Notes under the pieces: generated by a model
Seen by the model: only the letters and a program-made list of their open reading frames with translations
What the model was told of the DNA's origin: nothing
The model's database searches: none
Assembly: GCA_003154775.1 (NCBI GenBank)
Contig: PMES01000150.1
Coordinates: forward strand, 1-34,221
DNA length: 34,221 nt
Origin: Acidobacteriota bacterium
Lineage (GTDB): Bacteria; Acidobacteriota; Terriglobia; Acidiferrales; UBA7541
Direction: 5' to 3'
Part shown: in pieces, positions 1-34,221 of the stretch
How positions within the stretch are numbered: the stretch's first letter is position 1
Layout of the letters: every line of letters starts with the position of its first letter
Program-made: the position numbers and the translations under genes

Positions 1-1329
1 GATTACGACAACGACGGCTACGACGATCTCTTCGTAACCGCACTGGGGCAGAGCCGGCTCTTCCACAACAATGGCAACGGCACATTCACGGATGTGACGC
101 AAAAAGCGGGATTACTGGGGCCGAAGGAATTCAGCACCAGCGCGGCATGGGTGGACTACGACAGGGACGGCAAGCTGGACCTGGTGGTGGGGAATTACGT
201 GCAATGGTCGCTCGAAGGTGATCTCTACTGCACGCTCGATGGCAAGAGCAAATCGTATTGCACGCCAGAGTCTTACAAGGGTGCGTCCGTGCGGCTCTGG
301 CACAATCGCGGCGACGGCACATTTGAAGATGTGACCAAGAAGGCGGGCGTTTGGGAGCCCACCTCAAAGACACTGGGAATCGCGATTTTGGACTATGACA
401 ACGATGGCTGGCCCGACTTGCTGTTTTCCAACGACACCCAGCCGAACAAGCTCTATCGCAATAATGGCAACGGCACGTTCACGGAGAAGGCCGTCGTGGC
501 GGGCGTGGCCTTCAGCGAGGATGGCGTGGCGCGCGCGGGAATGGGCGTGGATGCGGCCGATTACGATCGCTCTGGCATGGCCAGCATCCTGATCACGAAT
601 TTTCCCAACCAGATGCTCTCGCTGTATCACAACGAAGGGAAAGGATTGTTTGTGGATGAAGCGCCACGCTCCGAGGTGGGGCGCAATTCCCTGCTCACCC
701 TGGGGTTCGGCTGTTTTTTCTTCGATTACGACCTGGATGGCTGGCCGGACATTCTGATCGCCAATGGACACATTGACGGCGACATCCAGCGTGTGCAGCC
801 CAATGTGAAGTACGCCATGCCGCCGCACATATTCCGCAACCTCGGAAAAGGGAATTTTCAGGAAGTGACGAAGAGCCTGGGCGCGGGTTTCGCCACGCCG
901 CGCGTGGGACGTGGCGCGGCTTATGGCGATGTCAACAACGATGGCCGGCTGGACCTCCTGCTCTCGACCAACGGCGGGCCGGTCTATCTTTTTGAGAACG
1001 ATTTCATCGGCAGTGCAGCCGCGGCGAATAAAAGCCTGCGTATAAAACTGATCGGAACGAAATCCAATCGCGATGGCATCGGCACGGTCGTGAGATTGAC
1101 CGCCGGCGGTGAATCCCAGTCAGAGATGCTGCGTAGCGGCTCCAGTTACCTTTCGGCAAGCGAACTGGTGTTGACCTTTGGCCTTGCGATGCACGAGCAG
1201 GCGGATAGCATCGAAATTCGCTGGCCCAGCGGGCAGGTAGACAAGCTGGCGAATGTGGCGGCGGGCCAAACCATCACCGTGACAGAAGGAAAGGGCATCA
1301 CCGGCAGTAGGAAATACGGCACGCGCTAG
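1..1329 (+). CDS. FG-GAP/VCBS repeat protein with C-terminal UnbV (ASPIC) domain, CRTAC1-like, 5' truncated
   Basis: The reading frame is open from the first base and ends at TAG 1327-1329, so the N-terminus lies outside the window; a GTG at 94 is only an internal valine. The sequence shows repeated Asp-rich calcium-binding motifs of the DxDxDGxxD type (for example DYDNDGYDDL at the very start, and DYDRDGKLDL, DYDNDGWPDL, DYDLDGWPDI and DVNNDGRLDL further on), typical of FG-GAP/VCBS beta-propeller blades. The last 110 residues or so match the ASPIC/UnbV type, ending with a segment containing IEIRWPSGQVDKL. Such proteins are normally secreted or surface proteins in Acidobacteriota and Planctomycetota, and their ligand or substrate is mostly unknown. 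The gene is convergent with hypF, and their stop codons overlap in the tetramer CTAG. A functional link to the hydrogenase genes is not indicated. Confidence 0.88.
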   Translation, partial: DYDNDGYDDLFVTALGQSRLFHNNGNGTFTDVTQKAGLLGPKEFSTSAAWVDYDRDGKLDLVVGNYVQWSLEGDLYCTLDGKSKSYCTPESYKGASVRLWHNRGDGTFEDVTKKAGVWEPTSKTLGIAILDYDNDGWPDLLFSNDTQPNKLYRNNGNGTFTEKAVVAGVAFSEDGVARAGMGVDAADYDRSGMASILITNFPNQMLSLYHNEGKGLFVDEAPRSEVGRNSLLTLGFGCFFFDYDLDGWPDILIANGHIDGDIQRVQPNVKYAMPPHIFRNLGKGNFQEVTKSLGAGFATPRVGRGAAYGDVNNDGRLDLLLSTNGGPVYLFENDFIGSAAAANKSLRIKLIGTKSNRDGIGTVVRLTAGGESQSEMLRSGSSYLSASELVLTFGLAMHEQADSIEIRWPSGQVDKLANVAAGQTITVTEGKGITGSRKYGTR

Positions 1330-3641
1330 GAGCTTGACTCAGTAATGCGCAGGCGATGCGCGGCGACGAGCGCCTGCCCCAGGCTGATGCCGCCGTCGCC
1401 GGCAGGCACCTCGGTGTGAAAATACACTTCAAAATTCTGTTTGCGCAGCGCGGCAAGCAGCAGCCGGAACAACAGAATATTCTGAAAACAGCCGCCGCTG
1501 AGGCATACGCGATTCAGCCCATGCGATTCGCGAAGTTTCTCCGCAAGCCCGAGAAATAACGACGCCAGGCCATTGTGAAACCTGCGGCTGATGTCCGCGG
1601 CGCGCACTCCCCGGCGAATATCGCGCAGCAGCCAATCGAAGAGCGAATGCGTACCGATCCGCCACGTTTCTCCGGTGAGCTGCAAGTCAAAAGGATAAGC
1701 GCTCTCGTCAGTGGATTCATGGGCCGCCATTTCGAGTTCAATGGCGGCTTGCGCTTCATAGTTCACCGTGGTACGCAAGCCGATCAAAGCGGCCACGGCA
1801 TCGAAAAGACGCCCGCAGCTCGAGGTGAGCGGAGAATTCACGCCGCGTTCGATCATTTGCAGAAGGATATCCAGATTGCGCCGGTCCAGATCCTTGACGA
1901 AAGGAATCTCCGGGCCGGCCAGAGGCTTGCCGAAGTGTTTCGCGAGGTAGCTCACCGCGATGCGCCAGGGCTCGCGAATCGCGGCCTCGCCACCCGGCAG
2001 AGCCACGTATTCCAGGTGGGCGGCGCGCTGAAAATTAACGTAGTCCGCAAGGAGCACTTCCCCGCCCCAGATTGCGCCATCGGTGCCATAGCCGGTGCCG
2101 TCAAGAGCGATGCCGATCACTCTGCCGTCAATATGGTTTTCCGCCATGCACGCGGCGATGTGCGCGTGATGGTGTTGCACGCCGATCAGCCTTACATCCG
2201 CCCGCCCCAGTGCCCATTTGGTCGAGAAATAATCCGGATGCAGATCGTAGGCGATCACTTTGGGTTGCACTTCCAGGATGCGCTGCAGGTGCTCGACGGC
2301 CTCTTCAAAAAAACGGCAGCTTTCCAGATTCTCCAGATCGCCCACGTGCTGGCTGAGGAACGCTTCGCTGCCGCGCACAATGCACACGGTGTTTTTCAGC
2401 TCTCCGCCAACCGCCAGGATGGGCGGCGATTCGCTCTCCAACGCCACAGGCGCGGGCACAAACCCACGGGAGCGGCGCAGCTTTTGCGTTTGGCCCGCTG
2501 CCTGGCGCACAACGGAATCGTCGCAACGCCGCAGGATGTCGCGGTTGTGAATAAGGAACGCGTCGGCAATGCCGCGCAGGCGCTGCACGGCCTCGTCATT
2601 GTCAATGGCGATGGGCTCTTCGCTGAGGTTGCCGCTGGTCATCACAAGAGCATCGCATCTGCCACTGGCCAACAAGAGATGGTGGAGCGGCGTATATGGT
2701 AAAAAGACGCCGAGAAAGCGGTTGCGCGGCGCGACGCCAGGGGCCACATGCACTTCGAGCCGGCGCGGCAACAGCACAATCGACCGCTCGCGTGCAAGAA
2801 GCGATTTGCGCTCAGCTTCTTCGACAACACAGAAGCGCTCGGCATTTTCGATGCGCCTCACCATGACGGCAAACGGTTTGTCCACCCGGCGTTTGTGCTC
2901 ACGCAAACGATCCACGGCCGCGTCGTTTATTGCGTCGCAGGCCAGGTGAAATCCGCCGAGTCCCTTGATGGCAACGATGGCGCCGCTTTCCAGCAAGCGC
3001 GCGGCTTCCCGAATGGGTTCCGCGATGTCCGCGCGTGCGCCGTTATCGTCGAGGAGTTCCACCTGCGGGCCGCAATCCCAGCAAGCGTTGGGCTGCGCGT
3101 GGAAGCGGCGGTTTGCAGGATCGTCGTATTCCGCCTGGCAGGCCGCGCACATTTTGAACGAAGCCATGGACGTGCGCGCGCGGTCGTAGGGAATATCGTG
3201 AATGATGGTGAAGCGCGGCCCGCAATTCGTGCAGTTGATGAACGGATAGCGGAAACGGCGGTCGCGGGGATTGGCCATTTCGCGCAGGCAATCCTCGCAA
3301 ACCGCTACGTCCGGAGAGATCAGCGCCTTGGGGGGCTGATCGAGGCGGCTGGAAAGAATGAGAAACGTTGTGTCCGGCTGCAATTCGACATCGCGCGGCG
3401 CCAGCGAAGTGATTTTCGCGAGCGGCGGAATTTCCTTCGGTAATCTTGCGAGAAACGACGCGATGGAATCCGCTGGCCCCTGCACTTCGATGCTCACGCC
3501 CGCCGGTGTATTGGCGATGAAGCCCGCGAGATTGCATTCACCGGCCAGCCGGTAGATGAACGGGCGGAAGCCGACGCCCTGGACAATGCCGGTGACGTCG
3601 ATGGCTTTGCGAAGTACGCCCGTTTGTGACGCTGGCGTCAT
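1326..3641 (-). CDS. hypF: Carbamoyltransferase HypF, [NiFe]-hydrogenase maturation
   Basis: HypF converts carbamoyl phosphate to a carbamoyl-adenylate and transfers the carbamoyl group to the C-terminal cysteine of HypE, the first step in making the CN ligands of the NiFe site. The protein is about 771 residues, usual for the family. It shows an N-terminal acylphosphatase domain (GIVQGVGFRPFIYR near residue 20), two Cys4 zinc-finger motifs (VCEDC ... NCTNCGPR and MCAAC ... CWDCGP, about residues 115-190), a YrdC-like domain (KGLGGFHLACDA and MTSGNLSEEPIA) and a C-terminal Kae1-like domain with metal-binding HHHAHIAACM. The start chosen is ATG 3641; a TTG nine bases upstream is possible, and neither has a clear Shine-Dalgarno sequence. 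It is the last gene of the hyp operon, 19 bases after hypB. Confidence 0.95.
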   Translation of the reverse strand: MTPASQTGVLRKAIDVTGIVQGVGFRPFIYRLAGECNLAGFIANTPAGVSIEVQGPADSIASFLARLPKEIPPLAKITSLAPRDVELQPDTTFLILSSRLDQPPKALISPDVAVCEDCLREMANPRDRRFRYPFINCTNCGPRFTIIHDIPYDRARTSMASFKMCAACQAEYDDPANRRFHAQPNACWDCGPQVELLDDNGARADIAEPIREAARLLESGAIVAIKGLGGFHLACDAINDAAVDRLREHKRRVDKPFAVMVRRIENAERFCVVEEAERKSLLARERSIVLLPRRLEVHVAPGVAPRNRFLGVFLPYTPLHHLLLASGRCDALVMTSGNLSEEPIAIDNDEAVQRLRGIADAFLIHNRDILRRCDDSVVRQAAGQTQKLRRSRGFVPAPVALESESPPILAVGGELKNTVCIVRGSEAFLSQHVGDLENLESCRFFEEAVEHLQRILEVQPKVIAYDLHPDYFSTKWALGRADVRLIGVQHHHAHIAACMAENHIDGRVIGIALDGTGYGTDGAIWGGEVLLADYVNFQRAAHLEYVALPGGEAAIREPWRIAVSYLAKHFGKPLAGPEIPFVKDLDRRNLDILLQMIERGVNSPLTSSCGRLFDAVAALIGLRTTVNYEAQAAIELEMAAHESTDESAYPFDLQLTGETWRIGTHSLFDWLLRDIRRGVRAADISRRFHNGLASLFLGLAEKLRESHGLNRVCLSGGCFQNILLFRLLLAALRKQNFEVYFHTEVPAGDGGISLGQALVAAHRLRITESSS

Positions 3642-3660
3642 AGTGAGCAATGAGAGCCCG

Positions 3661-4338
3661 TCAGGAAATCGCCGCGGTGGCTTCCTGCCGGGTTTTCTGC
3701 TGGAGCGCGGCGAGCCAGGCGAGCCACTGATCGAAACCCTCGCCAGTCTTGGAAGAAAGGGCCAGGTAGTCGATCTCCGGATGAATCTTTCGCGCGTTTT
3801 CCAGGGCGAGCTTGGGATCGAATTCGACGTGGGGAAGAAGGTCCGTCTTGGTCAGGATCATCAGCGAAGCGCGGTGAAAAATCCCAGGATATTTCAGCGG
3901 CTTGTCCTCGCCTTCGGTGACGCTCAACAGAACAATTTTCGCCGCTTCGCCCAGGTCGTAGCTGGATGGGCAGACCAGGTTGCCCACATTTTCCACCAGC
4001 AACAAGCCGGGGCCGCGGAAGCCCAGTTCATTCAAATGACGCTCGACCATGCGCGCATCCAGATGGCAAGTCCCTCCCGTAACGATCTGCCGCACCGGAT
4101 AGCCGTAGCGCATGAGGCGCCGGGCGTCGTTGTCCGTCTGCAAATCCCCGGTGAGAACCGCGACTGGCGTGCCCGGCGCAAAGCTTCCCAGCGTTTTTTC
4201 GAGCAGCGCCGTTTTCCCGGAGCCCGGCGAGCTGATGAAATTGACGCAGAGAATGTTCTGTTCGCGGTAGCGCTGGCGCAACTCCGCCGCCAGCCGGTCA
4301 TTCTCGCTGAGGACTTTTTTCTCTACGACTTCTCGCAT
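3661..4338 (-). CDS. hypB: GTPase HypB, nickel insertion accessory protein
   Basis: HypB is the GTPase that works with HypA to deliver nickel to the hydrogenase large subunit after the Fe(CN)2CO group is in place. The 225-residue product has a P-loop (SSPGSGKTALLEK, about residues 37-49), the family motif GGTCHLDARMVERHL with the metal-binding Cys-His pair, ENVGNLVCP, and the G4-like TKTDLLP. It lacks both the N-terminal CxxCGC nickel site and the His-rich stretch seen in some HypB proteins, so it is the short form without nickel storage. The start is ATG 4338; a frame extension to 4488 runs into hypA and looks like a shadow. The start overlaps the end of hypA by 16 bases, pointing to translational coupling. 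Confidence 0.95.
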   Translation of the reverse strand: MREVVEKKVLSENDRLAAELRQRYREQNILCVNFISSPGSGKTALLEKTLGSFAPGTPVAVLTGDLQTDNDARRLMRYGYPVRQIVTGGTCHLDARMVERHLNELGFRGPGLLLVENVGNLVCPSSYDLGEAAKIVLLSVTEGEDKPLKYPGIFHRASLMILTKTDLLPHVEFDPKLALENARKIHPEIDYLALSSKTGEGFDQWLAWLAALQQKTRQEATAAIS

Positions 4339-4682
4339 GGCTCCTCCAACTCCAGATAGGCAATATCCAATTCCGTGCCGCCGATGCAGGTGCTTCGCGC
4401 CTCGCCGCATTTCGGACAGGTCAGTTCCCAGTCTTTCACCACAAATTCCTCTCCGCACGCGAGACACTTCTGGCGCCGTGGACACCACTCAATTTCGAGC
4501 CGCAGGTGCTCCAGCGGCGTTTTTAGCGTCAACGCCTCAAACGCAAAAGCGAGGGCATCGCGATCTACATTGGAAAGTTCCCCGATGCGCACGCCGACGG
4601 CGGTGAACTGCGCGTCCGGGCGGCGGCGCGCTTCGGCTTCGATCGATTCTATAATTGAGGAAGCGATACCGACCTCGTGCAA
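4323..4682 (-). CDS. hypA: Nickel chaperone HypA, zinc-containing, TTG start
   Basis: HypA binds nickel through its N-terminus and a structural zinc through two CxxC pairs, and passes nickel to the hydrogenase large subunit with HypB. The 119-residue product begins MHEVGIASSI, so the conserved His2 and Glu3 of the nickel site fix the start at TTG 4682, which is preceded by an AAGGGGG Shine-Dalgarno sequence. The zinc ligands are C73/C76 (CLAC) and C89/C92 (CPKC). The gene begins 9 bases after hypE stops and overlaps hypB by 16 bases. The rare start codon may lower its translation relative to its neighbours. Identification is firm. Confidence 0.95.
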   Translation of the reverse strand: MHEVGIASSIIESIEAEARRRPDAQFTAVGVRIGELSNVDRDALAFAFEALTLKTPLEHLRLEIEWCPRRQKCLACGEEFVVKDWELTCPKCGEARSTCIGGTELDIAYLELEEPCEKS

Positions 4683-4691
4683 TGGGCCCCC

Positions 4692-5756
4692 TTAACAAAT
4701 GCGCGGCAGTTGATCGCCGGTCAGCATGTCAACGATGCGCGTGGTGCCGAATGGCGTGCGCATCACCACCATGCGCGGATGCCCGGAGGTCACGCGGCCG
4801 ATGATGCGCGCGTCTTTGCCAAGCGGATGATTCTGCAACGCCCGCAAAGCTGCCTCGGCGGAGTCCGGCGCAACAATCGCCACCAGTTTCCCCTCATTCG
4901 CAACATAGAGCGGATCGAGACCCAGCATCTCACAAGCGCCACGCACCTCTTCCCGAACCGGGATGGAAGTTTCTTCCAGCTCCATACCGACGCCGGAGCT
5001 GGCGGCAATTTCATTCAGCGTGCTGGAAAGTCCACCGCGCGTGGGATCACGCAAGCAGCGCACCTCCCGCGTCGCTTCCAACAAGCTTGCCACCAGCGTA
5101 TGCAGCGGTGCGGAATCGCTTTGCACCGCGGTTTCAAATTGCAGCCCTTCGCGTTCGGCCAAAATCGCGATGCCATGATCGCCGAGCATCCCGCTCACCA
5201 GAATCGCGTCGCCAGGCCGCGCTTGTGCCGCAGAAAGGGTTATGCCCTCGCGCACCAGGCCGATGCCGGTGGTATTGATGAAGATGCCGTCGGCGCTTCC
5301 CTTCTCCACAACCTTGGTGTCACCAGTCACAATTTCCACACCTGCGTTTGCGGCAGCCTCGTGCATGGAACCGACGACGCGGCGCAGCGTTTCGATCGGC
5401 AAACCTTCTTCCAAAATGAATGCGGCGCTCAGCCACAACGGTTCGGCGCCGCCCATGGCCAGGTCGTTGATGGTGCCATGCACGGCCAGCGAGCCGACGT
5501 CGCCTCCGCGAAAAATCAGGGGTTTCACGACAAAGGAATCCGTGGTGATGGCTAGCCGCACGCCGTTCAAGGAAACGATGGCTTGATCTTCCAGGCGATT
5601 CAGGACGGGATTTCCGAGCGCGGGGAGAAATACGTTTTGCAGCAACTCCGCGCTGAGTTTGCCGCCGCTGCCGTGGCCCAGAAGGATGCGCCCGCCTGCC
5701 GGAAGCGGCACGGGGCAGGAAAAAGCGGCCAGGTCCTTGGTCTCGTCTTTGGACAC
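4692..5756 (-). CDS. hypE: Hydrogenase expression/formation protein HypE
   Basis: HypE accepts the carbamoyl group from HypF on its C-terminal cysteine and dehydrates it with ATP to a thiocyanate, the source of the cyanide ligands. The sequence ends in PRIC, the invariant tail with the acceptor cysteine as last residue. It contains the PurM-like ATP-binding motifs LLGHGSGGKLSAELL, a segment with HGTINDLAMGGAEP, SGDTKVVEKG-type residues (seen as TGDTKVVEKG) and DPTRGGLSSTLNEIA. The start chosen is GTG 5756, four bases after the hypD stop, giving 354 residues. The frame is open much further upstream into hypD, but that part has no family similarity, and no Met codon lies near the expected N-terminus. 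The Shine-Dalgarno sequence is not obvious, so coupling to hypD is likely. Confidence 0.94.
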   Translation of the reverse strand: MSKDETKDLAAFSCPVPLPAGGRILLGHGSGGKLSAELLQNVFLPALGNPVLNRLEDQAIVSLNGVRLAITTDSFVVKPLIFRGGDVGSLAVHGTINDLAMGGAEPLWLSAAFILEEGLPIETLRRVVGSMHEAAANAGVEIVTGDTKVVEKGSADGIFINTTGIGLVREGITLSAAQARPGDAILVSGMLGDHGIAILAEREGLQFETAVQSDSAPLHTLVASLLEATREVRCLRDPTRGGLSSTLNEIAASSGVGMELEETSIPVREEVRGACEMLGLDPLYVANEGKLVAIVAPDSAEAALRALQNHPLGKDARIIGRVTSGHPRMVVMRTPFGTTRIVDMLTGDQLPRIC

Positions 5757-5760
5757 GGAA

Positions 5761-6858
5761 TCAGAGTGTAACGAGGTGGCGCCGGTATTGGTGATAGGCC
5801 GCACACGCACCTTCCGAGGATACCATTGGCGCGCCCAGCGGCTTTTCGGGCGTGCAGCGCGTTCCAAACGCCGAACAGTCGGTGGGTTTCTTGAGGCCGA
5901 GCAGAACCTCCGCGCTGATGCACTCGCTCGGCTCCTCCGCGCAAACGTCCGCGAGATCGAACAACCTTTCGGCATCGAAGGCGGCGAATTTCTCCTTGAG
6001 CCGCAAGCCGCTCTCCGGAATCGGGCCGATGCCGCGCCATTTCCGGTCGGAAACTTCAAACACGCGCGCGACAGCCTCCTGCGCCGGCCGGTTCCCTTCA
6101 TACTGCACCGATCGCGAGTACTGATTCTCGACCTCGGCGCGGCCTTCCTCGAGTTGCGCCACGAGCATGTGAATCGCTTCCAGCAGGTCGATGGGCTCAA
6201 ACCCGCCGACGACAATCGGCACGTGGAATTCGCGCACCAGGTTTTCGTAGTCGCGCATCCCCACCACGGTGCAGACATGGCCGGGCGCGATGAATCCCTG
6301 CACGCGATTTTTCGGCGAGCTCAGCAGAGTGCGGATCGCCGGAGGCACGAGCACGTGGGAAACGAGCAAGCTGAAATTGCGCAGCCCCAGGCGCTCGGCT
6401 TGCAGCACGACCATGGCGTGCGCCGGCGCTGTCGTCTCAAACCCAATCGCAAAGAAAACCACTTGGCGTCCCGGCTGGCTGCGCGCCAACTCTACCGCAT
6501 CGGTCGGCGAGTACACGACGCGCACATCGCCGCCTTCCGCCTTCACGTGAAATAAATCCGTTTCCGAACCTGGCACACGCAGCATGTCTCCATAAGAGAC
6601 CAGCGTCACTTCGGGGAGGCGCGCCAGCGCAATGGCGCGGTCGATCATTTCCAGCGGTGTCACGCACACCGGGCATCCGGGTCCGTGCACAAGTTGCACG
6701 CTTTCGCCGAGCAGGTCGTCGATCCCATAGCGCATCAACGTATGCGTCTGCCCGCCGCAAATCTCCATCAGCACCCACGGCCGCGTGGAGCGCCGGCGGA
6801 TCTCCGCAGCCAAGGCGTGCGCGATCTTGACGTCGCGGTATTCGTCCAGGTACTTCAT
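5761..6858 (-). CDS. hypD: HypD, Fe(CN)2CO assembly scaffold
   Basis: HypD, in complex with HypC, is the iron-sulfur scaffold on which the Fe(CN)2CO unit of the [NiFe] site is built. The 365-residue protein has the conserved MEICGGQTH (Cys34) and [11 protein letters not shown] (Cys62 and Cys65) motifs, with further family motifs [10 protein letters not shown] and FIAPGHVC. Near the C-terminus, cysteines in [19 protein letters not shown] and GACAAY match the [4Fe-4S]-binding region. The ATG at 6858 overlaps the hypC TGA in an ATGA, which is the usual coupling of the two partner proteins. Confidence 0.96.
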
Positions 6859-7124
6859 GATGGAGTGGGATCCATGCCACCCGGAGCAAGCTCTTCGGCG
6901 AGGACGCCCATGCTTTCCAGCAGGGCGTAGGTGCGTTCTGCTTCGTCTTTGTCCACCACGCTGATGGCGAATCCCACGTGCACCATCACGTAGTCGCCGA
7001 CGTTGGCCTCCGGTACGAAATCGAGGCAGGCCTGCCGCGTGATGCCGCCAAACTGGATACGCCCGGAACGCACGCCGTCCAGCACATCGATTTGCGAGAC
7101 TTTACCGGGAATCGCCAGGCACAT
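6855..7124 (-). CDS. hypC: HypC/HupF family hydrogenase assembly chaperone
   Basis: HypC is the small chaperone that binds HypD and carries the Fe(CN)2CO group to the large-subunit precursor. The 89-residue product starts MCLAIPGKV; Cys2 is the essential iron-binding residue, and this fixes the start at ATG 7124, even though the frame is open 19 codons further upstream. A purine-rich GGGGGGAG lies about 9 bases before the ATG. A VHVGFAI motif supplies the conserved histidine. The 172 bases between this gene and the hemerythrin gene upstream (7125-7296) hold no further gene; a weak promoter there cannot be excluded, so hyp could be read both from the hemerythrin promoter and from its own. Confidence 0.95.
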
Positions 7125-7296
7125 GCAGGTACTCCCCCCTGAATTCGAGGATACTGTTTCTCCCCGCGGAAAGATAGGCACGCAGGGACACTCTGCAGCT
7201 CAGGGGCGGCTCCGAGCTGTTAAAATTCCCCTTCGTTCCCGCAAGCGTCCAACGGCACCTTAACGGCGCCGAAGGCGGCAGCCCGCGAGGACAAAC

Positions 7297-7710
7297 TCAG
7301 GCGCCGCGGCCTTCTTTCTCGCGCAGGAAATCGCCAAACGCCACATCCTCGGAAGCGATATGATTCAGCAGCCAGTCGCGTAATTCCTGAACAAGGTGCA
7401 GGCTGGGCGCACTCTCGCCGCGAAAAACACTCTCGCGGATTTCGCGGACTTTCTTCATCAGATGGGTGTGCGACTCAAGATGCGCTTCGTAGCCGGGATA
7501 GCTGTGCAGCCGCATGACCAACTGTTCCGAAAGAAAATGCATGTCCGAAAATTCGATGAATTGTTCCAGGATGTAGCGCGCGGGAGAAAAATCGCCGCCC
7601 TTCTGAAGCGATTCGGAGAGCGAATCCAGCATCTGCATTTGCAGGTCGTGCTCGGTGTCGATCGATTTCTCCCCAATCTTTACGGGCGCGGCGTGTAGGG
7701 TTTCGTTCAT
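7297..7710 (-). CDS. Bacteriohemerythrin (oxygen-binding di-iron protein)
   Basis: This is a 137-residue single-domain hemerythrin with all expected di-iron ligands visible: H21 (TEHD), H58 and E62 (HFLSE), H77 and H81, H117 and D122 (HIASED). Bacteriohemerythrins bind O2 at a non-heme di-iron centre, and in other bacteria they store, carry or sense oxygen. The start is ATG 7710 with GAGG about 8 bases upstream; an upstream in-frame extension to 7794 is not conserved-looking. It is the first gene of the minus-strand hyp cluster, divergent from the hox operon. A role in protecting O2-sensitive maturation or hydrogenase activity is inference from position only. No membrane or signalling domain is attached. 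Confidence 0.92.
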   Translation of the reverse strand: MNETLHAAPVKIGEKSIDTEHDLQMQMLDSLSESLQKGGDFSPARYILEQFIEFSDMHFLSEQLVMRLHSYPGYEAHLESHTHLMKKVREIRESVFRGESAPSLHLVQELRDWLLNHIASEDVAFGDFLREKEGRGA

Positions 7711-8055
7711 CTTTGCCTCTGTAAGAAAGGGAGGATGCGTTCCTGGCCTTCCGGTTGAGACGTGTGCCTGGCTTAGACCAAGCGGGGCATCCATGGGTCA
7801 GTTTGCGCCTGACTGGGTCCACATTCTCCCTAAGGAAATGCGCAACACCGCACGAGGCCCCCGCCAGCGCACTTCTTGATGAGCTTATGTCGCCGCAGGC
7901 AGCCAGGCAAGACCGCTAGGGGCAAACCAAGGCTTTTCGCAAGTAAAACAAGGCAGGCGAATAGCTAATTCGATCCTATTCCCGGAAGCCCCAACCTGCT
8001 TGATAAGAAAAACAGTTAGCTCGCATGGAAAAAATGACGAGGGGAATTCAGTTGG

Positions 8056-8069
8056 GTGAATGCACTCAT
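8056..8069. promoter_or_regulatory. Putative Crp/Fnr-family operator (GTGA-N6-TCAT)
   Basis: The bases read GTGA ATGCAC TCAT, an imperfect dyad matching 7 of 8 positions of the Crp-type GTGA-N6-TCAC core. It sits in the middle of the divergent hyp/hox region, about 345 bases before the hemerythrin start and 220 before hoxE. No good -10 element is seen at the expected spacing on either strand. Which Crp/Fnr relative would bind, if any, cannot be told from the sequence. Confidence 0.35.
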
Positions 8070-8161
8070 CGGCTGTTGAATTTTTCAGCACTCGCGAGTC
8101 TTTCTCTGCAGGTGGCTTGTTTTCAATAGCCTGCGGCAGCCCTCAATTCCTCGTTCGTGCG

Positions 8162-8192
8162 TTGCTGCAATCCGACCGCCGAGGTGTATGAT
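8162..8192 (+). promoter_or_regulatory. Candidate sigma-70-like promoter for the hox operon
   Basis: TTGCTG (8162-8167) and TATGAT (8187-8192) are separated by 19 bases, two more than ideal. Initiation would fall near 8199, giving a leader of about 88 bases to hoxE. The Crp/Fnr-like dyad at 8201-8214 would then cover the first transcribed bases, a repressing position. Alternatively the true start lies near 8249-8252, with the dyad in a class II activating position and a poor -10 (CATAGC, 8240-8245). Confidence 0.3.
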
Positions 8193-8200
8193 GCTGCCGT

Positions 8201-8214
8201 GTGAGCTGCGTCAT
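8201..8214. promoter_or_regulatory. Putative Crp/Fnr-family operator upstream of hoxE
   Basis: The bases read GTGA GCTGCG TCAT and are preceded by T, giving the TGTGA half-site of Crp-type operators. The site lies about 73 bases before the hoxE start. It has the same half-site arrangement as the pair at 14911-14946, which suggests one regulator for hydrogenase and cytochrome genes. This is inference from motif similarity only. Confidence 0.4.
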
Positions 8215-8286
8215 AGTTTAGCGTGATTGGGCATGGCAGCATAGCAGGAGCCCCCCCCCTTGGGCCCCTTACGGGAAAAATAAACT

Positions 8287-8787
8287 ATGCCTCTTACCTC
8301 GAAGAAACCCCCTCTGCCCTCAGAGGACAAACGCTGGAGAATCGTCAACGGCACGATGCGACGCCATGGCTACGCCCGCGACGCCCTGATCGAAACGCTG
8401 CACACAGTACAGGAATCGTTCGGCTTCCTGGACAAGGTTGCGCTGCGGTTCGTAGCCGATTCGCTCCGCGTGCCGCTCAGCCAGGCCTACGGCGTGGCCA
8501 CCTTTTATCACTTTTTCACCATGAAGCCGCCCGGTGAGCACGTTTGCCTCATCTGCATGGGCACGGCCTGCTACATCAAGGGCGCCGGCGCGCTCCTGAA
8601 TGAGGCGCAAGCGGCTCTCGGCATTCAAGCGGGCGAGACAACCGCTGACGCCAAGGCTTCCCTGATGACCGCGCGATGCATCGGCTCCTGCAGCGTCGCT
8701 CCCGCGGTGGTTTTTGACGGAGAAACAATGGGGAACGTAGCGGGCAAGAACCTCCGCGAAAAACTGGCAGGATGGAGGCCCGCATGA
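8287..8787 (+). CDS. hoxE: HoxE, NuoE-like [2Fe-2S] subunit of bidirectional hydrogenase
   Basis: HoxE is the thioredoxin-fold [2Fe-2S] subunit of the diaphorase part of NAD(P)-linked bidirectional hydrogenases, homologous to NuoE of complex I. The 166-residue product has the cluster ligands C90 and C95 (CMGTAC, Cx4C) and C131 and C135 (CIGSC, Cx3C), with the family motif GVATFYHFF ahead of them. It is the first gene of the hox operon and overlaps hoxF by 4 bases (ATGA). The ATG at 8287 has only a weak upstream GGGA. The overlapping longer frame beginning at 8223 in another register is a shadow. Presence of HoxE gives the five-subunit HoxEFUYH layout known from cyanobacteria. Confidence 0.93.
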
Positions 8788-10427
8788 CCTTCGAGGAACT
8801 CGAACAGATTGCCGCTGAAACGCGCGAAAATCGGGAAAAGTCGCCCCGCGAATTGAATGTCTGCGTGGCGGCGGGCTGCCTTTCGCTGCACAGCGATGCG
8901 GTGAAGAAATCGCTCGAGGAAGAAGTGAAGCGAACGGGCGCCACGTGCCGCGTGCGCGGAACCGGTTGCATGGGCTTGTGTTCCCTGGGTCCGCTGGTCG
9001 CTTCCGAACCTTCCGGCCAGCTCTACAAGAGTGTGGCCGCTGCCGACGCCGCTGAAATCGTGAAGAACCTGGAAGGCGCTCCGGTGCCGCGGCTCTTGTG
9101 CTCGCGGGAGCAGCCCTTTTTTCAGCGCCAGAACCTGATCGTCTTGGAGAATTCCGGCCGCATCGATCCGGAAAAAATCGAGGAATACATCGCGGCAGAC
9201 GGCTACCGGGCTCTGGTCCACGCGCTCACGGAAGTGAACCCGAACGAAATCGTCCAGGAAGTCTCCAAGAGCGGCTTGCGGGGACGCGGCGGCGCCGGAT
9301 ATCCCACAGGCCTCAAGTGGGGCACGGTGTCAAAAACGGCCGGCACCACCAAGTACGTGATCTGCAACGCCGACGAAGGCGACCCCGGCGCGTTCATGGA
9401 TCGCAGCGTTTTGGAAAGCGACCCGCATCGCGTTCTGGAAGGCATGGCCATTGCCGCCTATGCGGTGGGCGCGACGCGCGGCTACATCTACGTTCGTGCC
9501 GAATATCCGCTCGCCGTGAAGCGCTTTGGCACGGCCATCCGCGAAGCTCGGCGGCTGGGTTTCCTGGGCAGCCAGATCTGCAACACCAAATTCAACTTCG
9601 ATATGGAAGTGCGCATCGGCGGCGGCGCCTTTGTGTGCGGTGAAGAAACCGCGCTAATCGCCTCCATCGAGGGACGCCGCGGCGCGCCGCGCCCGCGTCC
9701 GCCTTATCCCGCGCAAGCCGGACTTTGGGACATGCCCACCCTCATCAACAACGTGGAGACCTTCGCCAACATTCCCAGCATCGTGCGCCGCGGCGGCGAT
9801 TGGTACGCCTCCATCGGCACGAAGAAAAGCAAGGGCACCAAGGTCTTCGCTCTCACCGGCAAGGTGCGCAATGTCGGCTTGATCGAGGTGCCCATGGGAA
9901 CAACCCTCCGCCAGATCATTTATGAGATCGGCGGCGGCGGCCCCGAAGGCCACAAATTCAAAGCGGTGCAGACCGGCGGGCCTTCCGGCGGCTGCATCCC
10001 GGAACAGTTCCTCGATCTCTCCGTGGACTATGAATCGCTCCGGGAGCTCGGCTCGATCATGGGCTCCGGCGGCATGATCGTAATGGACGACAGCGCCTGC
10101 ATGGTGAACGTGGCGCACTACTTCATGGAGTTCTGCATGTCCGAATCCTGCGGCAAGTGCATTCCCTGCCGCTCCGGGACGGCCCAAATGTTCGAGCTTC
10201 TGACGCGCATGACCTTGGGCACCGCCACCGCTCGCGACCTGGAGCTCCTCGAGGAACTTTGCGACATGGTCAGCAGCACCAGCCTTTGCGGCCTTGGGCA
10301 GAGCGCGCCCAACCCGGTCCTCAGCACGCTGCGCTACTTCCGGGATGAGTACATCGAACACATCAACGAAAAACGCTGCCGCGCCGGGGTTTGTGAGTGC
10401 GGTTCCACTGTGGGGGTGACCGCATGA
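8784..10427 (+). CDS. hoxF: HoxF, NADH/FMN-binding diaphorase subunit of [NiFe]-hydrogenase
   Basis: HoxF holds FMN and binds NAD(P)H, and passes electrons to and from the hydrogenase through FeS clusters. The 547-residue protein begins with a NuoE-like [2Fe-2S] domain (C27/C32 in CVAAGC, C62/C66 in CMGLC). A NuoF-type domain follows, with the glycine-rich FMN/NADH motif [10 protein letters not shown] (167-176), [14 protein letters not shown] and a second glycine-rich stretch ([15 protein letters not shown]). The N3-type [4Fe-4S] ligands are [10 protein letters not shown] and the later TSLCGLG. The start chosen is ATG 8784, which shares an ATGA with the hoxE stop and has GGAGG five bases before it; ATG 8772 is an alternative adding four residues. 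Confidence 0.94.
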
Positions 10428-11143
10428 ATCCAGCGCCGTCCGTTAAAACATTAATGATCGATGGCAAAGACGTCAGCGCACGCGCCGACCAATCCATTCT
10501 GGATGCCGCGCGCGAAAACGCCATCCCGATCCCCACGCTTTGCCACCTCGACGGCCTCTCCGAAGCGGGCGCGTGCCGCCTCTGCCTCGTGGAACTCAAG
10601 GGCACTCCGCGGCTTCAACCGGCTTGTGTCACGCTGGTCGAGGAGGGCATGGAGGTCACCACGCAATCGCCGCGTCTGGAGAAGTACCGGCGCATGGTCG
10701 TGGAACTGCTCTTTGCCGAGCGCAATCATGTCTGCTCTGTCTGCGTTTCCAACAACATGTGCGAGTTGCAGGACATGGCCAAGCAGTTGGGCGTCACCCA
10801 TGTTCGCTTCCCTTACCGCTACCCCCGCCTGCCCGTGGACACCACCCACGAACGCTTCACCATGGACCACAACCGCTGCATCCTATGCACGCGTTGTGTT
10901 CGCGTGTGCACCGAGATCGAAGGCGCGCACACCTGGGGCGTTTTCGGACGCGGTGTGGACGCCCACTTGATCACGGATCTGGATATACCCTGGGGCACGT
11001 CGGATACCTGCACGAGTTGCGGCAAGTGCGTTCAGGTCTGCCCCACCGGCGCTCTCTTTGAAAAGAGCAAGGTGGGCATGCAGAGCCAGAAGAACCCTGA
11101 CTTCCTCAATTACCTCAACGAAATGCGGGAGATCGAACGATGA
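10424..11143 (+). CDS. hoxU: HoxU, NuoG-like ferredoxin subunit of bidirectional hydrogenase
   Basis: HoxU is the FeS relay between HoxF and the hydrogenase dimer. The 239-residue product corresponds to the N-terminal part of NuoG. It shows a plant-type [2Fe-2S] site (C40, C51, C54, C68), a His-Cys3 [4Fe-4S] site (H102, C104, C107, C113), and two bacterial ferredoxin motifs, [11 protein letters not shown] (152-162) and [11 protein letters not shown] (196-206). All ligands are present. The ATG at 10424 shares an ATGA with the hoxF stop and follows a G-rich stretch that can serve as ribosome binding site. It overlaps hoxY by 4 bases. Confidence 0.94.
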
Positions 11144-11673
11144 GCAAAGCGACCCTGGCGACGATCTGGCTGGACGGCTGCTCCGGATGCCACATGTCGT
11201 TACTGGACATGGACGAGCGGCTGATCGAACTCAGCCCGCAGTTTGAACTCGTCTACTCACCGCTGGTGGACGCAAAAGTTCTGCCGCGGAATGTGGACGT
11301 TGCGCTGGTGGAAGGTTCGGTGAGTTCCGATGAGGACGAACACAAGATCCGGCTGATAAGGTCGCGAGCGCGGATTCTGGTCTCGCTGGGCGATTGCGCG
11401 GTGACGGGCAACGTGCCGGCCATGCGCAACTCCTTTCCCGTGGACGCGCTGCTTCATCGCGTTTACATCGAAAACGCCACCCTACAACAGCAGGTTCCCA
11501 CCGAGCGCCTGCCCGTGCTTTTGAAGCGTGTGCGCCCGGTGCACGAAGTCGTGACCGTGGATGTGTTTGTGCCCGGCTGCCCGCCGTCGGCAGACACCAT
11601 CTATTCGGTTCTTAAAGAACTTCTGGCCGGTCGTGTCCCCGACATCGCCGCACTTTCACGTTTCGGAATCTAG
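11140..11673 (+). CDS. hoxY: HoxY, small subunit of NAD(P)-linked [NiFe]-hydrogenase
   Basis: HoxY carries the proximal [4Fe-4S] cluster next to the NiFe site. The 177-residue product is short, as in group 3 hydrogenases, and lacks a Tat signal peptide, so it is cytosolic. The proximal cluster ligands are C14 and C17 (DGCSGC), C86 (GDCAVTGN) and C147 ([10 protein letters not shown]). It overlaps hoxU by an ATGA, and hoxH follows after nine bases. The missing signal peptide and the diaphorase genes around it separate it from membrane-bound uptake (group 1) hydrogenases. Confidence 0.95.
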
Positions 11674-11682
11674 GGAAAACTA

Positions 11683-13110
11683 ATGGGAAAAACCATCACC
11701 ATCGATCCAATCACCAGAATCGAAGGCCACGCCAAGATCACCCTGCAATTGGACGATCAGGGAGAGGTGAGCGAGGCGTACTTTCACACCACGCAGTTGC
11801 GCGGATTTGAGAAGTTCGTGGAGGGCCGCCCCTACTACGAAATGCCCTATCTGATGGAGCGCATTTGCGGCATATGTCCCGTGAGCCATCTGCTGGCCTC
11901 GGCAAAGGCGTGCGATGCCCTGCTGGCCATGAAAGTCCCGCCGGCCGCCGGGAAACTCCGGCGCATCCTAGAACTGGCGCAACTCATTCAGTCTCACGCG
12001 CTGAGTTTCTTCTATCTTTCGTCGCCAGACTTTCTTATGGGGATGGATGCTGACCCCAAAGAACGCAACATCTTCGGCGTGGTGGCCAAGCATCCGGAAC
12101 TCGGACACGGGGGAATCCGGCTGCGGCAATTCGGCCAGCAGGTGATTGAAACGCTGGCGGGCAAACGCGTTCACCCGGGTTGGGTGGTTCCCGGCGGTGT
12201 GAATGAACCGCTGAGTGTCGAAAAGCGGGACAAGTTGCTGGCAGATATTCCCGAAGTCATTGAGATCGCGCAGAAAGCGCTGACCTGGTTCAAAAGAGAG
12301 CTCGAGAGTTTCCGCGAGGAGATTCGCACCTTTGCCAATTTCCCCAGCCTCTTTATGGGCCTGGTTACGGTTGATGAGCGCGCGGGCTTCTACGAGGGCA
12401 AGATCCGCTTCACGGATTCGCTGGGGAACATCGTGGCGGATAAACTCGAGGCCGCGCAGTACCAGGAATATCTGGGGGAAGCCGTCGAGCCGTTCACATT
12501 CATGAAGTTTCCTTACTACAAGCCACTGGGCTATCCCGACGGCATCTACCGCGTGGGCCCGCTCGCGCGGCTGAACCTGGTGGACAACTGCGGCACGCCG
12601 CTCGCTCAGCAGGAATGGGTGGAATTCCGTTCGCTGGAACGGAATGCGGTGTTGAGTTCTTTCCACTACCACTACGCGCGGCTGATTGAGATTCTTTTTG
12701 CCATCGAGCATATCCAGGAGTACCTGCTCGATCCCATCATCACGAAGAAGCAGGCCCGCTACACGGCTTCCCTGAACAACCTGGAAGGCGTCGGGTGTTG
12801 CGAAGCGCCGCGGGGCACGCTGATCCACCACTATCGCGTGGATGAGCAGGGCCTGATCACCTGGGCCAATCTGATCATCGCCACCGGCCACAACAATCTG
12901 GCCATGAACCGCGGCATCCTCCAGGCCGCGCGCCATTTCGTGCGCAGCGATAAGCTCACCGAAGGCATGCTGAATCGGGTGGAAGCGGTTATCCGCGCCT
13001 TCGATCCCTGCTTGAGCTGCTCGACACACGCCGACGGGCACATGCCGCTGCACCTCCGCCTGGTTTCGCCGGACGGCAAACTGCTCGATGAATTGCGCAG
13101 AACGCCATGA
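11683..13110 (+). CDS. hoxH: HoxH, catalytic large subunit of NAD(P)-linked [NiFe]-hydrogenase
   Basis: HoxH holds the NiFe active site that splits or forms H2. The 475-residue precursor has the N-terminal motif ERICGICPVSH with C62/C65 and the C-terminal motif DPCLSCSTH with C443/C446, the four thiolates that bind nickel and iron. After His449 lies a 26-residue tail, the extension that the maturation protease removes after nickel insertion. RIEGHAKI near residue 12 is also conserved. The start is ATG 11683 with AGGGA about 7 bases upstream, after a nine-base gap from hoxY. It overlaps hoxW by an ATGA. The motif details and neighbouring HoxEFU favour group 3d; tree placement would settle this. 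Confidence 0.95.
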   Translation: MGKTITIDPITRIEGHAKITLQLDDQGEVSEAYFHTTQLRGFEKFVEGRPYYEMPYLMERICGICPVSHLLASAKACDALLAMKVPPAAGKLRRILELAQLIQSHALSFFYLSSPDFLMGMDADPKERNIFGVVAKHPELGHGGIRLRQFGQQVIETLAGKRVHPGWVVPGGVNEPLSVEKRDKLLADIPEVIEIAQKALTWFKRELESFREEIRTFANFPSLFMGLVTVDERAGFYEGKIRFTDSLGNIVADKLEAAQYQEYLGEAVEPFTFMKFPYYKPLGYPDGIYRVGPLARLNLVDNCGTPLAQQEWVEFRSLERNAVLSSFHYHYARLIEILFAIEHIQEYLLDPIITKKQARYTASLNNLEGVGCCEAPRGTLIHHYRVDEQGLITWANLIIATGHNNLAMNRGILQAARHFVRSDKLTEGMLNRVEAVIRAFDPCLSCSTHADGHMPLHLRLVSPDGKLLDELRRTP

Positions 13111-13598
13111 TTCGTGCGCTTATCCTCGCTTGTGGTAACTCTCTTCGCGGGGATGACGCGGCGGCCTTGCATGTTGCCCGTGAGCTGCGTTCCGGCCTCT
13201 GTGAACCGGAAACCGCAATCCATTCTTCGACGCAGTGGACCCCTGAACTGGCCGAATCCATCAGCGCGGCCGATGTGGTCATTTTCGTGGACGCTTCGGC
13301 CGTTCTTCCTCCCGGCGCGGTGCAAACCCGGAAAGTCTCGCCGATCCCCGATGCGCCCGGCAGCTTTTCGCACCGATCCAGCCCCGCCGGCCTGCTCGCT
13401 CTCGCCAAGCGTCTCTACGAGGTGATTCCTTCGCGCGCCTTCCTGGTTACCATCGGCGCGCAATCGTTCGAGTTATCCGAGGAGCTCTCGGAGCCTGTGC
13501 GGCTCGCCATTCCAGAGGTCATCGAGCGGATCAAGGCGATTCTCTCCGGTATTTCCCTGCCGTCGGATGGACCGCGCGACCAAGCTGCTCCCTCCTAA
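13107..13598 (+). CDS. hoxW: Hydrogenase maturation protease (HoxW/HycI family)
   Basis: This protease cleaves the C-terminal tail of the HoxH precursor once nickel is inserted. The 163-residue product has the N-terminal family motif ACGNSLRGDDAAA with the metal-binding acidic residue, a second acidic position in FVDASA, and a histidine in FSHRSSPAGLL that matches the third nickel-sensing ligand. It overlaps hoxH by an ATGA, which assigns its substrate with good certainty. It is the last gene with a clear hydrogenase function on this strand; its end is about 113 bases before the likely start of the aminotransferase. Confidence 0.87.
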   Translation: MIRALILACGNSLRGDDAAALHVARELRSGLCEPETAIHSSTQWTPELAESISAADVVIFVDASAVLPPGAVQTRKVSPIPDAPGSFSHRSSPAGLLALAKRLYEVIPSRAFLVTIGAQSFELSEELSEPVRLAIPEVIERIKAILSGISLPSDGPRDQAAPS

Positions 13599-13711
13599 TT
13601 CCTGAGCCGCGCGGGTTGGTGAAAGACTCGAAGTGGTTGCGCATCACTCCTTCCACGGACCGCCGTCATTCCTCCCTCGCGGTTCGCTGTGCTATGGTCT
13701 CTCTTCTCCCC

Positions 13712-14869
13712 ATGTTCTCTCAGCGCACCAACTGGAAGCTCACGCCCAACCGTCACGCACAGGCACTCGAGGAACTCCGCGCCGCGGGAACGCCAATCCT
13801 TGATCTCACCGCTTCCAATCCGACGCATTGCGGTTTCCACTACGACACCGCCGCCATTCTCGATGCCTTCCGCAAACCCGAGGCGCTCACCTACGACCCG
13901 CAGCCACAGGGCCTGCTGCCCGCCCGGGAGGAAGTTTCGCGCTACTACCTCCACGACCATCGCACGGTCGTGGATCCAGAGTCCATCGTTCTCACCACTA
14001 GCACCAGCGAAGCCTACTCCTATGTTTTCCGGTTGCTTTGCAATCCTCACGACGAAATTCTCGTGCCCAAGCCCGGCTATCCGTTGTTCGATTTTCTTGC
14101 GGACTTGCAGGACGTCACGCTGATTCCCTACACGCTGGAATACGCCCACGGCTGGTTCATCGATTTCCACAGCGTGATTCGCGCGCTCACTCCCCGCACG
14201 CGCGCGATTCTGCTTGTCCATCCCAACAATCCCACGGGCTCGTATCTTCAAGCCGAGGAGGTCCGTCGCCTCAACAAACTCTGCTTCGAGCGCAACCTGG
14301 CCCTGATCGTTGACGAAGTTTTCCTCGACTACTCCTTTGTGGCGGCGCCTCGCGCGACCTTCGCCGGCAATCATGAGTCCCTGACTTTCACGCTTAGCGG
14401 CCTCTCCAAGATCGCCGCGCTCCCGCAAATGAAAGTCGCCTGGGTCGTCACCACCGGCCCTGAAGCGCTCGCGCGCTCCGCCATGGATCGCCTGGAGGTC
14501 ATCGCGGACACTTACCTCTCTCTCAATGCCCCCACGCAATGGGCCTTCCCGGCTTTGTTTGAGCAGCGCCACTTGCTCCAGCCGCAAATCGTGGAACGCC
14601 TCCGCGAAAATCGTGCGCACCTGCGGGCGCTTGTGTCGCAGCATGCTTCCTGCGAACTGCTCGACGCGGATGGCGGGTGGTATGCGGTCCTGCGCCTCCC
14701 CGCCGGCCTCTCTGATGAAGACTTCGCCATCACACTCCTGCAGACTCACCACGTCCTCGTTCATCCGGGCCATTTTTACGATTTCAGCGGCGAGGACTAT
14801 CTTGTGATTAGCCTGCTCACGCCGCCTGACGTCTTCCGCGAAGGAATCTCGCGACTCATCCAGCTCTAG
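13712..14869 (+). CDS. PLP-dependent class I/II aminotransferase
   Basis: This is a fold-type I aminotransferase of about 385 residues. Visible motifs are LDLTASNPTH near the N-terminus, the substrate-contact HPNNPTGS, the cofactor-binding DEVFLDYSF and the Schiff-base lysine in LSGLSKIAALPQMK. Substrate cannot be assigned from sequence; alanine- or aspartate-type enzymes are the nearest match in general layout. The frame is open from 13616, but the family-like start is MFSQRTNW at ATG 13712 (an ATG at 13694 is also possible). Neither has a Shine-Dalgarno sequence. An extended -10-like TGCTATGGT at 13689-13697 would fit an almost leaderless transcript, but this is weak. A link to the hydrogenase is not evident; it may simply be a neighbour. 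Confidence 0.88.
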   Translation: MFSQRTNWKLTPNRHAQALEELRAAGTPILDLTASNPTHCGFHYDTAAILDAFRKPEALTYDPQPQGLLPAREEVSRYYLHDHRTVVDPESIVLTTSTSEAYSYVFRLLCNPHDEILVPKPGYPLFDFLADLQDVTLIPYTLEYAHGWFIDFHSVIRALTPRTRAILLVHPNNPTGSYLQAEEVRRLNKLCFERNLALIVDEVFLDYSFVAAPRATFAGNHESLTFTLSGLSKIAALPQMKVAWVVTTGPEALARSAMDRLEVIADTYLSLNAPTQWAFPALFEQRHLLQPQIVERLRENRAHLRALVSQHASCELLDADGGWYAVLRLPAGLSDEDFAITLLQTHHVLVHPGHFYDFSGEDYLVISLLTPPDVFREGISRLIQL

Positions 14870-14910
14870 CAGCCACCCAGCCGGAAAGAGGCGAACAGAC
14901 TCGCGAAAGT

Positions 14911-14946
14911 GTGACGCGCATCACTCTGTTACGTGACGCCTGTCAT
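14911..14946 (+). promoter_or_regulatory. Tandem Crp/Fnr-family operators upstream of the cytochrome operon
   Basis: Two dyads lie in a row. The first is GTGA CGCGCA TCAC at 14911-14924, perfect and preceded by T; the second is GTGA CGCCTG TCAT at 14933-14946. Their centres are 22 bases apart, two helical turns. The second is centred 41.5 bases before the start point predicted from the -10 at 14969, and the first at about 63.5, the classical class II and class I positions of Crp/Fnr activators. The half-site GTGA points to a Crp, Dnr or HcpR type of protein more than to Fnr itself (TTGA). No regulator gene lies in the window. Confidence 0.55.
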
Positions 14947-14968
14947 GACCGCTACGTGAGTTTTGCGG

Positions 14969-14981
14969 TTAAATCATCGCC
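14969..14981 (+). promoter_or_regulatory. Candidate -10 element and start point of the tetraheme cytochrome/NrfD operon
   Basis: TTAAAT at 14969-14974 matches four of six consensus bases, and there is no recognisable -35, as expected for an activator-dependent promoter. A start near 14981 would leave a leader of about 160 bases before the cytochrome gene at 15141. That leader contains a short open frame (15023-15148). Confidence 0.4.
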
Positions 14982-15022
14982 GTTCGTCACTCTTGTCCCT
15001 CGCTCCTTTATAGGCCCAATTG

Positions 15023-15148
15023 ATGCTCAGTCAGTTCCTGACAAGGATTCCTACGATCGGCACCATTCCGGACGTGACGCCATATTCCGTGCGAACGAAA
15101 TTCCGCAAGTCATTCGGCAGTCCTTCAATGGTGCGGTGGCATGGGTGA
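15023..15148 (+). CDS. Possible 41-residue leader peptide overlapping the cytochrome start
   Basis: An ATG at 15023 opens a 41-codon frame that ends at TGA 15146-15148, inside the first codons of the tetraheme cytochrome gene, an 8-base overlap. The predicted peptide (starting MLSQFLTRIP) is basic and resembles nothing I recognise. The ribosome binding site is weak. It could be a translational-coupling leader or chance; conservation would decide. Confidence 0.2.
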   Translation: MLSQFLTRIPTIGTIPDVTPYSVRTKFRKSFGSPSMVRWHG

Positions 15149-15614
15149 ATTCAAGGATATCGCCCATCTCATCAGGCTGGCGGGCGTCTTCCTGCTCGGG
15201 CTGATCTTCTTCCTTGTTTTCCGGTCGGTGACCATTCCAAAGAGTTTTGGGCGGTACGGCCCATTTCGCGGCGCGGCCCTCGTGGAGCTCAGTTCGCGGC
15301 CCCTGTCCTTTGCGGGGCACGCGGCCTGCGAGAATTGCCACCCCGATGTTGCTGCGCTGAAAGCGAATGGGGTCCATAAGTCCCTCAACTGCGAGTCGTG
15401 TCACGGACCGCTTGCGAAGCACGCCGATGATCCAGGCAACGTCAAGCCAGTTTTGCCGGATGTAGCGCAGCTTTGCATCCGTTGCCATTCGGAAAATATC
15501 GCCAAGCCGGCAGGCTTCCCGCAGGTGAATGCAAAAGAGCATTCCGGTGGGCAGGCCTGCAACACATGCCACCAACCGCATAGCCCGGGTTTTGACGCGG
15601 GAGGCAAGAAATGA
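15141..15614 (+). CDS. Membrane-anchored tetraheme cytochrome c
   Basis: The 157-residue product has one N-terminal membrane segment (about residues 12-28) and four CxxCH heme-binding motifs at 63-67 (CENCH), 84-88 (CESCH), 112-116 (CIRCH) and 140-144 (CNTCH). Several extra histidines (H60, H79, H94, H134, H147) can act as distal ligands, so bis-His low-spin hemes are likely. Without an evident signal peptidase site it is probably anchored facing the periplasm, as in NapC/NrfH or small multiheme donors. It overlaps the next gene by an ATGA. Together with the ferredoxin and NrfD genes it should form an electron relay between the quinone pool and a periplasmic partner; direction is unknown. Confidence 0.92.
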   Translation: MGEFKDIAHLIRLAGVFLLGLIFFLVFRSVTIPKSFGRYGPFRGAALVELSSRPLSFAGHAACENCHPDVAALKANGVHKSLNCESCHGPLAKHADDPGNVKPVLPDVAQLCIRCHSENIAKPAGFPQVNAKEHSGGQACNTCHQPHSPGFDAGGKK

Positions 15615-16342
15615 TCTTGAACCGCCGGCAAATTCTGCTTTTGCTTCCGGCCGCAGCCGTCGCCTGGGACTCTGTTCTCGCCGACAACCCGGAAGGTTCG
15701 CCCAACTATAAGATGAGCGAACACTGGTGGGGCATGCTCATCGACATCACCAAGTGCATAGGGTGCGGGAGTTGTGTGCGCGCCTGCGAAATGGAAAACG
15801 ATGTTCCGGAAGGCTACTTCCGAACCTGGGTCGAGCGCTACCACGTCTCGGACTGGCACATCGAAAATCCCGAAGTGGATTCACCTAACGGAGGAATGGA
15901 TGGTTTTCCCCCGGGCAAAGCGGAAGGTGGCAAGAACTTCTTCGTGCCCAAGATGTGCAACCACTGCGTCGATTCGCCTTGCTCCCAGGTGTGCCCCGTT
16001 GGCGCCACCTTTCATACGCCCGATGGCGTGGTGCTCGTCGACTACGATTATTGCCTGGGCTGCCGCTATTGCATCCAGGCCTGTCCTTACGGATGTCGTT
16101 TCTTCCATCCCAAAAAACATACCGCCGATAAATGCACGCTCTGTTATCACCGCATCACGAAGGGCCTGACCACTGCCTGTTGCGAAGCATGCCCCACGGG
16201 CGCGCGGCAATTGGCAGACTTGAAGAATCCCAACGATCCGATTCACGCCTTTCTGAAGACGCACTCAGTGCAAGTCTTGAAGCCGCATCTCGCGACGGGC
16301 TCGAAGCTGTTCTACAACAGCCTCGACGGCTCGGTCCGGTAA
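15611..16342 (+). CDS. Tat-exported 4x[4Fe-4S] ferredoxin, NrfC/HybA/DmsB-type electron transfer subunit
   Basis: The 243-residue product starts with a twin-arginine-like signal (NRRQILLLLPAAAVA) and has sixteen cluster cysteines in four groups: C49/C52/C55/C59, C116/C119/C124/C128, C148/C151/C154/C158 and C175/C178/C191/C194. This is the layout of the FeS subunit of NrfCD, PsrB, HybA and DmsB. It would carry electrons between the NrfD protein in the membrane and the tetraheme cytochrome on the periplasmic side. The ATG at 15611 shares an ATGA with the cytochrome stop, with GGGAGG seven bases before it. No molybdopterin or hydrogenase catalytic subunit of this type is adjacent. Confidence 0.93.
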   Translation: MILNRRQILLLLPAAAVAWDSVLADNPEGSPNYKMSEHWWGMLIDITKCIGCGSCVRACEMENDVPEGYFRTWVERYHVSDWHIENPEVDSPNGGMDGFPPGKAEGGKNFFVPKMCNHCVDSPCSQVCPVGATFHTPDGVVLVDYDYCLGCRYCIQACPYGCRFFHPKKHTADKCTLCYHRITKGLTTACCEACPTGARQLADLKNPNDPIHAFLKTHSVQVLKPHLATGSKLFYNSLDGSVR

Positions 16343-16355
16343 GGAAGAAGAAGTC

Positions 16356-17531
16356 ATGGAAGGATTCATGTATCCCAATGAGGTAGAGCTCCAGTGGGGC
16401 ATCCTCATTGTTCTCTATCCTTTTCTCACCGGTCTGGTCGCCGGTGCCTTCATCCTGGCGTCTCTCGAGCGGGTGTTTCGCGTGGAGGAAGTGAAGCCAA
16501 CGTACCGGCTTTCCTTGCTTACGGCGCTGGCTTTCCTGATCGTTGCCCCGCTTCCCTTGCAGCTTCATCTTGGCCATCCCGAACGCTCGCTGGAGATGTA
16601 CCTGACGCCGCATCGCTCATCGGCTATGGCGATGTTCGGATTTGTTTATCTTTGGTATCTGATGGCCGTGCTGGTGGTGGAAATCTGGCTGGATTACCGC
16701 CGCGACATCGTGCGCCTGGCCGAATCAAGCCGCGGCGTGAAAGGCCTCCTCTACCGCGCACTCACTCTTGGTTCGTATAACATCAGTCCCGCCGCGTTGC
16801 GAATCGATGACCGCGTGGGATGGATTATCACCCTCATCGGCATACCTTCCGCATTTCTTCTGCACGGTTACGTCGGCTTTATTTTCGGGTCGGTGAAAGC
16901 GAATCCCTGGTGGTCCACTCCACTCATGCCGGTCGTGTTTCTCTTCTCCGCGATGGTTTCCGGCATCGCCCTGGTCCTTTTGATGTACATGGTTACCAGC
17001 GCGATGCGCCGTGTCGCCGTCGACATGCGTTGCTTGGACACCATTGCCAAATATCTTTTCTATACGTTTGTCATTGATTTCGCGCTGGAAATGCTGGACC
17101 TCATTCACCGCATCTACGAATCCGATGAATCGTTCCGCAGCCTCGATTTCATGGTGCACACCCGGCTTTTCTATTCGCAGATTCTGATTCAGATTTTCCT
17201 GGGCACCTTGGCGCCTCTGGCGCTCCTCAGCCTCACCCAAATGATCACTTTTCCCGCGGCCGCTCGCCGGCGCATCTACGCGATTGCCTCTGTTTTGACG
17301 CTCGTGGGCATCTTTGCCATGCGGTGGAACGTCGTGATCGGTGGACAACTCTTTTCGAAGAGCTTTCTCGGCTATACAACCTACAAGGTTGGTTTTGTCA
17401 CCCGCGAGGGACTGCTGCCGGCGGTGGCCCTGATGATACTTCCCTTTGCCATCCTCTATGTGCTGATCAAAATCCTTCCACCCTGGCAGGAGGAAAGCCC
17501 TTTTGTCGCCGAGGCGCACGGTGACGATTGA
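16356..17531 (+). CDS. nrfD: NrfD/PsrC family quinone-interacting membrane protein
   Basis: The 391-residue product is very hydrophobic, with about nine membrane helices (the first at residues 14-37, the last near 365-383), and shows the NrfD family pattern, for example LQLHLGHPERSLEM after the second helix. NrfD/PsrC proteins bind quinone and pair with a four-cluster ferredoxin on the periplasmic face, which is the gene immediately upstream (13 bases away). GGAAGAAG before ATG 16356 is a good ribosome binding site. Some NrfD-type proteins conduct protons, but this cannot be read from the sequence here. Confidence 0.92.
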   Translation: MEGFMYPNEVELQWGILIVLYPFLTGLVAGAFILASLERVFRVEEVKPTYRLSLLTALAFLIVAPLPLQLHLGHPERSLEMYLTPHRSSAMAMFGFVYLWYLMAVLVVEIWLDYRRDIVRLAESSRGVKGLLYRALTLGSYNISPAALRIDDRVGWIITLIGIPSAFLLHGYVGFIFGSVKANPWWSTPLMPVVFLFSAMVSGIALVLLMYMVTSAMRRVAVDMRCLDTIAKYLFYTFVIDFALEMLDLIHRIYESDESFRSLDFMVHTRLFYSQILIQIFLGTLAPLALLSLTQMITFPAAARRRIYAIASVLTLVGIFAMRWNVVIGGQLFSKSFLGYTTYKVGFVTREGLLPAVALMILPFAILYVLIKILPPWQEESPFVAEAHGDD

Positions 17532-17599
17532 GACGCGCCACACCTTAACGAGCCGGAATCCCGCTCTCTGATATACCTTCCGCCTGTGAATCGCGGCCG

Positions 17600-19990
17600 T
17601 TGCGTTTGACTTCCCTCGGCTGTCAGACTAATCCTACTTCCGTGGATAGGACAACTACTTCCCAAGCCGATTTGCGCGGCATCGCGCAAGCTCCACGGAT
17701 AGTGCTGGCCGTTCTGATGCTGGTCGGCTTTACCGCCGTGATCGCGCAGATTGTTCTGATGCGCGAACTGATGGTGGTTTTCTGCGGCAATGAGATGTCC
17801 CTTGGTCTCATGCTTGCGAGTTGGCTCCTCTGGACGGCGATCGGCAGCAGCGGGCTGGGCCGCGTGGCCTCGCGGACACCGCAGCCTCGCCGGCTCATGG
17901 CTCTCCTCGAAGTGCTCGTCGCCCTCGCTTTTCCCCTGGCGATTTTCATGGCGCGCGCAAGCAAGGGAGCCTTCCAGTCCGTTCCGGGAGAAATCCTGGG
18001 GCCGGGGCCGATGATCCTCACTTCCTTGGTGGTCTTGAGTGCTTTCTGTTTGCTCTCTGGCGGTCTGTTCGCTGTGGGCAGCCGGCTCTTTGCCCAAGAA
18101 GCGGACACCTCCACGATGGCAGGCACAAGCAACGTCTACCTACTGGAAGCGCTTGGTTCGGGCCTGGGCGGAGTTCTCGCTAGTCTGCTGCTGATCCGTT
18201 ACTTCACGAGCTTCCAAATCGCCGCCCTGCTGTGCCTGCTGAATTTCTTGGGTGCCGCAAGCCTCACGATTCGCTCAGGGCCACGCCGCAGAGCGGCCGG
18301 GCTGGCGCTGGTTGGAGTTTTCGTGTTCCTGGTGCTCCCCTTCGGCTGCCCATGGCTCGAAAAGATGTCACTCAAGCGCCTGTGGAGCGGCTTCGAGCTG
18401 GTTGCCGCGCGCAATTCCGTTTACGGCAACTTGGCTGTCGTGCAAACCCAAGGCACCCGCAGCCTCTTTGAGAATGGCTTGGCCGCCTTCCATGTGCCCG
18501 ACCCTGCGGCCGCCGAAGAGGCGGTGCACTTTGCCTTGCTCCAGCACCCCGCGCCGAAGAGCCTCCTCCTCATTGGCGGCGGCGTGAACGGGAGTCTCTC
18601 CCAGGCGCTCCAGCACCCCAGCCTGGAGCGGATTGATTACGTGGAGTTGGATCCGGCCGTGCTGAATCTGGCGCAGGAATACTTCCCCGCGGCGTGGGCG
18701 GCGCTGCGCGCGGACCAGCGCGTCCATGTCCACAACACCGACGGCCGGCTCTTCCTGAGAACGACGAATCTCAGGTTTGACGTTCTCATCGTCAATCTGC
18801 CGGAGCCGCAGACTGCGCAGCTCAACCGCTTCTACACACTCGAGTTTTTCCGGGAGGCGGCCAACAAGCTCACCCCCACGGGCGTTTTCTCGTTTCAATT
18901 GAAAGCGTCGGAGGATTACATCAGCTCGGACCTGGCCGAATTCCTCCGCTGCATCGACAAAACCCTGCGGCAGGTCTTTCCGGAAGTCGCCACCATTCCC
19001 GGCGACTCAGTTCATTTTTTTGCTGCGGCTCGAGCGGGAAGCCTCACAAATGATTCCCAGGAACTCATCGCCCGGCTGCGCGCCCGGCACATCACTACCA
19101 GCTACGTGCGCGAGTACTATCTTCCCTACCGCATGATGCCGGACCGTATGCTCGATCTCGAGTCGCAGATTCGTCCTGACGCGGATACGCGCACCAACCG
19201 TGACTTCACGCCTATCGCCTACTACTTCGACGTGGCCCTGTGGAGCACACGGTTCAACGGCGCGTACCGCCGCGTGTTTCAGACTATGGCCGCGGTACGC
19301 TTCGGCCCACTCGCAACGTGGCTCGCGTTGGTCCTCTTTGGGCTCGTTGCACTTCTACGCTGGCTGCCGGCCACAGAGAATCGCTCGCGAGCCAGCGCGG
19401 GTTTTTGCGTCGCCGCGATGGGGTTTACTCTGATCGGCCTGGAGATGCTGCTTCTGCTGGCATTCCAGGCCATTTATGGCTACGTCTACCAGCAACTCGC
19501 GATCATCATTGCAGGCTTCATGTTGGGCATGACTTTGGGGAGCCGCTGGGGACTGCGTGCCGCTGCTCTTGCCACCGGCCCGCGAGACGCCCGCCGCCTC
19601 TTCCGCTTGCAATTGCTCGCCGCCCTCTCCCCCGTGTTGCTTTACCTGCTGTTCGACGCGCTGGCCGCGATCAAAAGCCCTGCCACCGTTTTCCTGGCGA
19701 GCCAGATAATGTTTCCCGTGCTGGCGGTTTTGTGCGGCTTGTTCGGGGGCTATCAATTTCCAGTGGCGACGCGAATCTTTTTTTTAAGCTCGAATCGCAA
19801 AGCAAGCGGTCCCGGGACGCTCTATGCCCTGGATTTGGCGGGCGCCTGTGTGGGCGCGGTTGTTCTCAGCTCGTATCTGGTTCCTGTTTTTGGCTTCCGG
19901 GAAACGGCCTGGCTTATGGCTGTGGTGAACCTGGCGCCGGCGGTCCTGGCCGGCCTGCTGGCTTTTGGAAAACAGGGTGTTCCGGTGTAA
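17600..19990 (+). CDS. Polytopic membrane protein with embedded spermidine synthase-like (SAM-binding) domain
   Basis: The protein is about 796 residues with roughly seven membrane helices (from about residue 32), a soluble domain of about 250 residues, then seven more helices. The soluble part has a Rossmann SAM/dcSAM-binding motif (LLIGGGVNGSL, about residue 320), an acidic strand end (YVELDPAVLNLA), and a position equivalent to the spermidine synthase catalytic loop that reads NLPEP (about 399-403) instead of the usual Asp-containing DxxDP. Polyamine synthase activity is therefore doubtful. Similar fused membrane proteins occur beside multiheme cytochrome genes in other phyla. The start is uncertain: TTG 17600 or GTG 17642. 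It begins 68 bases after nrfD, and its 3' end overlaps the convergent MEMO-AMMECR1 gene by 77 bases. Confidence 0.85.
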   Translation: MRLTSLGCQTNPTSVDRTTTSQADLRGIAQAPRIVLAVLMLVGFTAVIAQIVLMRELMVVFCGNEMSLGLMLASWLLWTAIGSSGLGRVASRTPQPRRLMALLEVLVALAFPLAIFMARASKGAFQSVPGEILGPGPMILTSLVVLSAFCLLSGGLFAVGSRLFAQEADTSTMAGTSNVYLLEALGSGLGGVLASLLLIRYFTSFQIAALLCLLNFLGAASLTIRSGPRRRAAGLALVGVFVFLVLPFGCPWLEKMSLKRLWSGFELVAARNSVYGNLAVVQTQGTRSLFENGLAAFHVPDPAAAEEAVHFALLQHPAPKSLLLIGGGVNGSLSQALQHPSLERIDYVELDPAVLNLAQEYFPAAWAALRADQRVHVHNTDGRLFLRTTNLRFDVLIVNLPEPQTAQLNRFYTLEFFREAANKLTPTGVFSFQLKASEDYISSDLAEFLRCIDKTLRQVFPEVATIPGDSVHFFAAARAGSLTNDSQELIARLRARHITTSYVREYYLPYRMMPDRMLDLESQIRPDADTRTNRDFTPIAYYFDVALWSTRFNGAYRRVFQTMAAVRFGPLATWLALVLFGLVALLRWLPATENRSRASAGFCVAAMGFTLIGLEMLLLLAFQAIYGYVYQQLAIIIAGFMLGMTLGSRWGLRAAALATGPRDARRLFRLQLLAALSPVLLYLLFDALAAIKSPATVFLASQIMFPVLAVLCGLFGGYQFPVATRIFFLSSNRKASGPGTLYALDLAGACVGAVVLSSYLVPVFGFRETAWLMAVVNLAPAVLAGLLAFGKQGVPV

Positions 19991-21509
19991 GGGGTTCCGG
20001 AACCTTGTGTTCGTCAAAGACGATTGCCGAAAACGCATAGATGTCGGTCGCCTTGTCCTGCCAGGCCTGGCGAGTGAGCCCGGCTTTTCTGCCCAATTCC
20101 TCAAGGTAGGTTTTCCGGTCCCAGCCCTCCTCGGTCGGCACTTGTGGAAGAAAGATTCCCTCGTTGCGGCCCTGAATCATCAGCAGCCCGTCCCGGCCCA
20201 CGTGGATCTCCTTGACGTCCAACACCCGGCGGAACGGCGTGAGGACGGAGATCTCGTATTCCAATTCCGGAAGTTCCCCGGCGTTCACCGGAGGAAACCG
20301 CGGATCACGCAGCGCCGCGTAAGTGGCGGCATCGCGCACGCCGAGATAAAGCGGCTTCTCCGCCGTAATCAGACCAATGCACCCGCGCAGCTCTCCTTTT
20401 TCCTTGAGGGTTACAAACACGCCACGCTCTTGCAAGAAGGCCGCGAACTCGGAAGCCGCCGGCTCGTACAATTTATTTTCCCGGACCGCCGTCTCCACCG
20501 ACTTCTTCGCCAACTGGATCAGGGCGTCTTTCTCTTTTGAACCGAGAGAAAACGACTCCGCCTCGGCCGCGTGGTTCTGCGTCTGTAGCAAGGCCACCGC
20601 ACCGTAGCCCACCACTCGGCTGCGGTCGCCGGTCACATCGCCGGTATTCGCGTACTTCAGGATTTTGGCCTGGTTGGCTCCCAGTCGCTCGGCCGCGATC
20701 ATGGTGGCCACAATGGGACCTCCACCGCAAGCCTCCCAAATGCGCGACTCGAAGTTGTGGGACAAACTGAGGTAATCCCACTCCGCGATGGCCTTCAATA
20801 CCTTCTGGTCGAGTTTCGTGGCTTCGTCGTAAGTGTGGTAATGCGATAGATCGGAGCTGGCCACGATGAGCGTGCTTGTCCCCGTCCCTTTGAGCATTTT
20901 GGCGAGCGCAAGCCCGAGGGCTCGCTCCGTCTCATAGTTCTGCTCGCCCATCACGATGGGAACCAGTTTGAAGTCACCCAGCACGCGCTGCAAAAAGGGG
21001 AGCTGCACCTCGAGGGCATGCTCTCCCTGTTGCTGGGTTGGCGTGTGGCCGCGGCTGGAAAGCTGGATAAGAGGGTTCAACTTGGCCAGCTTGGCAGCGA
21101 ACTCCTTGTCCACCGCGACATTTCCGAGCGGCGTGGCATACGCATCGCCGTCGTAAACCGAAACGAACGGGAAGGCCTCGAAATGAGAGGGGGCAATCAC
21201 CACCACCCGCTCGAACTTTCGGCCTTTCAGCAGCGCATAACTGTGCGCAGCCACCTTGCCGGAATAAATGTAGCCCGCGTGCGGCGCAATCAGCGCCACC
21301 AAATTCCCCGGAAGTGGTGGCACCGCGGCCTGAGCCAGATAGTCATCCAGCATTCGCCGGAGTTCTTCGGGTTGCGCGGGGTAAAATTGGCCGGCAACGG
21401 CCGGCTGCCGGATCGAGGGCTTCTCATCGGCAAGCCTGCCATCGCCCGATAGCTGGCCGCCGAAGAAAACGCACAAGGGGAGTATTGCCCAAAACAATCT
21501 TTTTCTCAT
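19914..21509 (-). CDS. AmmeMemoRadiSam system proteins B and A fused (MEMO1-AMMECR1), with export signal
   Basis: The 531-residue protein has an N-terminal basic-hydrophobic segment (MRKRLFWAILPLCVFFGG) typical of a signal peptide. A MEMO1-type domain follows (about 35-310), with candidate metal ligands in APHAGYIYSG (H77), APSHF (H109), SSDLSHYH (H223) and ACGGGP (C261). Next is an AMMECR1 domain (about 325-505) with the conserved GELRGCIG (372-379) and a Pro-rich tail. MEMO1 is related to extradiol dioxygenases, and the human protein is reported to bind metal. The biochemical role of this bacterial set is not known. ATG 21509 is preferred; GTG 21518 adds three residues. It is the last gene of a three-gene operon, 40 bases after the radical SAM gene. 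Confidence 0.88.
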   Translation of the reverse strand: MRKRLFWAILPLCVFFGGQLSGDGRLADEKPSIRQPAVAGQFYPAQPEELRRMLDDYLAQAAVPPLPGNLVALIAPHAGYIYSGKVAAHSYALLKGRKFERVVVIAPSHFEAFPFVSVYDGDAYATPLGNVAVDKEFAAKLAKLNPLIQLSSRGHTPTQQQGEHALEVQLPFLQRVLGDFKLVPIVMGEQNYETERALGLALAKMLKGTGTSTLIVASSDLSHYHTYDEATKLDQKVLKAIAEWDYLSLSHNFESRIWEACGGGPIVATMIAAERLGANQAKILKYANTGDVTGDRSRVVGYGAVALLQTQNHAAEAESFSLGSKEKDALIQLAKKSVETAVRENKLYEPAASEFAAFLQERGVFVTLKEKGELRGCIGLITAEKPLYLGVRDAATYAALRDPRFPPVNAGELPELEYEISVLTPFRRVLDVKEIHVGRDGLLMIQGRNEGIFLPQVPTEEGWDRKTYLEELGRKAGLTRQAWQDKATDIYAFSAIVFDEHKVPEPLTPEHPVFQKPAGRPGPPAPGSPQP

Positions 21510-21549
21510 AGTCTTCACTCACAGCGCACGAAGTGCGCGTCAACTTCCA

Positions 21550-22821
21550 TCATTGCCACACGCCCGCGATGGCTTGTTGGCAGTATTCGCATTTCCCTTT
21601 CCGAAGGTGCATCTCTTTCACCGTGAAACCAATCCGTTCAATGACGATACGGCGGCACTTGGGGCAATACGTGTTTTCCGCCGCGTTTCCGGGTGTGTTG
21701 CCCAAATACACGTAGTGCAGGCCCTCGGCGTCAGCAATGGCTTTCGCGCGTTCCAGCGTCTCCAACGGCGTGGGCGGAAGATTCTTCAGCAAGTACTGCG
21801 GGTAAAAACGCGAGAAGTGCAGCGGCACTTCCGCACCCAGGTTCGCTTTGACCCATTGCGCCAGCGCGCGAAACTCCGCGTCGCTGTCATTCAATGTGGG
21901 CACCACCAGATACACGAGCTCGGTCCACATTCCCAATTTGCGCATCGTGACCAGCGCTTCAAGCACCGGCTTGAGTTCTCCGTTGACAACCTCTTTGTAG
22001 TACTTCTCCGAGAACGCCTTCAGGTCCACCTTGATCGCATCCACGCCCTGACACAGCTTCTTGAGCGGATCCTGCTGGATGAACCCGCCGCTAACGACCA
22101 CGCTCTTGATTCCCAAAGCATGGCCTGCTTCGGCGGCGTCGCGCATGTACTCATAGAAAACGACCGGTTCGCTGTACGTGTAAGCGATGGCCGGGCAGCG
22201 ATTTTGCTGCGCCAGACCGGCGAGCTCCTTGGGTGGCAAATAGGTGTTGCGAACCTGCTCCGGCCGGGATTGCGAGATATCCCAGTTCTGACAGAATTTG
22301 CAGTTCACGTTGCAGCCCGCGGTGGCTACTGAAAACGCCAGAGTCCCGGGACAAAAATGGAACAACGGTTTCTTCTCGATGGGATCGATGTGCGCGGCGC
22401 ACACGCGCGAATGCACCAGCGTGTAGTAGCTGCCTCCGCGATTCTCGCGGACTCCGCAGTAGCCCCGCTCCTGATCGTCGATCACGCACTCGCGGGGACA
22501 CAGCTTGCAGCGCGTTTTCTTGTAGGGCAGCTTTTCGTAAAACTGGGCCTCGACGATAAACCGCGAATCCTCCGCGGGCGCCGAGCCAGCACCCAGAGCA
22601 AGGCTGGGCCATCCCGCCACGCAAGAACTCACGCAAGCCGTGAGGCAAGGAACGCCGGCCATCTTCAGGAACGTTCTGCGATCGTGCTCCGTCGCTCCAA
22701 GGCTGCTCAGAGAGGCGAGCACGGAGTCACAAGGCAGCGCGTCGTTGGCGTCTTGCTCGCGGCGAAGCCCCTTAGGTGAAAAACTCTCTTCGCCTTTGCG
22801 CATATGGGATGTTTTCGACAT
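21550..22821 (-). CDS. AmmeMemoRadiSam system radical SAM enzyme with Tat-like N-terminus
   Basis: The 423-residue product carries the radical SAM motif C170/C174/C177 (CNVNCKFCQNW) and the following SEPVVFYEYM region typical of PflA-like activators. Four cysteines precede it (CKLC at 105-108, C112, C122), and a C-terminal zinc-ribbon-like pair is visible (CPKC and CEYC). The first 80 residues are extra: they contain DRRTFLK at 47-53 followed by a hydrophobic, small-residue stretch, an almost perfect twin-arginine signal, although it is set unusually deep. Radical SAM enzymes need cytosolic SAM and a reductant, so export is puzzling. It lies 20 bases after the DUF362 gene and 40 before the MEMO-AMMECR1 gene. 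Confidence 0.9.
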   Translation of the reverse strand: MSKTSHMRKGEESFSPKGLRREQDANDALPCDSVLASLSSLGATEHDRRTFLKMAGVPCLTACVSSCVAGWPSLALGAGSAPAEDSRFIVEAQFYEKLPYKKTRCKLCPRECVIDDQERGYCGVRENRGGSYYTLVHSRVCAAHIDPIEKKPLFHFCPGTLAFSVATAGCNVNCKFCQNWDISQSRPEQVRNTYLPPKELAGLAQQNRCPAIAYTYSEPVVFYEYMRDAAEAGHALGIKSVVVSGGFIQQDPLKKLCQGVDAIKVDLKAFSEKYYKEVVNGELKPVLEALVTMRKLGMWTELVYLVVPTLNDSDAEFRALAQWVKANLGAEVPLHFSRFYPQYLLKNLPPTPLETLERAKAIADAEGLHYVYLGNTPGNAAENTYCPKCRRIVIERIGFTVKEMHLRKGKCEYCQQAIAGVWQ

Positions 22822-22841
22822 AGCAGGTATCTCGCGGAGGT

Positions 22842-23837
22842 TCAGACCTCCACCTGTTCAATCTGGCCTGGGTCATTCGTCCCCAAGCGGTGATTCGCAT
22901 CCGCGGCCGTCGCGATGTAATCGGGCGCTCGCCCAATAGCCCGCAGCGATTTCATGCCTTTCTCGGCCCTTTTTTGCTCCAGGATTTGCCATCCGGTGTA
23001 GTCCAAGGCAACCGGGTCCCGCGACATCAGCAGTCCGTTGTAAGGCCAAGTCCATTGCGGCATGTACGAGGGCCCGCCCTCGTATTGCGCCGTGGTCGCA
23101 TCGCAAATGTGCAGCCGGACTTTTTGCCGAATGGGCGGCAGCATATTGACGTCGGCGACGTACGGATCGCCGATGTTGAGGTGATACTTATTAGGGTTGT
23201 GGATGGCGCCGAACATATTCTTCAGCGCCATGGTCACGCCGGCAATTCCATGGTCTTTGAGCACGGGCAGGTTGATGACGGCATCGCATACCTGGGTGAG
23301 GGTCTTCGATAAGCAACTGCCCACGCTCCCGTAGATCGCGAGCTCTTCTTCGTAGCCCAGCGTGTCGTTGCCGAAACATCGCATGTGATCCTGGCGCGTG
23401 GCGACGCGGAATCCCGCGCGTTCCAGGTCCGCATTCAGCCGGTCCCAGATGATGATGTCTTTCTGCGGGATGCCGGCGTCTTGCAGTCGCGCGCATACGA
23501 CCTCGACCAGAAGCACGCTCGTTGAAATGCCCCGGCCGGCAAGGCCGTTGACCTTCAGCCCCACCACTTCGCCGGGCTGCGCCACTTTCTTCCAGGCTTC
23601 CAGGGGAGAATCCGTCGCGTAAAGAGCCTGCACGGCGCGATCCAGCATTTTCAAAAGCCGGCCGGAGTCCAAACTTGAACCCGTTCCGCGGAGAAGCGGA
23701 TCACGCGCGTACACTACTTTGGTTTTTTCCCGTGTGGAGAAAAAGGCGGGGAGCCTATGCGTTCCTCCCGCGAGCATCGCTCCCGCGGCACACTTCTTGA
23801 GGAACTCCCGTCGGTTCGGTTCCAGCCTCTGCCTCAT
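22842..23837 (-). CDS. DUF362 domain protein with Tat signal
   Basis: The 331-residue product begins with a clear twin-arginine signal (NRREFLKKCAAGAMLAGG) and has the DUF362 family pattern, including LPVLKDHGIAGVTMALKNM and an NPNKYH element. DUF362 proteins have no settled function. Many occur with ferredoxins, but no ferredoxin motif is present here. ATG 23837 is preferred because it places the twin arginines at residues 9-10 and because the upstream in-frame TTG (23912) coincides with a likely promoter. It is the first gene of the operon with the radical SAM and MEMO-AMMECR1 genes, so the three products are probably used together, all at or beyond the inner membrane. Confidence 0.85.
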   Translation of the reverse strand: MRQRLEPNRREFLKKCAAGAMLAGGTHRLPAFFSTREKTKVVYARDPLLRGTGSSLDSGRLLKMLDRAVQALYATDSPLEAWKKVAQPGEVVGLKVNGLAGRGISTSVLLVEVVCARLQDAGIPQKDIIIWDRLNADLERAGFRVATRQDHMRCFGNDTLGYEEELAIYGSVGSCLSKTLTQVCDAVINLPVLKDHGIAGVTMALKNMFGAIHNPNKYHLNIGDPYVADVNMLPPIRQKVRLHICDATTAQYEGGPSYMPQWTWPYNGLLMSRDPVALDYTGWQILEQKRAEKGMKSLRAIGRAPDYIATAADANHRLGTNDPGQIEQVEV

Positions 23838-23883
23838 GGGGGTCTCGGAGGGTCCGGCCTGCGAACCGGGCACTTCTAATGCA

Positions 23884-23912
23884 CTTTTACCACTTTGCGA
23901 TGCGGGGGGCAA
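23884..23912 (-). promoter_or_regulatory. Candidate promoter of the DUF362-radical SAM-MEMO operon
   Basis: On the minus strand TTGCCC (23912-23907) and TAAAAG (23889-23884) are 17 bases apart; each matches four of six consensus positions. Initiation near 23877 would give a leader of about 40 bases to ATG 23837. Confidence 0.35.
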
Positions 23913-23967
23913 AACAATCGTGGAAAAAGCGCGCCAAAATCCGCAAATTCGATAACCCTGATGTACT

Positions 23968-23988
23968 TTTCGGCGCGGCGCGGCGAAA
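23968..23988. terminator. Hairpin after the TonB-dependent receptor gene, possible terminator
   Basis: TTTCG and CGAAA pair around an inner CGC/GCG stem with one mismatch and a three-base loop. It lies about 26 bases downstream of the receptor stop on the minus strand. No T-run follows, so it is not a typical Rho-independent terminator; it may only stabilise the 3' end. Confidence 0.25.
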
Positions 23989-24014
23989 CTGGAAGCTTGC
24001 CCCGTTCGGCCATC

Positions 24015-27000
24015 TCAGAAGGTGAGTTTCAGTGCCAACTGAATCTGGCGCGCCCCGGTCGTGAAATCTGGCCGGACCAGTTCGGAGGTGGATTGTCCGA
24101 ACCCCGGGCCGTCAGCGATCGAGTTATCGGGCTGATTGAATTGCACGCGGTTGAAGAGATTGTAGAACTCGAAACGTAGATCGAGTCTCGTCCGTTCGGT
24201 CATGCTGATGCGCTTGGTGGTGACGAAATCCGTGTTATTGATACCCGGCCCGCGGAACACATTTCGCCCAATATTCCCGGCAGACCCGAACGCCGGATCG
24301 GAGAAGTAACCAACCAACGGACCCGTCTGTGTGCGTGGATTGCCGCTGGGTGTCACCGTTGCCGAAGGGTTGTAGTCAGGACGCGCCGCGAAACCCGTGT
24401 GCTGGGTGTCCACATCCGTGAAGACGTCAAAGGGCAATCCACCGGAGAAAGTGGTGATGCCTGAAATGCCCCAGCCTTCCACTACTTTTCCTAAGAAGCC
24501 CTCCGACCAACGCTTGGCGCCCCGCCCGAAAGGAAGCTGCCAGGAATAGTTCATAACCAGGCGCTGGCGAACGTCGAAATCAGAATTGCCGTGCTCGGGC
24601 CCCAAATCGAGAGAGTCTCGCGGGAAGGATTGATTCCCTAGCCCGGGAACCAACGGGTCGGAGGCGTTGTCGATCGCGTGCGAATACGTGTATGCCCCTT
24701 GAATCGCAAACCCGTGTGAGAATCGCTTGGTGATGTTCATTTGCAGCGCATGATACGTGGAACTGGCAATGCTCTTGTAAAGCTCGGCCTGCAGAAACGC
24801 GCTATTGCCTGCGGCAATGAAGGGCAGGGAACCGTTGTTCCCTCCAAGCCAAAGATTGCTGAACTGCAACGCCGCCGGCGGAACGCCGGATGCCTCCAGA
24901 GCCGTGACCAGTCCGGGCTGCGGCGGATTCCCATCGACCAACCGCAGCAGGTGCGTCCCCTTCGATCCTATGTAGTTCACCTCGAGAAGAAGGTTTGGAT
25001 AAGGTTCGTGCTGAATGCCGATATTCCACGTCTGCGTATAGGGCGTGCGCAAATTCGGGTCGACCAGAAAAGGAAGAATCGGCGAGCAAATGCCCTGCCC
25101 CGCCGACGGGCAATCGTTCACTACCGGCGAAGACTGGAACGTCGGCAAGGGCGATTGTGAGCTCAGCGTGCATTGCTGAAAATCTTGGGGATTCTGGTCC
25201 TGGAAGAACGCCAATAGGCCCAGGCACGGCTGCGTTTCCAGCATCTGGTACGGCGGGTCGCCTCGCAGCATACTGATGAGCTGCCCGAAAATGCGGTCAT
25301 GATAGATGCCATATCCGGCGCGGACCGAGCTCTTGCCATTCCGAAAGGGGTCCCAGGCCGCTGCCACGCGCGGCTCGATGTCCTTCCACTCATTGTGATA
25401 AAGCGGAGCCTGGCCGCTGCCATCGCCCACTCTCGTGAATGTGAACGGCGCAGGCCCGTCTGGCGGAACCGTGAGCGTGGACAACAAATTGTTCACCTCC
25501 GTCGGCACCCCAAAAAACTCATAGCGGAATCCATACGTGAACGTGACATTGGAAAAAACCTTGTAGGAATCCTGCCCGAACCCGGCGACTTCATGCTGTC
25601 GGAATTGACGCGCGTCGGTGGACGTTCGCGTCCCGGCGCTATTGAAGAACTGCGCTTGCGTTTGCAGGTCCACGCCCCCCAGCAGCATCCAGGTCAGATT
25701 TTGCAGTGTGGGGTCTTGATCTGCTGCGGTTCCTGTAATGGCCGCCGGGATGCCAAAGTTGGAGAACACGCTAAAATCCATCATCGTCCGCGAAGCGTAG
25801 TTGTTTGAGCTATTCGAGTACACGTCGTGGAATTCGCCGCCGATCTTGATCGTGTGGCGGCTGAGCACCCAGGAAAAGCTGTCGCCGGCGGTAAATGTCC
25901 CGCTATCGCGTGTCGACCCGCTGCTGTCTCCCAACAAAATGCACCCAAAACCACTGAGGCTCGCGGGCAACGGATAGTCATTCCCATTCCCCACCGCATC
26001 GAGGCTGCCGCTCAATGCATTGAACTGACTCACGCCGGTACAGGTGAGGGGAAACTCCAGGCGATTGAAACCCAACCGGAGTTCATTCGTCATGGTTTGC
26101 CGGAAATTGGAGGTCAGCCCAAGGGAGATATTATCGTTGTGCTGATCGGTGGAAACGCCTCCCAGCCCGGGGAGAAAGTCCTGGTGCCGATAGTTGTTAT
26201 CCGAATACTCGTTGTAAGTGTAATGCAGGGCGAGAATGCCGCCGCCTCGGAAGTCGTGGTCGATTCGTCCGGTAACGCTGTTGCCGTTTGCCAGCGAGTG
26301 GCTTGGGAAGTACAGTCTGCCGCGGGCACCGTCCAGGATCGGCCCATTGGGGGCCGGATAAAGTGCCAGGATTTGCTGCATGGTGGGGTCAAGGGAGAGT
26401 CCCCAGGCATTGTTCAGCGAGCCCGGAGTGCTAACGTCAATCGGTATCGATTGTCCATTAGAGGTATAGGTGAACACCCCTTTTTTGAACGCTTCCGTCG
26501 GGACGATACTGGCATTCAGGATCGTGGTGCTGAATCGCTGCAATTCTTCGTTCACGAAAAAAAACGTCCGGTTCTTTTGGATCGGTCCGCTGAAGGAGTA
26601 GCCAAACTGATTGCGCACGAAAGGGTCATCGTTGCGGTCGGCGGCAAAGTAGTCCTTCGCCGAAAGCGCGGTATAGCGGCCAAACCAGTACGCGTCCGCA
26701 TGAAAATCATTCGCGCCGTGTTTTGTGACGATGTCAATGATGGCCCCGCTATTGCGCCCGAACTCCGGCAGGTAGCTGTTGGTGATGACGCGAAATTCCT
26801 GCGTGGTCTCCGGATTCAGGGAGCTTAGCCCTCTCGGGAATCCACCAAAATCAGGGTCGTTGTTGTCCGTGCCGTCCAGCAGAAAATTGTTGCTGCGTTC
26901 GCGCGAACCATTCACAGAGAATCCGCCAAAGAGCGTGTTGCTCTGGATCACCCCGGGCGACAATAGAATCAAGGCATAGGGGTCACGCAGAATCGACGGC

Positions 27001-27434
27001 AAGTCGGTCATCTGCCGGGAGTCCACCAGATTCCCCACCTGGGCATCGTTTATATTCACGGGCGCCACGGCCTCGCTAGTCACCGTCACCGTCTCTTTGG
27101 CCGAGCTTATTACCAGGTGGGCGTCGAGCGTCAGAACCGCATCCACGTTGAGCGGGATGTGCGAAAACAATATGCTCTTGAATCCCGGGTGCTCGATGCG
27201 AACGTCGTAGACGCCCGGGTTGAGATTGGTGATTCGGTACGTTCCCGATTCATCGGTTTCCGCCGTTCGGGAGATTCCCGTGGCCACATTCACTGCGGTG
27301 ATCTTCGTGTTTGGGACCTCTGCTCCGGTACTGTCCGTCACCGAGCCGGCGAACGATCCTGATTGCGCCAACCCACTTGGTGCAAAACACACACATGCGA
27401 TTACCACCAGCCAAATCGCGCTCCAATTCTTCAT
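24015..27434 (-). CDS. TonB-dependent receptor, Oar-like with N-terminal carboxypeptidase regulatory-like domain
   Basis: The 1139-residue protein has a signal peptide (first 23 residues, cleavage likely after GLAQ), a carboxypeptidase-regulatory-like beta-sandwich (about 25-110, with GSFAGSVTDSTGAEVPNTKI), a plug domain (around 130-240, with FSVNGSRERSNNFLLDGTDNND) and a long beta-barrel ending in a C-terminal Phe (LALKLTF), as expected for outer-membrane assembly. Acidobacteriota have large expanded families of these receptors, usually for uptake of glycans or other large solutes; the substrate here is unknown. ATG 27434 follows AGGGGG about 8 bases upstream. No SusD or TonB gene is adjacent. 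Its leader has a strong hairpin at 27566-27594. Confidence 0.93.
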   Translation of the reverse strand: MKNWSAIWLVVIACVCFAPSGLAQSGSFAGSVTDSTGAEVPNTKITAVNVATGISRTAETDESGTYRITNLNPGVYDVRIEHPGFKSILFSHIPLNVDAVLTLDAHLVISSAKETVTVTSEAVAPVNINDAQVGNLVDSRQMTDLPSILRDPYALILLSPGVIQSNTLFGGFSVNGSRERSNNFLLDGTDNNDPDFGGFPRGLSSLNPETTQEFRVITNSYLPEFGRNSGAIIDIVTKHGANDFHADAYWFGRYTALSAKDYFAADRNDDPFVRNQFGYSFSGPIQKNRTFFFVNEELQRFSTTILNASIVPTEAFKKGVFTYTSNGQSIPIDVSTPGSLNNAWGLSLDPTMQQILALYPAPNGPILDGARGRLYFPSHSLANGNSVTGRIDHDFRGGGILALHYTYNEYSDNNYRHQDFLPGLGGVSTDQHNDNISLGLTSNFRQTMTNELRLGFNRLEFPLTCTGVSQFNALSGSLDAVGNGNDYPLPASLSGFGCILLGDSSGSTRDSGTFTAGDSFSWVLSRHTIKIGGEFHDVYSNSSNNYASRTMMDFSVFSNFGIPAAITGTAADQDPTLQNLTWMLLGGVDLQTQAQFFNSAGTRTSTDARQFRQHEVAGFGQDSYKVFSNVTFTYGFRYEFFGVPTEVNNLLSTLTVPPDGPAPFTFTRVGDGSGQAPLYHNEWKDIEPRVAAAWDPFRNGKSSVRAGYGIYHDRIFGQLISMLRGDPPYQMLETQPCLGLLAFFQDQNPQDFQQCTLSSQSPLPTFQSSPVVNDCPSAGQGICSPILPFLVDPNLRTPYTQTWNIGIQHEPYPNLLLEVNYIGSKGTHLLRLVDGNPPQPGLVTALEASGVPPAALQFSNLWLGGNNGSLPFIAAGNSAFLQAELYKSIASSTYHALQMNITKRFSHGFAIQGAYTYSHAIDNASDPLVPGLGNQSFPRDSLDLGPEHGNSDFDVRQRLVMNYSWQLPFGRGAKRWSEGFLGKVVEGWGISGITTFSGGLPFDVFTDVDTQHTGFAARPDYNPSATVTPSGNPRTQTGPLVGYFSDPAFGSAGNIGRNVFRGPGINNTDFVTTKRISMTERTRLDLRFEFYNLFNRVQFNQPDNSIADGPGFGQSTSELVRPDFTTGARQIQLALKLTF

Positions 27435-27565
27435 TGGACGCCCCCTGAAATCTGTCTACGTTTGGATGCGACGGATGAACGGGCGTTTGCCACACCCCGG
27501 AGCTACCTCAGCCCGCATCATCCCCACAGGAAAATGCCACAGCCCCGAGAGCGCTCGCGGGCTGA

Positions 27566-27594
27566 GCTGAATACCTCCCCTGGAGGTATTCAGC
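27566..27594. repeat. Perfect 13-bp inverted repeat (hairpin) in the receptor leader
   Basis: GCTGAATACCTCC (27566-27578) and its exact reverse complement (27582-27594) flank a three-base loop. It lies 132-160 bases upstream of the receptor start, within the leader if transcription starts near 27622. It has no T-run on the minus strand. Possible roles are an operator dyad, an RNA stability element or an attenuator; the sequence alone does not tell. Confidence 0.7.
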
Positions 27595-27628
27595 CGCAGT
27601 TTCCCTTTTGCTCTCGAAAACAGCACCA

Positions 27629-27634
27629 TTGTAC
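27629..27634 (-). promoter_or_regulatory. Candidate -10 element of the TonB-dependent receptor gene
   Basis: On the minus strand the hexamer TACAAT matches five of six consensus bases. No good -35 is present at 16-18 bases (the sequence there is near TGTCGC). A start near 27622 would give a leader of about 190 bases that includes the 13-bp hairpin. Confidence 0.35.
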
Positions 27635-28104
27635 GCCCATCTCGCTCGTTTGCGACATTTTGACGCGATTTTTCATCGCAGCACTCCCGGCGCTCTGCCA
27701 TCCCCGCCAGCCCAACCCGAAATGGCCCCAGATTCCCGCCCGCTCTTGCAACAGCTAAACATTCTGCGCGCCAGATCACGGCACACTCGGCACTTGAGCG
27801 CTTTGAAATCAACTTGTTTATGGGTTTATGTGAAGAGTTGGTAGCGATACCGGGAGTCCCTTTGTTACGTCGGACTTTTCGCAACAATACTGGGAAAACC
27901 CTGTGTTGTAAAGGCCTTCGAACCGATGGCTCGTTTCCAAAAAACTAGTGTTGATGGCAAATTTTGACCCGTTCCATTTGAGAAAGTAGTCCAAAATAGT
28001 CTCACGGAAACACGCAGATCAGAGGTAAGAGTTTCCATTGCACGCGCATTGACGAGTTCCGAGCCGCCCTTTGCTGCTCTCAAGTTGCTCCAAGAACTCG
28101 TAGC

Positions 28105-28815
28105 TCAGTTCACGGTCGCCCCGCCGCAGCACTTTTTGTATTTCTTTCCCGAACCGCACGGACACGGATCGTTCCGCCCGACCTTGGAGGCCGTGCGCCG
28201 AGACTCAGGCGCGGATGTATTGCCCACGTAGGCTTTTTGGTGCGCCTGGAAATACCGATACGCCCCCACCAGCCCAGCCGCCATGTGCACGATGATGTCC
28301 TCGCGCTTCTCTGGGGTGATCGGCTGGGGACGCATCTTTGGGTCTGCGTCGTGCTCGTGGCAGAGCATCATCATGGGGATCAGCCATCCGCCGTGCTCCT
28401 CGTCCTCAACCAACTCAGCCCAGCCATCGTGGCGCATGTGCATGCCCCGCATGAAGCCGCGGGCCCAGTCGTTGCCGTGCGCCACGCCGTGTTCGTCCTC
28501 CAGCAGGAGCGGAACGTAGACTTCGCCGTTGAACAGCGTCCCGGCGATGGCGTTCCAGTGCCGCATCATCAGCCCGAAGATTTCGTTCGCCTCTTCGAGG
28601 CTGGAGAACTCGCAGGCATCCGACATCTCGCCGCCGAAGACCTCCCGGTTGTATTCGCTCGGCATCACGGTTTCCGGCCCCGCGATTAGGGCGGCAAAGA
28701 ACCCGTCGAGTTCTTCGAGGTTCATTGCCCTGCCACCTTTGCAGCCCCTCAGAAATGCTCCGAGGCGGTTGAGTTCCGCGTCGTTGAGGGACTCGCGCTT
28801 GGTGAAAATGGTCAT
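28105..28815 (-). CDS. UPF0149 (YecA-like) protein with C-terminal SEC-C zinc motif
   Basis: The 236-residue product has the UPF0149/YgfB-YecA pattern, including [17 protein letters not shown] near residue 31 and WARGFMRGM in the middle, followed by a C-terminal SEC-C motif [19 protein letters not shown], whose Cys residues (CxC...CC) bind zinc as in the SecA tail. SEC-C tails in SecA contact SecB and ribosomes, and YecA in E. coli is reported as a SecA-like ribosome or SecB-related accessory protein. The specific role here is unknown. It starts 30 bases after recD2 and is likely co-transcribed with it. ATG 28815 is the start. Confidence 0.87.
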
Positions 28816-28845
28816 TGCGATTTCCAGACGCTCCCAGCAACTGCT

Positions 28846-31059
28846 CTACGATACTACCCCTTGTTGCCCGTTGCCTCGAAGGCTAGTGAGTAGCCCCGAA
28901 TACCGCCTCTGCGGACGGTCGTTGCGGACGGCTATGGCAAGCGCCTTGTTCTGCCCGATCAGTACGACAAGCTTTTTGCCCCGCGTGATTCCCGTGTAGA
29001 TAAGATTCCGTTGCAGCAGCATGTAGTGTTGCGTGGCGATCGGGATCACCACGGCTGGGAATTCCGACCCTTGGGATTTGTGGATGGTGACTGCGTAGGC
29101 AAGCGAAACCTCGTCCAGTTCGCCAAAGTCGTACTTTACCCTGCGCTCGTCGAAGCGGATGGTGACCTCATGCTCGATGGGATCGATGCGCTCGATAGTT
29201 CCGATGTCCCCGTTGAAAACATCCTTGTCGTAGTCGTTCTCGGTCTGGATCACCTTGTCGCCCATCTGGAACCGCCACCCGAACCGCTCGACCATGGGCT
29301 CTCCCGCCCGCACCGGGTTCAACACCTGCTGAAGCGCCGTGTTCAGTTCGCGCACCCCGAGCGATCCTCGGTTCATGGGGCAAAGAACCTGAACATCGCG
29401 GATGGAATCGAACCCGAAGCGGTGCGGAATTCGTTCCTTCACCAGCTTGACGAGCGTGGCGGCGATCTTCTCTGGCTCATCCCGCTCGACGAAGTGGAAA
29501 TCGGAGTCTCGCTCCGCTCTCCGCACGTCCGGCATCTGCCCGCGGCGGACACGGTGGGCATTAATAATGATCTGGCTATTTGCCGCCTGCCGGAAGACTT
29601 CCGTCAATCGCATGATCGGCACCACGCCGCTCTCGATCAAATCATGCAGCACCGTGCCCGGCCCAACGGATGGAAGCTGGTCCACGTCGCCAACCAAAAT
29701 CAACCCGGCGTGGTTCGGCACCGCCCGCAAAAGCGAATGCATCAGCGGCACGTCCACCATGGAAGTCTCATCAATGACCAACAGACCGCAGGAAAGCGGA
29801 TTGGCTTCATTCCTGTTGAACCGCCCAGTCGCGGGGTCAATCTCCAGCAGGCGATGGATCGTCTTCGCATCCATGCCCGTGGTCTCGTTCAGCCGCTTCG
29901 CCGCCCGTCCTGTGGGGGCGCACAGCAGGCACTTCACATTCTTTGCCCGCAAGATCATCAGGATGGAATTGACGAGCGTGGTCTTGCCGACGCCGGGGCC
30001 GCCCGTGATCACGACCACGCGGTTGGCAATAACCGTCTTCAGCGCCTCGCGCTGGCTGGGCGCAAGCGTTTTGCCCGTTCGCTTTTCGCACCACGCAACG
30101 GCCTTCTCGAATTCAATCGGTGGATAGAGCGGTTGCCCCTCCGCCAGTCGCTTGATCCTTGCCGCAATCCCCTCTTCCGCTTTTCTGAGGTGGGGCAGGA
30201 AGATCAGCGGCTCACCTTCGATCTCTTCCAGCAGCAGGGAGCCGCCTGTGAGCATCTGCGAAAGCGCCTGCTCGACGATCCCCTCCTGCACTTCGAGTAG
30301 CTTCACAGCGGCGAGTTTCAGCTTCGCCAAAGGCAGGGCGCAGTGCCCGTCCGAGGTCGCCTCCAACAAGGTGTGATCGATGCCCGCCTTGGCACGATTG
30401 ATCGAGTCCTTCGGAATCCCAACCTTTTGCGCGATCTGGTCGGCAGTCGCAAAGCCGATCCCGTAGATGTCTTTCGCCAGCGCGTAGGGATTGCTGCGCA
30501 CCTTTTCAATCGCCTGTTCCCCGTAGGTCTTGAAGATGCGCACCGCCCGGCTGGTGCTCACGCCGTGGCTGTGCAGGAACAGCATGATCTCGCGGATTTG
30601 CTTCGCCTCTCGCCATGCGTGGGCGATCCGCTCCCGGCGCTTGGGGCCGATCCCGTCTACCGATTGCAGTTCGGACGGGCGGCTTTCGATGACGGCGAGA
30701 ACGTCGGCTCCGAAGTGCCCCACCAGCTTCTTCGCAAGGATCGGGCCGATTCCCTTCACGAGGCCGCTGCCGAGGTACCGCTCGATCCCCTCGGCTGTGG
30801 TCGGCGGCACGGTCTTCAGAGTGGTGGCTTTGAATTGCAGCCCATGTTCCTTGTCCCTGACCCACCAGCCTTCCGCCGCCAGCCATTCTCCTGCCGTCAC
30901 TGACGGCAGAGAGCCCACAACCGTCACGTCATCCCGCTGTCCGCTGACTTTTACCCGCAGGACGCAGAAACCGCTCTCGTCGTTATGGAAGGTGACGCGC
31001 TCGATCAACCCCGAGATTTGCTCGGTCGCGGGTCGGCGCTCGGGGGTCGCGGCATTCAT
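28846..31059 (-). CDS. recD2: RecD2 family SF1B DNA helicase (RecD/TraA type)
   Basis: RecD2 is a 5'-3' SF1B helicase found without RecBC, linked to DNA repair and replication stress. The 737-residue protein has the long N-terminal region typical of RecD2 with helix-hairpin-helix-like GIGP motifs (GLVKGIGP at 100-106, VDGIGPKRRER at 134-144), Walker A GGPGVGKT (353-360), Walker B VIDET (428-432), motif III VGDVDQLPSVG, and the C-terminal TIHKSQGSEF and YTGITRGK motifs. Length and motif order are standard. The 156-base gap upstream (31060-31215) shows no convincing promoter, so it may be read with or without the kinase gene upstream. Confidence 0.95.
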   Translation of the reverse strand: MNAATPERRPATEQISGLIERVTFHNDESGFCVLRVKVSGQRDDVTVVGSLPSVTAGEWLAAEGWWVRDKEHGLQFKATTLKTVPPTTAEGIERYLGSGLVKGIGPILAKKLVGHFGADVLAVIESRPSELQSVDGIGPKRRERIAHAWREAKQIREIMLFLHSHGVSTSRAVRIFKTYGEQAIEKVRSNPYALAKDIYGIGFATADQIAQKVGIPKDSINRAKAGIDHTLLEATSDGHCALPLAKLKLAAVKLLEVQEGIVEQALSQMLTGGSLLLEEIEGEPLIFLPHLRKAEEGIAARIKRLAEGQPLYPPIEFEKAVAWCEKRTGKTLAPSQREALKTVIANRVVVITGGPGVGKTTLVNSILMILRAKNVKCLLCAPTGRAAKRLNETTGMDAKTIHRLLEIDPATGRFNRNEANPLSCGLLVIDETSMVDVPLMHSLLRAVPNHAGLILVGDVDQLPSVGPGTVLHDLIESGVVPIMRLTEVFRQAANSQIIINAHRVRRGQMPDVRRAERDSDFHFVERDEPEKIAATLVKLVKERIPHRFGFDSIRDVQVLCPMNRGSLGVRELNTALQQVLNPVRAGEPMVERFGWRFQMGDKVIQTENDYDKDVFNGDIGTIERIDPIEHEVTIRFDERRVKYDFGELDEVSLAYAVTIHKSQGSEFPAVVIPIATQHYMLLQRNLIYTGITRGKKLVVLIGQNKALAIAVRNDRPQRRYSGLLTSLRGNGQQGVVS

Positions 31060-31215
31060 GCGTGGGCTTCATTTTGCCATGGCAGGAGCTTTCCGGGGGC
31101 AGGTACGGGGAACTCGTTCTTAGGCTCTCAGGGATATTGGACGGGGTTAACCTCGGCCGGGACGTTTCAGAGGTCACTACGACCTTTTGGGCCAAGCTGC
31201 CGGGGCCTGCTGAAC

Positions 31216-34065
31216 TTACTTCAGCTTCGCGTACTCGGCTTTCGCAGCAATGAGGATGGGAATGTCAGGGTCGGCGTCTTTCCAGAGCGTGAGGAAATCT
31301 TGATAGGCAGCTTTGGCTTTGGCGGTGTCGCCTTGAATGGCATAGGCGCGGCCTAGCTGGAGATGGGCGAGTGCGCCGATGGGTTCATTGACGACGATGC
31401 CACGACGGTCGAGGATTTTCTGAAACTCGGCGGCGGCTTCACGTCCCTGATGCGCGGCCAGATACGCTTCCCCACGCACATAGGCGGGATAGAGAGAGGC
31501 GGCCAAACCTAGCTCATAGGGTATGGCGACCTGAAGAACCCCAATGGCGTTCTCTGAATCGCCACGGTTGAGCGCAATCTGCGCGTGCAGTGTCGGGAGG
31601 TAAGCGAATCGGACAATAGTATCTTCTGGAAAGCGCTTACCCAAATCATCGGCCAGTGCCTGTGCCCGAACTGTATGACCTGCCAAAGCCAGCGCCAATG
31701 CCGCCGGATACTTGACATCTCGTCCAGTCGAAAGCCTGAGTGCGGACTCTACCTGCTGCCGCGCCTCCGCCGCGTTGCCGAACAAGGCTTCCCTCAGGCC
31801 AGAATAAGCAGAGTACGTTGCGGCCGTCTCCTGTTGCTCTGCGCGTTTAGCGGAATCCGTCGCCCGGTGGGAAAATTCTCGGGCCGTCCTAAGCCGACCG
31901 GAATACGCCGCTGTATCGGCTTCGTTGGCCAGCAGCGTATCTTCCACTCCCGGCTTGCCCGTAGCCCACGCCACCTGCTGTGCCATCCCTGCCGGGTCGT
32001 TTTGCAAGAAGGCAAGTAGATACACTAGGCCGTGCAGGTCAGGAGAATCGATCTTCTTCGCCTGCGCCTCTTTGGCTGTGGCCTGGGCATCCTCCAGCCG
32101 ATTCAGACTGAAATAGGTCAAGACAAGGTTGGAATAAGTCACACCGTTCACATCCAAGCGGAGGGACTCGCGGTATTCCGCAAGGGCTTTGTCATGTTGT
32201 CCGAGAAGCGAGTAGGCCCATCCCAGGTCATTTCGCGGTGCCCAGTATCTTGGATAGATTTGTACAACGACTCCGTAGGCCCGCTCCGCCTTCTCCAAAT
32301 CACGGGTGGCAAATCCATGGTAGGTAGCCTCGATGTACAGTTTCTCTCTCTCGCTCGCGCGCTCGCGCAGTTCGTATGCCTTCCGAAAATTATCCAAAGC
32401 TAGTGCGGATTCGCCCAGATTGTGATAGCTCATCCCGAGAAAGTTGTAAGCTATAGCGAACTTCGGGTCGAGTCTGATGGCCTGCTGGAACATAGGTATT
32501 GCAGAGGCGGGATCGTCGTCTCCGGCTACCTTTTTCCAGCCTAAGCTGTAGGCTTGAAGCGCTTCTAGAGAGGGTGTAGTCGCTTGTTCCAGCGGTGTAT
32601 CGAACTTCTGCACAGTGCTCAGCGATTCGCCCAGTTTGTTGCGAATTTCCAAAGCTGTTTTTCCCAGAGCATCGAGCACATGGTTTTTGTCGTTCGCCTG
32701 AGCTTCCGTGCTCGCCAGCGATTCTCCACTCAAGCAGTTGACTGCCTTGACGGTCAGGAGGTATTGCGTGCCAATCTGTGCAATCGAGCCGTCAATGACG
32801 GCCTTGCTCCCTGTCCGTTGGCAAACTTCACGCGAAATCTCAGGGGTGAGCTTCGTCTCGGGTGGCTGTCCCATCAGTCGCAACGTTTCCTTGACGCGTT
32901 GCTCAGGGACAAGGCTAAGGAAGGGGGATTGTTCGAGCTGTACGGTTAATCCCTGCCGAAGTGTGCTATCGAACACCGCATCGCCCGTTTTGTTGTCGAA
33001 ATCGGAGATGACAATGGTGTCCTTGTCAGTCAGCGCATGTGCCTTGCGGGAGTGGAACAACCAACCGCCCACTGCCATCCCGATGACCATGATTGCGACG
33101 CCAGTGACCGCCACCCTTCGGAACTGAGTGGATTTTGGAGCGGGCTTCAACCTCGTCTCGGCTGCTGCGACGGCAGCACGGCCCGATTCCGAATCGCGTT
33201 TCAACCTCTGCAAGTCCGTGCGGATATCGGCAGCACTCTGATAGCGCAACTTGCGGTCTTTTTCCAGTGCCTTACCGATGATCTCTTCCAGCTTCGGCGG
33301 AAGTTCCGGCTTTAACCGCGCTACAGGAACTGGTGCTCGATTTAGAATCGCCTCGTGTACGATGGCTGCGGTGTTACCCGGAAATGCCATCCGTCCTGTC
33401 GCCATCTCGTAGAGCACTGCCCCGAACGAGAACAAATCCGTCCGTGCATCCAGTTCTTCCCCTCGCGCTTGCTCCGGCGACATATAAGCCATCGTGCCCA
33501 CCGTCGTGCCGGGGCTGGTCAGGAGTTCCTCCGCTGTGGCAGTCGGCATCTCGGAAACACCTATGACTGGGCCAGCGGGGACTACCTTCGCCAAACCGAA
33601 GTCGAGAATCTTGGCGCTCCGTAGGTCAGTCACAAATATGTTGGCGGGCTTGATGTCACGGTGGATGATACCCTTTTTGTGAGCGGCGTCCAGCGCACCA
33701 GCGATTTCGGTTCCCAAGTCCAGCACTTGTTCAAGCGGCAAGGGCTTGCCCGAAATGCGGTATTTCAGCGTAGCGCCCTCTAGATACTCCATGGCGATGA
33801 ACGCCTTGCCCTCCGCCTCCCCAATGTCATAAATGGTGCAGATGTTGGGATGGTTCATGGCCGACGCTGCCTGCGCCTCTCTTTGAAAACGCGCCAGTGC
33901 CTGTGAGTCTTTCGCGAGATTGTCGGGTAGGAATTTTAGTGCAACATGACGGTGCAGGCGGGTGTCTTCCGCCTCGTAAACAACACCCATCCCCCCACCG
34001 CCCACCTTCTTGATGATGCGGTAGTGGGAAATGGTCTGGCCGACCGAGGACGGGGATTCCGCCAT
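31216..34065 (-). CDS. PknB-type Ser/Thr protein kinase with transmembrane segment and TPR-rich extracytoplasmic domain
   Basis: The 949-residue protein begins with a eukaryotic-like kinase domain (about 15-285): glycine loop [10 protein letters not shown] (21-30), ATP-binding lysine VALK (K44), catalytic HRDIKPAN (135-142), DFG (155-157) and MSPEQARG. A basic linker and one membrane helix (about 317-337, containing [13 protein letters not shown]) follow. Next come a FlgO/TolB-like domain ([10 protein letters not shown] near 350) and many tetratricopeptide repeats (about 520-940). In Acidobacteriota such kinase-TPR fusions are abundant, with kinase inside and TPRs outside. All catalytic residues are present, so it should be active. 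Substrates are unknown. ATG 34065 is the start and lies only about 9 bases after a promoter -10. Confidence 0.94.
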
Positions 34066-34074
34066 TCTGCTGTC

Positions 34075-34104
34075 ATGTTAGGTTGCGTGCGTAACGCAAG
34101 TCAA
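34075..34104 (-). promoter_or_regulatory. Candidate sigma-70-like promoter of the kinase gene, near-leaderless, with dyad
   Basis: On the minus strand TTGACT (34104-34099, five of six) and TAACAT (34080-34075, four of six) are 18 bases apart. Initiation about 7 bases later falls at 34068, so the transcript leader would be only some 3 bases and the message nearly leaderless. The spacer holds the dyad TTGCG-N7-CGCAA, a possible operator. Upstream (34105-34221) I see no further gene; a plus-strand TATAAT at 34149 lacks a -35, and a weak hairpin plus T-run follows it. Confidence 0.45.
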
Positions 34105-34221
34105 CGAGCGAGGGCATCCCACGGGCGGCTTCGACAATCGCTTGGGCATATAATCCACCTCAGAGGCGGGTTTTTCTGTCGCGGGAGAAGATTGTCGGTT
34201 TGGATGGAGTCGCGGGCGCGG

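Follow-up and report, generated by a model that had tools for sequence, protein, structure and literature searches.

A putatively extracytoplasmic AmmeMemoRadiSam locus in an acidobacterium

Introduction

AmmeMemoRadiSam systems bring together a radical SAM enzyme (rSAM; TIGR04337), MEMO (TIGR04336) and AMMECR1 (TIGR04335). Burroughs et al. 2019 reportedly widened the known gene contexts of Memo and suggested modification of nucleotide bases and isoprenoids; that work may already name some of the neighbours described below. Passages of PMC7159879 cite Burroughs et al. 2019 (J Biol Chem) for Memo-Ammecr1 systems. The open-licence PMC passages searched yielded no biochemical function for AmmeMemoRadiSam. 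Likewise, titles and abstract openings in open-licence PMC, together with passages of PMC11081632, PMC11770544, PMC7159879, PMC10924467 and PMC12423673, yielded no paper on an exported form of the system, and a passage search of PMC6520446 gave no match.

Radical SAM enzymes are regarded as cytosolic, since SAM and low-potential electrons are cytosolic. We know of no SAM pool outside the cytosol, nor of a SAM exporter of such a kind. A deep and seemingly exported group of these enzymes, using two export routes, keeping its catalytic residues and linked by phylogenetic profile to a membrane-embedded protein with a nucleoside site of SAM type, would make extracytosolic radical SAM chemistry directly testable.

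The locus relevant to this report comes from an Acidobacteriota bacterium (assembly GCA_003154775.1, contig PMES01000150.1, positions 1 to 34,221, forward strand). This whole stretch of 34,221 nucleotides is referred to as the window. As in described AmmeMemoRadiSam systems, components matching TIGR04335, TIGR04336 and TIGR04337 above curated cut-offs are encoded by adjoining genes. In contrast to those systems, the N-termini are of export type, MEMO and AMMECR1 are fused, and two further proteins, DUF362 and the membrane protein SPD, are added. Taken as a whole, the locus is best explained as an extracytoplasmic version of the system, a reading to which we give about two chances in three.

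The locus and its gene products

The initial annotation recognized a DUF362 protein, a radical SAM enzyme and a MEMO-AMMECR1 fusion as an AmmeMemoRadiSam locus, and curated models agree: all are neighbouring genes scoring above cut-off. The relevant features are as follows.

15141-17531, plus strand: candidate electron route from Pfam matches and sequence, comprising a CxxCH cytochrome (15141-15614), a 4Fe-4S protein with RR signal (15611-16342) and an NrfD-like protein (16356-17531)
17600-19990, plus strand: SPD, a membrane protein with 14 TM helices and a SpeE-like domain at its centre; NF037959, 67.9 bits (cut-off 40); convergent with the fusion gene
18344-19306, plus strand: the part of SPD (residues 249-569, approximately) that forms its SpeE-like domain; an outside location is predicted from the hydropathy profile and from positive-inside counts on 52 family members
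19914-21518, minus strand: MEMO-AMMECR1 fusion with Sec-type signal; GTG start, or ATG at 21509; TIGR04336 and TIGR04335
20016-20525, minus strand: AMMECR1 domain, with LRGCIG at fusion residue 377
20592-21410, minus strand: MEMO domain
21411-21518, minus strand: residues 1-36 of the fusion, its Sec-type signal region; rule-based Sec call, best 11-mer hydropathy 2.50
21550-22821, minus strand: radical SAM protein (AmmeMemoSam_rS), exported branch of the trees; TIGR04337, 370.8 bits (cut-off 220)
22291-22314, minus strand: CNVNCKFC of the rSAM (C170, C174, C177); Cys conserved without exception across 103 exported rows and 48 signal-less ones
22456-22509, minus strand: four-Cys N-terminal motif of the rSAM (C105, C108, C112, C122), invariant in the same 103 and 48 rows
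22576-22821, minus strand: residues 1-82 of the rSAM (end estimated), an N-terminal extension that holds a Tat-type signal; DRRTFLK plus an uncharged stretch
22842-23837, minus strand: DUF362 protein; ATG start; PF04015, 72.1 bits (cut-off 24); partly LarA-like fold predicted; Tat signal
23739-23837, minus strand: Tat signal of DUF362, beginning MRQRLEPNRREFLKKCAAGAMLAGG, read directly and matched by TIGR01409; end estimated

The DRRTFLK motif previously pointed out in the radical SAM protein is present at residues 47-53. It has the RR-x-F-L-K form and precedes a moderately hydrophobic h-region (best 11-mer hydropathy 1.91), and the n-region is long, with 46 residues ahead of D47. Against the Tat model TIGR01409 this N-terminus scores 14.4 bits (E 0.037), just under the cut-off of 16.7. 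The core carries the CxxxCxxC signature as CNVNCKFC (PF04055, 68.1 bits, cut-off 29.5). As judged from alignments, the radical SAM cysteines are intact in the exported rSAM group, as are almost all of the other residues conserved in the family. The core is shared with pyruvate formate-lyase (PFL)-activating enzyme and other glycyl-radical activases; for example, the best PDB match of one relative, of the CxxCH type discussed below, is 3cb8/3c8f (TM-score 0.81 by target). Unlike those activases, the exported rSAMs have extra four-Cys motifs at the N- and C-terminal sides and an export signal.

The fused MEMO-AMMECR1 gene lies 31 bp downstream of the rSAM gene and scores 291.4 bits with TIGR04336 (MEMO; cut-off 26) and 169.7 bits with TIGR04335 (AMMECR1; cut-off 99). 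Its N-terminus reads VKTMRKRLFWAILPLCVFFGGQLSGDG, a Sec-type start, so the hydrophobic signal-type N-terminus reported earlier is borne out by the translation as well as by the rule-based call. The initial annotation also listed H77, H109, H223 and C261 of MEMO as intact metal ligands. The residues are real (H80, H112, H226 and C264 when counted from the GTG; the earlier numbering ran from the Met at codon 4), but the ligand list needs one correction: H223 aligns with human H192. In the passages of PMC11081632, the metal ligands of human MEMO1 are H49, H81 and C244, and H192 does not bind metal.

The DUF362 frame is open upstream of its ATG as far as a TTG at 23912. The product carries the NRREFLKK motif originally noted, and its signal scores 23.1 bits with TIGR01409, above the cut-off of 16.7. 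An AF2 model of the protein (pLDDT 94.8) gave 13 PDB matches at E<=0.001, of which 12 are titled LarA-like, lactate racemase or malate racemase; the remaining one, 4nar, is titled merely as a Thermotoga protein. A fold like that of the LarA superfamily, the nickel-pincer nucleotide racemases, is tentative for DUF362, the matches being partial (best E 1.9e-6, with a TM-score by query of 0.44; range 0.40-0.48). Passages of PMC11770544 place both DUF362 and DUF2088 in Pfam clan CL0471.

Export signals among relatives

Relatives were collected by a public scan queried with 21 exported-type domains, from whose longer match list the best 80 loci were kept; these loci are skewed to the exported group because of the queries. 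Signals on rSAMs and on partner proteins were called by rules of our own, with Sec thresholds of 2.0 and 1.9, respectively. Applied to 171 rSAM frames, the rule gave 88 Tat, 11 Sec/TM and 72 without signal. Five calls were altered by eye (L124 to Sec; L060, L061, L155 and L166 to Tat), which yielded 91 Tat, 12 Sec/TM and 68 none. TIGR01409 was also run on N-terminal pieces. At E<=1 it picked up only 38 of the 103 exported N-termini, versus none of 33 upstream frames of signal-less rows, the control being those 33 of 48 such rows whose frame stays open for 22 codons or more ahead of the start.

Within the rSAM family the export trait, as called from these N-termini, is the mark of a single deep group. 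When 191 rows were placed in a tree built from the domain only, with the signal left out, all 103 signalled rows and six unsignalled rows fall on one side, and the 82 rows on the other side have none. The exported group includes loci from 20 named phyla. An earlier tree of 150 rows, in which the corresponding exported branch had an SH-aLRT of 95, was built without 21 rows (L049, L130, L135, L138 and L157, plus 16 that closely duplicate canonical rows). For this reason the tree was redone with all 171 rows and then with 20 more, and support for the split, with the same 103 and six rows on the exported side, fell to 62 and 60, respectively, which is weak. The 171-row tree needs five changes of the trait, or nine without the reclassifications made by eye. 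As for the six signal-less rows of the exported group, L138 is cut by a contig end, L130 is ambiguous, L143 and L164 have no signal, and for L135 and L146 a different frame immediately upstream encodes a hydrophobic stretch.

Partner proteins follow the same pattern. MEMO neighbours are signalled in 48 of 50 cases beside exported rSAMs versus 0 of 12 beside others. DUF362 neighbours were called as signalled in 24 of 40 uncut cases and as signal-less in the other 16, of which 15 belong to a single clade of 18 rows from the window's phylum; export is thus not constant for every component. The claim that all three products of the locus are exported is well supported by sequence, given that the signals recur on the rSAM, MEMO-AMMECR1 and DUF362 proteins of relatives. 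The host genome also encodes a Tat translocase (TatC, 196 bits).

SPD, the membrane partner

NF037959 matches the host genome at one place only, the SPD gene, a fourth component that the initial annotation had overlooked, as it had the second gene set described below. SPD is laid out as 7+7 TM helices around its central SpeE-like domain. It shares the nucleoside-site elements GGG, ElDP and DgR with fused MFS/spermidine synthases of the NF037959 type and with aminopropyltransferases (7xif, 1uir). It differs from them in its 7+7 TM layout, in the predicted location of the domain outside and in its tie to the exported rSAM. In addition, aminopropyltransferases have D-L-T-D-P in the catalytic region, whereas SPD has N-L-P-x-P (consensus of 52 rows; N-L-P-E-P in the window). 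SPD lacks the Asp of D-x-x-D-P, which we take to be the catalytic residue of spermidine synthases. In 52 rows, K+R counts per protein are 19.7 in predicted inner loops versus 2.0 in predicted outer loops, and inner exceeds outer in 52/52; the nucleoside-binding domain is accordingly predicted to lie outside the membrane. SPD may be a pointer to a SAM-handling membrane family.

Within this phylum the exported rSAM group is tied to SPD, as judged from gene content. Among 149 genomes, with exported type assigned by a bit-score gap (484.7 versus 455.3) and not signal by signal, with SPD counted at E 1e-60 so that weaker relatives fall outside the count, and with profiles A1 and A8 including sequences from some of these genomes, 43 have both SPD and an exported-type rSAM, two (G098 and G138) have the rSAM without SPD at this threshold, none has SPD alone and 104 have neither. 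Exported-type rSAMs hence occur in 43/43 genomes with SPD versus 2/106 without (Fisher values uncorrected for kinship), and the two genes lie on different contigs in 13 of the 43. Since the signal-less loci L006-L035 carry flanks of only 1.5 kb, the proximity test was run again on flanks of matching length. It places SPD no more than 5 kb from 37 of 55 exported loci, leaving 18 without, versus 0 of 21 signal-less loci. Twenty homologues taken from a weaker-scoring rSAM band (about 275-325 bits) had neither a signal (0/20) nor SPD within 1.5 kb (0/20).

Redox neighbours

Ten rSAM relatives carry CxxCH and a second His between signal and radical SAM domain, an arrangement found in 0 of 89 other rule-called signalled rows and absent from the window rSAM. 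By sequence this is a haem-c-type motif; it could be a zinc site instead. All ten group together as a clade of their own when 150 rows are used (support 95), and in the 171-row tree they lie within a 16-row group alongside six non-CxxCH rows (support 82). In an AlphaFold model of one such relative, the core has a pLDDT of 94.6 and the CxxCH loop about 60.

A CcdA-type gene adjoins 10 of 12 Sec/TM loci versus 1 of 85 Tat loci, with recognition by BLAST clusters (Pfam on two representatives), so divergent ones in Tat loci may escape. Some relatives' neighbours have DsbD_2, or DsbD_2 with FMN_bind and Fer4_5, as in DsbD/CcdA-type transmembrane electron conduits, to which NosR is comparable. Such conduits stand beside some relatives but are absent from the window. 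There, the cytochrome, 4Fe-4S and NrfD-like genes at 15141-17531 are a possible electron route, although not a recurrent neighbour.

Proposed mechanism and alternatives

Export signals on rSAMs and their partners, conserved in many phyla, together with the co-occurrence of SPD, suggest that the chemistry may run outside the cytosol. The rSAM, MEMO-AMMECR1 and DUF362 would form a module around SPD at the outer face of the inner membrane. Tat would move the rSAM out folded, with its cluster in place; in Sec-type cases, the adjoining CcdA/DsbD-type protein would give reductant for cluster assembly or turnover. Electrons would come from periplasm-facing carriers, namely an attached c-type haem in one group and CcdA-FMN-Fe/S fusions in another, and in the window perhaps via the cytochrome/Fe-S/NrfD genes. 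SPD may supply or move SAM, or consume the rSAM product. As for the substrate, our guess is a small molecule or a cofactor that resides in the membrane or close to it. The complete scheme, in which the rSAM works outside, SPD moves or holds SAM at its outward nucleoside site, haem c, CcdA-FMN-Fe/S or NrfD-type proteins reduce the cluster, and the radical product is processed by MEMO-AMMECR1 together with the LarA-like DUF362, is tentative, and we rate it at somewhat below even odds.

Tat exports proteins that are already folded and cofactor-loaded. The rSAM might thus act on a partner or bound substrate while still in the cytosol, with its supply of SAM and low-potential electrons, and afterwards accompany it out of the cell interior, being by then a spent protein or a carrier, in keeping with the 91 of 103 signalled members that are Tat-type and the 16 of 40 uncut DUF362 neighbours without a called signal. 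This account is unlikely, given that the 12 Sec/TM-type members would leave unfolded, that the SpeE-like domain is predicted outside and co-occurs near-perfectly in the phylum, and that CxxCH relatives and CcdA-type neighbours exist. The alternative offered in the initial annotation, an enzyme that folds inside and then leaves by Tat to modify envelope targets, may hold for Tat-type members; the Sec/TM-type relatives beside CcdA/DsbD-type genes and the CxxCH relatives favour a working enzyme outside. An rSAM that has given up SAM and lends its cluster, in a redox or structural role, to an electron-transfer complex outside the membrane would sidestep the SAM supply problem and would suit the redox neighbour genes. 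It is nevertheless improbable, because, of the 58 sites that signal-less rows conserve, exported rows retain 52 at >=90%. These include the TYxEP and DxK positions, which we take to be SAM-binding from the PFL-activase fold.

A number of the signals combine length and hydrophobicity with no evident site for cleavage, as would be expected if they anchored an enzyme that stays on the cytosolic face. Yet the n-region is net positive in 12/12 Sec/TM rows and more positive than the following 15 residues in 10/12, which argues for N-in with the domain out, and partner MEMO proteins have Sec-type signals; we give anchoring very little weight. The initial annotation had also offered that the RR motif is a remnant, to which may be added that N-termini read from sequence alone can reflect wrong starts and that in L135 and L146 the sole signal-like stretch lies in a different frame. 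Remnants and start-codon artefacts are ruled out for practical purposes, as the signals are conserved across phyla and concordant among partners, the same rule calls none in the 20 further homologues, and there is no conserved downstream start: among the 28 codons that precede the first Cys of the domain, 28 of 103 exported rows have an ATG, versus 58 of 68 signal-less rows. The absence of signals from orthologues, or a downstream start removing them, had been named as what would overturn export, and neither was found. An extracytoplasmic version of the system accordingly remains the preferred explanation of the locus.

A second set in the same genome

MEMO1 and AMMECR1 are human proteins, and the locus offers a new handle on their molecular function because one genome has an inside and a putative outside copy of the same system. 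Apart from the set in the window, which is signalled and clustered, the host genome contains a second set of all three components, rSAM, MEMO and AMMECR1, which is signal-less and scattered.

Locus and Export Signals

The AmmeMemoRadiSam operon of the initial annotation is transcribed from the minus strand, and a gene for a 14-TM membrane protein, SPD, lies on the plus strand:

22842–23837, minus strand, DUF362 protein, first in transcription order
21550–22821, minus strand, radical SAM enzyme (rSAM), second, 20-bp gap after DUF362
19914–21518, minus strand, MEMO-AMMECR1 fusion, third, 31-bp gap after the rSAM
17600–19990, plus strand, SPD, spermidine-synthase domain, NF037959 match

Between them, the rSAM and the fusion have matches to all three TIGR families of AmmeMemoRadiSam, and the SPD and fusion genes are arranged tail-to-tail with a 77-bp overlap. 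Among the matches listed, the closest named relative of the window rSAM is L096, which belongs to a Solibacteraceae MAG and is 74% identical to it across the domain; the organism is thus probably acidobacterial. The RR motif of the rSAM and the signal-type start of the fusion, both noted in the initial annotation, are present in the sequence. DRRTFLK occupies residues 47–53 of the rSAM, which scores 14.4 bits with the Tat model TIGR01409, just under the cut-off of 16.7; DUF362 passes at 23.1 bits, and the N-terminus of the fusion is of the Sec type. A D-x-L-P motif located 5′ of the RR pair (rSAM residues 27–32) is common to L096 and three other relatives (L058, L059, L074), an indication that translation does include the long n-region.

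Conservation of these signals was assessed in 60 stretches of phylum genomes, 30 top matches of a phylum-wide search, and 80 named loci, the best of a public scan queried with 21 aligned exported-type rSAM domains from which signals had been removed. Rules assigned the 171 rSAM frames to Tat (88), Sec/TM (11), or no signal (72), and reclassification of five by eye yielded 91, 12, and 68, respectively. TIGR01409 matched 38 of the 103 exported N-termini versus 0 of 33 frames upstream of signal-less enzymes, and no signal occurred in 20 extra rSAM homologues from a weaker-scoring band. Among the matches listed, 55 signalled named loci span at least 20 phyla, named as in the records, including Bacteroidota, Planctomycetota, Myxococcota, Omnitrophota, Latescibacterota, and Chloroflexota, plus candidate groups without phylum rank, one of them archaeal (an Altiarchaeota MAG).

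A few loci are irregular. For instance, two MAG loci carry a signal-like hydrophobic stretch immediately preceding the rSAM domain but in a different frame (L135, upstream of 5444; L146, upstream of 2458); these are frameshifts of the assembly or the gene. In a Geobacteraceae locus (L159, 1657–1815), a CxxCH motif occurs in an open frame immediately 5′ of the rSAM Met, possibly a fusion or a remnant. One of the 33 control frames matches the NrfH and NapC models, and we infer that it is this L159 frame.

A Separate Exported Group

Trees were built on the rSAM domain without its signal. With 150 rows, one branch (SH-aLRT 95) separates 45 signal-less rows from 105 others, of which 102 are signalled. 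A mixture-model tree of 171 rows places all 103 signalled and 6 signal-less rows on one side and 62 signal-less rows opposite (support 62); with the 20 extra rows the split is the same, with 82 on the opposite side (support 60). The window's own genome provides an internal control in a second set of separate, signal-less genes, with the rSAM, MEMO, and AMMECR1 on three different contigs (C125, C102, and C130, respectively).

The exported enzyme looks competent from its residues. The 68 signal-less rows share 58 sites with at least 95% conservation. The 103 exported rows hold 52 of these at a level of at least 90%, among them CxxxCxxC and the four N-terminal and four C-terminal Cys, and no site is fixed for differing residues between the two sets at the 85% level. 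The best match to an AF2 model of a relative is the PFL-activating enzyme.

Partner Proteins

Of 50 uncut MEMO proteins next to an exported rSAM, 48 have an N-terminus of the Sec type (L095 and L102 received no call; three further cases are cut at contig ends). Next to a non-exported rSAM the figure is 0/12, and the separate MEMO of the window's own genome (L004) likewise has no signal. At L135 and L138, with a broken or cut rSAM start, two further fusions are signalled. The one fusion adjoining a signal-less rSAM within the exported group, in the Bacteroidota locus L164, itself lacks a signal, perhaps reflecting a joint return to the cytosol. Exported MEMO domains retain H80 and H112 (each 50/50, excluding three gapped rows) and C264 (52/53).

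Sequence supports well the initial proposal that every product is exported, with recurring signals on the rSAM and MEMO and, in 24 of 40 uncut cases, on DUF362 (the window copy was tested apart and is outside the 40). Fifteen of the 16 uncalled copies form part of one 18-row clade of the phylum, in which the usual order is DUF362-rSAM-SPD; the sixteenth (L076) has an RR motif overlooked by the rule. DUF362 partly resembles LarA, and a LarC-type nickel insertion protein (PF01969) is encoded in the window's genome, which together raise the possibility of a nickel-pincer cofactor. One sub-group of the phylum also has, at L064 (8186–9106) and 12 other exported loci, a DUF6599 protein with a signal-like start whose gene mostly diverges from DUF362-rSAM-SPD.

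SPD as a Fourth Component

In neighbor clustering SPD is second only to the rSAM, and the 55 loci that contain it are all of the exported kind. In equal 5-kb flanks it is present in 37/55 exported versus 0/21 signal-less loci (3 kb: 43/72 versus 0/23). Gene orders vary, and include rSAM-MEMO/AMMECR1-SPD, MEMO/AMMECR1-SPD-rSAM, DUF362-rSAM-SPD, and convergent arrangements. SPD was counted at E ≤ 1e-60 in 149 phylum genomes that are at least 90% complete. The 43 genomes that have it all encode an exported-type rSAM, full length in 41 and truncated in 2, and carry it on a separate contig in 13 cases. Exported-type rSAM occurs in 2 of the 106 genomes without SPD, and 53 of the 106 have only lower-scoring rSAM types. 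The SPD gene is the only NF037959 match in the window's genome.

The SPD domain shares homology with polyamine aminopropyltransferases, 7xif being the best match at 134.5 bits. It keeps the nucleoside-binding motifs, but reads N-L-P-x-P in place of the catalytic D-x-x-D-P. In 52 of 55 family members (three short rows omitted), K+R per protein averages 19.7 in predicted inner versus 2.0 in outer loops, with inner exceeding outer in 52/52, which predicts an outside position for the central domain.

Site of Action

Export signals, their conservation and concordance, the retained motifs, and the co-occurrence with SPD in the phylum are demonstrated here. Action outside the cytosol is the likely reading inferred from them, and the stronger claim, that radical SAM catalysis takes place there, may hold as well. 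The chief rival is that the rSAM acts in the cytosol and is exported by Tat afterwards, with which the Tat-type members are compatible; it does not fit the Sec-type and CxxCH-type relatives. A Sec/TM-type signal occurs in 12 rows, with a net positive n-region in 12/12, and such an rSAM would be translocated in an unfolded state. Ten rows carry CxxCH 22–27 residues before the first domain Cys, then a second His (10/10); the motif is absent from the other 89 signalled rows called by rule. In the 150-row tree, a single clade (95) unites nine of the ten, and all ten fall in a 16-row group of the 171-row tree with L111, L130, L135, L136, L138, and L146 (82). Attachment of haem c occurs outside the cytosol, and thus a CxxCH-type protein would lie wholly outside, if the motif binds haem.

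If the rSAM system does act outside the cytosol, electron routes would extend to it there, SPD might supply SAM or use the product, and the substrate may be an envelope component or cofactor. A CcdA/DsbD-type gene or a CcdA-FMN_bind-Fer4_5 fusion lies near the rSAM in 10/12 Sec/TM loci versus 1/85 Tat loci (Pfam check on one representative of each kind). In our reading, this redox conduit would substitute for the preformed cluster that Tat export gives for free. The component families are already known; in open-licence papers, no literature was found on their deep exported group or its tie to SPD.

Directly upstream of SPD (15141–17531, plus strand), the window encodes a CxxCH cytochrome, an RR-signal 4Fe-4S protein, and an NrfD-like gene, which could supply electrons to the periplasmic face. 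A hydrogenase cluster is also present (8772–13598, plus strand), with NuoF-like, Oxidored_q6-type small subunit, and NiFe hydrogenase large subunit genes, and a protein matching just below the HycI cut-off.
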